From Candidatus Poseidonia sp. (lineage in GTDB: Archaea; Thermoplasmatota; Poseidoniia; Poseidoniales; Poseidoniaceae): 64,000 nt of DNA. Below the pieces are notes generated by a model. That model was not told the origin of the DNA. It was given only the letters and a program-made list of their open reading frames with translations, and did no database searches. Both the position numbers and the translations under genes were made by a program. Position 1 is the first letter of the stretch. Every line of letters begins with the position of its first letter. Where the stretch lies: NCBI GenBank assembly GCA_030829545.1, contig JAURAI010000005.1, positions 76,088 to 140,087 on the forward strand, read 5' to 3'. Below are positions 1-64,000 of this stretch, one piece after another.

Positions 1-437
1 AGGGGGCGCAAGCGTTGGATGATACGTGAAATGCTCACCATATGGGTTGGAGAATCGACGCCATAATCGCCCTCTAGCGATATGGAAATATTACTGTAGC
101 CGTAACTTAAATTCTCAACTAAGAGAGAAACATTGCGTTGTTCTGATGCAGAAAATTCATTCAATACAGTCGTCGTATTGCTAATTTCAACGCCCTCCAT
201 CGAAGAGACGATGACCGACAAGGATACGTTGGCTTGGCCTGCATCCATTTCATGAAGCTCCACCGTAAAGCTGAGATTTTCGTCGTTCACCTGTTGGTAA
301 TTGACGAGGCCAAAGGAAGCATCTTCAATCAAAACCGAACCACCGCTTGCCTGTACAACATTGGTCAATGGAAGCAAGAACATGAACGCGATAAAGAGTG
401 CAAGGTGAGGCTTGTGCACGGATGAACTCGCCCCCAT
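1..437 (-). CDS. secreted/surface protein, 3'-truncated by window edge (signal peptide MGASSSVHKPHLALFIAFMFLLPLTNVVQA)
   Basis: Hand translation of the minus strand from ATG at 437 is open to base 1; signal-peptide-like N-terminus. Missing from the ORF track because no stop lies in the window. Confidence 0.7.
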   Translation of the reverse strand, partial: MGASSSVHKPHLALFIAFMFLLPLTNVVQASGGSVLIEDASFGLVNYQQVNDENLSFTVELHEMDAGQANVSLSVIVSSMEGVEISNTTTVLNEFSASEQRNVSLLVENLSYGYSNISISLEGDYGVDSPTHMVSISRIIQRLRP

Positions 438-529
438 ATGACTCGGTAGAAGTTTGGGGTTCTTCACCTTCACGCAGAAAGAATGCCGAAGGGGTTGTTT
501 CTTTTACGTTGAGGTGATACCCGTAAACG

Positions 530-985
530 ATGCAGGACAAGTCCTTGTTGGAGGTTTCACCCCACGACCTGCTGGGCATCATCCTCGCAAGGCGCGAAAA
601 GCACGCATCTCGCCTTCCAAAAGAGGAAAAAAAGCGTGATGAAGAGTTGACTCGGGCCTATGAGTTGTACAATGAATCCAAAAATGCCCTCGCTGAATTA
701 CTTGCCTCCACTCCAGAGACCGAATTAGACCCACTCGCAAGGACTCAAGCGGAAAACAGTGTCGAGGAAAACGAAACACATCGTAAACGAGTCATGTCAA
801 TACTTTGGCGCGTGAGGAGTCATCTCAAAGAAGCCCTTGCAGCCATTGAATATTGGTCGGCTATGAATGAGACGACGCTAAGCACACTCCTCGAAGATGC
901 GAATCGGGTCAATGAAGGGGGCATGAGCACCTTTGCCCTGAACAAATCAGCAGCAAATGAACAAGGAGATGGTGTTCATGGCTGA
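530..985 (+). CDS. hypothetical coiled-coil protein
   Basis: 151-aa ORF rich in charged/Leu heptads; its stop overlaps the next start (ATGGCTGA). Confidence 0.65.
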   Translation: MQDKSLLEVSPHDLLGIILARREKHASRLPKEEKKRDEELTRAYELYNESKNALAELLASTPETELDPLARTQAENSVEENETHRKRVMSILWRVRSHLKEALAAIEYWSAMNETTLSTLLEDANRVNEGGMSTFALNKSAANEQGDGVHG

Positions 986-1793
986 GAGTGATTTATTCGC
1001 AGATCTTCGCTCGTTGGAATCTTCTGAGATTCAATCGAACCTTCTAACTCACGAAGCAAGCCTTGTTGACATTGATGCACAGTTGACCAAGAATCGAACT
1101 TTGACATCATTTAGATCCTCTTGCATTAAATTCTGTGTGGGAAAGAGCAACGACATACCCTCCAAAAATCCCGAACTTCAAGATGATTTAGCAGAGACTA
1201 CACTCACGAAACGAATTGAATTTAACCAATTTATTCAACAACGTGACACGCTGATGGCTAAAATTGTCTTACCAAAATACAGAATCATGCAGCGGATGGC
1301 TAGGGTCTACGAGAAACTTGCACAACCACTCGACACTTCACCACTCACGCTGCAACAGGAAATTACACTCTTTTCAGAATTTTTTGAACTCCAAGCCATG
1401 CATGCTCAACTTGACCCCATTGAAACTGTTGAAATGGAATTGAATGCACTTCATCGGCAAATTGCAGAAGATGTGAAGGCGATCAATAAGGCCGACAGAG
1501 ATACTGCCAAAATCATCTCAACCTTGGTTGAACAGCGCAAAAAAACTACGAGGGAAATCGGCCGCTTGAAGGCCTTTTTGCGCTCAAAGAAACCCAAAAC
1601 GAAACCTGTTGATGCAGGTCAGGCGCGTAAGACCATCAGCCAGGGTGGTTCAATTTCATTGGAAGATTTAGGGGCCTTACTTGACCACGGTGGGTTATCG
1701 AATCTTGAAGCAACAAAGGAGCCATCTCCAAGGAAGAAGAAAAAATCTGCAGCATCAACGACCAAAGCTTCACGTGGTTCAAGGGATACATGA
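978..1793 (+). CDS. hypothetical coiled-coil protein with basic C-terminus
   Basis: ORF in track starts at 957; ATG at 978 (MAESDLFADLRS) overlaps the upstream stop and is the likely start. Confidence 0.6.
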   Translation: MAESDLFADLRSLESSEIQSNLLTHEASLVDIDAQLTKNRTLTSFRSSCIKFCVGKSNDIPSKNPELQDDLAETTLTKRIEFNQFIQQRDTLMAKIVLPKYRIMQRMARVYEKLAQPLDTSPLTLQQEITLFSEFFELQAMHAQLDPIETVEMELNALHRQIAEDVKAINKADRDTAKIISTLVEQRKKTTREIGRLKAFLRSKKPKTKPVDAGQARKTISQGGSISLEDLGALLDHGGLSNLEATKEPSPRKKKKSAASTTKASRGSRDT

Positions 1794-1799
1794 ATCCAG

Positions 1800-2291
1800 G
1801 TGCGAATCATGGCAAACCTGCAATGGATCAAGGGCATAGAACCGTCGACCCTAACACCGCAGCACTGTCAACAAGTATTGGACCTCTTCCTCAACGAGAC
1901 TGGTGAAGTGTACAGCCCAGCATCTGTGCGTCATCTGCCAATCCCCAAGTGGGGTGGTAACCTCATCCTCGTAAATCTCGAAGAGAATGAACCTAGAACC
2001 ATTCGAGGCGTTCTTTGGGCAACACCATTCAAAGATGATATCGTCAGGATCGCTGCCTTCGTGATCGCTGCTGACCATCAAAACAATGGTTTAGGTGGAC
2101 AGGCATGGGGGCTTTTTTCAAAGGCAGCACTCAAAGAAGGGTATCGGCAAGTTCAGCTTGAAGTCAAGGCAGACAACAAGGACGCTCAACGCTTCTATCA
2201 ACGACGCTTTCTTGAGATCAAAGTACCGCTTGAGGGATACTATCAGTCTGGTCTTGGCTATATGATGCGAGGGCCTCTTCGGATTGATTAA
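1800..2291 (+). CDS. GNAT-family N-acetyltransferase
   Basis: Motif region 'AAFVIAADHQNNGLGGQAWGLFSKAALKEGYRQVQLEVKADNKDAQRFYQRRFLE' matches the GNAT acetyl-CoA-binding pattern. Confidence 0.8.
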   Translation: MRIMANLQWIKGIEPSTLTPQHCQQVLDLFLNETGEVYSPASVRHLPIPKWGGNLILVNLEENEPRTIRGVLWATPFKDDIVRIAAFVIAADHQNNGLGGQAWGLFSKAALKEGYRQVQLEVKADNKDAQRFYQRRFLEIKVPLEGYYQSGLGYMMRGPLRID

Positions 2292-2637
2292 AGCGAACGC
2301 TTATTCACCTCCGACCTCACCTCAAAATGTGCTTGAACGCCTCATGAGACCTTTGGTAACTCTTGACGATGTGGTCAGCCTCACCGTGTTTGAACACGAT
2401 GGTTTTGTGATTTATCAAAGTGAAAACGATTCAAATCTTGCGCCACACCAACTTGGCCGTTGGATTGACTTACTTTCCGCTGCTAAGGACTCAAAAACCT
2501 TGACCCTTGTTCTTGAAAACGGACACATCATACTGAGGAAAGAAAAGGAATTCAATGTTGTACTCAACCTTACTCGGCAAGCGAATCTCGGCCGTGCCCG
2601 ACAAACCCTTGAAGACTGTATCATCGACATCAACTAA
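2284..2637 (+). CDS. small protein, possible roadblock/LC7-like fold
   Basis: 117-aa ORF overlapping the GNAT gene by 8 nt; 'LVTLDDVVSLTVFEHDGFVIYQS' resembles roadblock/LC7 N-terminal strands. Confidence 0.45.
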   Translation: MIKANAYSPPTSPQNVLERLMRPLVTLDDVVSLTVFEHDGFVIYQSENDSNLAPHQLGRWIDLLSAAKDSKTLTLVLENGHIILRKEKEFNVVLNLTRQANLGRARQTLEDCIIDIN

Positions 2638-2747
2638 GATGGCTCACTCCAAGATTGGTTGCTTTGAGTCATCAAGGGTTAAATGGGGGTGGTCGGTGGC
2701 CCACATGCAATACGGTGGGAATCGTATGCGAACAGGTGCGATGAAGA

Positions 2748-3623
2748 ATGGCTGAACTCAAAGATCTTCTTGATGAACGACGAAAAATGGTTGATAAAAA
2801 AGCCACACAACATCGCGAAATTCGAGACGATTGGAATGAGAAAACCAAAGAATTCACCACCACAAGAAACGAACTCAACAACGAAGTGCGCGAACTCATC
2901 GTTCAAGTGAGGGAACAACGCGACCTCCGTGACCAAATGAACGAGATGGTCCGTGAGAAGAAGAAAGAGCGAGATGGAGCCAACCAAGCCGTTCGTGATG
3001 CAAAGGAAACCATGCGTGAAAAACTTCCTGAACAACCCCCACAATTCGACCGACGCGGACGCCCGGTTCGCCCCGACACCGTTCAATCATTGACCCGCAC
3101 TATGGAACGACTGGAGCGAGAATTTGAGCAAGGCAAGCACCAAGGGAAAAATGAGACCAAGTACTTCAAGAAAATGAAGGACTTGAGTGCCAAGCGAAAG
3201 CGTCTGCAGGAACAGGAAAGTCTCTCAGGGGCCGCAGAAGGAAATAAAGAGTTGAAAGCCGCCGTTGAACTCCAAGAGGCATCACACAACGCTGTGAAAG
3301 AAGCAGCAGAAGCCGCACAAAGTGCTCACGACCTCATGATTGAATGGAATTCAGAAGTTGACCGCCAACGTGAGAAGGCTGAGGCCGCTCACCGAAAGTT
3401 GCGAACCTCCAAAAAGGAAGCAGATAAAGAGCACAGCCTCTACATTGTTTCCTTGCGATGCCTCCACTCAATTCAAGATATTTTGCGTGCCATGCGTGGT
3501 GCAAGTGCCGGTCAAGGACAACGTCCAACCGCCAGCAATGAAACGCAGGACTTGATGGCCAAGTTGCTCTCTGGTGAAACACTTTCCACCGAGGAATTGA
3601 TGCAACTTCAGAGGTTTGACTGA
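2748..3623 (+). CDS. archaeal coiled-coil protein (COG1340-like)
   Basis: 291-aa highly charged coiled coil, 'ELKDLLDERRKMVDKKATQHREIRDDWNEKTKEF...'. Confidence 0.65.
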   Translation: MAELKDLLDERRKMVDKKATQHREIRDDWNEKTKEFTTTRNELNNEVRELIVQVREQRDLRDQMNEMVREKKKERDGANQAVRDAKETMREKLPEQPPQFDRRGRPVRPDTVQSLTRTMERLEREFEQGKHQGKNETKYFKKMKDLSAKRKRLQEQESLSGAAEGNKELKAAVELQEASHNAVKEAAEAAQSAHDLMIEWNSEVDRQREKAEAAHRKLRTSKKEADKEHSLYIVSLRCLHSIQDILRAMRGASAGQGQRPTASNETQDLMAKLLSGETLSTEELMQLQRFD

Positions 3624-3687
3624 ATTCTTCGTGGCGAACACATCAAAGACCTTCACAATTACCCGAAAAACCTGGAAGGTGTGTTGA

Positions 3688-4845
3688 GTGATTGCAAAGG
3701 ATGAGATTGCAGCCATCGTTGAAGAGTATGATCGCCTTAAGTTGCGTATCGGCATGACGGCATCACACTCGGCTCTCGACATTTGTGACGGAGCAATTGA
3801 GGAAGGATTTCCGACTGTTGCATACTGCAAAGAAGGACGGCACAAAACCTATGCAAATTACTTCAAGGCCCACCGCAGTTCTTCGGGAAGGGTGTATCGA
3901 GGCATGGTCGACAAGGCAGTCGTCCTCGATTCATTCAATGATGTCATCGATCCCGAGATGCAAAAGGAAATGCGTAAGAGAAACGTGATTTACATTCCAA
4001 ACCGCTCCTTCACATCCTATTCAAGTATCACCGACATTGAGGAAAAATTCCGTGTTCCGATGTTTGGTTCACGAAACATGCTTCGAATGGAAGAGCGAAC
4101 CGAGGAGCAGGACTACTATTGGATTCTTGAGAAAGCAGGATTGCCCTATCCCGAGAGAATTGACAGCCCTGAAGACATTGATTGTCTCGTCATCGTCAAA
4201 CTTCATCACGCTCAAAAGAAACTCGAACGTGGATTTTTCACATGTGCATCCTACCAGGAATACCAAGACAAGTCTGCTGCACTCCTCGCCGAGGGAGTCA
4301 TCGATCAAGCATCACTTGATGGCGCTCGAATTGAACGCTATGTTATCGGACCCGTGTTCAATTTGAATTTCTTTTACAGTCCACTTGCAGAGGAAGGGGA
4401 GAAACTCGAGCTCCTCGGTGTCGATTGGCGCTTTGAATCCTCTCTTGACGGTCATGTTCGCCTCCCTGCACCGCAACAGATGACCATGCCTCTTCATCAA
4501 CAAATACCAGAAATGACCGTTGTTGGCCACAACACCGCAACCATCCGAGAATCCTTACTGGAGAAAGCATTCGAACTCGGTGAAAAGTTCATTGAAGCCA
4601 GTAAGGAACATTACGACCCTGGCATCATTGGTCCGTTTTGCCTGCAAACCTGTATTGACAAGGACATGAATTACTACATCTACGACGTTGCTCCTCGTTT
4701 AGGTGGCGGGACCAACGTCCATGTCAGTGTTGGACACCCCTATGGAAATGCAACCTGGCGCAAACCCATGTCAAGTGGTCGAAGAATCGCAATGGAATTG
4801 AGAATGGCTGTTGAACAGGACCGATTGCTCGAAGTACTCACGTGA
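3688..4845 (+). CDS. purP: 5-formaminoimidazole-4-carboxamide ribonucleotide (FAICAR) synthetase PurP
   Basis: 385-aa ORF with PurP-type ATP-grasp sequence: 'IGMTASHSALDICDGAIEEGFPTVAYCKEGRHKTY', 'VPMFGSRNMLRMEERTEEQDYYWILEKAGLPYPERI', 'YDVAPRLGGGTNVHVSVGHPYG'. Confidence 0.85.
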   Translation: MIAKDEIAAIVEEYDRLKLRIGMTASHSALDICDGAIEEGFPTVAYCKEGRHKTYANYFKAHRSSSGRVYRGMVDKAVVLDSFNDVIDPEMQKEMRKRNVIYIPNRSFTSYSSITDIEEKFRVPMFGSRNMLRMEERTEEQDYYWILEKAGLPYPERIDSPEDIDCLVIVKLHHAQKKLERGFFTCASYQEYQDKSAALLAEGVIDQASLDGARIERYVIGPVFNLNFFYSPLAEEGEKLELLGVDWRFESSLDGHVRLPAPQQMTMPLHQQIPEMTVVGHNTATIRESLLEKAFELGEKFIEASKEHYDPGIIGPFCLQTCIDKDMNYYIYDVAPRLGGGTNVHVSVGHPYGNATWRKPMSSGRRIAMELRMAVEQDRLLEVLT

Positions 4846-6661
4846 TTTCGAAAAAGGCTTCTTCATCGACATCGTACCAAGGGTTGATCCCGATATCGCT
4901 GCTGTCATAATGAGCGGTTGTTTCGACAAAATAGTATGGAAGGTCCGACTTTTCGCCTGATCCAAGATAATGGTCACCACTGTAATTCTCAACGACGATC
5001 ACTGCCCAAGCATGCCCGCCCCATTCGTCATCCTCTGTTGCCTTGACCATACCGAGCATCAATGCAGTATCATAACCGAGATGCTCTGCTAAACTGATGA
5101 ATAAGACACTGCCATCTTCACAATCACCTGCCTCTTCCCATAGCATTTCAACAGGATATTTTGGATAATCCGATTGATTTGCCAAACTGTCATCATCGAA
5201 CATGTACGGGATATCCCCCACAAAGGCATGAATGAAACGGATGACGTCGATTGAACGCTCGTACCCTAAATCATTGGCCATCCGTTCAAGTTCTTCTGCG
5301 AGGGCCATCACGTTGGCATCTGTAGGGGTCGCAAAGGCAGCATATTGTGGAATGACATCATCATAGGATTCATAATTTGACCAATCAATGGCATGATTCA
5401 TCGAACGATAACCAATGTAGCTTGCATAATCTAATGTCCACACCAATGAATGCATTTGACCGTCGTAATCCCAGGTAAATTGACGCACCGTTGATTCTAA
5501 GTTATCGAATGGTACAATTGAAAATTCCAACCTACCTGCATCACCATCTCCTCCACTTTCACCATCTGCGATGAATGTTTGATTGAAGAAACCATCTTGG
5601 CTGTCAAAGACCACTTGGTATCCTTGATGTTCTTCAGATGGATTCAAATCCAGTAAATCATCTGAAAATGGATCCGAATCATAAGCCATGACCTCAATAA
5701 AGTGATAACGAACTCTTTCGTCTAAGTTGATATGGTAGCTGTGTGTCAATCGAAGCGTTTCACCAACTTGCACCTCTTCATAACTATTCAATACCGAAGG
5801 AAGGCAGCCATAGGATTGGTTGTTTACATTGACACAAAAATAGATCTCCCCTTGAGTGTCAAAGAGATCGACTGTTTCCAGCAACGTGAAATTAGAGAGT
5901 TGCAAATACATAGCAGCATCTCGTCCATCGTTCAAGTCTTCAACATCAGGGACACCATCATTGTCATCATCGAAGTCGCTGTTATCTCCGATACCATCAC
6001 CGTCTGCATCGGCCCATTCTGTAGCATTGCTTGGGAAAAGGTCTACCAAATCCCCGTAACCATCTCCATCAAGGTCACTCCATTCAAGTGGATCAAGTGG
6101 GAATGCATCGCTGTTATCGCCCCATCCATCCCCGTCACTATCCAACCATTCAGTTGAATCAAAAGGATAGGTGTCACTGGTATCCTCGACTCCATCGTTA
6201 TCGTCATCAAGGTCTTCAACCACATCTTCGCAACCATCTTGGTCGTAATCATTGAGAGGGTTGGATTCCCAATCAAGAAGGCCTTTTGGACAGTCATCAA
6301 GTTCATCGGGAATGCGATCTTGGTCGTCGTCGTCATCTTCTGATTCATCTGAACAACCGTCACCGTCGTGGTCGCTGCTGAGGCTTGAAGACCATCCCAT
6401 CAATCCATCGGGGCATGCATCTTCGTAATTCTGGATTCCATCTCCATCGAGGTCATTCGGGTCATCTTTGTCAACCCCAAACAACACAAAGAACGAGGCT
6501 GAGACAAGCAGAGTGACACAAAAAACCGCAATGAGTGGAAAGAAATTTGTTGATGCCTTGGCAGCCCTCTCAAGAGTCAGGCTGGGATGCTTCATTCCAT
6601 CATTTGAATGTTCATCCTGTGGAAGTTCCATACCAAAGGTGTAAACCTCTTCGTTTGTCAT
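4838..6661 (-). CDS. membrane-anchored extracellular protein with thrombospondin type-3/EF-hand-like repeats and C-terminal transglutaminase-like domain
   Basis: TM segment near N-terminus, DxDGDGxxD repeats, then 'GDCEDGSVLFISLAEHLGYDTALMLG...GGHAWAVIVVEN' (Cys and His of a transglutaminase-like core). Confidence 0.75.
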   Translation of the reverse strand: MTNEEVYTFGMELPQDEHSNDGMKHPSLTLERAAKASTNFFPLIAVFCVTLLVSASFFVLFGVDKDDPNDLDGDGIQNYEDACPDGLMGWSSSLSSDHDGDGCSDESEDDDDDQDRIPDELDDCPKGLLDWESNPLNDYDQDGCEDVVEDLDDDNDGVEDTSDTYPFDSTEWLDSDGDGWGDNSDAFPLDPLEWSDLDGDGYGDLVDLFPSNATEWADADGDGIGDNSDFDDDNDGVPDVEDLNDGRDAAMYLQLSNFTLLETVDLFDTQGEIYFCVNVNNQSYGCLPSVLNSYEEVQVGETLRLTHSYHINLDERVRYHFIEVMAYDSDPFSDDLLDLNPSEEHQGYQVVFDSQDGFFNQTFIADGESGGDGDAGRLEFSIVPFDNLESTVRQFTWDYDGQMHSLVWTLDYASYIGYRSMNHAIDWSNYESYDDVIPQYAAFATPTDANVMALAEELERMANDLGYERSIDVIRFIHAFVGDIPYMFDDDSLANQSDYPKYPVEMLWEEAGDCEDGSVLFISLAEHLGYDTALMLGMVKATEDDEWGGHAWAVIVVENYSGDHYLGSGEKSDLPYYFVETTAHYDSSDIGINPWYDVDEEAFFEIT

Positions 6662-6724
6662 TGCAATCAGCGTGCCTTCTAGGATAAACCCCCGTTTAGG
6701 TTTATTCCCTTCAATGAATGCACT

Positions 6725-9700
6725 TCAGCCTTGGTAAGGGACCCAGGCATTGGTCGCTGCATCAAAGTAGGATAAAGTACCGTTCTCATCGCGAGACCAA
6801 TGTACGCCGTTTTCCTCCCACTGCTGTGGTCCTGATGCTTCCTCAATTGACGGCAATGACTTTTGTTCTGCCATGTACTGGTCGGTCATGGAATCAGTTG
6901 CCCCTGTCGCATCTCCGAATGGACTTGTAGTTTCTTCAGGCTTACGAGTGAATACATAGCCACCGCCACCGATGAGTGCAAGCAACAAAACGGTGATGAT
7001 TGCATAGAGCAAGCCATTACCGGATTCTACTTCTTCTGCTTGGGAACGAGTTGAGTCTTCGGGGAATTCATCCCACCGGTCAGCAACGCCGTCTCCATCG
7101 CTGTCAACGGATTCGTTGGCATCGAATTTGAATGCATCTTCATCGTCGGAGACACCATCTCCATCGGAATCAAGTTGGCTGAGTGCACATCCAACTGGAT
7201 TGATCAATTCACCTTCAACTGTCTTGGGGCATTCGTCAAGATGATTTTTGATACCGTCGTCATCATCGTCTTTTTGCTGTTCGGAACACCCGTCAAGGTC
7301 GACTTGCTGGGTAACGGGTGTGTCTGGGCACAGATCTTTGTTATTGTTGATGTCGTCGTTATCTTCATCCTTTTGCGAGTCTGAACAACCTTGCGCATCA
7401 GGTTGTTCGCCAGTAGGCGTCACGGGGCAGATATCGTCAGCATCAGAAATTTGGTCGTTATCGGCATCGAGTTGATTGGTAGCACAACCGAGCATGTCGA
7501 CTTGCAAGTCAGTGCTTGTTCCGGGACAATTGTCAATATCGTTGGTAATACCGTCATCATCGGAGTCTTTCTGAGAAGGAGCACATCCTTGTGCGTCAGC
7601 CACTTCATTGCTTGGTGTAGCATCACAAATATCGGCTGCATCGTTGACGTTGTCACCGTCTGTATCGCGTTCTTCAGCAGCACAACCCACGCCATTGACA
7701 GGCAATCCGAGGGTCGTGGTTGGACATGCGTCGCGGTCATCCGTGATGGTGTCGCCATCAGTATCGAGTTGACTCAAGGCACAACCTGCGGCGTCGACTT
7801 GAGAACCAAGAGGTGTGTTGGGACATGCATCAAAGGCATCCATGACCATGTCGTTGTCTTGATCTTCCTGACTTGAGGAACAGCCTACACTGTCAACTTG
7901 TTCACCAGCAGGTGTGTTGGGGCAAGCATCTCCAGCGTCATTGACACCATCCATGTCACCATCAAGTTGGCTTGGTGAACATCCATTCGCATCAACGGCC
8001 TGTCCGGCAGGAGTGTTCAAACACAGATCAGGATTGTTTCCGTTGGGATTATCACCAAAACCATCCATGTCCGCATCGGCCCATTGGGTAGCGTCGTTGG
8101 GGAAGGCATCGGGATTCATTCCTGCCGCATTATCACCGTAGCCATCGCCGTCGGTGTCACTCCATTGTGTTGAATCGTTGGGGAAAGCGTCGGGTGTTGT
8201 TCCAAGTTGGTTGTCACCGTATCCGTCACCATCGGCGTCACTCCACTGTGTGGAATCGTTGGGGAAAGCATCAGCATTGTTGCCATTCGGGTTATCACCG
8301 TAGCCATCGCCGTCAGCATCTGCCCATTGTGTTGCATCGGTAGGGAAGCCATCCGGGGTTGTGCCGTTGGGATTGTCACCATAGCCATCACCGTCACCAT
8401 CCGACCACTGTGTACTGTCGGTTGGGAAGGCATCGCCGTTGTTTCCAGTTGGATTGTCACCGTAACCATCTCCGTCGGCGTCACTCCACTGCGTTGAATC
8501 TGCTGGCCATTCGTCAGGATTGTTCCCCGAAGCATTGTCACCGTAGCCATCGCCGTCAGCGTCTGACCATTGGGTTGGGTCGGTTGGGAACGCATCGGGT
8601 GTTGTACCGGACGCATTATCGCCATAGCCATCACCGTCAGCATCAGCCCATTGTGTGCCGTCAGTTGGGAAGACGTCGGGCATGTTGCCGCTGGCGTTGT
8701 CACCGTAACCATCACCGTCCATGTCGGAATATTGACTCGCATCGTAAGGGAATGCATCGATTGCATCATTGTAGCCGTCACCGTCACTGTCTTTCTGAGA
8801 AAGGGCACAGCCGTCTTGGTCAACGGTGATTCCAGCGGTTGTATTTGCACACAGGTCCAATTCATTCGCCACACCATCGCCATCGTCATCAAGTGATAGT
8901 TGGAAGCAAGCCGAATCGCCAATCAGTTGAACACTCACATCGGAATACAGATCGATGTGAACACAGTACGTACCCGATGAAGTAGGTGTTGAATAGGAGA
9001 AACTCGGGAGACTCATGTTTTGAGCTGTTGCAGTAAATAAGGTCAATGAAGAAGAAGCAAGATTGGCTCCAGACCCGTCACTCATTCTGTATTGATATTG
9101 ATAATCATCGTTCACAACCAAATCAAGACCTTCAGCCTGGACGTTGTTATTGCTGGCCGTTGAACTTGCCGAATAGGTATCAATGACCAAGGCGGGCAGC
9201 TGTGGAATGAAGTCTTCAAAGTGAAGCCCAGAAATATTGGTATTATCACTGAGATTGACAACCGTCCCGTTGAGAGACACATAGGCGAGGAAGAGATGCT
9301 CGTTCATGGTGGTTGGACCAGTCCAGTTAACTTGGTAATTCACTGACGATGTTGTTGGCGTTAGATTCCATGCATCACTGTCGATCATCGATGCGTTGAT
9401 GGCTGCGTTTACATCATTTGAGTTTGTAAAATTGTTGTCCCACTCTACGAAATCAAGAACAATCCACTCAACCGCATAATCCGTTCCAACCGTCAGGTTG
9501 GTCAACTCAATGTCTCCGGTGGTTGATGACGTGGTCGAAATTTGAACCATCTCAATGTAATATTCATCCATATCGCTGTCAAAGGAACTTCCCGACGAAC
9601 TTGAGAGGGTCGATGAAACCATCAAGACAGATTCGATCATGGTTGTTTGAATCGAGATGTTAAGGCTGTGTGTCGTGCCGGTTGTATTGAAGGCCCCCGT

Positions 9701-10795
9701 CGTTGAATTTGCCCACGAAACGCTGTCGTCAAGGAGCATTTGCCCGTAGGAATAATTGTAATTGTAGGATGTATTGTTCGTGAGCCCAGAGAAGGAAAGC
9801 GTTGCTTGACTGGTATTCAGAATGAACACTTCGACGGTCTCAAATGATTGCCCACCGCCAGGGTTGTCTGTTGTAATTTCAATGTCATAGGTATTGGTCG
9901 CAAAGCTGTATCCATAGAGATTGATGTAGGTGGTCTGATTCAATGAGGAAGTGTATTGCATGGACTCAAGATTGGATGTTCCTACAGAACTTGTTAGCCA
10001 TGAACCTGTTGATGATTCCCATCGCACGTCGAGGTCTCCATTGGCGTGTGTGAATGAGATATTGGCATAATAAGTAACTCCCGCAATCATATCCACTTCG
10101 AAGTAATCAACGTCAGTCGATGAATGAATGGAAAGTCCTGTGCAGGAAAGCGGAAGCAATGATGCACCACTCGCAGTAGAGGTTGCGTCATTCGGTTCAA
10201 GGACATCCGATGTCACCGTACCAGCGCCGGTGCAGTTCGTGATGGATGTTCCACCGCCACCGCCACCACCTGTGCCGTTCGACGCGGTGAATTTGTAGAG
10301 CGTCAAATTCCAAGAACCGGAACCGGACCAACGAGCAATTTCAATGTAGACCATTCCCCCGTGAGCACTGGTGGTGTTGGTGGTGAGTGTTTCAGGGTTG
10401 TTCTGATATGAATCATCGAGATAATTCAACGAAGCGTCGTAAAAGATAAGATCGAAATCGTTGGTAACGGTCGTCCCGTTTGCAAAGGTGGTGGTGCTCG
10501 GGAAGGAAAGGGATGCAGAGAGACCCTGTGTGGAGCTTAAAGCCACTCGAAGGTAGTCTGAATCATCACCGTAATCCAGTTCACCGCTTCCACTATAACT
10601 GTTTGAAAAAATGTAATTGGTGATGTTCACCGTTGTGTTGTCGGGGAGGTCACCCCCTGAGTTCAAATCGTTTTGATTCGGTCCGACAGCTTGGACAGTT
10701 GGTGTAACTGCACTGAGGAGAGTCCCTAGAATCAACATGGCCGTGACGAGGCTGCTTCGTAGGGGTGATGGAACCGCTTGGTTTTGTTTGCTCAT
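6725..10795 (-). CDS. giant surface protein with thrombospondin type-3 repeat arrays, C-terminal TM and cytoplasmic WW-like segment
   Basis: ORF to 10846; ATG at 10795 (MSKQNQAVPSPLRSSLVTAMLILGTLLSAVTPTVQA) starts a signal peptide and has a TATA-like element upstream. C-terminus has TM helix 'GLLYAIITVLLLALIGGGGYVF'. Confidence 0.8.
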   Translation of the reverse strand: MSKQNQAVPSPLRSSLVTAMLILGTLLSAVTPTVQAVGPNQNDLNSGGDLPDNTTVNITNYIFSNSYSGSGELDYGDDSDYLRVALSSTQGLSASLSFPSTTTFANGTTVTNDFDLIFYDASLNYLDDSYQNNPETLTTNTTSAHGGMVYIEIARWSGSGSWNLTLYKFTASNGTGGGGGGGTSITNCTGAGTVTSDVLEPNDATSTASGASLLPLSCTGLSIHSSTDVDYFEVDMIAGVTYYANISFTHANGDLDVRWESSTGSWLTSSVGTSNLESMQYTSSLNQTTYINLYGYSFATNTYDIEITTDNPGGGQSFETVEVFILNTSQATLSFSGLTNNTSYNYNYSYGQMLLDDSVSWANSTTGAFNTTGTTHSLNISIQTTMIESVLMVSSTLSSSSGSSFDSDMDEYYIEMVQISTTSSTTGDIELTNLTVGTDYAVEWIVLDFVEWDNNFTNSNDVNAAINASMIDSDAWNLTPTTSSVNYQVNWTGPTTMNEHLFLAYVSLNGTVVNLSDNTNISGLHFEDFIPQLPALVIDTYSASSTASNNNVQAEGLDLVVNDDYQYQYRMSDGSGANLASSSLTLFTATAQNMSLPSFSYSTPTSSGTYCVHIDLYSDVSVQLIGDSACFQLSLDDDGDGVANELDLCANTTAGITVDQDGCALSQKDSDGDGYNDAIDAFPYDASQYSDMDGDGYGDNASGNMPDVFPTDGTQWADADGDGYGDNASGTTPDAFPTDPTQWSDADGDGYGDNASGNNPDEWPADSTQWSDADGDGYGDNPTGNNGDAFPTDSTQWSDGDGDGYGDNPNGTTPDGFPTDATQWADADGDGYGDNPNGNNADAFPNDSTQWSDADGDGYGDNQLGTTPDAFPNDSTQWSDTDGDGYGDNAAGMNPDAFPNDATQWADADMDGFGDNPNGNNPDLCLNTPAGQAVDANGCSPSQLDGDMDGVNDAGDACPNTPAGEQVDSVGCSSSQEDQDNDMVMDAFDACPNTPLGSQVDAAGCALSQLDTDGDTITDDRDACPTTTLGLPVNGVGCAAEERDTDGDNVNDAADICDATPSNEVADAQGCAPSQKDSDDDGITNDIDNCPGTSTDLQVDMLGCATNQLDADNDQISDADDICPVTPTGEQPDAQGCSDSQKDEDNDDINNNKDLCPDTPVTQQVDLDGCSEQQKDDDDDGIKNHLDECPKTVEGELINPVGCALSQLDSDGDGVSDDEDAFKFDANESVDSDGDGVADRWDEFPEDSTRSQAEEVESGNGLLYAIITVLLLALIGGGGYVFTRKPEETTSPFGDATGATDSMTDQYMAEQKSLPSIEEASGPQQWEENGVHWSRDENGTLSYFDAATNAWVPYQG
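7132..8022 (-). repeat. in-CDS tandem array, 33-aa (99-bp) unit, about 9 copies (C-P-x-T-x10-G-C-x3-Q-x-D-x-D-x-D...)
   Basis: Translated units align without indels, e.g. CPNTPLGSQVDAAGCALSQLDTDGDTITDDRDA. Boundaries estimated by eye. Confidence 0.75.
8040..8745 (-). repeat. in-CDS tandem array, 27-aa (81-bp) unit, about 9 copies (DAFPTDSTQWSDADGDGYGDNPxGNN)
   Basis: Repeated TQW(S/A)DADGDGYGDN motifs at regular 27-aa spacing. Boundaries estimated by eye. Confidence 0.75.
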
Positions 10796-10813
10796 GCCCT
10801 TACCACACATAGA

Positions 10814-10823
10814 GGGTATATCA
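10814..10823 (-). promoter_or_regulatory. putative TATA-like element for the 6725-10795 gene
   Basis: Minus strand TGATATACCC about 20-25 nt upstream of ATG 10795. Confidence 0.35.
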
Positions 10824-10842
10824 GCACTACCACGACAGGGCG

Positions 10843-11082
10843 TCAAATTGCAGTGGGAGCGACATGGCCGTCTCCTTTGTCATCGGGTTGACGCACACGC
10901 GACCAAACTCCGCCCATCAATTCATCGTGATGAGCTTGGCAATAATGGAAACGGCGGTATGCTTCTCGGAACGAATAGGCCTTCTTTCCTGTTGCGACGA
11001 GATAACCTTCGGGAGACAAGCGTGAAACGACTGTGCCTGCTTCACCACATCCGGGTAAATCACAGACGGGTGCTTCAGCCAT
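10843..11082 (-). CDS. small putative Zn-binding protein (CxxxxC ... HYCxxHH)
   Basis: 79-aa ORF with 'CDLPGCGEAG' and 'RRFHYCQAHHDEL'. Confidence 0.55.
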   Translation of the reverse strand: MAEAPVCDLPGCGEAGTVVSRLSPEGYLVATGKKAYSFREAYRRFHYCQAHHDELMGGVWSRVRQPDDKGDGHVAPTAI

Positions 11083-11134
11083 GGTTCAAACTACCTCCTA
11101 TGCTTCATTAAGTCTTGCACGAACAGAACAAAAT

Positions 11135-11545
11135 TTACTGTTCGTCATCCTCGCTTGGGTCCGGTTCAATAACAACCAATGGGACGTTTGCTTCAATGGC
11201 TTCCCCTTCGCTGCAATGCACCGAGATGACAACTCCACTGACCGGCGCTTGAATTTCATTTTGCATCTTCATCGCTTCCAAAATGAGAATGACTTGACCT
11301 TCCTCGACTCGCTGACCTTCCTTGACTTCAACGGTAACGACTTTGCCGGGGATGTTTGCTGAAACCGTACCGGATTTCTTTTTCTTTCGCCCACCAGCAC
11401 GGCGTGGCTTGGCAGATGGCGCTGCATCTGGCATCTCAATTTCAAAGGTTTGTCCTTCAACGGTCGCCTTCCATGAAGTGCCTTCTCCCTCCACCTCAAC
11501 AATGTACTCTGTTCCGTTGACAACGACTTTGCGTGTTTCTGTCAT
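11135..11545 (-). CDS. biotin carboxyl carrier protein of propionyl/acetyl-CoA carboxylase
   Basis: Biotinylation motif EAMKMQ: 'VILILEAMKMQNEIQAPVSGVVISVHCSEGEAIEANVPLVVIE'. Confidence 0.9.
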   Translation of the reverse strand: MTETRKVVVNGTEYIVEVEGEGTSWKATVEGQTFEIEMPDAAPSAKPRRAGGRKKKKSGTVSANIPGKVVTVEVKEGQRVEEGQVILILEAMKMQNEIQAPVSGVVISVHCSEGEAIEANVPLVVIEPDPSEDDEQ

Positions 11546-11549
11546 GATT

Positions 11550-11741
11550 TCACCTCCATGGTGAGCGTCGTGCTCTTGCGTGCATCAGGGATGATTGCCC
11601 CGACAGCATTCTACGATGGTCCTGAGACCACGCCACACCGGGTTGACGAGCGACTTGTCCAGGATCATCACCCTGTTGTGTAACGGCCATCACCGCAGCG
11701 ATAGCAGCCATTCGTAACTCTGCATCCTTTGACATCATCAT
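11550..11741 (-). CDS. small subunit of acyl-CoA carboxylase (PccX/epsilon-like), tentative
   Basis: 63-aa ORF fitting tightly between pccB and the BCCP gene on the same strand; 'MSKDAELRMAAIAAVMAV...VAWSQDHRRML' resembles small carboxylase subunits. Confidence 0.45.
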   Translation of the reverse strand: MMMSKDAELRMAAIAAVMAVTQQGDDPGQVARQPGVAWSQDHRRMLSGQSSLMHARARRSPWR

Positions 11742-11746
11742 TCAAC

Positions 11747-13300
11747 TCACAGTGGGATGTTGCCGTGCTTACGAGCAGGGCGTAATTCTTCTTTATCCAT
11801 CAGCATTTCAAGTGCACGAGAGAGGCGTTGCCGTGTCTGGTTGGGCTCAATAACATCGTCGAGGTAGCCGAGGGCAGCCGCCTTGTAGGGATTCGCAAAG
11901 GTCTCCTTGAAGTCTTCAGTGAGACGCTCTCGTTCTTGATCTGGATTTCGGGAATGCGCAATGCGGCGGCGGTGAATAATTTCCACAGCCCCGTCTGCAC
12001 CCATGACTGCTAATTCTGCAGAGGGCCATGCTACATTGTAATCGCCACGGATGTGTTTGCTGGACATGACGTCGTATGCGCCACCGTAGGCCTTGCGTAA
12101 GATGACCGTGAGTTTGGGGACGGTGGCTTCTGCAAAGGCATAGAGGAGTTTCGCACCGTGACGAATGATTCCACCCCATTCTTGATTGGTGCCGGGCAAG
12201 AAACCGGGTACGTCTTCAAAGGTGAGAATGGGGATGTTGAATGCATCACAAAATCGAACGAATCGAGCAGCTTTATCACTCGCATCAATGTCAAGACATC
12301 CTGCGAGAACTTTGGGTTGATTTGCTACAATACCCACCGTATGGCCGCCGAGATGTCCAAAGCCAATCACGATATTTTGAGCCCATTCGGCCTGCACTTC
12401 CATGAAGCCACCGTCGTCGAGTACCTCACGAACGACATCAACTACATCGTAGGGTTTTGAGGAATCATCTGGAATGATCGAGTCCAAAGCGTCACACAAA
12501 CGGTCCTTGCTATCCGATGTTTTCTTCATCGGGGGACGCTCCAAGTTGTTTTGAGGCAACAAGTCACAAAGGTCACGGGCCATTTGAATCGCATCTTCAT
12601 CATCTCCTGCCGTGAAATGGGAGACTCCTGATTTTGACCCGTGAGTGGCTGCACCACCAAGGTCTTCGAAACTGACAACTTCATTGGTGACCGTCTTGAT
12701 CACTTCTGGACCGGTGATGAACATGTGAGCGGTTTGATCAACCATGATCACAAAGTCCGTGATAGCGGGTGAATAAACCGCACCACCTGCACAAGGCCCC
12801 ATGATGACCGATATTTGTGGTACGACACCTGAAGCTCGAACATTGCGGAAGAAAATTTCAGCATAGGAGCCGAGAGACGCTACGCCTTCTTGGATACGCG
12901 CCCCACCTGAATCGTTGAGCCCTATGACTGGTCGGCCTGTTTTGAGAGCCATGTCAAGAACCTTGCAAATTTTGAGCCCGTGCATTTCTCCCAAAGACCC
13001 ACCGTAAACGGTGAAATCTTGTGCAAATGCGAACACCTCACGTCCGTTGATGGTGCCGTGTCCCGTTACAACACCGTCTCCTGGAATGACGTTCTTGTCC
13101 ATATCAAAATCACGACAACGATGTTCTACCAACGCGTCAATTTCTTGGAAACTACCATGGTCAAGGAGCATGTCCATGCGTTCCCTGGCAGTCATTTTAC
13201 CACGATTGTGCTGCGCATCAACACGCGCTTGTCCGCCTCCTGCCTCACTACGTGATTTGCGATTTCGGAGGTCTTTGAGTCGCTCATCTGTGCTTGCCAT
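11747..13300 (-). CDS. pccB: propionyl-CoA/methylmalonyl-CoA carboxylase carboxyltransferase subunit
   Basis: 517-aa ORF with carboxyltransferase motifs: '[32 protein letters not shown]', '[20 protein letters not shown]', '[48 protein letters not shown]'. Confidence 0.93.
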
Positions 13301-13528
13301 AGGCTTCCCCTACCCTATGGTTACGAAAGCCGCCCTTATTCGTTCCTCTCCAAAAGTGGTAAAAATTGGGGTCTTTTGACTGAAGGCATTCAACCATCAA
13401 TCCTTCATGGATTCGTCCACATTGATGGAAATTGACTCATCAACTCCCCTCAAAGGGACTTGTTATTCCCAAAGGTCTTGATTGCCATGGCAAAGTGCCA
13501 GTAGTGTGTTCCTGTCGTTGACTGCTGA

Positions 13529-13544
13529 TGTGATTCAAATCACA
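13529..13544. promoter_or_regulatory. perfect palindromic element TGTGATT-CA-AATCACA spanning the stop of the 13540 gene
   Basis: 7-bp arms (8 bp including flanking A/T) read directly from sequence; function unknown. Confidence 0.35.
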
Positions 13545-14325
13545 TTACAGAGGTCGCCCAAGCAGCGGTCGGTTTGTGCCAATCTCTCACTTGGTCTGTT
13601 TCAAGCCGAAGTTGCATGCTTTGACCCTCTTCTAAGCCGACGTCTTCGAGAAGGAAATCAACGATGTATTCGTTACTTCGGAAGGTGTCGTCGAAGAGAA
13701 CTTCTTGCTCGATGACTGAGCCTTCTTCGAGTTTCTGGAGGATAACACGGACATGGCATTCCTGGAGAGGGTTTCGCAGACTGCAAGATTCACTGCTTCC
13801 GTCGTGTTCAACTTGGACAAAGCCCTCGAGGGCCGAGGTCGATGCATGTGTTGCGAGGACGATGACGGTGTCTTTGGCGGTTGGAGCACAAACACACTCC
13901 ATGTTGTCGGCTTCAACTTCAGATTCGAGGTCGACGACAACGGAAATTGAACGAGTTTCAACGTCCTCTGAGGTCACCAGTGTAGCGGTAATATCGTGGT
14001 GACCTGGCTCAGAAAATTCGTGAGTGACACTGGCCCCCGTTCGGACTTCACCATCTCCAAAATCCCATGTGATCATTCCGTCTGAGGCCGATGCGGAGAA
14101 GAGAAATTGATGGAGAATCTCAGTTACGACTTCTTCTTCGTCATTGTCTCCTTCATCAACCTCAATCATCACGTAGCGGTTGGTCCCCATGGCGTTGTCA
14201 ACTGAAATTTCAAAGGACTCATCCTGGACAGAAAAAGGATTGAGATTTGAACCCAACACACCCGCCATGGCAAAGCCAGCAAGGCAGATAACAAGCGCAA
14301 GAACACCAAGAACATTTGTTCGCAT
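13540..14325 (-). CDS. secreted PKD-domain protein
   Basis: Signal peptide 'MRTNVLGVLALVICLAGFAMAGVLG'; PKD motif 'ITWDFGDGEVRTGASVTHEFSEPGHHDITATLV'. Confidence 0.7.
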   Translation of the reverse strand: MRTNVLGVLALVICLAGFAMAGVLGSNLNPFSVQDESFEISVDNAMGTNRYVMIEVDEGDNDEEEVVTEILHQFLFSASASDGMITWDFGDGEVRTGASVTHEFSEPGHHDITATLVTSEDVETRSISVVVDLESEVEADNMECVCAPTAKDTVIVLATHASTSALEGFVQVEHDGSSESCSLRNPLQECHVRVILQKLEEGSVIEQEVLFDDTFRSNEYIVDFLLEDVGLEEGQSMQLRLETDQVRDWHKPTAAWATSVM

Positions 14326-14422
14326 GATTGTTATTTAATCCACAGAGAATATAAGCGCGTGTTTATTTTATTCACCACATGAACGAAGAAATAGGTGCGT
14401 TGATAGGGAAGCGCCCTCTCCT

Positions 14423-14875
14423 ATGCCCATGGACCAACCCTTGCGTATCGTTGTCGCGAAACCCGGACTTGACGGTCACGACCGTGGAGCCAAGGTTGTG
14501 GCTCGCGCCCTCAGGGATGCTGGACACGAAGTCATCTACACGGGCTTGCGACGCACAGCCCAACAAATCGTTGAGACCGTTCGTGACGAAGACGCACGTT
14601 TTCTCGGGCTGTCATCTCTTTCGGGAGCGCACGCACATTTATTCCCACAAGTTTGCAAGCATCTCATTGAGGCGGGATTAAGTGACGTAATCGTCTTTGG
14701 TGGAGGAATCATCCCCCATGAAGATCGCTCTGCGCTCCATGAAGTTGGCATACGTGCAGTCTTCGGACCCGGCACACCAACCTCCGAAATTCTTGATTTC
14801 ATCCAACAAGCCAACGACAAAGGCAACGCTGGCGTTGGACAGGACAGTACCTGGCATTGGACATCATCGGCATGA
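14423..14875 (+). CDS. methylmalonyl-CoA mutase cobalamin-binding (small/C-terminal) subunit
   Basis: 'RIVVAKPGLDGHDRGAKVVARALRDAGHEVIYTGLRRTAQQIVETVRDEDARFLGLSSLSGAH' contains the DGHDRG B12-binding motif. Confidence 0.92.
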   Translation: MPMDQPLRIVVAKPGLDGHDRGAKVVARALRDAGHEVIYTGLRRTAQQIVETVRDEDARFLGLSSLSGAHAHLFPQVCKHLIEAGLSDVIVFGGGIIPHEDRSALHEVGIRAVFGPGTPTSEILDFIQQANDKGNAGVGQDSTWHWTSSA

Positions 14876-14885
14876 GGTGCTCTTC

Positions 14886-15788
14886 ATGAGCGAAGAAATC
14901 CCACTGGCACTCAACGGCGACCGTCGCGCCCTTGCCCGGGTTTTGAGCGGCCTTGAAAACGGCACAATCACCGTTGAACAAGCCTTGGCTGGAAGGCAGT
15001 CCGAACCTTCTTCCACATTGTGGTCGACCATGGCCATAACGGGTGCTCCGGGAGTGGGGAAATCAGTGCTCGTCGATGCGTTGATGACCGTTTGGGCAAC
15101 CAGCGGCATCAAAGTGGCCCTGCTCGCTGTTGACCCCAGTTCACCACGTACGGGGGGGGCTCTTCTTGGCGACCGAGTGCGGATGTCCTCGGTCGACAAT
15201 CCTGCGATCAAGGAATTGGTGTATGTGCGGTCGATTGCAACCCGCTCCTCATCCGGCAGCGTTCCGCTTATCGTGGAGGACATGGCCGCTTTTTTGCTTC
15301 AATGCGGTTGGGAAAAAGTGTTGATTGAAACCGTCGGTTCAGGGCAAGCTGAATTGCGTTGTGCTGCAGTTGCTGACCGAATTGTGGTGGTTGAAGGACC
15401 TGCTCGGGGCGATGGCATTCAGGCAGAAAAAGCAGGTTTACTCGAACTCGCAGATATCGTCTTGGTCAACAAAGCAGACCTTGATGGGGCTGAACGTCAT
15501 GCTGGCGAATTGAAAGAATCCTTTGGCCTCGGCGAACAACAAGCACCAGAAGTGTTACTCACCTCAGCTCTTCATGGCACAGGAGTTCAACAAGCCGCTG
15601 AGGCACTGATGGGTCTCCAGAGTTCAGGACGCGCCCTTCGTGCCCGAATGCGTGAACGTTTGCTCGGTCAACACGAGCGTCGGCTGATTCAACATCCCTC
15701 TTACAATGACCTTCTTGATGCTCTTTGTGAGGGTACACTTGATATTCAAACCGCACTGGCTCGTCTTGAGGACGAAGTGCATGAGTGA
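14886..15788 (+). CDS. meaB: MeaB/ArgK-family GTPase (methylmalonyl-CoA mutase chaperone)
   Basis: Walker A 'GAPGVGKSVLVDALM', 'LLAVDPSSPRTGGALLGDRVRM', 'IETVGSGQAELRCAAVADRIVVVEGPARGDGIQAEKAGLLELADIVLVNKADLDGA'. Start moved from 14697 to ATG 14886 (MSEEIPLALNGDRRALARVLSGLENG). Confidence 0.92.
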   Translation: MSEEIPLALNGDRRALARVLSGLENGTITVEQALAGRQSEPSSTLWSTMAITGAPGVGKSVLVDALMTVWATSGIKVALLAVDPSSPRTGGALLGDRVRMSSVDNPAIKELVYVRSIATRSSSGSVPLIVEDMAAFLLQCGWEKVLIETVGSGQAELRCAAVADRIVVVEGPARGDGIQAEKAGLLELADIVLVNKADLDGAERHAGELKESFGLGEQQAPEVLLTSALHGTGVQQAAEALMGLQSSGRALRARMRERLLGQHERRLIQHPSYNDLLDALCEGTLDIQTALARLEDEVHE

Positions 15789-16407
15789 ACAGGTTGAGAT
15801 GACCAATCCGGTAGACACCTCTGTGGGAGGAATGAAAGGACATATCCTCAGGCGTACCATCCATCTATCGATGATACTCCTTCCGTATGTCTATTTTGCT
15901 CACGGTGAAAGCGTCGCTGAAAGCGTTGACTTGACACTCCAACAAGTGGTCGCAAGTGTGATTCTTATTGCCTTGGCCGCAGAGGCCATTCGACTCAAAC
16001 TTGGCATCACAATCTTTGGCCAGCGAGATTACGAAGCCAAGCAAATTTCTGCTCTCGCATGGGGTGCTATTGGAGTTGGGCTTGTGTTGCTTCTCGTGCC
16101 ACAGAAAGCCTACGCTTGGCCCATCATCGCCTCACTTGCTCTTGGCGACCCCTTCATGGGAGAATTACGTCGCAAGGGGTTTGCGGACCGTCAGGTGATG
16201 ATCTACGCCACTGCCCTCATACTGGCTATTTGGCTGGCATGTTCGTGGCAGTTCGAAACACCTCTTTGGGTGGCCATTATTGCAGCACCAGTGTGCATGA
16301 TTTCAGAATGGCCCCGCCTACGCTATATCGACGATAACGCCACGATGGTCCTTATTCCACTCGCGTTGATTCTGATTTTGGAGCCCTTTGCCCAAGTCAT
16401 GGTTTGA
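15781..16407 (+). CDS. integral membrane protein, dolichol kinase/cytidylyltransferase-like
   Basis: Multiple TM helices; 'LALGDPFMGELRRK' resembles the CDP/CTP-binding segment of that family. ATG at 15781 overlaps the meaB stop. Confidence 0.5.
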   Translation: MSEQVEMTNPVDTSVGGMKGHILRRTIHLSMILLPYVYFAHGESVAESVDLTLQQVVASVILIALAAEAIRLKLGITIFGQRDYEAKQISALAWGAIGVGLVLLLVPQKAYAWPIIASLALGDPFMGELRRKGFADRQVMIYATALILAIWLACSWQFETPLWVAIIAAPVCMISEWPRLRYIDDNATMVLIPLALILILEPFAQVMV

Positions 16408-16484
16408 ACAAGATCACCAAACCGCGAAGATTTCGCTCAATATGTTGAAATGGGGGCTTCTATTGGTAGGGTTGAGTGGAGTGC

Positions 16485-16595
16485 ATGACCGACGAAGCAA
16501 GTAGCAACGACCCGCCTCAAATCGCGTACCAAGTTGGCTTTGGATTGGCCATAATTCTTCTCATCGTGACCATGTTCCAATACCCACTTTGGTGA
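16485..16595 (+). CDS. 36-aa single-TM micropeptide MTDEASSNDPPQIAYQVGFGLAIILLIVTMFQYPLW
   Basis: Hand translation; a single clean hydrophobic helix in the gap between 16407 and 16652. Not in the ORF track because it is short. Confidence 0.4.
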   Translation: MTDEASSNDPPQIAYQVGFGLAIILLIVTMFQYPLW

Positions 16596-16651
16596 CTTTT
16601 TCATCACGAAATTGAACATCCCTTCAAAAGGGAGGAGCCTGACATGATTTC

Positions 16652-18436
16652 ATGTGCGGGATTGGAGGTGTTTTGGGACATCCCCAACCTGCAGTTCTCA
16701 ACCGGATGAATCACCTCCAAAAGCATCGTGGACCCGACGAGCAATCCACGTGGGTGGACCATCATGTTGGCTTTGCACACACACGACTCGCCATCCTTGA
16801 TGTCGATGGCAGTCAGCAGCCCATCAGTGCGCCCAATGGAAGCGTTTTGATCGTCAATGGTGAAATCTACAATCACGAAGTGATACGACACTCATATCCT
16901 CACTATCCTTTCAGCACTGCAGGAGATAGCGAAGCGATTCTTGCACTTCATGCAGCATCAAGGCCGACATCTGGCAAACCAAGTGCCCAAGATCATGCCA
17001 ACTGGCTTGGGATGCTCGATGGCATGTATGCCTTGGCACTGTGGGATGCTCAACACGAACAATTGATTTTAGCACGAGACCCGATGGGAATCAAACCACT
17101 CATGCGAACTCAAATTGACGGTGACATGCTTTTTGCGAGTGAAGCCAAGGCATTTCATGCCGATGAGCGATACACGCCTCAATTGGACGAACTTGCGTTT
17201 GCTGCGCGTTTGGTCTGGGAATATCCGCTCGACGCTACAACGCTGCTCAAAGGAGTTCACCATGTTCGTCCAGGTACCGTTGAAGTTTGGAGCACCAATC
17301 AACACGGAGAGGCTTCGTGTAGAGGAGTCGCTAAAATTGAGCGACAAGCGATGAAACCAGCGAAAGCATGGGACCCTTCTCACCAAGCCGAACCTTTGCT
17401 GGATTCATTCATCACGAGTGTCCAACAACGCCTGATGGCAGACGTGCCCGTCGGCATCGTTCTCTCAGGGGGCCTTGACTCGAGTCTCGTAGCAGCAGTA
17501 GCCCATGAAGCGGCACAGCGAGCAGACCAACCTGTCCCTGAATGCTGGACGGTAGCTGAAAGCGAAGAGAACCCCGATTGGATAGCAGCAGAACATGTCG
17601 CCTCGCATTTTGATCTTCGTCATCACCAACACATCCTAGAACAAGACGCCTTTGAACAACGATTGCCACAACTCGTCTGGCATGGAGAAGATATTGATGT
17701 AACGGTTCTCTTCTTCAACCCACTCTTTGAACACATGTCCCGCCATGTCAAGGTCGGATTGTGCGGTCAAGGAGCCGATGAATTGCATGCAGGGTATCCA
17801 CGCTACGGCCAACTCGCCGACCACAACAACGCCCTCCAAGAGCGGATGCAAGCCCTTCCTGATGTGATGCGACAACAATTGGAACAGGGAAGACTGAAGT
17901 CAGAAGAAGGCTGGTTTCTTGACCGTCACCAGCCGCAAGAACATACCAAGGACCTACAGACCATGCTTGACTTCGAGTTGAATCACGGGCAATTGAGTAA
18001 TTTCCAACTCCGACTGGTTGACCGTCACTCGATGGCTCATTCATTGGAAGTCCGTGTCCCTTTCTTGGGCAGTGAGCACCGAAAGGAGACCTATGCCCTC
18101 CCGATGGACTGGCGACGAAGCCAACAACGAGAAGAAAAGGCCGCATTACGCAGGGCAGCTGACCTCACAGACCTTCCCAAAGACATCGTTCGAAGACCCA
18201 AACTCCCTGCGGGCCGGGCTACATCACCGACCATGCTCAACACCTTCCTTGACCAGTATTCCGCTCAGACCGAGGAATTGATGGAACGTTACAATACATG
18301 GGCCCCCGCCTTGAAAGGACAAGAAGAGTTATCGCTGGGGCTTGGACTCTTTGAGGCGTTGCACCTTCAGGAGGGCGGTTATACGAAGGTCAATCGAAGC
18401 GTCCATGATTTGTTAAATGAGGTGATTGAATGCTAG
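16652..18436 (+). CDS. asnB: asparagine synthetase B-like (glutamine-hydrolysing)
   Basis: N-terminal MCGIGGVLG with Cys2; 'NHLQKHRGPDEQS'; 'PVGIVLSGGLDSSLVAAVAHEAA' PP-loop; 'VGLCGQGADELHAGYPRY'. Confidence 0.9.
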   Translation: MCGIGGVLGHPQPAVLNRMNHLQKHRGPDEQSTWVDHHVGFAHTRLAILDVDGSQQPISAPNGSVLIVNGEIYNHEVIRHSYPHYPFSTAGDSEAILALHAASRPTSGKPSAQDHANWLGMLDGMYALALWDAQHEQLILARDPMGIKPLMRTQIDGDMLFASEAKAFHADERYTPQLDELAFAARLVWEYPLDATTLLKGVHHVRPGTVEVWSTNQHGEASCRGVAKIERQAMKPAKAWDPSHQAEPLLDSFITSVQQRLMADVPVGIVLSGGLDSSLVAAVAHEAAQRADQPVPECWTVAESEENPDWIAAEHVASHFDLRHHQHILEQDAFEQRLPQLVWHGEDIDVTVLFFNPLFEHMSRHVKVGLCGQGADELHAGYPRYGQLADHNNALQERMQALPDVMRQQLEQGRLKSEEGWFLDRHQPQEHTKDLQTMLDFELNHGQLSNFQLRLVDRHSMAHSLEVRVPFLGSEHRKETYALPMDWRRSQQREEKAALRRAADLTDLPKDIVRRPKLPAGRATSPTMLNTFLDQYSAQTEELMERYNTWAPALKGQEELSLGLGLFEALHLQEGGYTKVNRSVHDLLNEVIEC

Positions 18437-19635
18437 GTTTGCAGTCCACAAAGAAGCGAATTGAGGAGAAGCGTGAAGACATCACCGCTTGGATGAAAGT
18501 CAAACGCAGTGAAGTCGCCATTCCGATTTACGGCAGTGTTGACATTCGGGATGCTGGCTGGAAAGTCGGAGTCGTTGATGCCAACCACTTCCCCGCGGGA
18601 TTCAACAATATTTCACAGCATGATTTTGATGAATTGGCGCATCTGTTCGCCGAGCACATCCATCAGAATCATCCCGACTGTGGCTGGGTTCATATTTTCC
18701 CCGAAAGTCACACAAGGAACCAAGGCTATGTCGAAAATATCATCACCATCAAGCGGCTCATTGAGCAAGCAGGTTTCCGATGTACGGTCGGGTCACGCGA
18801 CCTTGATGAATTCGGCACATTGCACGGAATTTCTGGCCCTCTCAAATTGGATTTGGTTCAGTTGGACGACAATGGAGAGTTGAACGTTGATGGCCAATGT
18901 CCTGACTTGATTCTCCTCAATAACGACCTTACTGGAGGAACGATCCCTGGCCTCCAAACAACCAATGTCTCACCACCGGCTGAAATGGGTTGGCACGTCA
19001 GGAGGAAATCAGAACATTATGCCTGCCTCCAACCCTATGTAGAAGAAATTGCGGCACTCTTGGACATCGACCCGTGGCATATGATGCCCCGTTGGTTTGT
19101 TTCAGAAAACAAGTGTCTCACCGAAGATGCTTGCCGAATCAAACTCGCTGCAGAAATTGATGAATTTCTGGCCTCCATCCAAACGAAGTATGATGAGTTA
19201 GGTATTGAGGAAAAGCCCTTCGCAGTTATGAAAAATGATAGTGGCACGTACGGATTAGGCATTCTTATTTTGGAATCGGGGGATGCTATTTTGAATCTCT
19301 CAAACAGAAAAATCAACAAGTTGCGGTACGCTAAAGGTGGAAGCGATGTTGAAAACTTCCTGATCCAGGAGGGCATCCCTACAAACATGATCACAGAAGA
19401 CGGAGCTCCTGTTGAACCCGTAGGTTACCTCGTTGGAGGGGAGGCTGCCGCATGGTTTTATCGAATCAATCCAAAGAAATCCGCCCGGGACAATCTCAAC
19501 TCACCAAGTGCGATTTTCACCAGTGCTTCAGAAGCGACACAGAGATACGGTGAGCATTCAGAGACATGGCACGCTTTGCTCGCAGAGTTGAGCATGCTGG
19601 CCATGGGAGCAGAAGCAGCCCTTCGAGGGAAGTAA
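18430..19635 (+). CDS. glutamate-cysteine ligase-like protein (GshA, Acidithiobacillus/proteobacterial type)
   Basis: 'PIYGSVDIRDAGWKVGVVDANHFPAGFNNIS', 'MKNDSGTYGLGILILESG', 'LIQEGIPTNM' resemble the GshA family (Pfam GshA). Overlaps asnB by 7 nt. Confidence 0.7.
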   Translation: MLGLQSTKKRIEEKREDITAWMKVKRSEVAIPIYGSVDIRDAGWKVGVVDANHFPAGFNNISQHDFDELAHLFAEHIHQNHPDCGWVHIFPESHTRNQGYVENIITIKRLIEQAGFRCTVGSRDLDEFGTLHGISGPLKLDLVQLDDNGELNVDGQCPDLILLNNDLTGGTIPGLQTTNVSPPAEMGWHVRRKSEHYACLQPYVEEIAALLDIDPWHMMPRWFVSENKCLTEDACRIKLAAEIDEFLASIQTKYDELGIEEKPFAVMKNDSGTYGLGILILESGDAILNLSNRKINKLRYAKGGSDVENFLIQEGIPTNMITEDGAPVEPVGYLVGGEAAAWFYRINPKKSARDNLNSPSAIFTSASEATQRYGEHSETWHALLAELSMLAMGAEAALRGK

Positions 19636-19636
19636 G

Positions 19637-20674
19637 ATGGCAACCGTACACTGCTTGGGATGTGGTTTAGTTGGCGATTATGTCGCCCGACTGTTGGCTG
19701 AAGCAGGACATGAAGTCCATGCCTATGACCTCACAAAGCGCGATATTGCGGGCGTCAAGGTTCACGTTGGAGATGTATTCACTCAACTCAAAACACTTCC
19801 AGAAGGGTTGGTCATCAACATGTTGCCCGGAGATTTTGGACACCAGGCTACCCGTGAATTGGTTCACCTCGGGCGCAAGATTGTCGACCTGTCATTCGCA
19901 GAGCAAACTCCTGATGTACTCCAAGAAGATGCACTTAGTAAGGGTGCAACCGTTGTTTGGGATGTAGGCATAGCACCGGGTTTTTCCAACCTCTTGGTGG
20001 CGCAAGCCTTGAGAGATCAAGGTCGGGTCGATGATGTTCAAATCAGAGTCGGAGGAAATCCAACCAAACCCGACGGCAATTGGTCGTACATGGCCCCATT
20101 TTCGCCCTACGATGTCATTGCAGAATACACCCGGCCCGCTCGAATCATCAGTGATGGCGTGACCGTCGTTCGTCCGGCTCTTGACCAACGACATCGAATT
20201 ACTGTCAGTGGGCGAGGTGAAATGGAAGCCTTCCTTTCGGATGGTTTGCGTTCACTGTTGTGGACTGTTCCCGCTCAATCAATGGCGGAATATACCGTCC
20301 GCTGGCCGGGTCACATCCAACGTTATATCGACATGAAAAATGAGGGGACGCTGGACCCAGAAACATTGGTGCAGTCATGGGCACTGGATCCAACCAAAGG
20401 AGAATTCACCTGGATGGAAGTTCTCTTGACCGCTAACGGCGAAGTAATTCGTTGGACGGTGGAAGACGACGGGAAAGGAAGCGATTCATCGATGGCACGA
20501 ACCACAGGTCTGGTTACAACTGCGGTTGCTCTTCAGTGGCTTGAAACCCCCGAATCAATTCCTGTCGGTGTCCACGCACCCGAAGAATTGCCACCTGTAT
20601 TTCTCGAACGAGCAAGTGAACTGTTTCGCGAACACGGAGTGCAAGTTCACATGACCTCTCCCCGCACAGACTGA
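19637..20674 (+). CDS. saccharopine dehydrogenase-like NAD(P)-binding oxidoreductase
   Basis: Rossmann 'VHCLGCGLVGDYVARLLAEAGHEVHAYDL' and 'DVGIAPGFSNLLVAQALRD' typical of Lys9-like proteins. Confidence 0.75.
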   Translation: MATVHCLGCGLVGDYVARLLAEAGHEVHAYDLTKRDIAGVKVHVGDVFTQLKTLPEGLVINMLPGDFGHQATRELVHLGRKIVDLSFAEQTPDVLQEDALSKGATVVWDVGIAPGFSNLLVAQALRDQGRVDDVQIRVGGNPTKPDGNWSYMAPFSPYDVIAEYTRPARIISDGVTVVRPALDQRHRITVSGRGEMEAFLSDGLRSLLWTVPAQSMAEYTVRWPGHIQRYIDMKNEGTLDPETLVQSWALDPTKGEFTWMEVLLTANGEVIRWTVEDDGKGSDSSMARTTGLVTTAVALQWLETPESIPVGVHAPEELPPVFLERASELFREHGVQVHMTSPRTD

Positions 20675-20698
20675 AAGGGTGGACCGTCTCGCCCCACC

Positions 20699-21373
20699 AT
20701 GAACCGTTCCCTTTGGTACATCCTTACGATTGCCATTGGATTGTGGGTTTCGGCTACTGCCTGCGCTGGTTTGCTACCCGATGCTTGGGCTGAATGGCCC
20801 GTCAATATCTGGTGTTGGGGATTGTTCTCCTTCATCTACCTCAGAACTGACCGGAAGGAACGAATTGAGATGCTCACCGTCATTGCTATCGCTACGCCAA
20901 TGGAGCTCTTTTTCTCAGAAATATGGCTTGTGTATGAGTATCAACGCGATTTCATGCCCCTCTTTGTTTCCGCTGGCCATTATTTCCTCTTTGACCTGGG
21001 TCGCAGGATTGCCATAGCCTTGCCCGAACGTATGGCTTTTCCCATATTGATGCCATTCGTACCGCTTGTCGCCTATGGAGTTTGGACGGGTGGAGACACC
21101 TCTGCTCCGTTCCTGCTTGTCCTGGTATTGGCATTCACACAATGGGGGCCTCAACCCCGCCTTTATGCCTCAATGGCTTGGGCTGCTTTGGGAATGGAAT
21201 TACTGGGGACATACCTGAATAATTGGACTTGGGCAACCGACGTCCCATGGACCTCGCTCACTGCTTGGAACCCTCCCCTCTTGGTAGGTGCGTTCTACTG
21301 TTTTGGTGATGTATTAGTGAACCTGTGCGTTGCCAAGTTTCAAGGGGAACCGCCGCTGGAGGTTGTACCATGA
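20699..21373 (+). CDS. integral membrane protein
   Basis: 224-aa ORF with several hydrophobic helices; overlaps the next start. Confidence 0.6.
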   Translation: MNRSLWYILTIAIGLWVSATACAGLLPDAWAEWPVNIWCWGLFSFIYLRTDRKERIEMLTVIAIATPMELFFSEIWLVYEYQRDFMPLFVSAGHYFLFDLGRRIAIALPERMAFPILMPFVPLVAYGVWTGGDTSAPFLLVLVLAFTQWGPQPRLYASMAWAALGMELLGTYLNNWTWATDVPWTSLTAWNPPLLVGAFYCFGDVLVNLCVAKFQGEPPLEVVP

Positions 21374-21702
21374 CCGGCGTTGACGAACTGCGCAAACGCC
21401 GCGAAGAAGAGGCACTGCGCATCCGAACTGCACTGAATAGGCAGCGAGGAGAGCAACGTGCAAATACAAAGGGTGGCGAAGGTACCGTTGCTTTTGTTGA
21501 AGAACGAAAGTGCATCGGATGTGACCAGTGTACCATTGTTTGCGACGATGATGCCATTGAACTCTATCACCTCGATGTGAAGAGTCCGCTCATGTCGGTC
21601 GAAAGCAATCGGAAAGCGATGATCATCCGTGACGCTTGCACTGGATGCCGGTTGTGCGTCCTTGCATGTCCAACCGACGCCATCACAATGATTGACCGAT
21701 AA
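21370..21702 (+). CDS. 2[4Fe-4S] ferredoxin-domain protein
   Basis: 'CIGCDQCTIVCDDDAI' and 'CTGCRLCVLACPTDAI'. ATG at 21370 (MTGVDELRKRREEE). Confidence 0.88.
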   Translation: MTGVDELRKRREEEALRIRTALNRQRGEQRANTKGGEGTVAFVEERKCIGCDQCTIVCDDDAIELYHLDVKSPLMSVESNRKAMIIRDACTGCRLCVLACPTDAITMIDR

Positions 21703-21713
21703 GAGGTGAACAC

Positions 21714-22001
21714 ATGTCAAAGAAAGGAAAAGACCCGTCTGCACAACGCTTTGGTGGCGAATTCGGCCCCTATCGCAAACCTGGAACCACTGGCGTGAGC
21801 CTCTCAAATTTCAAAACGCTCGTTTGGGTATCAAACATCGGAGGTTTGTTGTTGGTGGTCCTCGCACTTGAATTGCTCTTCGTCCAGCACAACTTCACAT
21901 GGGGATTTCTTTCCCTCGTGATCGGTGTTGCTATTGCACTCTTCCCTTCGAATTACGAAATCGTCGGCATGAGTGACGACGATGCTGAAGACGGAAATTG
22001 A
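21714..22001 (+). CDS. small two-TM membrane protein
   Basis: 95-aa ORF with two hydrophobic segments, adjacent to ferredoxin and bc operon. Confidence 0.55.
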   Translation: MSKKGKDPSAQRFGGEFGPYRKPGTTGVSLSNFKTLVWVSNIGGLLLVVLALELLFVQHNFTWGFLSLVIGVAIALFPSNYEIVGMSDDDAEDGN

Positions 22002-22003
22002 AT

Positions 22004-24814
22004 TCAAGCTTCAGCAGGTTCTTGGACTTGGGTTTCTCCAGCCACCTGTGCTTTCTTCTCGTTGACTTGGCGAGCGAGGAATGACACGACGTCAAGGATT
22101 TCAATGTCCTCGTAGGCTTCATCGCCTTCAAACTTCAAACACTCAAAGTGAGAAACACACTTGGGACAGGATGTGAGCATGGTATCAGCACCTGTTGCAC
22201 GAACTTCTTCCATTCGAGTCACACGCAGGGAGCGTGCATTCTCGTTGCAGGACATCATGCTTGAAACACCACAGCACATGGCATCCTCGCCACTGTGCTC
22301 CATCTCGACAATCTCAACACCTTCGACTGCATTGATGAGTTCACGTGGTTCGTCGTAGATGCCCATTTGGCGACCAAGTCGACAAGGGTCGTGGTAGGTC
22401 ACCGTCGTTTCTTCAGATTTGAGGTTCATGTCAAAGCCTTGTTCAATCAAGAATTCAGTTGTGTGCATGACCTTAACGTCTTCAAGTTCGTAATCTCGAG
22501 CAAAGGTTCGGAAACACTCAGCACAAGAGGACACGAGGGTGTCAATACCCGATTCGTTGATCTTGCGCTGGTTGTAAGCTTTCAACTTCTCAAAGACTTC
22601 ATCCAAACCTTGCCACTTTTGGTCGTGACCACAGCACTTGAGGAAGTCTCGACCGAGGTAGGCAACATCTGTTTCCATCTCTTCAAAGAGTGTGAATGCA
22701 GCGGTCGTTGTATCCCCGAGGTTCATGCTTCCTTCATTGACGTGGGAAAACACCATTTCTTGGTCCAAGTAGTCAACGCAACCGGGATAGTAGCCGATGT
22801 TGGAGGTGATGGGGTACTCTTCTGTAGGGATGAATTCCTCATCCGCAGCTTCCTCAGCCTCAGCGTTGAGGACTGCTTGCAAGACGGTGTGGGGAATCTC
22901 TGCTTGGGGTCCACCGACAATCAGGCTTCGTCGGATATCAACATAGGAGTCGTAATCCACGAGTTGAGGGCAAGCATTGGTACATGCCGTACATGTAAGA
23001 CACGAATACAGAGGCACACCATCGTCTTCATTATTCCAAGAGTTGTAGATGATGTTGAGTTTGTCTCCACCGTTGAAAAGGCGAATTGGACAAGCGTCGT
23101 CACAAAGGTCACAGCCGTAGCACTTGTTCATTTCGAACTCATATCCACGGGCCATGTATCGGAGCAAAACGAAGACCAAGGCTCCGAAGGTGACACATGG
23201 AATGAACATTGCATAGGTCAACTTGGCGTCCAATGCTTTCGGGTTCTGGTGGTAGGTTGGATTTTCAATGTACGAGAAGGAGTCGCCTCCAAGAGCCATT
23301 TCTTCGCTGTTGGTGAGGTTGACCGTGTGGCCAGCAAGACCGGCAGGTGCATCCTCGCTCCAAATCAGCAGAGGCTGGAAACTTGCGATGGTGAACGCAG
23401 TTTCGGTCGAAATGCTCTGATTGAGGGCAAGTGGTCCGCTCACAACAACGTCGTAGGAGTAATCGTAGGTTCCAACGGTCATCTCAACGGTTGCACCTTC
23501 GCAATTTGCAAACGAAACTACTTCCTTTCCGTTGGCGTTGGTAACTGTAAGGGTGGTAGCGACCATCGTCTGGGTAGATACATCGTTGATTTTACGCTCG
23601 CTCGAGCGGAATTCGCAAGAGAGGTCGGTCGTGATGCTCTCTACTTCTTCAGGGTGGCCTTCGGGGAAGTAATCCAAGTCCTCAGTGATTGTGAAATTAC
23701 CAGTGACTGACCATCCATCTCCACCGTTGAAGGTGGTACTGTCTGCTGCGGCGTTGATACCATTTGCTGGATCTTGATGCCCGTTGGCATCAGAGAAATC
23801 GGTAATGATGTATCTTGCTGGCTGGTAGATATTCCAGTCCAACCATGCCACGGTTGGCACGACTCCGCTTTCTGACCAGCCTCGGTCGTCAGTGAATTCG
23901 TTGACGTCATGGACATGGACATCGGTAGGTTGAGTGCGCATGGCTTCCAATTCCCCGTAGTCCTTGATTGTCAGAAGGCCCTTTGCCTCCCAGAATCCGT
24001 TGTCATAGGTATCGTAGGTAGCCACGGTTGCGGCTGATGAGATAATCAGGGCACCGACGATCAGTTGGCGGCTCTTGGCAACGGTAAATCCTGTACCCCA
24101 AGCACGAATGAGCAAACCACGGCCAATGAAGTAGACACAAATCCACATCAGAATACCGGTCATGACCCACGGTATCGAATTGAATACGTCAGCAATCCAA
24201 GGTTCTCTTGTACCACACAACAGGTCACCGTGCGAATCAAGTTTACAGAAATCGGACCGATTTTTGCCGTAGAGCTCAAGGAAAATATTGATTGAGAAAA
24301 CGGAGATGAACCAAATGTGAGCGAGATAGACTGCACCAGCGGCTGCGAACCAAGGGTCTTCCACTGGTCGCTTTTCACGTCCACCGAGGAAAGGAGGAAG
24401 GGCAAGAATACCGACAGGAATACCTGTGAGAGCAGCGCCCCACCATGCAGCGTTCCATGGGAACATAGGTTGGCCTACAATTTCGCCAATAAAGCCTGTG
24501 GGAACCACAAATTGAGGGAGATATTCTCCCCATCGGAGGTATCCATATGAAAACAGAACATACCAGTCGGGGAATACAAAGCCTGCCTGAGCGTAGGGGT
24601 CCGCTGCACCGTGAAGTGGCGGAGGAATGAGCCATGCATAAAAGAGGAGAATGGAGAGCATGGACGCAAAGATGATGCTGTCACGCAACACTTCGTGCGG
24701 CCAGAATCCGTGACCCGTACGGGTACGCTTCCTCTTTTCTTCCGCCTTTTGGAGCTGTTCCTTTTCTTCCATGTAGAGCGAAGCTACACGGCCAAAGTTA
24801 TCGATTAATCCCAT
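22004..24814 (-). CDS. fusion: cytochrome b C-terminal/subunit-IV-like membrane domain + large loop + HdrD-like Fe-S/CCG domain
   Basis: N-terminus with multiple TMs and 'PPLHGAADPYAQAGFVFPDWYVLFSYGYLR' (subunit IV-like). C-terminus 'CYGCDLCDDACP', 'CLTCTACTNACP', two CCG motifs 'CCGHDQKW...SSCAECF' and 'MCCGVSSMMSC...TSCPKC'. Continuous 936-aa ORF. Confidence 0.85.
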   Translation of the reverse strand: MGLIDNFGRVASLYMEEKEQLQKAEEKRKRTRTGHGFWPHEVLRDSIIFASMLSILLFYAWLIPPPLHGAADPYAQAGFVFPDWYVLFSYGYLRWGEYLPQFVVPTGFIGEIVGQPMFPWNAAWWGAALTGIPVGILALPPFLGGREKRPVEDPWFAAAGAVYLAHIWFISVFSINIFLELYGKNRSDFCKLDSHGDLLCGTREPWIADVFNSIPWVMTGILMWICVYFIGRGLLIRAWGTGFTVAKSRQLIVGALIISSAATVATYDTYDNGFWEAKGLLTIKDYGELEAMRTQPTDVHVHDVNEFTDDRGWSESGVVPTVAWLDWNIYQPARYIITDFSDANGHQDPANGINAAADSTTFNGGDGWSVTGNFTITEDLDYFPEGHPEEVESITTDLSCEFRSSERKINDVSTQTMVATTLTVTNANGKEVVSFANCEGATVEMTVGTYDYSYDVVVSGPLALNQSISTETAFTIASFQPLLIWSEDAPAGLAGHTVNLTNSEEMALGGDSFSYIENPTYHQNPKALDAKLTYAMFIPCVTFGALVFVLLRYMARGYEFEMNKCYGCDLCDDACPIRLFNGGDKLNIIYNSWNNEDDGVPLYSCLTCTACTNACPQLVDYDSYVDIRRSLIVGGPQAEIPHTVLQAVLNAEAEEAADEEFIPTEEYPITSNIGYYPGCVDYLDQEMVFSHVNEGSMNLGDTTTAAFTLFEEMETDVAYLGRDFLKCCGHDQKWQGLDEVFEKLKAYNQRKINESGIDTLVSSCAECFRTFARDYELEDVKVMHTTEFLIEQGFDMNLKSEETTVTYHDPCRLGRQMGIYDEPRELINAVEGVEIVEMEHSGEDAMCCGVSSMMSCNENARSLRVTRMEEVRATGADTMLTSCPKCVSHFECLKFEGDEAYEDIEILDVVSFLARQVNEKKAQVAGETQVQEPAEA

Positions 24815-24829
24815 AATTACTCCTCCGTA

Positions 24830-25696
24830 TCAATGTGGCTCCGCAATACCTTGTACCCAAACGATGAACAAATGTATGATGATGAGCGTTGTGACGATCA
24901 CTGGAAGAATGAATACGTGAATGAAGTACATTCGTGTAACGGTGAGTGGCGTCAATTCTGAACCTGAAAACAGGAGCGTTGCGATGTATTTCCCGACCAG
25001 TGGACTTGAGTTCGCGAGATTGATTCCAATGATAGCCGCACCGTAGGCCAGGCTGTCCCATGGGAGGAGATAACCGGAATAACCGAACACGATGGTCAGA
25101 GCCATCAGGGCTACACCGATGAGCCAGTTGAGTTCACGTGGGTTACGGTAAGCGCCGGTGAAGTAAACACGGCACATGTGAAGGAATACGCTGGCGACCA
25201 TGAAGTGAGTTGTCCAGTGGTGCACGGCACGCAAGATATAGCCAAAGGGCAATTCTGTCATGATGTATTGCATGCTTGCATAAGCCGGTGAAGGGTCACC
25301 TTCGCCACCTGGCACGTAATAGATCCCGAGGACTGTACCCGTGATGACGAGGATGATGAAAGAAAGGAAGGAGATACCACCCAAACAATAGAGGGGGTAC
25401 CAATACCAAATGATTCGAAGTTTGTACTTCTCTGCGTGAGTTAACGGCATTTGGCGGTGCATGTTGTAGTAGGCACCCTTGGACATATTCCAGTAGTCTT
25501 GAAGCCTGAAACGTGTGTCCAGCCAAGAAAACACCCAGAGGAAGGAACGCTCTGCCACTCCCATCTTGCCAGTGGATTCAACAGCACGCAAGATGTCTCG
25601 ACGAGGCATCTCTTCGTTCTCCTTGCGCAGCGTAAACGCCACGAGAAGAACGAGGAAGACGATGAAGAACCACAAAACCCAGAACATTGTTGTCAT
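24830..25696 (-). CDS. cytochrome b6-like (N-terminal cytochrome b)
   Basis: Helix B 'HHWTTHFMVASVFLHMCR' and helix D 'HVFILPVIVTTLIIIH' (14 residues between His, b6f-like); 'GYSGYLLPWDSLAYGAAI'. Confidence 0.9.
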   Translation of the reverse strand: MTTMFWVLWFFIVFLVLLVAFTLRKENEEMPRRDILRAVESTGKMGVAERSFLWVFSWLDTRFRLQDYWNMSKGAYYNMHRQMPLTHAEKYKLRIIWYWYPLYCLGGISFLSFIILVITGTVLGIYYVPGGEGDPSPAYASMQYIMTELPFGYILRAVHHWTTHFMVASVFLHMCRVYFTGAYRNPRELNWLIGVALMALTIVFGYSGYLLPWDSLAYGAAIIGINLANSSPLVGKYIATLLFSGSELTPLTVTRMYFIHVFILPVIVTTLIIIHLFIVWVQGIAEPH

Positions 25697-25705
25697 TTCT
25701 TCACC

Positions 25706-26551
25706 TCAGTCACAATAAGTATACCAGTCAACATAATCTGGCAATCCTTCGATGTTATCACCGTTGAGTTGGATAGGGATGATGGGCAACCCGACAGGAG
25801 CAGGGCCACCTGAACGACGGATACCAGCATATTGGAAGGTAGCCCCGTTGGAACGGTTTCTGTTCGTATTCATTTCCAAAACAGTTGGGTCAAATCGGGA
25901 CGAATGGCAAATGCAGAACAATTTCGTACCTCCGTCATCTCCACCACCTGGCGTCCATGAATCTTCAGTAAAGGAATTTGAAACAAGTTGCCATCCTGGA
26001 ATACAACACAAGTGAGTACAACGGCCAAAGACCATCACGAGATCTTCGCTGGGCATCAAACGAGGGTCGGCTTCAGCCAAATCATCGAAGTGTCCGACGT
26101 ATTTCCCTGTCTCGTCGATTCCTTCTGTAAATTGGAAGCGGGCTTTTCCGTTGGATTCAATCGTGCCAGCGTTCTTGGAGTGCTCAACATACATCACGAC
26201 GACGGGAACACCGTTCCAAACTCCAGATGCACCAGAGGTACCGGTAGAAGAAAGAGCCGCTTCATTTTTGAAATCAGTTTTTGTCATGGGTTGCAAGTGC
26301 TTCGCACCGTACCATGCCTCGTCTTCTCTGCCTTTGGCCCAAAACTGGACGGCTAAATCACCGCCACCTGTCGCACCGGGTGGAAGAAGAATTGAGGCGA
26401 AGCCGAGTATACCAAGCGAAGCAGTCAACACACCTGCGGCAGTGTTGAATCCGTATCGAAGGAATTGCCGACGATTGACGCTCGTGGTGGTTCCAGCGAG
26501 GCTATCTCCTTCAACAGATGGTGCTGGTTTGAGTTCATATTCACGTGCCAT
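25706..26551 (-). CDS. Rieske [2Fe-2S] protein
   Basis: 'CTHLCCIPGW' ... 'FCICHSSRFDP' Rieske ligand motifs; Tat/TM-like N-terminus 'NRRQFLRYGFNTAAGVLTASLGILGFA'. Confidence 0.9.
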   Translation of the reverse strand: MAREYELKPAPSVEGDSLAGTTTSVNRRQFLRYGFNTAAGVLTASLGILGFASILLPPGATGGGDLAVQFWAKGREDEAWYGAKHLQPMTKTDFKNEAALSSTGTSGASGVWNGVPVVVMYVEHSKNAGTIESNGKARFQFTEGIDETGKYVGHFDDLAEADPRLMPSEDLVMVFGRCTHLCCIPGWQLVSNSFTEDSWTPGGGDDGGTKLFCICHSSRFDPTVLEMNTNRNRSNGATFQYAGIRRSGGPAPVGLPIIPIQLNGDNIEGLPDYVDWYTYCD

Positions 26552-26557
26552 TGGTCA

Positions 26558-27004
26558 TCACCACTTGTACTCTCGCCAGTCTTTCTGGTGTTCAGGAATG
26601 AACTTGTTTTGAGCGTGCTTGACAATAATTGTGTCAGGAAGGATGTACTTGAGGTAAATCACACCAATCATAATCACCGTGGTGAAGGTCATGGCCAGAT
26701 GGAACGAGAGTTGTTGTTGGTCCCAGCCTTGAGCAAGACCGTATACCATCGAGAAACTCCAATAGCAAATCCAGAAGAGCCCCCATGCAAGGAAAAACAT
26801 GGTGAGGTAGGATGCTCCTGATGGCGCCAGTGAGGCGCTTACAATCGTTCCGGGTTCAGCGACGTTAAAGACACCGTGATCGATTGCAGAGGACATTTGA
26901 TCCTCTGTCAATTCTGCTCCTTCGAGTGCAACACGTGCATCGTCAACGGGGATTGAGCCGTCGGCTACCCCTCGCAATAAGGTAGTAATGGTGTCATCCA
27001 TCAT
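26558..27004 (-). CDS. membrane subunit of the bc-type complex operon (hypothetical)
   Basis: 148-aa ORF with two TM helices, 4-nt overlap with the upstream gene, within the operon. Confidence 0.55.
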   Translation of the reverse strand: MMDDTITTLLRGVADGSIPVDDARVALEGAELTEDQMSSAIDHGVFNVAEPGTIVSASLAPSGASYLTMFFLAWGLFWICYWSFSMVYGLAQGWDQQQLSFHLAMTFTTVIMIGVIYLKYILPDTIIVKHAQNKFIPEHQKDWREYKW

Positions 27005-27846
27005 TGATCACCTCGTCGGTTCAATTTGTATCGCAAACGCAATTGATTGCTGCGTCCTTTGTATGAGGTAGAGAAACCATAGCGTAGCAAGAGTCCTGCA
27101 AAGATAATGACGCCAATCACTGCTCCAAAGCCGAGAAGCCCAAGCCAGTGTGCACGGAGTTTTGCACCCATGTGGTGAAGGTCAACGCCGTGGTGAGCAG
27201 GTTCGGGAGGTGCCACATTCCCATCTCCAGCGAAGAGGGTCCTCGTGCCCATGGCTACAGAGGATTCATCCCCTTCAGTAAGAGCAAAGTTCAGCTGATT
27301 CCATCGGTCTTCGACACCAGGAATTTGGTCGCCATTGACCGAATTACCAGCGATCCAAAAGTTGGCAGGTCCAGCACCGGCTTCCGTAGGTGCGGTCCAT
27401 TCTAGCGTCCATGAACGGTCTGCATTGGCTGCAGAGGCTTCGGTGTGCGTGAGTGATTGAGGGTCAAGTGCCCCGTCAATTTCCCAGTTCTGAGCCTCAT
27501 CGCTGGCGAGTGAGCCGAGTGATGCTCGCATCGAGAAGCCAGCGGTGTACGTGCCAGTTGCCTCAGGACCTCCGATGAGTTGAAGCACGAGCGTGTAGGT
27601 TTCTCCTGCGGCCCAAGCATAGGGCACGTCGTCCAAGATGACTTGGACGGAATTGTCAGCGACTTCGTTGTGGCAGAGACAACCCGATTTTGCAACATCG
27701 TCGATGTCAACTTGACCGGTCGAACCCTGATGACTTTGAGAGCCACCAATGCCGCCGTGATACGATGAGGCGAGAGATGGGAGAAGCAACAAGAGCCCTA
27801 CCATAGCCAGCAGCGTGGTACGGTATTTGCGGGAAGTTTTGTGCAC
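27001..27846 (-). CDS. secreted/anchored protein with CLCH motif, reeler/choice-of-anchor-V-like, C-terminal TM
   Basis: Signal peptide, 'VAKSGCLCHNEV', beta-rich domain with 'AGFSMRASLGSL', C-terminal TM 'WLGLLGFGAVIGVIIFAGLLL'. Confidence 0.55.
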   Translation of the reverse strand: MHKTSRKYRTTLLAMVGLLLLLPSLASSYHGGIGGSQSHQGSTGQVDIDDVAKSGCLCHNEVADNSVQVILDDVPYAWAAGETYTLVLQLIGGPEATGTYTAGFSMRASLGSLASDEAQNWEIDGALDPQSLTHTEASAANADRSWTLEWTAPTEAGAGPANFWIAGNSVNGDQIPGVEDRWNQLNFALTEGDESSVAMGTRTLFAGDGNVAPPEPAHHGVDLHHMGAKLRAHWLGLLGFGAVIGVIIFAGLLLRYGFSTSYKGRSNQLRLRYKLNRRGDQ

Positions 27847-27953
27847 AGCATCACCCTTATGGCTTTGCGACTTGTGCAGACTCCTTAAACATTGTCAGCA
27901 AAACACCACCTTAAATGCGTTGCAGTCGTGCGTTTTTTGTGATGTATTTGAAA

Positions 27954-27964
27954 CTACATATATC
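27954..27964 (+). promoter_or_regulatory. putative TATA box for the TPR/FtsZ-like transcription unit
   Basis: 'ctacatatatc' about 46-56 nt upstream of ATG 28010 in a divergent intergenic region. Confidence 0.35.
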
Positions 27965-28009
27965 ATCTGAACAAGAACGACTCACCTTGGCTGCAGGAAA
28001 GGGTTCATC

Positions 28010-28339
28010 ATGAACCGAGCCTTGCCCTACATGAGCGCCATGACCGACCATGCATTTGAGAACACGTATGACCTCTCTGACAAGCAATTGCAACAACTCG
28101 ATGATGCTGAAGAATTGATGCTCAAGGGTTCGCTTGGTGCTGCAGAAACCATGCTTTTGAGCATGTTGAAAGGCGACGAAGAATGCATCCCTGTACTTTC
28201 AAATCTCGGTCACCTTTACGGCCGTTATCTCTCCGAATTCGAAACCGCCATCGAGTACTACGACAGAGTTCTTGCCATCGAACCCGACAACGCATGGGCA
28301 CGAGATGCACGACGACGTTACCTACGTTACATCGATTGA
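28010..28339 (+). CDS. TPR-repeat protein
   Basis: 'AEELMLKGSLGAAETMLLSML...VLSNLGHLYGRYLSEFETAIEYYDRVLAIEPDNAWARDARRR' matches TPR consensus. Confidence 0.75.
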   Translation: MNRALPYMSAMTDHAFENTYDLSDKQLQQLDDAEELMLKGSLGAAETMLLSMLKGDEECIPVLSNLGHLYGRYLSEFETAIEYYDRVLAIEPDNAWARDARRRYLRYID

Positions 28340-28363
28340 TTACCAACACCAAAGTTCATTGAG

Positions 28364-29293
28364 ATGCCGCCCTCAGTAGGTGGCATGGACCCGTCCAACA
28401 TCCTCATCGCAGGAGTCGGGGGCATCGGATGTTCATGGGCTCACCAAGCCCACCTACGATGCGGCATGGGCGCCCACTTGGCACTTGTTGATGCAGACGA
28501 CTCCAGTTTCAAAACCGGTGAGAATACTCACATTCTACGCCTTGGCCACGCCCTTGATGAGAACGGATGTGCAGCCCTACCCCCGCTTGCTGAACAGCGC
28601 ATGCGAGGGTTGGCCAACCTAACGAACCTTTTGTTCAAATCCACCGAATTGGTGATTCTCCTTACCGGGCTAGGAGGCGGCGTTGGCACAGGAGCAGCAC
28701 ACGAATTTGCTCGTCAAGCACGCCAGTCAGGAGCCATTGTTCTTGCAGTGGCAGGATTGCCCTTCGAGTCACAACCCGCACGAGCCGCCATTGCGGAAGA
28801 CGGCCTTGCTCGCCTTGAGCATGTTGCGCACGTCACCGTTCGTCTTTCGCTTGAACGCTTGGCTCGGCAAGCGAGGGAGCGTGGGCAAATGTGGCAAATG
28901 GGTGCGGAATGGATTGAAGATCTCGTTGACGGATTGGTTCGAACACTCATGCGCATGGGCCTCATCAATCTTGACTTGATGGACCTGCGGGCTATTGTTG
29001 ACCAAGTGGGCGGAGCCACCATGCTGGTCGGCGTCGGGCGCCCAGACGACCCCAAGGGAATCCTCGAATCTGCCCTTAAGGCCCCGTTAGCCGCCATGGA
29101 CGTCAGCGGAGCCAAAGGATGCTTGATTCAAGTCGAGGGTGGCCTGGGGATGACCATTGGGCAGGTTGACGCCGTGACGGCTCTCTTCACAAGCGCTCTT
29201 GATGACGATGCTCAAGTGATCCTCGGAGCAAGAGTGAGCGAGGATCTGGTCGATACCATTCGGGTCGTAACCTTACTATCAGGAATCAGTTGA
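28364..29293 (+). CDS. divergent FtsZ/tubulin-family GTPase
   Basis: 'ILIAGVGGIGCSWAH', 'LLTGLGGGVGTGAAHEFARQAR' (FtsZ GGGTGTG variant), T7-like loop 'GLINLDLMDLRAIVDQVGGATMLVGVGR'. Confidence 0.75.
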   Translation: MPPSVGGMDPSNILIAGVGGIGCSWAHQAHLRCGMGAHLALVDADDSSFKTGENTHILRLGHALDENGCAALPPLAEQRMRGLANLTNLLFKSTELVILLTGLGGGVGTGAAHEFARQARQSGAIVLAVAGLPFESQPARAAIAEDGLARLEHVAHVTVRLSLERLARQARERGQMWQMGAEWIEDLVDGLVRTLMRMGLINLDLMDLRAIVDQVGGATMLVGVGRPDDPKGILESALKAPLAAMDVSGAKGCLIQVEGGLGMTIGQVDAVTALFTSALDDDAQVILGARVSEDLVDTIRVVTLLSGIS

Positions 29294-29294
29294 T

Positions 29295-30683
29295 TTAGTC
29301 CAAGAGTTCGATTTCATCGTCCCATTGAACGCCTTCTGCGAGCGTCTCAGGCTCCTTTGTCGCCCACGAAACATCATCGCCGATATCACTTGGGGCGGAT
29401 GACGTGTCCGATTCCGCAGGTGTTTCTGCACCTTGGGGTGCGACCGCTTCCTGTATTTCGCCCCCTTCATCCACCAGTGGCGCAGGTGTCACATTCGCAA
29501 CAATGCGTTGTACCTTAACGCTCTCATCATGATTCCCAATGGCCTTGGTGAGGACTTTTGGCTGAAGCCACATGAAGGTGAGCAAGACGATGATGTGGCC
29601 GGCGATCATGACGTTTTGAATGTCGTCAAGAACAGCGGTGAGCATAGCGACGCTGCCAGCATAGGCATAGCCAAAGGAGAGACCAATGGGTAGAGCGTTG
29701 TTCGTGTGCACCAGTCGGAAGGAAGAGCGGAAGGAACGAGAGGTTAGACTCCATATTGCCATGAGAATGGTAAACATCATCAGTAACAGTTCCTCAATGA
29801 GAAGGGCGGCATTTGAGGGCGTCATTGTCCAGTGCCGCCAAACAGTGAGAAGGTGCCAAGTGATCATGGCCTGCGTAAGCAACATCCATCGCGATGAAAA
29901 ACGATGGAGATGACGCTGATGAGCAGCAATCGTTCGTTGGTGACGGGTCAGCCAAAAGGAGATGGTAAAAAGAGCCGCAAAGAGGACATAGAACACAATA
30001 TTTTCGCTCAATACTGCCATTGGATTGGAGGCGCCTTTCGTTATCATTTCAAAGGCAAACAAAAGGGCGTAAGAAAGCAGGATAAGGATGATTAAAGCGA
30101 CGGACATTGAAATCCCTAAGGAGCCTTTTGCCTCTTCGGGAGCAGGCAAGCGTTGAGCTGCAAAGGTAGAGAGCCATGTTGCGAAACTCCGCCCTTGAAC
30201 AATCGCCCACACCACGAAGAGGCTGCTCAATACGAGTGGCAAAGTTGAGGATAGGTCTCCCAAGGCTCCGTTTTCACCAACCAAAAGCTGCAGAAGGACG
30301 AGGGCGCAAAGACTTGCAGCGAGCGGGAAGATGCAAATGCGGAATGAGGAAATCATTGATTTGAAGCGCCCGATGCTTTTCTCTTCTGCTCTTTCAGGCA
30401 GGGCAGTCCAACGTTGAACAGTGGAATTGGAAGAGAATATTCCCGTCAAGAAGTTTCCGCTCGACAAGGATATGAAACCGATTGCACTCAATGTTTCAAA
30501 ACCATTTGATGCCATGATGTGAAGCACGGAGGAGAGAAGGAGGATCAATACCACATGAGGGAGGGTGCGGGTGCTCAGCAGCACACTCAACAATGCCCAA
30601 ATTGAAGCGTTTTGCTCTTGCAGAACCTCAATACCTGAACCTTCAGAGGCCGTCTCCTCGGGTTGTTCCATCGTATCGCTCAC
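29295..30683 (-). CDS. polytopic membrane protein with acidic C-terminus
   Basis: 462-aa ORF with many hydrophobic helices. Confidence 0.65.
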   Translation of the reverse strand: MSDTMEQPEETASEGSGIEVLQEQNASIWALLSVLLSTRTLPHVVLILLLSSVLHIMASNGFETLSAIGFISLSSGNFLTGIFSSNSTVQRWTALPERAEEKSIGRFKSMISSFRICIFPLAASLCALVLLQLLVGENGALGDLSSTLPLVLSSLFVVWAIVQGRSFATWLSTFAAQRLPAPEEAKGSLGISMSVALIILILLSYALLFAFEMITKGASNPMAVLSENIVFYVLFAALFTISFWLTRHQRTIAAHQRHLHRFSSRWMLLTQAMITWHLLTVWRHWTMTPSNAALLIEELLLMMFTILMAIWSLTSRSFRSSFRLVHTNNALPIGLSFGYAYAGSVAMLTAVLDDIQNVMIAGHIIVLLTFMWLQPKVLTKAIGNHDESVKVQRIVANVTPAPLVDEGGEIQEAVAPQGAETPAESDTSSAPSDIGDDVSWATKEPETLAEGVQWDDEIELLD

Positions 30684-30715
30684 ATGATGTCGTGGTAGCC
30701 CACCATTTTCATACT

Positions 30716-31159
30716 ATGGTCAAGAAGAAGGTGAAAACTCTTGAAGCCCTCCCCCTAGGCCTGTTCATGGCCAAACGACTCACAAAGGCACTTCGTGGGA
30801 AGCGTCGGTGGGTTGGCTTGGTCACTGCCCCGAGTCTCCAGTCCCGAAAGGATGTTGAAGACAAGATCGACGAAATAATCGATGAACTTGATGTTTCAAG
30901 CACCCCTCGTTTGATGGATTTTTTCCGTTCAGATTCTGAGACTTCACGCCGTTTTTGCACGGAAATCCTCCCCGAACAGGAGTACTTGGGATTGATGATT
31001 TTACGCATTGCTCACCAAGACACGCCGGCTCTGAGAGCATTCCTTTCTCAATCCTCAGCCCTTGAGAGGTATGGAATGAGGACCTACACCACAAGTGGAA
31101 AGATTCGTTTGGTGAGGCAACGCATGGGGATTGTCAAACAACCTCGCCAACATCGGTGA
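30716..31159 (+). CDS. possible Rpp14/Pop5-like RNase P protein
   Basis: 'RRWVGLVTAPSLQSRKDVEDKIDEIIDEL...YLGLMILRIAHQDTPALRAFLS...TTSGKIRLVRQR' weakly fits Pop5 (end 'SGTI'-like). Start moved to ATG 30716. Confidence 0.45.
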   Translation: MVKKKVKTLEALPLGLFMAKRLTKALRGKRRWVGLVTAPSLQSRKDVEDKIDEIIDELDVSSTPRLMDFFRSDSETSRRFCTEILPEQEYLGLMILRIAHQDTPALRAFLSQSSALERYGMRTYTTSGKIRLVRQRMGIVKQPRQHR

Positions 31160-31196
31160 ACATTACTTTGATGGCCTGCATCCGTCTCGACAAGCC

Positions 31197-31700
31197 ATGG
31201 GAGGTGGAGGAGCGGCTCCGAAAATGAAGATGAGTGATGCGCTCATTTTGACTGGAGTCACCATCCTCGTAGGCTCCTTATTCATGCACGCCTGGGTCAC
31301 ACCCATACAAATCAATGGAGAAGATCCACCCTACACCAATGGGGCTTCAATGATGAATGGTGACGTCTTTGTGATGAACCTCGCCGTGGTCAATGAATCA
31401 ACCGTTCGCTTTGTATTGTATGATGAAAGCGACAGCATCGTTGATGCAGAAACTGTGACCTTGGCCAGCGGCGGAGAGGTTGAGCAACGGTATGAGATTT
31501 CAGAAGGCGGGTATTACACCTATGAAATCGACACGAAGGGTGGAGATGGTACCCTTGAAATTGATATCGAGCGGAAGTACATGATTGACATGCTCCCCTT
31601 CCCAATTGGAGGCTTTTTGTTAGCCTATGGACTCTACCAGCGAGATGATGAAGGAGACGAAAACGAATCTGAAGTGCTCGATGCAGAATTAGATGCTTGA
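31197..31700 (+). CDS. membrane protein with two TMs and an extracellular beta domain
   Basis: ORF in track begins at TTG 31131; ATG 31197 (MGGGGAAPKMKMSDALILTG) preferred. Confidence 0.55.
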   Translation: MGGGGAAPKMKMSDALILTGVTILVGSLFMHAWVTPIQINGEDPPYTNGASMMNGDVFVMNLAVVNESTVRFVLYDESDSIVDAETVTLASGGEVEQRYEISEGGYYTYEIDTKGGDGTLEIDIERKYMIDMLPFPIGGFLLAYGLYQRDDEGDENESEVLDAELDA

Positions 31701-33167
31701 CCAAACCAATGCATCAGGGTCGTCCACGAGCAGGTTATTTTCACGAACAGTGACCAGCAACTGACCTTCTTCATCCATGCCCGAATACGCTACCTTTTCA
31801 TTTCTATAGAAAAGGGGCCCTAGGTTTGATTCGGCTTGCCTTACCTCGCGATTGAGGTCGTCAAGATAGAACCGGTGTTCACCTAAGCATGCATTCACCG
31901 TCGGATCAAAAAGAGAGGCGACCATTGCATGCAAATGTTCCATGAGTTGGAGTTGGTTGACGCTGGGGAGTGCGTCGAGAAGCGAGCCATAGGGTTTGGA
32001 AGCGACAAGGTTGAGACCTAAGCCGAGAACGATGCGGTGTTTCTTGCCCGAAGACCGTGCTTCGAAGAGAATACCCCCGAATTTTTGCCAGCCTTCGGAT
32101 GACCGAAGAAATAAGTCGTTGGGCCATTTCAAACATATGAACTCAGAATGTTCTGCTGCGTATGTGCGCAAAAGTAACTGAACATGATGCCCCACGAGCA
32201 ATTGATGCATGGTTGAATGAGACATGCCACCATCCAAGGCCACCACCCAGGAGGCCATGACGGCTTGTTCGGGAGAAGTCCATGACCTCCCCCTCCTTCC
32301 TCTCCCTTTGGATTGATGGTCGGCGCTGACTCGTGAACCAAGACCGTAGGTGGAATTCAGAAGGTACGCATTGGTGCTTTCGAGGGTTGGGTGGTGTTCA
32401 ACCGTTGCCTTTGGAAATGGGCGCCACAAAGCGAGAGCACTGAGAACTTCACCCTCTTCAAATTGACATTGCCCAACGACACGTGCTGCGAAGCCCTTTC
32501 GCCAAGCGAGAGGCATTGCACGGTCACCGATTCCAAGATTTGAGACGATAACATAAGCTCGCCCACCTGGCCTGAGCAGCTGGCCGGACTCAAGAAGGTT
32601 GAGAAAACGTGCATACAATCCTACATCATCGGTATCGATCATGGCCGCCTCTTCAAGGGGGCCGAGAACAGGCTCTCCCGGCTTTGGAGGAGACAGGTAG
32701 GGCATGTTCCACATCACGACATCGTAGCGTTCATCCCCCATCCATTGTTTGGGTAGACCGTCTTGTAGAGGACCCGGCCCTCCTTCTCGAACCCTGATGG
32801 CGTAACCGTATTTTTCTGCATGGCCTTTGGTGCAAGCAACCGCATATGGGTTGATGTCACAGGAGGTTACCGACCAGCCAAGACTTGCAGCAAAAAGAGA
32901 GACTGCTCCTGCTCCACAGCCAATTTCAAGTGCTTTGGTTTGCGAAGAAAGGTGTGCCTTGTTGATGACATGAGCGAGAAGGTTGGTATCTTCCCGAGGT
33001 CCGTAGACAGTGGGGAGAAGATCCAAGTCAAAGCGCTGACCAATGGGTGAGTTCCAACTGACCGTTTGAGCGGGTCGTTCGAGGCGCTCAATTTCTGCTT
33101 CGGCATCTGCCTCTTCAAAGTGATGAGGCCCTCTCATGAATCCCCCGAAGGGTGCTCCCATCATCAT
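31689..33167 (-). CDS. fusion: HemK/PrmC-like methyltransferase + BirA-type biotin-protein ligase
   Basis: 'YGPREDTNLLAHVI', 'ALEIGCGAGAVSLFAASLG', 'NMPYLSPP' followed by 'LESTNAYLL', 'SKGRGRRGRSWTSP', 'KWPNDLFLR', 'IVLGLGLNL'. ATG 33167 preferred over 33311. Confidence 0.8.
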   Translation of the reverse strand: MMMGAPFGGFMRGPHHFEEADAEAEIERLERPAQTVSWNSPIGQRFDLDLLPTVYGPREDTNLLAHVINKAHLSSQTKALEIGCGAGAVSLFAASLGWSVTSCDINPYAVACTKGHAEKYGYAIRVREGGPGPLQDGLPKQWMGDERYDVVMWNMPYLSPPKPGEPVLGPLEEAAMIDTDDVGLYARFLNLLESGQLLRPGGRAYVIVSNLGIGDRAMPLAWRKGFAARVVGQCQFEEGEVLSALALWRPFPKATVEHHPTLESTNAYLLNSTYGLGSRVSADHQSKGRGRRGRSWTSPEQAVMASWVVALDGGMSHSTMHQLLVGHHVQLLLRTYAAEHSEFICLKWPNDLFLRSSEGWQKFGGILFEARSSGKKHRIVLGLGLNLVASKPYGSLLDALPSVNQLQLMEHLHAMVASLFDPTVNACLGEHRFYLDDLNREVRQAESNLGPLFYRNEKVAYSGMDEEGQLLVTVRENNLLVDDPDALVWSSI

Positions 33168-33290
33168 TCTATGCCCGTACCAATCCGTATAAATGTGCGA
33201 TTTTTGGCGAATAGAACACTTCTTAGGGAGGCCATCTATTGGATCATCACTGGCAGGGTGCGGAGCGCATGGCTCAATTGCATCCCGAAA

Positions 33291-33300
33291 CGTATAAGAA
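33291..33300 (+). promoter_or_regulatory. putative TATA box upstream of tRNA-Lys/RNAP genes
   Basis: 'cgtataagaa' about 40-48 nt upstream of the mature tRNA 5' end. Confidence 0.45.
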
Positions 33301-33339
33301 CACCATGTCATTCGGACGAAAAGCCCAAGTTGCTACATT

Positions 33340-33413
33340 GGGCCTGTAGCTCAGTCAGGTAGAGCGTCGGACTTTTAATCCGATGGTCGCGGGTTCGAAC
33401 CCCGTCAGGCCCG
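33340..33413 (+). tRNA. tRNA-Lys (anticodon TTT at 33374-33376)
   Basis: Cloverleaf read by hand: acceptor GGGCCTG/CAGGCCC, anticodon arm TCGGA-CTTTTAA-TCCGA, T-arm GCGGGTTCGAACCCCGT. Confidence 0.95.
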
Positions 33414-33464
33414 CCTGACAACGCTACTGGCCTTGCGTAGTGGGGCGTTCGCGGGGGTAACGAA

Positions 33465-34115
33465 ATGGTAGTAAAGAGTGCAACGAAAAAGCGGTTAATG
33501 GAACTCGGCGTTTCAGAAGAATACTCCCACAAACTTGCAACCGACCGCAACATGACCGACATCAAGAACATGTCTCACGACGATGTCGCCTCAACCCTTG
33601 GTATTTCCAAGGACGCTGAGGAATTCATTACCACCATGCAAATTATCGCTGAACAAGGCTCACGCCGCCGAGCAGCAAAGAAGAGCACGAAGATCACCAT
33701 TCGAGCCAAGGCCGTCGACGACATGGACCGTCCAGAAATCACGTCCCGTTTCAACGCCCTCAACCACGAACTCGTCCCCCACCAAGAACTCGTTGGGCCT
33801 GCAAATGTCTCTCCCGAGGAGCAACTCGCCATTGAAACTGAAGAACTCGCCCCCTGGCGAATGATTCAGCCAGACCCCGAAACTGGCGAGGACCGCTTGG
33901 CAAAGGAACTCCTGCCAAAAATTCTCATTACCGACCCCGTTGTCCAGGTTATCAAAGAAGTAGCCGAATCAGAAGACAACGCCCATCTCCAAGCAAATCC
34001 AGACCACAGGCCATTGGCTGCTGGCTGGATTGCCGACCGTGTGCTGAAGGTCATTCGCCGCTCCCCGTCGGCCGGCCAAAGTATTGCGTACCGGCTTATT
34101 GTGGAGGGGAACTGA
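33465..34115 (+). CDS. rpoH: RNA polymerase subunit H (Rpo5) with N-terminal extension
   Basis: 'NHELVPHQELV...LLPKILITDPVVQVI...ADRVLKVIRRSPSAGQSIAYRLIVEGN' is RpoH-like; located directly before rpoB. Confidence 0.88.
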   Translation: MVVKSATKKRLMELGVSEEYSHKLATDRNMTDIKNMSHDDVASTLGISKDAEEFITTMQIIAEQGSRRRAAKKSTKITIRAKAVDDMDRPEITSRFNALNHELVPHQELVGPANVSPEEQLAIETEELAPWRMIQPDPETGEDRLAKELLPKILITDPVVQVIKEVAESEDNAHLQANPDHRPLAAGWIADRVLKVIRRSPSAGQSIAYRLIVEGN

Positions 34116-34127
34116 GGAGAGGATACC

Positions 34128-37100
34128 ATGCAAGAAATCATTCAAGCATTTTTCAAAGAACGCAGTTTGGTCAACCACCAACTCGCATCATACAACGACT
34201 GTATCCCTGCATCTGAATCCGCACTCTCACGCATGGAGAGCATCATTCGTAACATCCGTGTAGGAACCGATGAAGACTTCGACGACGACGAAGGAGGATA
34301 CATCAAACTTGACGTTGCTGAGCAAGACATTGTCATTCGATTGAAGAATGTCAAACTTGGGCAACCCACTGTCAAGGAAGCAAACGGCGCACTCAATCCG
34401 TCCACGCCGATGGAATGCCGCCTGCGCAAGCTCACCTACATGTCTCCTGTCACTATCGACTTCACCATCAAGCGCAACGGTGTTCCCTCACCAACCGAAA
34501 CTGGCGTAGCCGTCGGCAACATGCCGATCATGGTCCGTTCAGAGCGATGCAATCTCCACGCCAAGCACATCGCAGGTGACCGCGTCCTCAGCCCGACAAC
34601 ATCCGATGAAGACAAAGCTACCTGGCATGAAATGCTCCGAAAGAAAGGCGAAGACCCGCTTGACCCAGGTGGCTATTTCATCATCAACGGAACCGAGCGT
34701 GTCCTCATTTCTATGGAAGACCTTGCACCCAACCGCGTGACTGTCGAAATCAACAAGCGCTACGCCAAGCAAACCGAAGTCGCTAAAATTTTCTCACAGA
34801 AAGATGGTATGCGAAAGCCCTTGACTGTTGAGAAGCGCCGTGACGGTATGCTGATGGTCAAAATCAGTACTGCTGGCACCACTGCGATCCCTGTCGTCAT
34901 GCTCATGCGCGCACTCGGCGTAGAGAATGACCAACAAATTTTCCAAGCTATCGCTGGAAACACGGATTCCTTCAAGTTCATCGTGGCAAACATCAACGAA
35001 GTCAACGATAACGAGGAATACAAAGTCGTGACCAGTGAAGAAAGCCACCAATGGCTTGAGAAGAAATTCGCTGCTGGCCAGCAAAAGGAATACCGTGAAG
35101 CACGTGTTAACCAATTGCTCGACCGTGAATTGCTACCTCACCTTGGTGACCAAGCTGAAGACCGTGAAAAGAAGGCCATCTACCTCGGCCGTATCGTTCG
35201 TCAAGTTCTCGAAATGGCCATTGAAGGTCGTGACCCCAACGACAAGGACCACTACGCAAACAAGCGTGTTCGCCTTGCAGGTGACTTGATTGAAGACTTG
35301 TTCCGTGTTTCAGCAGGACAACTCGCTCGTGACCTCAAGTACCAACTCGAGCGCCACCACAACCGCAAGCGGGAACTCAAGATTACATCCTGTCTTCGAC
35401 CCGATGTTCTCACTTCGAAAATCATGCACGCACTCGCCACAGGAAACTGGGTCGGTGGACGTTCTGGTGTCAGCCAATTGCTTGACCGGACGACCTACCT
35501 TGCTGCTCTTTCACACATGCGACGTGTTACCTCACCATTGGTTCGCAGCCAGCCTCACTTTGAAGCTCGTGACCTGCACCCAACACAGTGGGGACGACTT
35601 TGCCCCAACGAGACCCCTGAAGGTCAAAACTGTGGCCTGGTCAAGAATGCTGCTCAAATGATTGACATCTCTGAAAACATTGACGAGGTCGAAATTCGTG
35701 AGCGACTTGACGAACTTGACGTCTATCAGCCCGATGACTGGACTGATGGTGATCGAATCCACGTTAACGGCGACATCTACGGAATTCACAAGCGCGGTGT
35801 CAAACTCGTTGACCACTTCAAGTCTGCACGCCGCCGTGGTGTCATTCCTTCCGAAGTATCAATCCGCCATGATGCTGAGAACAAGGACATTTTCATCAAC
35901 ACCGACAAAGGCCGAATCCTTCGCCCTCTCCTGATTCTCTACGATGGTGCCCCACGATTGACACAAGACCACCTTGCACGCCTTAACAACGGTGAGATGA
36001 ACTTCCGTTCACTCGTCATTGAAGGTGTCGTCGAATGGGTCGATGCCGAGGAAGAAGAAGACCTCTACATCGCTCCACGGCCCTTTGTCCTCCCTGAGAT
36101 GGTTCCAGAAGGCGACTCCGCTGGTCTAGCCGGCCGGGTCATCAAGCACGAAGACATCGAATGGATGAACCTTGGTCAACCACAAGCCGAGGTTGCTCAC
36201 CTCCGTGCAAACGTCTGTCTGCCAAACGGCACATGGGAAAGCACTGAATTTGACGTGCCCTTGGAATACACTTCCGAACACACACACTGTGAGATCGACC
36301 CACAACTCGTCCTCGGCGTCTGTGCTTCGCTCATCCCGTACCCCGAGCACAACTCAACACCTCGTGTCACAGGTGGTACGGCCATGGTCAAGCAATCACT
36401 CGGTTTGCCCAGCGCCAACTACCGCATGCGCCCCGACACACGAGCACACATCTTGCACTACCCACAACGCTCCATCACCAAAACACGAGCAATGGCCACT
36501 ACGAACTTCGATGACCGCCCTGGTGGTCAGAACTTCATCGTCGCCATCATGTCCCTCCACGGATACAACATGCAAGACGCTGTTATCATGAACAAAGGAT
36601 CCATTGACCGTGCACTCGGACGTTCTACCTTCAACCGCACCTACAACGCAGAACGACGTCGTTTCCCTGGCGGTCAAGTTGAAGAAATCGAAAAGCCCGG
36701 CAGCTCCAAGCAAGAAATCAAAGGACTCAAGACTCCTGAAGCTTACATGCATCTTGAGGCAGACGGATTGCCCGTTCCTGAAACATCCCTCGAAGGTGGT
36801 AATGTATTGGTTGGAAAAACCAGTCCTCCACGGTTCCTCGAAGAAACATCCGGTGGCGCCTTTTTGATGGCTCAAGAACGCCGTGAATCATCCATGCTTG
36901 TTCGCCACGGCGAGAAAGGATGGGTCGACAACGTTTACGTGACTGAATCACTTGATTCCGGCCGTCTTGTCCGTGTCATGGTTCGAAGCCACAAAGTTCC
37001 TGAAGTGGGTGATAAGTTTGCATCCCGTCACGGACAAAAGGGTGTCATTGGACGCTTGGTTGAACAAGAAGACATGCCGTTCACTCAAGACGGTGTGGTT

Positions 37101-37741
37101 CCTGACCTCATCATCAACCCGCACGCCATTCCATCACGAATGACCGTTGCACACGTTCTCGAAATGATCGGCGGTAAAGTCGGTGCAATGGAAGGACGTC
37201 GTATTGACGGTACAGCATTCCGTGGTGAGAAGGAATCCAGCCTGCGCGACGGATTGGTTCGCAACGGCATGGACCATACAGGCCGTGAGATGATGATCAA
37301 CGGAGAAACTGGCGAGGCATACCCCGCCGATATCTTCGTCGGATGTATCTTCTACCAGCGACTCCACCACCTTGTGAGTTCCAAGATTCACGCTCGCTCT
37401 CGTGGCCGTGTTCAAATCCTCACCCGCCAACCAACCGAAGGTCGTGCCCGACAAGGTGGTCTTCGATTCGGTGAAATGGAACGTGACTGTCTTATCGCAC
37501 ACGGTGCATCAATGGTCATCAAAGACCGATTGTTGGATGAATCGGACGGTATTGACATGTATGTCTGTGCTCAATCAGGTCACATCGCTTGGTACGACCC
37601 CAAGCGTGGCACCTACGTCAGCCCAATACACGGGGATGGCGCTGAAGTCTACAAGGTGCAGACTTCATATGCATTCAAGCTCCTCCTAGACGAAATGAAG
37701 AGTTTAGGAGTGGCCATGCGCCTTGAACTGGAGGATCGAAA

Positions 37742-37745
<4 letters not shown>
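34128..37745 (+). CDS. rpoB: DNA-directed RNA polymerase subunit B
   Basis: 1205-aa ORF: 'GYFIINGTERVLISMEDLAPN', 'LCPNETPEGQNCGLVKN', 'GDKFASRHGQKGVIGRLVEQEDMPFTQDGVVPDLIINPHAIPSRMTVAHVLEMIGGKVG'. Confidence 0.98.
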
Positions 37746-42495
<4,750 letters not shown>

Positions 42496-42539
42496 TGTTC
42501 CAACCATGAGAAACACATGTGGAGAATGGAGGAATAAAT

Positions 42540-42839
42540 ATGGATCTAAGCCGACAATTGAAAAACGCAATCGCAACAGGTAATCTGTTGTTTGGACAAC
42601 GCCAAGCCAAAGATGCTTGTGCAGAAGGAGAAGCAAAAATGATCATCGTGGCAGCCAATTGCCCTGATGATTACTTGGATGCTCTACGAGCTTCCCACCC
42701 CGAAGTAACGATGCACCGTGCCCGCATGGTCAACCGTGAATTGGGCATTGCCTGTGGTAAGCCCTTCTCAGTTTCAACCATCACCGTTTTGGATGCAGGA
42801 GACAGCGAATTGTTGTCTCTTGATTCAAACATTGAATGA
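42540..42839 (+). CDS. rpl30e: ribosomal protein L30e
   Basis: 'LKNAIATGNLLFGQRQAKDACAEGEAKMIIVAANCP...LGIACGKPFSVSTITVLDAG'; RBS-like GGAGG upstream of ATG 42540. Confidence 0.9.
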   Translation: MDLSRQLKNAIATGNLLFGQRQAKDACAEGEAKMIIVAANCPDDYLDALRASHPEVTMHRARMVNRELGIACGKPFSVSTITVLDAGDSELLSLDSNIE

Positions 42840-42855
42840 GTCTGTTCAAACGAAG

Positions 42856-42881
42856 CATCAAAGCCTTGATGGCCTTTGATG
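42856..42881 (+). terminator. hairpin CATCAAAG...CTTTGATG downstream of rpl30e
   Basis: 8-bp perfect inverted repeat, 10-nt spacer, 16 nt after the rpl30e stop. Role as terminator or processing site not established. Confidence 0.3.
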
Positions 42882-42895
42882 GATAGCGACCAATC

Positions 42896-45800
42896 ATGCG
42901 AAGCACTTCCTATGCGACTGCATTGACTTTGACCGCGCTCCTCCTCGTGAGTTTCATCGGTACAGCGACTTTCCAAGCCCCCGATGCGATTCCAGCATTA
43001 CAAGATGATGAGAAGCCTTCGACGACATCAGGCCGTTCAACTTCACCCGAAGTATTCCTCTCAAGTGGAGGCACGAGCACACACGATGAATTCTCAGGCT
43101 CTATTGAAGCATCTGATAACGGATATTTTGTTGGTGGCGACTTCAATTCTTCAGCCCAATCGATTACTTTTGGAACTCAGTCCTTCCAATCCACATCACC
43201 CTTCTCGAACGGAAATGAATTTTATCTCGCATCAGCAGACAACAGCGGCAACTGGAATTTCCTCATCGGGGCAGACCACACTCAAGGCGGTGTTACCTTC
43301 CTTTCTGATGTGGACTCGAATGCAGGGATGCCCTATGTGGCAGGTTCAATGTACGGACCGGTCAGTTTTGGTCAAACCACACTCTCGACAAACGTGATTG
43401 ATGGATTCATTGCTTCAGCCGATCCAACCGGCACATGGATGTGGGCAACAGCCTTCCAGACCCTCGCTAATTCTTCAACCGATACCAGTTCACCACAGGC
43501 CATGGCAGTGGATACCCTGGGTGACGTCGTTGTTGCGGGCTACTTTTCAGGCGAGACTGATTTTGGTGGAACCATCATCAATGTTTCAAATCAAGAAATG
43601 TTCGTCGCCAAACTCGACGGCATGAACGGGGCGCTCAAGTGGGTGGTGAGTGGTGGAGGTATCGGCCCACAATCAGTAACTGATGTCATCATTGATGCAA
43701 ACGGGGACATTCACGTAGCAGGCTTGACCCAAAACAATGTTCTCTTTGGCACCACCAGTTACAACATCGTTGGAACCCAGGATTCTTTCATACTCAAACT
43801 CTCAAGCAGCGGCTCCATCCAAAGCATCACAGGATACGGTATTGCAAATCAAGCCGTCACCTTGTCCAACCTCGCACTCGACGCTAACGGAGATCTCTAC
43901 GTCGGCGGGTCATTTGAGGGGACCATGGCCAAGAATGGATGGTCCATAACCGCAAACAAAGGTGGCTCTGACCTCTTTTTCATCAAAGAAGGCTCGACAC
44001 CCTCCAATCAATGGGCTGCAATCGGTGGTTCAAGTGCAGGCGACGGCCTCGAAGGCATGGAAGTCACTTCTCGTGGTGAAGTCATATTCACATCCTTCTT
44101 CGTTGATGGAACCTTCAGTGGAGGTACAAAATCCATTACTGGAACCTCCAGCAGTTGGGCGAATATCAACGCTGATGTTCTCGTTGGAGGGCTCAGCAGT
44201 TCGGGAGGTTGGGCCTGGCTTGATGTAACTGGAAGCACAAGTCTCGAAGTTGGATGGGACCTTGCAGTCAATTCATCTGATATCGTATCGGTGATTGGTT
44301 CCTTCGCCGGCCCGAGTCCAGCCACCATCACCAAGGACACCACGACCGTAACAAGCACAGGTGGTTGGGATGTCTTTGTTTGGGCCATGGACCCCTCGAA
44401 GAAAACCGACAGTGATGCTGATGGAATCCCTGATGTAAGTGATAATTGCCCCAATGTGGTCAACCCAGGACAAGGAAATACCGATGGTGACAGTCAAGGC
44501 GATGCTTGCGATTCAGATGACGACAACGATGGAATCACCGATAATTCACCTGATGATTGTCCCCGAGGAGGCCAAGCAAATTGGGCCTCAACACAGGACT
44601 TTAACGACCCTGCCAATTCATCGGATTGGGACCGAGATGGTTGCCTAGACAGTTCTGAAGACAGTGATATTGACAATGATGGGATCTCCAACGATGTCGA
44701 CTCATGCCCCCGTTCAGCCTACCAACCCCCTCGCCCGACATGGCAGTCTGACTCGATAACCGATGTCGACGGCGATGGATGCCGTGATGCAGACGAGGAC
44801 AGTGATGACGACGGTGACGGCTTTGATGACGTCAGTGACGATTGCCCCACGACGGTTGGCACTTCCACCTTAGGCGAGGAAGGTTGCCTTGACAGTGATG
44901 GCGATGCATGGTCAGATAATTTCGATGACTGCCCGAATCAGGCAGGTAATTCTACACTGGGCGGCAAGAATGCTTGTCCAGATCAGGATGGAGATGGTTG
45001 GGCTGACGTTGATGACGCCTTTGTGAACGAGTCCAGTCAATGGAGCGATGCTGACGGTGACGGCTATGGAGACAACCCCGAAGGCATCACCCCTGATGAT
45101 TGCCCTGCCGTTTCTGGTACGTCAACCCTCGACCGAATGGGTTGCCTTGACAGCGATGGAGACGGATACTCAGATACCGACTCGATGTGGTCTGCAGAGG
45201 ACGGTGGCGACGCTTTCAGAGAAGACCCAACGCAATGGTCCGACTTTGATGAGGATGGTTTTGGAGATAACTGGGGCAACCAGACATGGGACGACCGTAA
45301 TCCATCATGGCCTGGAGAATACCGTGCGGATATTCTTTCCCAAGATGCATGTCCAACCCAAGCCGGAACATCATGGCAAAACGGAATGACAGGATGTCCC
45401 GACCAAGATGGTGATGGATGGTACAACCTTCAGGACGCCTTCCCCAACGAGCCGACGCAATGGGCTGACGGAGATGGTGACGGATATGGCGACAACCCCA
45501 CTGGCGTTGATGCTGATGCCTGCCCACTCCTCGCAGGAACCTCGACAGAGGACCGCCTGGGATGCAAAGACGGTGACGGTGACGGTTATTCTGACCCAGA
45601 CCCAGACCGCAATTGGTTCCCCGGCAATGGAGCCGATGCGTTCATGGCAGACCCAACACAATGGTCCGACCAAGACCTTGATTTCTATGGGGACAACCCA
45701 GAGGGACAGAATCCGGATGCATGTCCAACCCTCCTCGGCACCTCCACGGTTGACCGGTTCGGATGTGTAGACAGCGACGGAGATGGCATCTCGGATGCCG

Positions 45801-46390
45801 ACAGCACCTGGACACTTGAGAACGGTGCTGATGCATGCCCGCTGGCATACGGAAACTCGACGGCGGACCGTCTTGGTTGCGATGACACAGACGGGGATGG
45901 TTATTCTGATGAAACCGATGATTGGGGCTTGGACATGGGTGCTGATGCCTATCCAAAAGATCCGACACGATGGATTTTGGAGCCTCAAGATGAAGAGAGT
46001 CTGATGGCTTCCTCCACGGTCTTGATTGGCGGTGGAGTAGGACTGGTTGTAGTCTTAGCCTTGGTTGGCATCCTCATGCGACGTCGCAATGGCGACGAGG
46101 TAAAGCAGTGGGATCAAGAAGCACCGGTGGCCATGCCCGATTTCAGTGCGCAGCCTGGAATGTATGGTCAGCCACCCACTCAGAGTTATGCACAACCAGC
46201 TGCGCAGTACAATCCCGCTCAAAGCGTCGTACAACCCGCAGCAGTAGCACAACCCGTTGCCACACAGCCAGGTCCAGCAGTGCAACCTGATCCCGCACGA
46301 GATTACTACAACAGTTTGCTTGCGCAAGGATATCCCCCTACAGACGCCATGCGATACACCCAGCAGTACTACGGACATTTCCAGGGCTAA
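42896..46390 (+). CDS. giant surface protein: SBBP-like beta-propeller repeats + thrombospondin type-3 repeats + TM + Pro/Gln-rich cytoplasmic tail
   Basis: Signal peptide; 'VDTLGDVVVAGYFSGETDFGG' type repeats; DSDGDGxxD repeats; TM 'VLIGGGVGLVVVLALVGILMRRR'; tail with QPxxQ repeats. Confidence 0.8.
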   Translation: MRSTSYATALTLTALLLVSFIGTATFQAPDAIPALQDDEKPSTTSGRSTSPEVFLSSGGTSTHDEFSGSIEASDNGYFVGGDFNSSAQSITFGTQSFQSTSPFSNGNEFYLASADNSGNWNFLIGADHTQGGVTFLSDVDSNAGMPYVAGSMYGPVSFGQTTLSTNVIDGFIASADPTGTWMWATAFQTLANSSTDTSSPQAMAVDTLGDVVVAGYFSGETDFGGTIINVSNQEMFVAKLDGMNGALKWVVSGGGIGPQSVTDVIIDANGDIHVAGLTQNNVLFGTTSYNIVGTQDSFILKLSSSGSIQSITGYGIANQAVTLSNLALDANGDLYVGGSFEGTMAKNGWSITANKGGSDLFFIKEGSTPSNQWAAIGGSSAGDGLEGMEVTSRGEVIFTSFFVDGTFSGGTKSITGTSSSWANINADVLVGGLSSSGGWAWLDVTGSTSLEVGWDLAVNSSDIVSVIGSFAGPSPATITKDTTTVTSTGGWDVFVWAMDPSKKTDSDADGIPDVSDNCPNVVNPGQGNTDGDSQGDACDSDDDNDGITDNSPDDCPRGGQANWASTQDFNDPANSSDWDRDGCLDSSEDSDIDNDGISNDVDSCPRSAYQPPRPTWQSDSITDVDGDGCRDADEDSDDDGDGFDDVSDDCPTTVGTSTLGEEGCLDSDGDAWSDNFDDCPNQAGNSTLGGKNACPDQDGDGWADVDDAFVNESSQWSDADGDGYGDNPEGITPDDCPAVSGTSTLDRMGCLDSDGDGYSDTDSMWSAEDGGDAFREDPTQWSDFDEDGFGDNWGNQTWDDRNPSWPGEYRADILSQDACPTQAGTSWQNGMTGCPDQDGDGWYNLQDAFPNEPTQWADGDGDGYGDNPTGVDADACPLLAGTSTEDRLGCKDGDGDGYSDPDPDRNWFPGNGADAFMADPTQWSDQDLDFYGDNPEGQNPDACPTLLGTSTVDRFGCVDSDGDGISDADSTWTLENGADACPLAYGNSTADRLGCDDTDGDGYSDETDDWGLDMGADAYPKDPTRWILEPQDEESLMASSTVLIGGGVGLVVVLALVGILMRRRNGDEVKQWDQEAPVAMPDFSAQPGMYGQPPTQSYAQPAAQYNPAQSVVQPAAVAQPVATQPGPAVQPDPARDYYNSLLAQGYPPTDAMRYTQQYYGHFQG

Positions 46391-46393
46391 AGC

Positions 46394-46642
46394 GTGAGCA
46401 GCGTGACCAAGAATCCATCCCTTCGGGCGAGGTTATGGTCAAACCCTTTGATGCGTGGATTCCTGGTGTTCTCTGCCTTTCGGGCAGTTTATGGCATTGG
46501 AATCCTTGTTGTAACCTATCTCTTGGTGACCAATGAAAGCGCCCCCTGGTGGACACCTCTTCTTTTTTTAATGGCCTCGATGGTCCTGTCGAGGATCATC
46601 TTTCGCTCCATCAAGAACATGGCCAAGCCTGTTCGAGACTGA
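46394..46642 (+). CDS. small two-TM membrane protein
   Basis: 82-aa ORF with two hydrophobic segments; GTG start. Confidence 0.55.
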   Translation: MSSVTKNPSLRARLWSNPLMRGFLVFSAFRAVYGIGILVVTYLLVTNESAPWWTPLLFLMASMVLSRIIFRSIKNMAKPVRD

Positions 46643-46678
46643 AACAGCCACCGATGTGGCAGGTGTGAATGAATCCAA

Positions 46679-48073
<1,395 letters not shown>

Positions 48074-48147
48074 TTACGCGGACCCTTTCTAATGGTTGTC
48101 CCATTACTCCTACAAAAAAGGGGGTTCAGAAAGGTGTTCGTCACCAC

Positions 48148-48594
48148 TCAATTGAACGGACAAACGGTGAGAAAACGGTCAAGCCGTTCAATTCTTCGAC
48201 GACCTTGTGCATCATGTTCACCCATGGCACGGATGGCTTCCTCTATCAGCGCATGTTGGTCTTCTTGTAAACCGATAATACGTCGGAGGTGATCGAGCAT
48301 CGCCCATTCATCCTCAGAAATGACGTCGTCGTCCAAAGCCGCAATCAAAGCGGATTGATAGGTTGTGACGTCACCGATTTGGTGGCCATCATAATCATCT
48401 TCTTCGGTAAACGGACTTGGAGCTTCCTCTGCTACGATGGAGCGGCATTCTGCAGTGTCACTGGGTGCCACGCCAAAGCACCTGGCGAGGACATGCAGAA
48501 TTTGTGCTTCGTCATCAGTGACGATGGCATCCTCGAAGGCGACTTTCATAACCTCAAGGTAAAGGTAGAGGCCACGACTTGGTTGGAGGGACAT
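48148..48594 (-). CDS. hypothetical protein, TerB-like alpha-helical
   Basis: 'MKVAFEDAIVTDDEAQILHVLARCFG...YQSALIAALDDDVISEDEWAMLDHLRRIIGL' resembles TerB-type acidic helical repeats. Confidence 0.5.
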   Translation of the reverse strand: MSLQPSRGLYLYLEVMKVAFEDAIVTDDEAQILHVLARCFGVAPSDTAECRSIVAEEAPSPFTEEDDYDGHQIGDVTTYQSALIAALDDDVISEDEWAMLDHLRRIIGLQEDQHALIEEAIRAMGEHDAQGRRRIERLDRFLTVCPFN

Positions 48595-48728
48595 GATTGG
48601 GAGGACTGACCGCTCGTCTTTGAAACTTCGCTCATAAACGAGTCACAGAGTCGCCACCTCCATTGTATGACAGATGATTTCAATATGTCATCATATGAGT
48701 TATGTTTATAGGCTAGAGGGACTACCCA

Positions 48729-49124
48729 ATGGTACAGGAGCCACCCCCAATGACCCAACCAACCAGTGCAGTGTCCCTCAGAATCAATGAGGAGGACCTT
48801 GTCCTACTGGACGCTCGTGTGGGACTGAATGGGACTCGAAATCGTTCAGACGTCATACGATTGGCGCTCCAAGAATACCTTCACAACCAACCCTTGCTCC
48901 AGGACATGAGTACCGTGCGCATACCGATTGGCCGATACGATCAGTCGCAACTCGCTAAACTCTACGAATTACAAGGTGTAACACCTGAACTTGCCGCTCA
49001 AGAAGGGCTCAAACTCTACATTACCAAGGCAACAGCATCCTTGGATCCAATCAGTACACGACTCGATGCTGCTCTGGAGGCGTCCAGAGAAGCGACGATA
49101 CGACGCAGTGAATACCAAGAATAA
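48729..49124 (+). CDS. ribbon-helix-helix DNA-binding regulator
   Basis: 'AVSLRINEEDLVLLDARVGLNGTRNRSDVIRLALQEYL' matches the RHH (CopG/NikR N-terminal) pattern; start could be ATG 48750. Confidence 0.75.
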   Translation: MVQEPPPMTQPTSAVSLRINEEDLVLLDARVGLNGTRNRSDVIRLALQEYLHNQPLLQDMSTVRIPIGRYDQSQLAKLYELQGVTPELAAQEGLKLYITKATASLDPISTRLDAALEASREATIRRSEYQE

Positions 49125-49148
49125 TGGTGAGAGAACGGAGGGGATGGG

Positions 49149-49349
49149 ATGAATTGGCAAAACTTTGGATTTAACCTGAGTGATGCCGCCTTTTCGGCCA
49201 AGCAAGATCGGTCAACCTTGCATGGCTTAGCCTCACTGTGTCGACGTGCCCGTCATGCACGTCATGGCCATGGTTCCCAAAACCAAACACCCCCACACGC
49301 CCCTCTGGATGACGGCCAGGGGGGCTCAGATTCCAATCCAGCTTGCTAA
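49149..49349 (+). CDS. short hypothetical ORF (66 aa), doubtful
   Basis: GGAGGGG upstream of ATG, but low-complexity C-terminal half overlaps strong hairpins; could instead be non-coding. Confidence 0.25.
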   Translation: MNWQNFGFNLSDAAFSAKQDRSTLHGLASLCRRARHARHGHGSQNQTPPHAPLDDGQGGSDSNPAC

Positions 49350-49390
49350 GCGAGTGGTACCCCGTGCCCATCCCCCACATAGTTGGGCAC
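49299..49390 (+). ncRNA. candidate structured RNA: three consecutive hairpins
   Basis: Stems 49299-49308/49316-49325 (10 bp, one G-U), 49342-49346/49350-49354 (5 bp), 49364-49370/49384-49390 (7 bp). Read by hand only. Confidence 0.3.
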
Positions 49391-49452
49391 ATTGATTCAC
49401 AACCTGTGTAACATTGTTCAACATCCCAATCCTTTAGGAGGGTCGCCTTAGG

Positions 49453-51570
49453 ATGGGGTGTATGAAGAGCGAAGAAGCGACCTCGGTTTCATCACCGATG
49501 CCCTTTCTCGCTCATGAAGAACCAAGACCTGGCCAACTTGAGATGATTCAAGACGCCATTGTATCCCTCAATCGAGAAGGTTACCATCTCGCAGCAGCAC
49601 CTACTGGAATCGGCAAAACAGCAGCATCACTGGCAGCAGCTCTTGAAGTTGCGAGCAATTCGCCCAAAAAGAAAACCGTCTTTTTCCTCACCTCGCGCCA
49701 AACACAACACAGAATTGTAGTGGATACAGTGCGTCAAATCAATGTCATGCGTAAGGGCATGATGCCCGTTCGCTTGGTTGACATGGTTGGTCAGGCGGGC
49801 ATGTGCGTCCAACCCTTTGCCAAAGAATCGCCATTGGTCTTCTCATTGTTGTGCAGTCAAGCGAGAAAATCCCGTTCGTGCCGGCCCTGGATGACTGCAG
49901 CGCCCGGCCTGAAAGAGAAAATTTTGGCTGCCCCATTGCACGTGGACGAATTGGTATCTCTTACTCGTTCTCATATATTTAATGGGGAACAGGCTCAAAC
50001 TTGTCCTTGGAAAATTGCCAGAGAAGCAGTCAGTGGAGCAGATGTATTCGTCGGAGATTACAACCACCTCTTCGACGAAGGGGTTCGCCAATCAAGTCTT
50101 AAGGCCATGGATTTGGAACTTGAAGACATTATCATTATCGTGGACGAAGCCCACAATCTTCCCGACCGAATTCGGATGACGCTCGAGAAACGGTTGACGC
50201 AGACCATGATCAGAAATACCTGGATGGAACTTGAGGAATTCGGTGGAACACTCGCTCAGAGCATGAGGATGCCAGGTGGGGAGGCCCTAGAGATGACCCA
50301 CGGTTTGGTTCAGTGGGCCTTTGACGTCATACGAACATCTCGTAACGGATTTACCCAATTATTTAGCAACCTTCGCAATGGACTCGAACGCGGGAAGGAA
50401 GAGGCTGAAGTCGGAGTTGATGACCTCCTCAATGTCCTCCATGGATCATGTGATATTGTTGAAGGAAAGGTCGGGCAAATGCAACTCCAAGAGGCTGTGA
50501 CGAGCAAACATCCACCCGTGGACCCCGCTGTCAGAATTCACCAACTTCGAGACATTTTGTCGAGTGTTGACGTCGACATGGACGCTGGTGATGATGGCAA
50601 TCCAATGGAGCCGAACGCCCACAAAGTGGCTGAAATTCTGGATTGCCTGATTCGCTTCGGCTCAAGCAGTGCTCTGACCATGGTCTACGACACCAAGGGC
50701 AAGGACGGACGTATCACCACTCATCTGCTCGACCCGGGCTTGGTCGCCCAACCGGTCTTCTCACAATCGGCTGGTGCCATCTTGATGTCGGGAACGCTCT
50801 ACCCGCCCACCATGTATGCGGAGATGCTTGGACTTCCAAAGAAAACTACGACGGCGGTTGCCTATGAGTCACCGTTCGCAGCGATGCGACGCCCGGTTTT
50901 GGTCGCGACCGACGTCACCACCAAGTATACCGAACGAGGTGAAACAAATACACGCAATATCCGCTCTCACATCCAGTCCCTCATCGATGCAACACCAGGC
51001 AATGTCGCCGTGTTTGCTCCGTCCTACGCGATGCTCAACGATGTCGTGGGGGAAGCTCATTTCTCCGGAGTACGAATGATGGTGGAGAATCGTGAATGGT
51101 CAAAGCAGGACCTCGACCAGGTTGTTGAGACCCTCCTTGAAGAAAAACGAGCAGGTCGCCGTATTCTTCTCGCTGGCGTCTTTGGAGCACGACTCTCAGA
51201 AGGCGTGGATTATCACGGTGGAGCATTGGATGCCGTGGCCTGTATCGGGATTCCAAATTCCCCTCCATCCGTCCTTTCATCCGCTCTCAAGACCTATGCT
51301 GAGGAACGATTCGGCCGCAACCTTGCTTGGCGCTATACCGTCTCTCAACCAGCGGTGAATTCAATCCTCCAAGCCATGGGACGACCCATCCGAGCCATTG
51401 AGGACCGTGCGCTGATCGTCTTGCTTGATCGCCGCGTCAATGAACGAACTTATGCCCATTGTTTCCCATCGGATTTACGGATGAACGAAGCGAGTAATCC
51501 AGAGGCAACGGCACGCTTTGCTCGCCGTTTCTTCGCTAAAATTCAACCCGGCTCCATCAAGAAACAATAA
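49453..51570 (+). CDS. XPD/Rad3-like superfamily 2 DNA helicase
   Basis: Walker A 'APTGIGKTAASLAAALE', DEAH 'IIIVDEAHNLPDRIRM', 'GVFGARLSEGVDYHGGALDAVACIGIPNSPPS', 'QAMGRPIRAIEDRALIVLLDRR'; Cys residues between motifs I and II suggest an Fe-S domain. Confidence 0.9.
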   Translation: MGCMKSEEATSVSSPMPFLAHEEPRPGQLEMIQDAIVSLNREGYHLAAAPTGIGKTAASLAAALEVASNSPKKKTVFFLTSRQTQHRIVVDTVRQINVMRKGMMPVRLVDMVGQAGMCVQPFAKESPLVFSLLCSQARKSRSCRPWMTAAPGLKEKILAAPLHVDELVSLTRSHIFNGEQAQTCPWKIAREAVSGADVFVGDYNHLFDEGVRQSSLKAMDLELEDIIIIVDEAHNLPDRIRMTLEKRLTQTMIRNTWMELEEFGGTLAQSMRMPGGEALEMTHGLVQWAFDVIRTSRNGFTQLFSNLRNGLERGKEEAEVGVDDLLNVLHGSCDIVEGKVGQMQLQEAVTSKHPPVDPAVRIHQLRDILSSVDVDMDAGDDGNPMEPNAHKVAEILDCLIRFGSSSALTMVYDTKGKDGRITTHLLDPGLVAQPVFSQSAGAILMSGTLYPPTMYAEMLGLPKKTTTAVAYESPFAAMRRPVLVATDVTTKYTERGETNTRNIRSHIQSLIDATPGNVAVFAPSYAMLNDVVGEAHFSGVRMMVENREWSKQDLDQVVETLLEEKRAGRRILLAGVFGARLSEGVDYHGGALDAVACIGIPNSPPSVLSSALKTYAEERFGRNLAWRYTVSQPAVNSILQAMGRPIRAIEDRALIVLLDRRVNERTYAHCFPSDLRMNEASNPEATARFARRFFAKIQPGSIKKQ

Positions 51571-51571
51571 G

Positions 51572-52084
51572 ATGCAACGTCCGAAGGTTCATGTGGGCTC
51601 GTCATTTCCAAACGGCATGGACGATTGGAAGGACCTGGAAATCCTAACGCAAAATGACGAATTGGTCGAAGTGGAAGCAGCCCAAGACGGGCTGACCTCC
51701 GAACCATCCCAACTGCATGCACAATTTGAGGTATCTGCAGAACACCTCGATGAAGTTCGCCACCGCCACACAGAAGTCCTGGTGACTGCAGGCATGCTTC
51801 CTGAGACGAATCTCGCTCAAACTCAACCCGAACGTGCACTTGCATGGATGGTCAATTCTCTTAACGGACGATTGAACCCTCACGGACTATCGATTCCTTT
51901 GCTTGGAACATCACTGGAAAGGATCATGCTCAAAGCAAAAACCACGGAGGACGCAACCTTGGTTCAACTCAACGTGAATGAGGGTGAATTCGAACCTTTG
52001 GTCAAAGAATTTCCTCTGCCCCAAGAAGCATCAACCACGCTGACCGCCACCTTCCTCGACGGTCGCCTTCACCTTCGCTGGTGA
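51572..52084 (+). CDS. hypothetical protein
   Basis: ATG 51572 directly follows the helicase stop; C-terminal 'TTLTATFLDGRLHLRW' is weakly HSP20-like. Confidence 0.5.
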   Translation: MQRPKVHVGSSFPNGMDDWKDLEILTQNDELVEVEAAQDGLTSEPSQLHAQFEVSAEHLDEVRHRHTEVLVTAGMLPETNLAQTQPERALAWMVNSLNGRLNPHGLSIPLLGTSLERIMLKAKTTEDATLVQLNVNEGEFEPLVKEFPLPQEASTTLTATFLDGRLHLRW

Positions 52085-52085
52085 T

Positions 52086-55000
52086 TCAGCGCTGTGGGAA
52101 TTTCTGGATTTGAGTAATCTCATTGCTCATTCGTGTGAGCGCTTGTCCCGCAACTTCTTGATGCTGCGCACCCATTTCTTCACGGCTGTAGCGTGCCATT
52201 TCGAAGGTGTTGTCCAAGGCGGTTAGTGCGTCTTCCGAAACACCGTGAAGCGCCTGACGAATTGCGAACTCGAACTCACGAACGGTTTCGAAATCACGGC
52301 GAAGGAATCCACGTTGCTGGAGTAAACCACAGAGGTCCTGGTAACACGTGAAGATGGATTCACGGATTGCATCACCAGCTGCCAAGAGTTCCGCAGTGTA
52401 GGCAAAGACTTCTGCAGCGTCCTTGAGAAGGTCATCTGCTGCTTGCTTACGTCGGTACATCACAACACCGCCAGCGATGAGGCCTGCGATGAGGACGACG
52501 AGGATGTAGGACCACCAAGGCGTATCTGCTTGTTCCTCAGCGTAGGCATAACTTGGAGCGAAGCCCTCACTTCGCAGTGATTCAAAGGCTTGGATGCTCT
52601 GGGTTGAGAGGCGTGGGTCATTGATGAGAATGTCCATGGTAACCTCGCCCCAAACCGAAGCATCACCGTAGGGTGGGTCGGCGCTGAATTCAAAGGTAAC
52701 TTGTCCGTTCTCGTCGGTTTGGCGAGTTTGCGTAGCGATTTGAGATTGGTTTTCATCGTATACATACACCACAACATCAATGCCGGGCAGACCGTTCTTG
52801 GTATCTTGAGCGATGATCGAAAGGTCAACTCCGAGGTCTTCTTGCTCGTCCTCGACCACTTCGAGGAGATCCACAGTCACGTCTGCATTCACTTGAACGA
52901 ATACGGCTCGGCTCATGCTGGCTGCGTTGAGATATTGCGAGTCGTTACGTGCTACATCAACGAAGAAGTACTGAGAGCCAACTTCAAGCCAATACGGCGC
53001 AGGAGCACTCAATGAGAAGTTCCCATTGGACCATTGAACAATGCTTGTCGGGAAACAACGTGCACCTTCTCGTCCGCTGGTGCAGTCAGAACCGTTACCG
53101 ATGGAGAGGATGAGGTCTTCGAAGACTTCACCCGTGCCTCCAATCTCTTGGATGGAGCCGGTGTAAGCAATTGGTGCGAAGACATTGTCCGAACGTGTCA
53201 CAATCGAAGTGGAAGTCGGGTCAAGTGTGATCAAAAGGTTGGACCAAACTCTCACGCTGCTCTCTGCAGAAGCCGGCAGATGGGCTTCTGTGCCTTGGAA
53301 AACAACTGACAGGTCGTGGTCACCACGGCTCAGGTCCATGGTAACGGGAACGGTTGCAGTCCAAATTCCATCAAGGCCAGTGGTCGTCACAAACAAGGGG
53401 ACTCCGTCAAGGGCTACGGTCAATTCCATGCCGACCAAGCCGTCACGGTCAACCGTGTCATAGTCGTAGAGCCGCCCGTTGAGCTCCCATGTGTCACCAC
53501 GTGTTGCATCAATGCCATCCTCGAACAGGAGCGTGACCCAAGAGCGGTGGGACAGGAAGAAAGTAGCATTCCCATCTCCTGCTCGGTAGTAGCCTTGAGG
53601 GGCGGCCTCTGCAAAGAGGGTGTTGTTACCGAAGTTGAAAATTTCAGGAACGGTCCACTCAAAGGTATAGTCACCGTTGGCATCCGTTTGAAGCGTTGTA
53701 ATGGCAATGCCTTGAACGATAAGTTGTACTTCATGACCTACGATGCCAACCAATTGGTTGTCAACGACTGAACCCGTGATGGTGATTGTTTCATTCACGG
53801 CAACAGGAGACGGCACCTCAACGGTCACGAGTACCGGGCTGTAAATCTCCCATAGTCCCGTAGCATTGCTCGGCAGATAGGCAACAGTTCCTGTGAACCG
53901 TGTTTCAAGAGCAACTGGTCCCAGAGGTGCGTCGGCCGGCACGGGGTGGATGGCTGTGAAAAGGCCGTTTTCATCCGTGGTAGTATTGGTCAGCCATTGG
54001 CCGCCAAGCCAAATCTCAATGGTCATGTTCGGCAATTCGTTGTCGACGATGTCCAAAAGACGACCTTGGATGGTCATCGTGGTCTCTCTGTCAGCATCGC
54101 CCGTGGCGGTGATCAGCAGAATCTTGGTGGGCACACTCACGTTGAACTCAATCGTGGCAAAACTCGGTTGGTAGTATTCCGGGTTGTTGATATCGCCCAG
54201 ACCGACGGGGTCAACCCACTCACGTCCACCACGGAATTCAACCCTGATATCATGAGGTCCTGCCGCAGTTTCTTCTGGTAGAATGTAGGTAAAGTTGTAA
54301 GCACCCGTACTGATGTTGGTCTCGAGGCTCGATACAGGCACCCCATCGATGAGGAGGTGAACGATTGCTGAAGCATCGTTTCCATCTGTTTGCAGAACCA
54401 GACCAAGGTCGTCGAGCAAGGTTCCGTTGACGTACATCGTATCACCTGCTGTCAAGACATCGGGGGCATCGCTGATGACGACTTCGGTTGCACCGAGGAC
54501 AACAAAGGTGGTGCTTGCATTGGAGCCAATGATTCCAGTTGTTCCCAAAATACCCGCATAATCTGCGAACAGGTCGGTTGGTCCGACAGACATGTTGGCT
54601 GGAACAGTCAACGTACCGATTGCTGTTCCGTTTGCAGCGGTCACCACTGTGATGCTGACGGGGTTGGCAAGTTGGAGCGTTTCGCTCAAGGAGACGATGA
54701 TGCTCTGATTGCCGATTGCCGAGCCTTGGTTATCACGAAGCAAGAGGGTGAATGAAACGTTTTCACCACGATTGGTTCGGTCATTGAGCGAAGGTTGGCC
54801 AATACCGTCCAAGGTTGGTTGTATGAAATTCAAGGTCGAGTAACCACGGGAGTCAAAGGAGGAGTTATTCTCTGAGCCAACATAGAAATTGACACTTGGT
54901 ATGTAGGTGGCTTCAACCGTGTGGTTGCCTGCGGCGAAGGTTTCGCCAAGACGGATGGTAGCGTTCCAATATCCGTCCACGCCAACAATACCGCCCGTTG

Positions 55001-58000
55001 CTGTAAAGCCAACGGGTTGACGGTTCAATGAGAACAGAATGTTTGCATTGGGTAGAACCGAATTATCACGTTCGACCAAACCAGACCCGTTGTCCGAAAC
55101 GATTTGCCCACTGATGTTGAAGGACGTGCCTGCTACCGGATTCGCTGCAATTGGGTCAATGACGATGAAAGTCAGGGACCGGACGGTGATCGTCGTGAGG
55201 TTAGCGCTGGTTGACAAGAGGTCGGATGAACCGTTGAAGACCATTTGAACCACGATAAGCCCCAGCGGGTGGTCGTAGGGGATTTGGTAAGAGAAATTGG
55301 CATAGCCTTCGCCGTCGGTCGTTTGCGGCGTGAGCCATGTTTCATGGAATTCAAGACCCACTTCGTAACTTGAAAGCGGAGCAAAGAGGTCCGATGCCTC
55401 GACAAGTTTGGCTGACATGTTGACGGTATTTCCGCGGTTGATCACCACTGCATTGAGGGGCACCAAATTCTCCAGCCGTGAAACGCCCATCACCTGAATG
55501 GGCGTCTGAGCGGATGCTGTAAGGTAGAAAGGCGATGATTCGTTGACTACACTGACCACCAAGATGTGCGGACCACGAGTCGTTCCATTTCCTGCGGTGT
55601 CGGTGGGCACTGTCATGTTGAAGCTGCCGTTGTTGGTAGTAGGGAAATTGGTGACAAGAATCTCATCAGGATTTTCCAGCCAGAAGGCTTCGAGTCGAAC
55701 CGCTGAAATCAACGGGCGTGTGTTGTTGTCTGCATCTTGTATGGAACCAAGGACGTTGAAGGGAACACCAGCAGTGATGGTGGAAGGAACGGAAATGAAC
55801 TGAACGTTGCTGTTGACCTGAACGGTGACGTTGATCAGAGTGGAATTGCCGTAGCGTCGTGTATTACCTGCACTCAATGCTGCACTGAGGTCGTCCTGAA
55901 CGACGATGAGAACATCGTAGTGACCCGGAGCAATACCTGAGGGAGTGTAGCTGAACGTGGCATTGCCGTCTGCGCCTGATGTGACTGTACCAAGGCTTTG
56001 ATTGGTGTTGCCGTAATCCCAAATGTATTCGACTGCTGCACCACTGATGTTGGAACTGTCGGCCAAGTCCGTGATCTTCGCAGTCCAATCAATTGTATCG
56101 TTCATCTCGACGATGTAGGCACCTCGTTCGGCTTCCACAACGACGTCTGTTACGATACCACCGAGTGTTGAGATCAACGTAGGTGGAGCCGGTGGAAGCG
56201 CCGAATCAACATAGGCATAGTAAGCACCACCTGGTGGAGCGAGTGTCATAAAGTCGAAGTCAAGGACCAGATTGTAGGCACCAGAAGGAAGGAAATTTGG
56301 CATGGTGATGGGTATGTCAAAGGCTCCCGTTGAATTGTTGAGGGAGGAGGTTGCGATATCAATCGGCCCTTCATCCGTCTCCAAGGACACCAAGATGAGC
56401 GTTTCATTACCGATCACTGGAGTCAAGTAGACCGAATCGAAAATATCTCCGATGAGCCGGGTTGAATTGCCCATATAGGTCCAATCTTGAGCGATTGAAA
56501 GATTCCAGTCAATGTCCGCTTGTACCCGGATGGAGCCGAAACCAGTGGAAGCCTGGTAGTAGTCAGAGCCGTTGAATGAGATTCCAATCGGGTAATCACC
56601 AGCAAGTAGATTGGAGGCGAGAACGAGTTCCAATTCAAGGAAATCAAGTTCGGGGTCCACCGTGGTATTGAACCAAGAACCGTTGAAGGTAAAGTCGTAA
56701 TTCCCGAGGATATCAGGCGCTGCAGATACGCCGCGATGGTCGTTGATTTGAACGCTTAGGAGCGCATCTTGCCCCCTGATTTGCGCTGATTCTTCGACGA
56801 AGAAAGACAGGAAACCACGCAAGAAATACGGAGCACCAGCGCTAACGTCAGCATCATCGGTTGCTGGAAGTGAAGCCGGGAAGAAACGCAACCTTGTTTC
56901 AATCACACCGGCTGCTACTGACAAGTTGCTGGGTAAGAGGTACTGTATTGAGAATGTACCACTGACGCTGGTATTGAACACCTCAGTGAAGAGGTCTCCG
57001 CTATCGTTGGTACGAATCGCAAATTGAAGATCACCAGTCAGCGCTACGGGAGACCCTCCTAGAGACAGTGCTGAGCCGTTAATCCATACATCATCACCCA
57101 ACAGGAGAATGCTCTTGTTGGTCAGCGGACCTTCAATCGTCGCCGTAAGGTTGGGTGCATCCGTTACATTGAGAATGATCGACGTCGTTGACGGATTGAG
57201 ATGGAATTGCGGGGGAGTGATGGAGCTAATCGATGTATCTTGCCATCCGGAGAATCCGAGCGTTGCAGAAAGATTGCCTTTGGTCTCGAATTCGCTCAGA
57301 TTGAGCGTCATGGACCAAGAACCGCTGCTATCGGCCTGTGCAGAGAAATTTTGGGCACCATCGACTGAGGAGGTGTAGGACAACCAAACCGTTTGGTTGG
57401 GCAGCTTGGAATATTCGTCGGTTGGTTGATTCGCCAATTCCAGTCGTCCCTCGAGAACCGTGGTTGCACCTGCTCCAGCAACCGGGGCGTTGATGGCCCC
57501 AGGTGCTGTGTGAACGATGGTCGAATTATCGGTGACATTCACGTAGCCGTCAAAGATGATTCCGTCGGTTGAAACATAACCGGATTGGCGGTGCTCCACA
57601 ACGATGTTGTGCATGCCCGGAGCGGTGACAGCGCTTGGGAAGCCAGTGATGCTGAAGGTACCGTTTGCATCGGTCATGTTTTCTGAAAGCATGCGCTCAA
57701 CAACGCCACCCGGTCCGGGGACGAAGGGAGCATCAGCGACCGGAGTCAAGTAGGCCATGACACGAATGTTGGTGGCTGGAGTTCCGTTCGCTGCATAGCG
57801 AAGTTGGCCTGTAACCGTCATGTTGGTGCTGGCATCGCGAGAAACGGTCAAGGTCGAAATGGTTTGATTGACGATTTCAATCTCTTCAGCTGGCGGACAC
57901 GGGTCAAAGGCAACCCAGCCCAAATCTGTATTTCCATTGGCGCTGTTCTGCTGCAGACGAACTTCAGACCATGTACCGGCATTGTCAGCATACACTGCAT

Positions 58001-61000
58001 AGCCGTCACCTGTCCATGTTCCTCCGATATATCCGGTCACTTGGCGAGCGGGGAGACCAGCCAGTCGGGCCATCGTGACAAAGAGTGTGTTGAATTCTCT
58101 GCACGTACCTTCCTTGCGGTTTTCAAGCACATTCAACGATGTATCAACGGGATTGACGGTTCCTGAACCGTTGTAATTGCGCTTGAATTCAGTGGTACTG
58201 TTGCCGTTGATAATGAAGTCCTCAAGAGCGAGTGCGCTGGAATATGCATTCGAAGCACCTGCTTCGCTGATGATTGCATTGGTCACGTTGAGAATGTATG
58301 AACTCGGGTCACTCAGATTGGAAAATTCTGCAGGTGTAATGAGTTCGTAAGGGAAATTTTGCCCGGGTACCGTCGTTGCTGCAAGCGTCGCCCAATCGAA
58401 GTAATACTCGGGTTGTTCGTAGACGATCTGTTCAATCGAACCGGAATCAAGTGTGATGATATGGGTATCATTACTGCGGAGCAGGGATGAAAATGTTTCA
58501 AAGTAAAACGAGACGTTGGAGTAATAGGACGGTGCAGGAACTGGACCTGCGTTAAGTGGCTGTGTGAATTTGAAGTCCCACTCGACCGTTGAATTGGCGA
58601 AGGATGTAGGAGCCAGGTGAGTAAGGTTGGTCACTGGAACGGTAAGGTTGCGGCTCGGGTGGACACTGTCGATATGAGCGTATGTTGAACCCGTGTAGAA
58701 ATCATTGGTGATGGTGCGCCATCGGTGTTCGAGGTTGAGGTCAACAACTCCTGAGGTGTTGTTCGCATAGAAGACAACGTCGTTGTTGAGGACGTCATCC
58801 GTTGGGTCAAAGGGATTGTAAGGTGCACCTGCACAATTCACGAACCAGTACAACTCAGGACATTCCTGGCCGTCCAGCATGCCTCCACCATCCGTGTCGG
58901 GGTTGGTCCAATCCGTTCCTGTTTGATTTTCAATTGCATCTGGAATTCCGTCGCCGTCGAAATCATCCGGTTGGATGTCGTCAGACGGGTCGTTTTCGGG
59001 ATTGGTACCGTCGAAGTATTCCGTACGGTCGTCGACACCGCCCTGATCGGTATCATAGGCATTGTAAGTGGTCGTCCAGATGTCCTGTGAGCCATTCGAG
59101 ATGCCGATGTAAATAAGGTCGCAACCCGTCGTATTCTCGAAGTAATTGTTCAAACCATCACCGTCATCATCGAGAAGGTTGGTACAGGGTTCGTTGGGAT
59201 CGGTATTGTCTGCGACTTCGTCAAAGTCGTTCACGCCATCGCCATCAGAATCAACGATGCTCGGGTTAGAGAACCATCCGAACGTCCCCAGCAACTCCTG
59301 CCAATCAGCCAGGCCATCGCCGTCTGAATCTTCATAATCGTCATCACAGTATTGCTGCGTCGTACCAATGGTTCCTGAAGCCACAGCGCTTGTATGACAG
59401 AAGGAACCGTTGCGGTTCGCCACATCAGTAGCGGTTCCGGTTGGTCCATTGGAAACGCCTTGGAGCACGTTGTTGACAACCGCCGCATAGGCAAAGGACT
59501 GCCATGTCCCCGATACGTTGTACCAGCCGGTACCACCTCCTGGATTGAACCCTGAGCCGTTACCAACCTCGACCCTGTTGGTTGAACTGGTGTATTGGAC
59601 AAAGGTGGTTTCGAAATTGACCAGTGAATCACAGGGGTCTGTTCCGTGACTGACGTTGCGCTCTTCGCCGTCGTTGATGCCGCCGAAATCCGTATCTGCT
59701 ACGTCCCAAAGAGTGCATGACAGGTTTTCTTCCCAATTTTGAATCCCGTCGTTATCCGCATCTCCAGAATCTTCCCGTCGCGTCGGGTCGGTTTCACCAG
59801 GGTCAACGACTCCGTTGAAGTTTGTATCTTCATCACCGTCATCAAAAGCGTCCCCGTCTGTATTGTTGTTACGAGGGTCGCTTGCTTGGGCAGGGTTGCC
59901 GTATGCACCGTTGACCTCGACACCGTCATTGATACCGTCGTTGTCGGTATCGGCTGCAGTTGGGTCGGTGAGAAGGGTGAGTGCTTCGTAGGAGTCGTTG
60001 AGGCCGTCGCCATCGGTATCGGCTCGCTGCGGGCTGGTAGAGGTGATGCCGTCAACTTCCGCTGTGTAGGTGGCACAAGCACCAGGACCAATGCCTTGGA
60101 CGGGGTCACAAGGCGAGGTCGTTTCGGTGACGATGCCATCAGGCCCGTTTCGGAAACATGGAGATGAGCCACACATCGTGGTCCATGTAGGATTGACAAA
60201 TTCCATGAGGTTGATCAGACCGTCATTATCGGGGTCGCCATTGGGGCCGTCATCACCTGAAGGCGATGTTGCATTGAGGCCGTTAGCAGCTTCCCAACCA
60301 TCGCTCATTCCGTCACCATCGGTGTCCCATCCAGCAGGGTCTTCGTCAATAACGCCGTCACCGTCATCATCATCACTGAGACAATCTTGGTCACCATCGT
60401 TATCGCTGTCTGCAGCGTCAACAAAGCCGTCTTTATCATCGTCAAAACCGTTGGCGCAGATGTTACCGACTGGATCTTCGTCGCAAAGAATGATGCTGCC
60501 TGTTCCGTCGGAACCGGAGTCGCCACATCCTGGCTGATTGAATTGGAGAGCACCTTCTTCGTTCCAATCGTTGACCGGAATAGTTCCGTTCCACCAAACA
60601 CCGTTATCGAGAACCGATGCCGTGTTGGTATTGTCCCACCCAGAAGGTTGGAGATAGAGGTACTCTTGGAGGTTGGACATTCCGTCTCCGTCAGGATCTG
60701 CAACCGCACCGTCTGCACCGGACGATGAAAGCGGGTCAAGCCCGTACTTCCACTCCCAGCCGTCGGGAAGCCCGTCGTTATCCGAGTCAGGGTCGTTTGG
60801 TTGAGTGTTCATGAGGTACTCAAGCCCGTAGGTCAACCCGTCACCGTCTTGGTCGGAGGCCGCCTGAACGTCAACTGCAGCATATTGAATGGCGGCAAGG
60901 GTGGAAAACACCATCAATGCCGTCAAAAAGAGTGATTTCGCCGCTTTTTTGCGATCTGCCATTGCCTGTCGCACCGCCGCACCAGAGAGTTTCGAGCCTG

Positions 61001-61016
61001 TCAGCATGGTTGTCAC
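52086..61016 (-). CDS. 2976-aa secreted membrane-anchored protein: TSP3 repeats, transglutaminase-like domain, many Ig-like repeats, TM, C-terminal DUF4129-like domain
   Basis: Signal peptide; DxDxDG repeats; 'GTCREFNTLFVTMARLAGLPARQVTGY...TWSEVRLQ...GWVAFDPCPP'; repeated beta domains; TM 'WWSYILVVLIAGLIAGGVVMYRR'; 'RRDFETVREFEFAIRQALHGVSEDALTALDNTFEMARYS'. Confidence 0.85.
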   Translation of the reverse strand: MTTMLTGSKLSGAAVRQAMADRKKAAKSLFLTALMVFSTLAAIQYAAVDVQAASDQDGDGLTYGLEYLMNTQPNDPDSDNDGLPDGWEWKYGLDPLSSSGADGAVADPDGDGMSNLQEYLYLQPSGWDNTNTASVLDNGVWWNGTIPVNDWNEEGALQFNQPGCGDSGSDGTGSIILCDEDPVGNICANGFDDDKDGFVDAADSDNDGDQDCLSDDDDGDGVIDEDPAGWDTDGDGMSDGWEAANGLNATSPSGDDGPNGDPDNDGLINLMEFVNPTWTTMCGSSPCFRNGPDGIVTETTSPCDPVQGIGPGACATYTAEVDGITSTSPQRADTDGDGLNDSYEALTLLTDPTAADTDNDGINDGVEVNGAYGNPAQASDPRNNNTDGDAFDDGDEDTNFNGVVDPGETDPTRREDSGDADNDGIQNWEENLSCTLWDVADTDFGGINDGEERNVSHGTDPCDSLVNFETTFVQYTSSTNRVEVGNGSGFNPGGGTGWYNVSGTWQSFAYAAVVNNVLQGVSNGPTGTATDVANRNGSFCHTSAVASGTIGTTQQYCDDDYEDSDGDGLADWQELLGTFGWFSNPSIVDSDGDGVNDFDEVADNTDPNEPCTNLLDDDGDGLNNYFENTTGCDLIYIGISNGSQDIWTTTYNAYDTDQGGVDDRTEYFDGTNPENDPSDDIQPDDFDGDGIPDAIENQTGTDWTNPDTDGGGMLDGQECPELYWFVNCAGAPYNPFDPTDDVLNNDVVFYANNTSGVVDLNLEHRWRTITNDFYTGSTYAHIDSVHPSRNLTVPVTNLTHLAPTSFANSTVEWDFKFTQPLNAGPVPAPSYYSNVSFYFETFSSLLRSNDTHIITLDSGSIEQIVYEQPEYYFDWATLAATTVPGQNFPYELITPAEFSNLSDPSSYILNVTNAIISEAGASNAYSSALALEDFIINGNSTTEFKRNYNGSGTVNPVDTSLNVLENRKEGTCREFNTLFVTMARLAGLPARQVTGYIGGTWTGDGYAVYADNAGTWSEVRLQQNSANGNTDLGWVAFDPCPPAEEIEIVNQTISTLTVSRDASTNMTVTGQLRYAANGTPATNIRVMAYLTPVADAPFVPGPGGVVERMLSENMTDANGTFSITGFPSAVTAPGMHNIVVEHRQSGYVSTDGIIFDGYVNVTDNSTIVHTAPGAINAPVAGAGATTVLEGRLELANQPTDEYSKLPNQTVWLSYTSSVDGAQNFSAQADSSGSWSMTLNLSEFETKGNLSATLGFSGWQDTSISSITPPQFHLNPSTTSIILNVTDAPNLTATIEGPLTNKSILLLGDDVWINGSALSLGGSPVALTGDLQFAIRTNDSGDLFTEVFNTSVSGTFSIQYLLPSNLSVAAGVIETRLRFFPASLPATDDADVSAGAPYFLRGFLSFFVEESAQIRGQDALLSVQINDHRGVSAAPDILGNYDFTFNGSWFNTTVDPELDFLELELVLASNLLAGDYPIGISFNGSDYYQASTGFGSIRVQADIDWNLSIAQDWTYMGNSTRLIGDIFDSVYLTPVIGNETLILVSLETDEGPIDIATSSLNNSTGAFDIPITMPNFLPSGAYNLVLDFDFMTLAPPGGAYYAYVDSALPPAPPTLISTLGGIVTDVVVEAERGAYIVEMNDTIDWTAKITDLADSSNISGAAVEYIWDYGNTNQSLGTVTSGADGNATFSYTPSGIAPGHYDVLIVVQDDLSAALSAGNTRRYGNSTLINVTVQVNSNVQFISVPSTITAGVPFNVLGSIQDADNNTRPLISAVRLEAFWLENPDEILVTNFPTTNNGSFNMTVPTDTAGNGTTRGPHILVVSVVNESSPFYLTASAQTPIQVMGVSRLENLVPLNAVVINRGNTVNMSAKLVEASDLFAPLSSYEVGLEFHETWLTPQTTDGEGYANFSYQIPYDHPLGLIVVQMVFNGSSDLLSTSANLTTITVRSLTFIVIDPIAANPVAGTSFNISGQIVSDNGSGLVERDNSVLPNANILFSLNRQPVGFTATGGIVGVDGYWNATIRLGETFAAGNHTVEATYIPSVNFYVGSENNSSFDSRGYSTLNFIQPTLDGIGQPSLNDRTNRGENVSFTLLLRDNQGSAIGNQSIIVSLSETLQLANPVSITVVTAANGTAIGTLTVPANMSVGPTDLFADYAGILGTTGIIGSNASTTFVVLGATEVVISDAPDVLTAGDTMYVNGTLLDDLGLVLQTDGNDASAIVHLLIDGVPVSSLETNISTGAYNFTYILPEETAAGPHDIRVEFRGGREWVDPVGLGDINNPEYYQPSFATIEFNVSVPTKILLITATGDADRETTMTIQGRLLDIVDNELPNMTIEIWLGGQWLTNTTTDENGLFTAIHPVPADAPLGPVALETRFTGTVAYLPSNATGLWEIYSPVLVTVEVPSPVAVNETITITGSVVDNQLVGIVGHEVQLIVQGIAITTLQTDANGDYTFEWTVPEIFNFGNNTLFAEAAPQGYYRAGDGNATFFLSHRSWVTLLFEDGIDATRGDTWELNGRLYDYDTVDRDGLVGMELTVALDGVPLFVTTTGLDGIWTATVPVTMDLSRGDHDLSVVFQGTEAHLPASAESSVRVWSNLLITLDPTSTSIVTRSDNVFAPIAYTGSIQEIGGTGEVFEDLILSIGNGSDCTSGREGARCFPTSIVQWSNGNFSLSAPAPYWLEVGSQYFFVDVARNDSQYLNAASMSRAVFVQVNADVTVDLLEVVEDEQEDLGVDLSIIAQDTKNGLPGIDVVVYVYDENQSQIATQTRQTDENGQVTFEFSADPPYGDASVWGEVTMDILINDPRLSTQSIQAFESLRSEGFAPSYAYAEEQADTPWWSYILVVLIAGLIAGGVVMYRRKQAADDLLKDAAEVFAYTAELLAAGDAIRESIFTCYQDLCGLLQQRGFLRRDFETVREFEFAIRQALHGVSEDALTALDNTFEMARYSREEMGAQHQEVAGQALTRMSNEITQIQKFPQR

Positions 61017-61097
61017 ACCTTACGCTGTTTTTGATGCCTCATAAGGGAAATGGTACGATGTTCATACAAGGAGCGTTCTGAGCACCAAAAAATCGGT

Positions 61098-64000
61098 TCA
61101 CAAATCGTCCAATTCATCAAGCAACTCGAGGTCATCATCATCGTCCTCGGGTGCTGTTGCAATGACTGCTGGTGGCAAGTCATCATCCATCTCTTCCATG
61201 TCAGAGGCATCCAGGTCGACCTCGACCTTTTCGCAGTCATAGAACTCTCCCTGATTGTTTCGCCCTCGGCGAGCAGCGTAAAATACCAGGGCTCCAATCA
61301 GCAGGTAGAATACCATGGTCTGTGGCTCAGGATTGATTAATTCACGAAGGAGACAGGATGCACCGCTGCATTCAGTCATGTAGTTGAAGACAAACTTCTG
61401 CTGATATTCCTCGGCGTATGGCGTCTCATTGTCCATTGGCGTGACCTTGAACTCAAAGGCGACGGAATTACTGTCTTTGAGTGCTTCAGGGGATGTCATG
61501 GTGACCCTGAAGTCTTTTGAGGAGTAGGCGGGCAAATTGATGATGAGGAAATCACTACCGAGCTGGCTGGATGTTGCACGGATTGCTCCTTCCCAACCAT
61601 CGGGTGCATCAAGACGAATGACAATATCAAGAGGGATGTTGTTTTGATTGCTAATCCTGTACTCTAGATTCTTGTCTTCACCCGGGGCGAATCGGGATTT
61701 TTCAGTTTTATCCGTGAGTTCGATACGTCCAGGTACGACGTCCTCTCGGATCACTACCTTCATCGGGAGGTCAAAGTAGCGAGCATCCTCAGCATCAACA
61801 CCTTCCTCGATGATACGAGTGTATACGGTGTGCTCCCCTGCTTCAACTTGGCCTTGAAGCGTGACTTCAAGCTTGATGTCAGCGTATTCATCAGGTGCTA
61901 GATTGACGACAACGATGTTGGTATTTGTGCCGTTTGAGATAGTGTAATCCCACGCCGTGTATTTTGGATTGGCATCAGCGTTTCGCTCAACATCCCTCGG
62001 GTTGATGATCTTCCACGTGGTTTGGCCGGCGCCGCTATTGGTTGAATCGGTGATTCTCAAATTGTAGAAGATGGTTGCATCTGGCCCCACTGGACCCACT
62101 TGTCCGAGTGGATTGTCTTCCCCAACTCCATCGCTGTCGGAGAGAACCTCGACCAAGATTCCGAAGGTACGGTGAACGGTAAAGGAAATGTCTGTTCGAA
62201 GTTCCGAGTCTTCCTTGCTCGAGACGGCGAGTTCGAACATACCGATGTCAACACCGTTTCGGTCAGCAGGAGGATAGACCTCCATGCGGATGGTGAGAAT
62301 CTGAGTTGAGCCAATGTCCGGCGTTATTGAGTAGATACCCTCCTCAACCAATTCCATTCCAGTTGCGTTATCGTAGAAACGGTATTGCCAGTCATCAGGT
62401 TGTTCAAGGACCCGGATTTTGAACGAGTCCGTGGTGAACCCTGTATTGAAGACATCAACGTAGAAATCACCTGTTTCATCGGCATCCACGTAATGTGAGA
62501 GAGTTTCATCGTAGGCCTCGGGACGCGTAGAGTCTGCAATTTGCTTCTGATGCTCATCGTCTTCGTAAATGAAAATCCGTGGCGGCGCGTAAACATCAAC
62601 TTCTTCGAAATCAAGTGTTACTACCTTGATGGCTACTTCCTCCATTTGGCCCTGATCGTTTTCAGCATAGACTCGGGCTTCGATTTCGAGGGAATCAGGA
62701 GCGTTGGTCAAATCATCTTCAGGGACAACAATTTCCAATTCAGGAATGACTGAATCACCACCGCTGGTAAGCGTGTAGGTGCCGCTGGGTGAACTCCATT
62801 GTGGGTCGGACCAACTGTTGGGCAGGTTGGTGTCGAGATCAAACACGACATCAAGACTGCTTGACGAGGAGCCGGTGTGCTCGACGAGGAATTCCACGAA
62901 AACGGATGCACCCGGTGCAAACAATACGACGTCGGGTTGGTTCTGCGGGAGGGTCAGGTAAATGTCATGCTCCAGCATGGTGATGCCGGGATGTTCAAAC
63001 AGAACCGAATGCCCCTGCGCGTCTTCAACTTCAAGGCGAACGGGATAGTCACCAGCGGCAATACCTCCTTCGTAGGTATAACTGAAATTGCCGACAAGGC
63101 CATTATTGTCAAGTTTCAAATCATCGTCATCGAAGTTTTCCTCAAAGACAACGTTCGCCGAGTTGGGCGTGTCCATGATGAGGTTGACTTCTTCGATATC
63201 GTCCCTTCCAAAGGCGTCTCGTACTTCGATTGAAAATTGAATTTCACGGAAATTCGGACGATGGTTTGGCGACCATTCGAATTTTTGTTCGTCCTGCCAG
63301 TTGCATCCAAACTCTGCGGCGCAGCTGTGGACACGGACGCTTGAACCGGTGAGTGCATTGGTCATGATTTGCAAGCGGGAATAACTGTTGGAACTTCCAA
63401 CCTTTCCAAAGGCGACTTGAACATCGCAATCCGTTTGCCCAACCCCGCCAGTGCTGCCTTCACAGGTTGCCTGAGCATCAATTCGGATTTTGAGTTGCTT
63501 GCCTTGTTCAACAACAAAGCCGTTGCTGCCCGTTTCAAATTCTACCTCAATGACCGTCCATGTGCATCCGTTTTGAGAAAATGGATTGGTTGAACATGGG
63601 TTCTCCAGTTGACGATTCTCGGAATCAATTTGCTGGTCACCCGACTTGAGCGAGAAGGTCATGTCTGCAGTAGAACCGTCGGTTCCGCTGAACTGGTAGT
63701 AGACCGAGAGGCGAGCGGTATTGGATGAACCAGTACCATTGATGTAGAGGTCGCTGATCATTTCCGTGCTTCGGAACTCCAGGCCGTCAATAGCACTGCC
63801 TTCTTCTTGTCCACCATTCGGCTCAATGGTGGTGATCGACCCTTGACCTCCAAATTCTGAATTGGGAGCGTCAAGATACAAATCATAGGTTTGCTCAACC
63901 GTTGAAACATACTCGACGGTCGTTGTTTCACCCAGCACGATTGCCTCTTCGATGGCCTCGGATGGTGGCACCATTAACGAGAGCAAAGAGAGAATGAAGG
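61098..64000 (-). CDS. large membrane-anchored surface protein with CARDB/NEW3-like beta domains, TM and acidic tail; 5' end beyond window
   Basis: Reading frame continues past the annotated start at 63986 to the window edge (…FILSLLSLMVPPSEA, signal-peptide-like); TM 'MVFYLLIGALVFYAARRGR'; tail '…EDDDDDLELLDELDDL'. Confidence 0.75.
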   Translation of the reverse strand, partial: FILSLLSLMVPPSEAIEEAIVLGETTTVEYVSTVEQTYDLYLDAPNSEFGGQGSITTIEPNGGQEEGSAIDGLEFRSTEMISDLYINGTGSSNTARLSVYYQFSGTDGSTADMTFSLKSGDQQIDSENRQLENPCSTNPFSQNGCTWTVIEVEFETGSNGFVVEQGKQLKIRIDAQATCEGSTGGVGQTDCDVQVAFGKVGSSNSYSRLQIMTNALTGSSVRVHSCAAEFGCNWQDEQKFEWSPNHRPNFREIQFSIEVRDAFGRDDIEEVNLIMDTPNSANVVFEENFDDDDLKLDNNGLVGNFSYTYEGGIAAGDYPVRLEVEDAQGHSVLFEHPGITMLEHDIYLTLPQNQPDVVLFAPGASVFVEFLVEHTGSSSSSLDVVFDLDTNLPNSWSDPQWSSPSGTYTLTSGGDSVIPELEIVVPEDDLTNAPDSLEIEARVYAENDQGQMEEVAIKVVTLDFEEVDVYAPPRIFIYEDDEHQKQIADSTRPEAYDETLSHYVDADETGDFYVDVFNTGFTTDSFKIRVLEQPDDWQYRFYDNATGMELVEEGIYSITPDIGSTQILTIRMEVYPPADRNGVDIGMFELAVSSKEDSELRTDISFTVHRTFGILVEVLSDSDGVGEDNPLGQVGPVGPDATIFYNLRITDSTNSGAGQTTWKIINPRDVERNADANPKYTAWDYTISNGTNTNIVVVNLAPDEYADIKLEVTLQGQVEAGEHTVYTRIIEEGVDAEDARYFDLPMKVVIREDVVPGRIELTDKTEKSRFAPGEDKNLEYRISNQNNIPLDIVIRLDAPDGWEGAIRATSSQLGSDFLIINLPAYSSKDFRVTMTSPEALKDSNSVAFEFKVTPMDNETPYAEEYQQKFVFNYMTECSGASCLLRELINPEPQTMVFYLLIGALVFYAARRGRNNQGEFYDCEKVEVDLDASDMEEMDDDLPPAVIATAPEDDDDDLELLDELDDL

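Follow-up and report, generated by a model that had tools for sequence, protein, structure and literature searches.

What role might a Rieske/cytochrome b complex have if its subunit IV continues, in the same chain, into an iron-sulfur module of the Hdr type? The question is raised by a 64,000-nucleotide stretch (hereafter the window) of a Candidatus Poseidonia genome (Thermoplasmatota; Poseidoniales, or Marine Group II), where a Rieske/cytochrome b operon closes with a gene, A, that has 0 internal stops between positions 22004 and 24814. A preliminary description of this DNA had given a single uninterrupted ORF of 936 aa, in which a transmembrane (TM) segment is followed by two 4Fe-4S and two CCG motifs. 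Both points are confirmed. From the N-terminus, the protein consists of subunit IV with a PDWY motif, an extra TM hairpin, an outside beta domain of about 255 aa, a last TM helix, two 4Fe-4S motifs and two CCG motifs:

22004..24814 (-): A, fusion of subunit IV, 2x[4Fe-4S] and 2xCCG; 936 aa, ATG start
24263..24712 (-): core of the subunit IV part of A, with three TM helices in residues 35-184 (PDB profile matches, PF00032 in homologues, model)
24560..24571 (-): Qo-site PDWY motif, equivalent of PEWY, residues 82-85
24002..24202 (-): extra TM hairpin, residues 205-271 (model helices)
23237..24001 (-): predicted extracytoplasmic beta domain, residues 272-526 (AlphaFold2 strands 355-515, pLDDT about 90)
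23147..23236 (-): last TM helix of A, residues 527-556, leading into the Fe-S domain (AlphaFold2 model)
22970..23122 (-): two HdrC-like cubane 4Fe-4S motifs, C565-C615 (HdrC PDB matches)
22514..22780 (-): first CCG motif, C679, C727, C728, C764 and C767
22157..22384 (-): second CCG motif, C811, C847, C848, C883 and C886

A Pfam search with A alone (P0001) gave no match over the subunit IV part. A family profile of 27 homologues matched subunit IV of the b6f complex in the PDB (2e74_B, 4.9e-5; also 1q90_D) and, in bc1 cytochrome b, the C-terminal half (2qjp_A, residues 236-357, 2.4e-4). P0011 and P0012, distant homologues that come from two further families, exceed the PF00032 (Cytochrom_B_C) gathering score of 20.7 with 22.5 and 39.3 bits, and P0012 also matches the subunit IV model TIGR01156 (1.4e-7). 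These matches bear out the earlier reading of the N-terminal TM region as subunit-IV-like; a lack of similarity to cytochrome b or subunit IV had been named as the outcome that would speak against it. The PDWY motif is near-invariant in Poseidoniales and in distant homologues, and the extra hairpin is missing from Marine Group III (MGIII) and from most stand-alone subunit IV homologues. AlphaFold2 places helices at residues 39-62, 122-143, 154-184, 205-242, 245-271 and 527-562, with the beta domain at 355-515. The loop that had been described as roughly 260 aa long and probably extracytoplasmic is of the right size (residues ~272-526) and is predicted to be this beta domain. With six long helices and the beta domain between the fifth and the sixth, the Fe-S half would lie across the membrane from the beta domain and the Qo loop. 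The two runs gave pLDDT 66.7 (27-sequence input) and pLDDT 75.0 with pTM 0.52 (82-sequence input), and both are poor on the cubanes, with pLDDT about 31-51 over residues 551-640.

The soluble half carries the complete ligand set of an HdrC-HdrB (HdrD-type) module: two cubane motifs, CYGCDLCDDACP (C565-C575) and CLTCTACTNACP (C605-C615), and CX(n)CCGX(n)CX2C twice; none of the 18 cysteines is missing. Pfam finds CCG in two stretches (2.1e-22) and Fer4 above its cut-off. Across 42 fusions all eight cubane cysteines are invariant, C728 is kept in 98% and the other nine CCG cysteines in 100%. The signature CCGHD / CAEC / CCGVS / CPKC is essentially that of HdrA2-linked HdrCB from other Thermoplasmatota, and HdrA2 genes neighbour the soluble relatives of A. 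In a CCG tree, which samples Thermoplasmatota sequences only and has long branches, the bc-complex CCG modules form one clade (99/99) and the EtfD/LutA-like sequences are separate (97/96). By ligands and tree, the CCG module groups with soluble HdrA2-linked HdrCB and not with EtfD/LutA. The earlier assignment of the soluble part to Hdr-type CCG/Fe-S proteins is upheld by this grouping and by the retention of every ligand.

Upstream of A in the operon are the remaining subunits of a bc-type complex:

24830..25696 (-): B, cytochrome b6-like subunit, 288 aa (PF00033, 2.7e-41)
25385..25387 (-): Cys104 of B, where cytochrome b6 has its haem c-i (c-n) cysteine; 40/40 in the order
25706..26551 (-): C, Rieske protein with CTHLCC ... 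CICH boxes
26558..27004 (-): D, small membrane subunit, DUF7318-like (weak Pfam match, 5e-4, below cut-off; conserved place)
27001..27846 (-): E, choice-of-anchor V protein (88.9 bits to NF041895, cut-off 42)

The haem-ligand histidines of B (H159, H173, H260 and H275) are invariant in 40 sequences of the order and in seven from outside it. C has no match in a Pfam search and only a partial match to TIGR01416 (40.5 bits against a cut-off of 97.4), with its Rieske ligands, CTHLCC and CICH, all kept in 40/40. Membership of A in a bc-type complex, as had been proposed, agrees with the cytochrome b and Rieske genes of the operon and with the presence of the four histidines, the Rieske boxes and PDWY. 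We found no cytochrome c1/f-type subunit in the operon. E has a CXCH motif, invariant in 39/39, that is a putative haem site, and haem-c maturation genes are present.

Cys104 of B presumably corresponds to Cys35 of b6, given the YCLGG context in b6, and it probably carries a covalent haem. The position is Cys in Poseidoniales, in G082, in G087/G308, in G061 and in one of six stand-alone relatives, and is Ser, Ala or Thr in most relatives with a stand-alone subunit IV. The haem c-i cysteine is found in most CCG-bearing complexes and is rare among the stand-alone relatives, a distribution that fits a wire on the N side. One MGIII genus (g23) has Ser here yet retains the Hdr module, which indicates that haem c-i is not essential and weakens the idea that it forms an obligatory link.

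The fusion is not peculiar to the window. Among 59 genomes searched, 58 match A, 57 of them with an orthologue and one (G012) with a paralogue only. The fused ORF occurs at 156 loci, some of which represent one genome present in two collections. It is intact in a closed genome of 2,064,136 bp (G072) and in several assemblies that, judging from their names, come from single cells (AH-287-M04, AG-422, AG-457 and AG-404). The expectation that related genomes would carry the same fusion with intact ligands is borne out across Poseidoniales, and separate genes in all relatives, which would have pointed to an artefact, were not what we encountered. The order E-D-C-B-A, with two further genes, F and G, beside A, is kept at about 40 inspected Poseidoniales loci.

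Outside the order the module is arranged differently. In MGIII, which belongs to the same class, the operon reads E-D-C-B-[subunit IV+2Fe4S]-[CCG]-F-G, with G where seen. There the chain breaks directly after the cubanes, giving a subunit-IV+2[4Fe-4S] protein of 342-378 aa and a CCG protein of about 295 aa. Shorter fusions occur in two lineages, one from groundwater (G082) and one from cold seeps (G087, G308). Six further families of the same cytochrome b clade have a subunit IV without the Fe-S module, mostly of about 234-273 aa (579 aa in G079). In other Thermoplasmatota, the stand-alone subunit IV ends at the fusion junction; for instance, ...YEFNLNRTYYKVR aligns with the fused ...YEFEMNKCYGCDLCDD. 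In the cytochrome b tree, a weakly supported branch (75/57) sets the complexes that bear a CCG module apart from the rest. This series of stand-alone, split and fused forms, together with the tree, fits a history in which subunit IV acquired the Hdr module once, at its end, and the chain was later split in MGIII; loss of the module in the stand-alone families is a possible alternative. Stand-alone, split and fused homologues within one phylum offer a view of how a Q-cycle enzyme acquires a redox module. In a scan of public contigs, Poseidoniales sequences filled the best 80 matches.

The strongest functional clue was overlooked in the preliminary description. It is the ferredoxin gene adjoining A, which points to a soluble low-potential carrier as the partner of the complex:

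21370..21702 (+): F, 2x[4Fe-4S] ferredoxin, RnfB/NuoI-like (Pfam/curated-model matches, conserved place)
21714..22001 (+): G, partner of F, 95 aa, two TM segments

In the window, F and G lie on the plus strand, convergent to A and 2 bp from it. This orientation holds in most of family f1, and in family f2 the two genes are mostly downstream of A on the same strand. G stays beside F and A in nearly all loci, and its homologue closes the MGIII operon L050. F scores 51.2 bits against the RnfB model TIGR01944, below the cut-off of 68.7, and none of 39 genomes has an RnfB above that cut-off. The MGIII version of F bears a zinc-ferredoxin domain (NF041165) at its N-terminus in eight genomes and a flavodoxin domain (PF00258, 7.5e-27) in seven; separate Zn-ferredoxin-like ORFs are also present in MGIII genomes. 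The interchange of ferredoxin and flavodoxin domains at one place is strong evidence that F meets a soluble low-potential carrier. POR_N proteins are found in 64 of 69 genomes, and NuoF above its cut-off in none of the 69, as judged through family searches, with weaker matches in seven. Given this pattern, the main donor may be ferredoxin and not NADH.

We suspect, with moderate confidence, that A-G form a b6f-type complex with a cytoplasmic port for ferredoxin or flavodoxin, which would lead through the HdrC-like clusters to the N-side quinone site. In this scenario, the seven proteins would assemble as a single Rieske/cytochrome b complex with the cofactors that their ligands predict. B and the front of A would make the Qo site, the b haems and the N-side quinone site, and the rear of A would be an HdrC-HdrB module suspended from the last TM helix. 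F with G would dock a soluble one-electron carrier of low potential (ferredoxin or flavodoxin), and electrons would pass from the carrier to F, to the cubanes of A and on to the N-side haem or quinone of B. The HdrB-like double-CCG domain would be a third terminal, at which electrons could also leave to, or arrive from, a thiol/disulfide or a flavoprotein. In these aerobes, the main flow would run from 2-oxoacid:ferredoxin oxidoreductases through ferredoxin and menaquinone to O2. We favour this inward direction because catabolism yields ferredoxin, the reoxidation of which has been called unsettled for aerobic archaea, whose 2-oxoacid oxidoreductases have zinc-ferredoxin as their acceptor (PMC2946596). 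The port is a candidate answer to that question. An Hdr-type module is known to take electrons from ferredoxin in HdrA2B2C2 of M. acetivorans (PMC5296606).

The architecture, ligands, operon, carrier-domain fusions and relationships are established at the level of sequence. Where the preliminary description tied a bc-type complex to a CCG reductase, the parts stand (subunit IV, the operon with cytochrome b and Rieske genes, and the Hdr-type ligands), and the coupling itself, like the disulfide reductase or bifurcating device that it suggested, is a proposal. Several points weigh against the ferredoxin port. Transfer from ferredoxin to menaquinone on the N side would give up energy that could be conserved at complex I. 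Both CCG sets are complete, which suggests a substrate for which the scheme has no place. The Ser of MGIII g23 at the haem c-i position counts against the port as well, as does the low model confidence where the path from the membrane to the clusters would run. F is below the RnfB cut-off and, in the window, is on the strand opposite to A.

It is possible, although we consider it unlikely, that electrons flow outward by quinol bifurcation. One electron from the Qo site would go to the Rieske protein and O2, and the low-potential one through the b haems and the cubanes, to end on ferredoxin/flavodoxin or, at the CCG site, on a disulfide. The complex would then sacrifice respiration for reductant in the cytoplasm, feeding a soluble acceptor by quinone-based bifurcation. 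The nearest concept comes from anammox, where Rieske/cytochrome b complexes (Kuste4569-4574 and Kustd1480-1485) have Fe-S/flavin subunits in the cytoplasm and, it has been argued, bifurcate so that electrons leave towards NAD(P)+ (PMC12954380). Like A-G, they combine a b6-like cytochrome b and a subunit IV that has additional TM helices with a cytoplasmic redox subunit of the Fe-S type, which is proposed to exchange electrons with the N-side haems (PMC12954380). They differ in that their FAD/NAD(P) oxidoreductases are separate proteins and multihaem c cytochromes are present, whereas here a fused Hdr CCG module and a ferredoxin/flavodoxin subunit are found, and the Poseidoniales operon has no FAD/NAD(P)-binding subunit or multihaem protein. 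Outward flow would also suit the two complete CCG motifs, as in catalytic Hdr and unlike EtfD, and the cold-seep clade, in which an HdrA2/MvhD-like ORF (FlpD, 1.4e-17) overlaps the 3' end of A by 4 bp. However, reduced ferredoxin is probably already supplied by the 2-oxoacid oxidoreductases, and bifurcation would work only if the b haems had unusually low potentials and the quinone site on the N side were suppressed. If it does take place, quinone-based bifurcation into a soluble cytoplasmic acceptor would occur in the most abundant archaea of the surface ocean.

We are more doubtful that the CCG module is primarily a thiol/disulfide oxidoreductase, linking a cytoplasmic thiol pair (or a lipoyl-type carrier) to the quinone pool with F as an accessory. 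The ligands and phylogeny of the module would allow disulfide chemistry: its nearest relatives are HdrA2-linked HdrB with the shared signature CCGHD / CxEC / CCGVS / CPKC, its fold matches HdrB (8rwn, 5odc), and the ten CCG cysteines are kept. The kinship with HdrA2B2C2 (PMC5296606) and HdrA2/MvhD-linked HdrCB extends to the cubane pair and, as proposed here, the ferredoxin donor, but those enzymes are soluble and HdrA-dependent, whereas the module here is anchored to a bc complex and HdrA is missing from the Poseidoniales and MGIII operons. Against a thiol substrate, the first CCG motif reads C-S-G in MGIII, and the operon is without a thiol partner gene while ferredoxin is always present. 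Paired CCG motifs also occur in proteins of the GlpC/LdhH/TfrB type, which have flavoprotein partners, and this too counts against the thiol reading.

Oxidation of EtfAB from beta-oxidation by the CCG module, in the manner of mycobacterial EtfD, is very improbable, even though the closest solved protein to A is M. smegmatis EtfD (9ojn; sequence 6e-23, fold 1.6e-13). The two share a membrane domain, two cubanes and two CCG domains in one chain, which in EtfD links cytoplasmic electrons to menaquinone (PMC13083937) and is proposed to do so in A. EtfD, however, has its own five-helix b-haem domain, whereas the membrane part of A is subunit IV of a bc complex. A b haem within the TM helices of A is unsupported: the sole TM histidine conserved in the order, His166, is limited to Poseidoniales, no TM histidine is common to A and its distant homologues, and a b-haem membrane domain of the EtfD type was not found in A. 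EtfD is defined by C-T-G in the first motif, with Thr in place of the second Cys of CCG, and by His583 within the CxxC pair (CPHC; PMC13083937). Both are missing from the fusion, which has CCG and CAEC. A separate EtfD-like paralogue in the same genome (P0015) has CSG, CPHC and CPFC instead, the tree parts the two, and in G058 a paralogue follows EtfBA. On ligand pattern, tree and paralogue, we reject ETF oxidation as the main role. Finally, an assembly or annotation artefact, or a structural tether without redox coupling, is hardly credible, since nothing but the low model confidence in the Fe-S region speaks for it, invariant ligands and the split and stand-alone homologues at the same operon place speak against it, and its artefact part is already refuted by the closed genome, the single-cell genomes and many independent assemblies, MAGs among them.

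Two further known systems resemble the complex. In HdrDE, the methanophenazine heterodisulfide reductase, HdrD is a fusion of HdrC and HdrB that works with a membrane cytochrome b. That cytochrome, HdrE, differs in lacking a Rieske partner and a Qo site, and CoM/CoB are not expected in the hosts of A. The cytochrome b6f complex has a four-helix b6 with the haem c-i cysteine, a separate subunit IV and a proposed N-side input of ferredoxin in cyclic flow. By comparison, no cytochrome f was found here, and the ferredoxin path would be covalently built in. A Rieske/cytochrome b complex with a cytoplasmic port is of a known kind, and its fused form is apparently undescribed: our search of the open literature found no account of it.

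Members of Marine Group II (MGII) have been reported to have cytochrome b and Rieske proteins but no canonical bc1 complex, and RnfB without the rest of Rnf, so that the working of their electron transport was left unclear (PMC6336850). A hybrid complex III would be one explanation for both puzzles: complex III would be present in hybrid form, and the reported RnfB is probably F, the ferredoxin subunit of that complex. The best match to the RnfB model in the genome of the window (G000:C1:97496-97837, window positions 21409-21750) is F. A direct wire from cytoplasmic ferredoxin to the quinone pool is suggested for Marine Group II by the fusion of subunit IV to the Hdr module beside a ferredoxin gene; these are the commonest archaea of the surface ocean.

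The beta domain was also considered as an electron carrier and set aside, as no set of metal ligands was seen in it. It has a weak fold similarity to GOLD domains, and its cysteines C400 and C438 could form a disulfide.

The C-x-C-H of E, the choice-of-anchor V protein of the Rieske/cytochrome b operon, is kept in 39 of 39 Poseidoniales and 5 of 5 Marine Group III (MGIII) sequences. Its spacing differs from that of CxxCH, and the motif could possibly be an unusual haem c or copper site. CcmF/CcmC-type proteins (PF01578) are present in all 40 genomes.

Features of the operon, its surroundings and its relatives (L, locus handles):
27001-27846: E, invariant C-x-C-H
L047:8015-10132 (G000:C21:152014-154131): EtfD-like paralogue of the window's genome, CSG/CPHC motifs
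L053:7004-7993; L050:6666-7505: MGIII F subunits (ferredoxins) with exchanged N-terminal domain
L108:757-2292; L049:5435-6379: HdrA2/MvhD-like ORF of cold-seep Euryarchaeota CSMAG_327/CSMAG_707
L200:5994-7733: stand-alone subunit IV of genome G079, 579 aa
16652-20674 and 28010-29293: neighbours on either side of the system, kept in many relatives

The EtfD-like paralogue is probably the ETF:menaquinone oxidoreductase; in genome G058 a paralogue follows EtfB-EtfA (L064). NuoF, the NADH-binding subunit of complex I, was absent or under the cut-off in all 69 genomes searched (the window's genome and relatives), which contrasts with the description of Marine Group II complex I as a canonical NADH dehydrogenase (PMC6336850).

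Between close MGIII genomes, the N-terminal zinc-ferredoxin of F is replaced by a flavodoxin domain, possibly as an adaptation to iron limitation. In the cold-seep Euryarchaeota, the HdrA2/MvhD-like ORF and the subunit IV-CCG gene share a 4-bp overlap. The G079 subunit IV carries its own, different insertion in its rear part, which reads as a jelly-roll-like domain, and thus more than one insertion event has occurred there.

By sequence reading only, the upstream neighbours are an asparagine-synthetase-like ORF, a 401-aa ORF and a 345-aa ORF, and those downstream are TPR-like and FtsZ/tubulin-like ORFs.

Follow-up and report, generated by a model that had tools for sequence, protein, structure and literature searches.

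A helix-hairpin-helix-like N-terminal domain shared by RpoH and RpoA'' of Poseidoniales RNA polymerase, a candidate pair of docking modules

The window, a 64,000-nucleotide stretch of DNA from Candidatus Poseidonia (Marine Group IIa; the order Poseidoniales is the Marine Group II of abundant marine archaea), carries an RNA polymerase (RNAP) operon in the order tRNA-Lys, rpoH, rpoB, rpoA', rpoA'', followed by a reading frame read as ribosomal protein eL30 (Table 1). The two frames between rpoH and rpoA'' we take to be rpoB and rpoA', on the grounds of family knowledge and gene order. RpoH matched the Rpb5 C-terminal family PF01191 at residues 145-212 (E = 3e-8; 33.7 bits against a cut-off of 23.5), and the best Foldseek matches of its model were archaeal RpoH chains; its score against the NCBIfam equivalog PRK09570 (38.9) was under the cut-off of 83. 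RpoA'' passed the TIGR02389 cut-off of 420.65 with 421.9 bits. Three insertions, of about 9, 12 and 21 residues, set the Poseidoniales Rpb5 core (33744-34112) apart from that of other archaea; the last of them is shorter in Thalassarchaeaceae. Beside the operon, a 540-aa frame on the reverse strand (31689-33311) combines a methyltransferase (residues ~109-204) with a biotin/lipoate protein ligase (320-434) in an apparent gene fusion. On the 3' side of the operon, a forward-strand frame (42896-46390) is predicted to encode a surface protein of 1164 aa with DxDxDG-type (thrombospondin type 3-like) repeats.

Table 1. Features of the RNA polymerase locus, in window coordinates
Feature	Position	Strand	Basis or remark
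tRNA-Lys	33340-33415		upstream end of RNAP operon
rpoH (Rpo5), extended form, 216 aa, ATG start	33465..34115	+	PF01191, Foldseek
RpoH N-terminal module, (HhH)2/SAM-like by prediction, residues 1-62	33465..33650	+	BLASTP, hhalign, AF2, Foldseek
RpoH linker, residues 63-93, net charge +4, partly disordered, strongly conserved	33651..33743	+	pLDDT, pN/pS
Rpb5 C-terminal (assembly) domain, canonical apart from lineage-specific insertions	33744..34112	+	PF01191; alignment with MGIII and other RpoH
rpoB (presumed), undivided, between both module-bearing genes	34128..37745	+	ORF list, gene order
rpoA' (presumed)	37742..40933	+	ORF list, gene order
rpoA'' (Rpo1C), 520 aa	40933..42495	+	TIGR02389, 421.9 bits
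RpoA'' N-terminal module, (HhH)2/SAM-like by prediction, residues 1-62	40933..41118	+	BLASTP, hhalign
RpoA'' linker, residues 63-110, net charge +5	41119..41262	+	charge count

The sequence-only reading had proposed that the N-terminus of RpoH is homologous to that of RpoA'', and this was borne out. The two N-termini aligned by BLASTP with 29 of 67 residues identical (43% over 67 aa; E = 1e-13), and profile-profile comparison with hhalign gave a probability of 99.7% over residues 1-62. The N-terminal sequences proved exact as quoted, and the hand count of 24 identities in the first 42 residues was reproduced. Beyond about residue 63 the homology is lost; the interval originally given for the module, 33465-33620, is correctly placed and slightly short, the true end lying near 33650. 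Across the first 42 codons, 76 of 126 nucleotides and 10 codons are identical. A recent duplication of the DNA is not supported, as synonymous codons have diverged and the likeness is at the protein level. No known domain in Pfam or NCBIfam matched the module.

In the AF2 model of whole RpoH the module forms a separate confident unit, and pLDDT drops below 50 at residues 68-78. No alignment was obtained between the RpoH and RpoA'' linkers, and a linker homology suggested by an RAKxV motif seen by eye was not borne out. Across 16 Poseidonia RpoH genes, mean pN/pS was 0.11 for the module and 0.06 for the linker, compared with 0.17 for the Rpb5 core; such slow protein evolution argues that module and linker both have a function. 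Because the codons of the module are under strong purifying selection, translation must begin at the annotated ATG and not at a later codon, and a misannotated start, which had been raised as a possibility, was rejected. These values also bear on the view that the RpoH extension is a passive by-product, a 5' end kept for expression or stability and devoid of specific function. Both copies do begin at the start codon, so that a duplication could bring a translation start with it, but the low pN/pS of module and linker, found order-wide, largely refutes this explanation, which we regard as highly improbable.

A profile built from Poseidoniales modules (A1) matched in 123 of the 146 genomes of the class Poseidoniia. 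In most of these genomes there were exactly two, one in a frame of about 220 aa (RpoH) and one in a frame of about 520 aa (RpoA''). All genomes of the class without a match lie outside Poseidoniales except two, G093 and G099; these were rejected as module-less members of the order, as neither assembly contains rpoH or rpoA''. Wherever a Poseidoniales assembly includes these genes, both modules are present in essentially all cases. The profile had no match in the sister order MGIII and no convincing match in the remaining Thermoplasmatota, where the best-scoring sequence was an RpoA'' that itself has a related start domain (G315; E = 0.005). Outside Poseidoniales, RpoH is canonical and short in the Thermoplasmatota sampled, MGIII included; a long RpoH frame in G268 proved to be spurious, shadowing a gene encoded on the other strand of GC-rich DNA, and has no module. 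An assembly or binning artefact was rejected, as more than 100 loci carry the module, among them one on a complete chromosome (L060) and others in single-cell-style assemblies. Within the Thermoplasmatota sampled, the RpoH extension is therefore specific to Poseidoniales. Conservation among relatives, for which the sequence-only reading had suggested a check, was found: the module is kept in related genomes. Its premise that RpoH of archaea is normally without a domain of this kind agrees with the rest of Thermoplasmatota and with the published description of archaeal RpoH as having no N-terminal extension (PMC3906176).

AF2 modelled the module alone as five helices with a mean pLDDT of 87 (predicted helices in RpoH: 6-14, 18-24, 30-34, 38-45 and 52-65). 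Foldseek against the PDB returned FANCM-FAAP24 as the best match (probability 0.92), together with RadA, NusA, UvrC, Rad51 and SAM domains, at E-values that are non-significant taken alone (best 0.72 for the 69-residue model), the domain being short. A phylum-wide profile of the module family (A5) matched topoisomerase V (2.2e-14, a score summed over several weak repeats), NusA (5.8e-5), Rad51 (0.0019) and XPF (0.006), with FAAP24 also present; the Poseidoniales-only profile A1 found no relative in the PDB, and Pfam HHH_5 detected one member only (E = 0.035). Judged by the AF2 model, Foldseek and the phylum-wide profile, the module is predicted to be a divergent (HhH)2/SAM-like domain, in keeping with the helical, helix-hairpin-helix-like character first read from the sequence. 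Its hairpins carry GxS/GxD instead of GxG, and the second glycine is almost always absent (position 17 is G in 1 of 54 H modules and 0 of 47 A'' modules). The modules are also slightly acidic, with net charges of -2 and -3. Given the missing second hairpin glycine and this acidity, the module may have moved to protein binding, and we infer that the modules are no less likely to pair with protein than to bind DNA directly.

The same features weigh on a reading in which the modules grip downstream DNA directly, like bacterial alphaCTDs or Rpo13. The (HhH)2 relatives topoisomerase V, XPF and UvrC bind DNA, the linkers are basic (+4 and +5), a KSxTKK segment is invariant, and a lysine-rich tail of Rpo13 lies at the corresponding site (PMC2675907). 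However, classical HhH backbone binding is disfavoured by hairpins without their second glycine and by the net acidity of the module, and we consider a direct grip somewhat unlikely.

N-terminal extensions of RpoA'' were found across the phylum Thermoplasmatota. Many of these proteins, in MGIII and in over ten further families, begin with a sequence of the type MAKKDTxxALxKRGLSxxxAEKLAxxxTLxxLKK. By hhalign, the start domains of other-Thermoplasmatota RpoA'' matched the Poseidoniales modules of H with 94% probability (score 38) and of A'' with 73% (score 27), where column-shuffled controls gave at most 6% and a score of at most 16.5; RpoA'' start modules matched tandem canonical HhH on the A'' of other families with 96%. 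Two or three such tandem canonical HhH (PF14520) occur at the RpoA'' N-terminus in several Thermoplasmatota families (loci L170, L171, L216, L217, L219, L237, L238, L200 and L207). In MGIII and many other Thermoplasmatota, RpoA'' has an N-terminal domain of ~120 residues that is apparently beta-rich (L172, L175-L180 from MGIII, L184-L187, L204, L206, L209, L213-L215, L218, L220, L222 and L231). Sequence comparison of the beta-rich domain with Pfam and the PDB found no relative, and a guessed EVE/PUA-like identity was not confirmed. A similar decoration, an N-terminal HhH_5, was seen on ribosomal protein eL32 of other Thermoplasmatota (L279-L282).

In a tree of the modules, those of Poseidoniales H and A'' were united (100/100) apart from the rest, and within them the H group (85/66) and the A'' group (92/89) each contained both families, Poseidoniaceae and Thalassarchaeaceae. 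With a different sampling, an earlier tree did not resolve H, which lay around A'', and one of the two trees roots inside H, probably through a long-branch effect. Concerted evolution of the two copies is unsupported, as H and A'' cluster separately across both families. Because related start domains sit on RpoA'' in many other Thermoplasmatota families, RpoA'' probably had the module, or a close relative of it, first, the innovation being the RpoH copy. The original description of a module duplicated on two RNAP subunits thus holds as to the two copies; they are not equally new, the RpoA'' version being widespread in Thermoplasmatota. The simplest history, with the direction of copying read from the distribution, is a single rpoA''-to-rpoH duplication in the Poseidoniales stem. 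The module or a close relative would already have stood at the RpoA'' N-terminus before Poseidoniales arose. A copy of the 5' end of rpoA'' would then have been joined to the 5' end of rpoH, about 7.5 kb away in the same operon, after the MGIII split and before Poseidoniaceae and Thalassarchaeaceae separated. Strong selection has kept both copies since, as the sequences show.

The module is not confined to the two polymerase subunits: a third, non-RNAP protein has such a domain too. This protein of ~362 aa (L278; contig C16 of genome G000, about 12127-13212), also present in most Poseidoniales sampled, opens with a similar module, starting MAKKDTYLALLRRGID, and continues with a coiled coil, after which comes what is probably a Zn ribbon (CPxCG...CWxCE); no Pfam family matched it. 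It lies in a pus10-like/eL21/rpo4/DUF655/ksgA cluster, before xseA. The modules on the polymerase could accordingly serve to recruit a Poseidoniales-specific factor, for example this protein from the rpl21e-rpo4-DUF655-ksgA cluster, or the ribosome. With a wider profile the third protein appears in nearly all Poseidoniales sampled, it adjoins rpo4 and ksgA in the genome that the window comes from, and the NusA repeats offer an instance of protein-binding HhH domains. Genomic neighbourhood is weak evidence, however, and the module of the third protein clusters with modules from outside Poseidoniales, apart from those of H and A''; we think recruitment of such a factor unlikely.

From what is known of the Rpb1 split site, the N-terminus of A'' presumably belongs to the foot/cleft region of Rpb1. 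The downstream-DNA entry is the site of the eukaryotic Rpb5 jaw and of the Rpo13 of Sulfolobales (PMC2675907), and the shelf module of the polymerase consists of the Rpb1 foot and cleft with the Rpb5 domains (PMC8268151). From the former we infer that the RpoH N-terminus, and with it the H module, would lie near the downstream-DNA entry, where the Rpb5 jaw and Rpo13 sit; the A'' module, by homology, would share the shelf module with Rpb5. H and A'' each bear a tethered copy of the module. Since paralogous domains are tethered to neighbouring subunits, the analogy suggests that they pair, as in XPF-ERCC1, or bind a shared factor. Most likely the H and A'' modules would dock there, either onto each other or onto a partner that both bind, the basic linkers and the invariant KSxTKK segment lying near the DNA, and the outcome would be that downstream DNA is steadied or a factor recruited. 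To the whole account, an RpoA''-derived copy on RpoH and two tethered docking modules at the downstream-DNA side, with their putative function, we assign a probability of about 0.5.

In one version of docking, the H and A'' modules would form an intramolecular (HhH)2 heterodimer that bridges the subunits, as an assembly aid or as a bracket over downstream DNA. Consistent with such pairing, two paralogous copies sit on two subunits of one complex, the top Foldseek match is a heterodimer (FANCM-FAAP24), XPF and FAAP24 emerged in the profile search, and NusA-alphaCTD (2jzb) provides a precedent for HhH domains that pair inside transcription complexes. Against it, the A'' module of other Thermoplasmatota has no H partner, which argues that pairing is not the ancestral role, and SAM and RadA folds match the module as well. 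We view the heterodimer as possible but tentative. Its extension, an independently evolved bracket over downstream DNA formed by the H and A'' modules as a third solution beside the Rpb5 jaw and Rpo13, strikes us as rather doubtful.

Searches of the freely accessible full-text literature found mention of neither an N-terminal domain on archaeal RpoH nor an HhH on RpoA'', and a 2026 survey of the small subunits of archaeal RNAP, which treats Rpo6 and Rpo8, contains no description of the RpoH domain (PMC13257274). The rule that RpoH is the Rpb5 C-terminal domain only is broken by a whole order of abundant ocean archaea, probably by means of a domain copied from another subunit of RNA polymerase itself. 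Poseidoniales would thereby offer a natural experiment in domain gain by multisubunit RNA polymerases, in a phylum where N-terminal HhH-type domains on RpoA'' are widespread. At the site of the Rpb5 jaw and Rpo13, eukaryotes, Sulfolobales and Poseidoniales appear to have added different parts.

Like the Poseidoniales module, the eukaryotic Rpb5 jaw is an N-terminal addition to the conserved Rpb5 C-terminal domain on the downstream-DNA side (PMC2675907, PMC3906176). In contrast to the module, the jaw measures ~130-140 residues, and no sequence similarity was found between the two; Pfam Rpb5_N did not match RpoH, and the Foldseek alignment of the RpoH model with eukaryotic Rpb5 (about 116 columns, at low query coverage) is consistent with the C-terminal domain only. 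Rpo13 of Sulfolobales differs in being a separate helix-turn-helix subunit, not homologous as far as tested. Topoisomerase V, XPF-ERCC1, FANCM-FAAP24, the RadA/Rad51 N-terminus and UvrC resemble the modules in helix pattern, fold and distant profile similarity, whereas the modules lack the GxG of classical (HhH)2 domains and are attached to RNA polymerase subunits. Bacterial alphaCTD and the acidic repeats of NusA are likewise of HhH type, on or binding RNAP through a flexible tether, with two alphaCTD per enzyme, but they involve other subunits, act on the upstream side in bacteria and are not orthologous. Other Thermoplasmatota share such a domain at the corresponding end of RpoA'', with tandem HhH (PF14520) or a beta-rich domain there instead in some families, whereas the copy on RpoH sets Poseidoniales apart.
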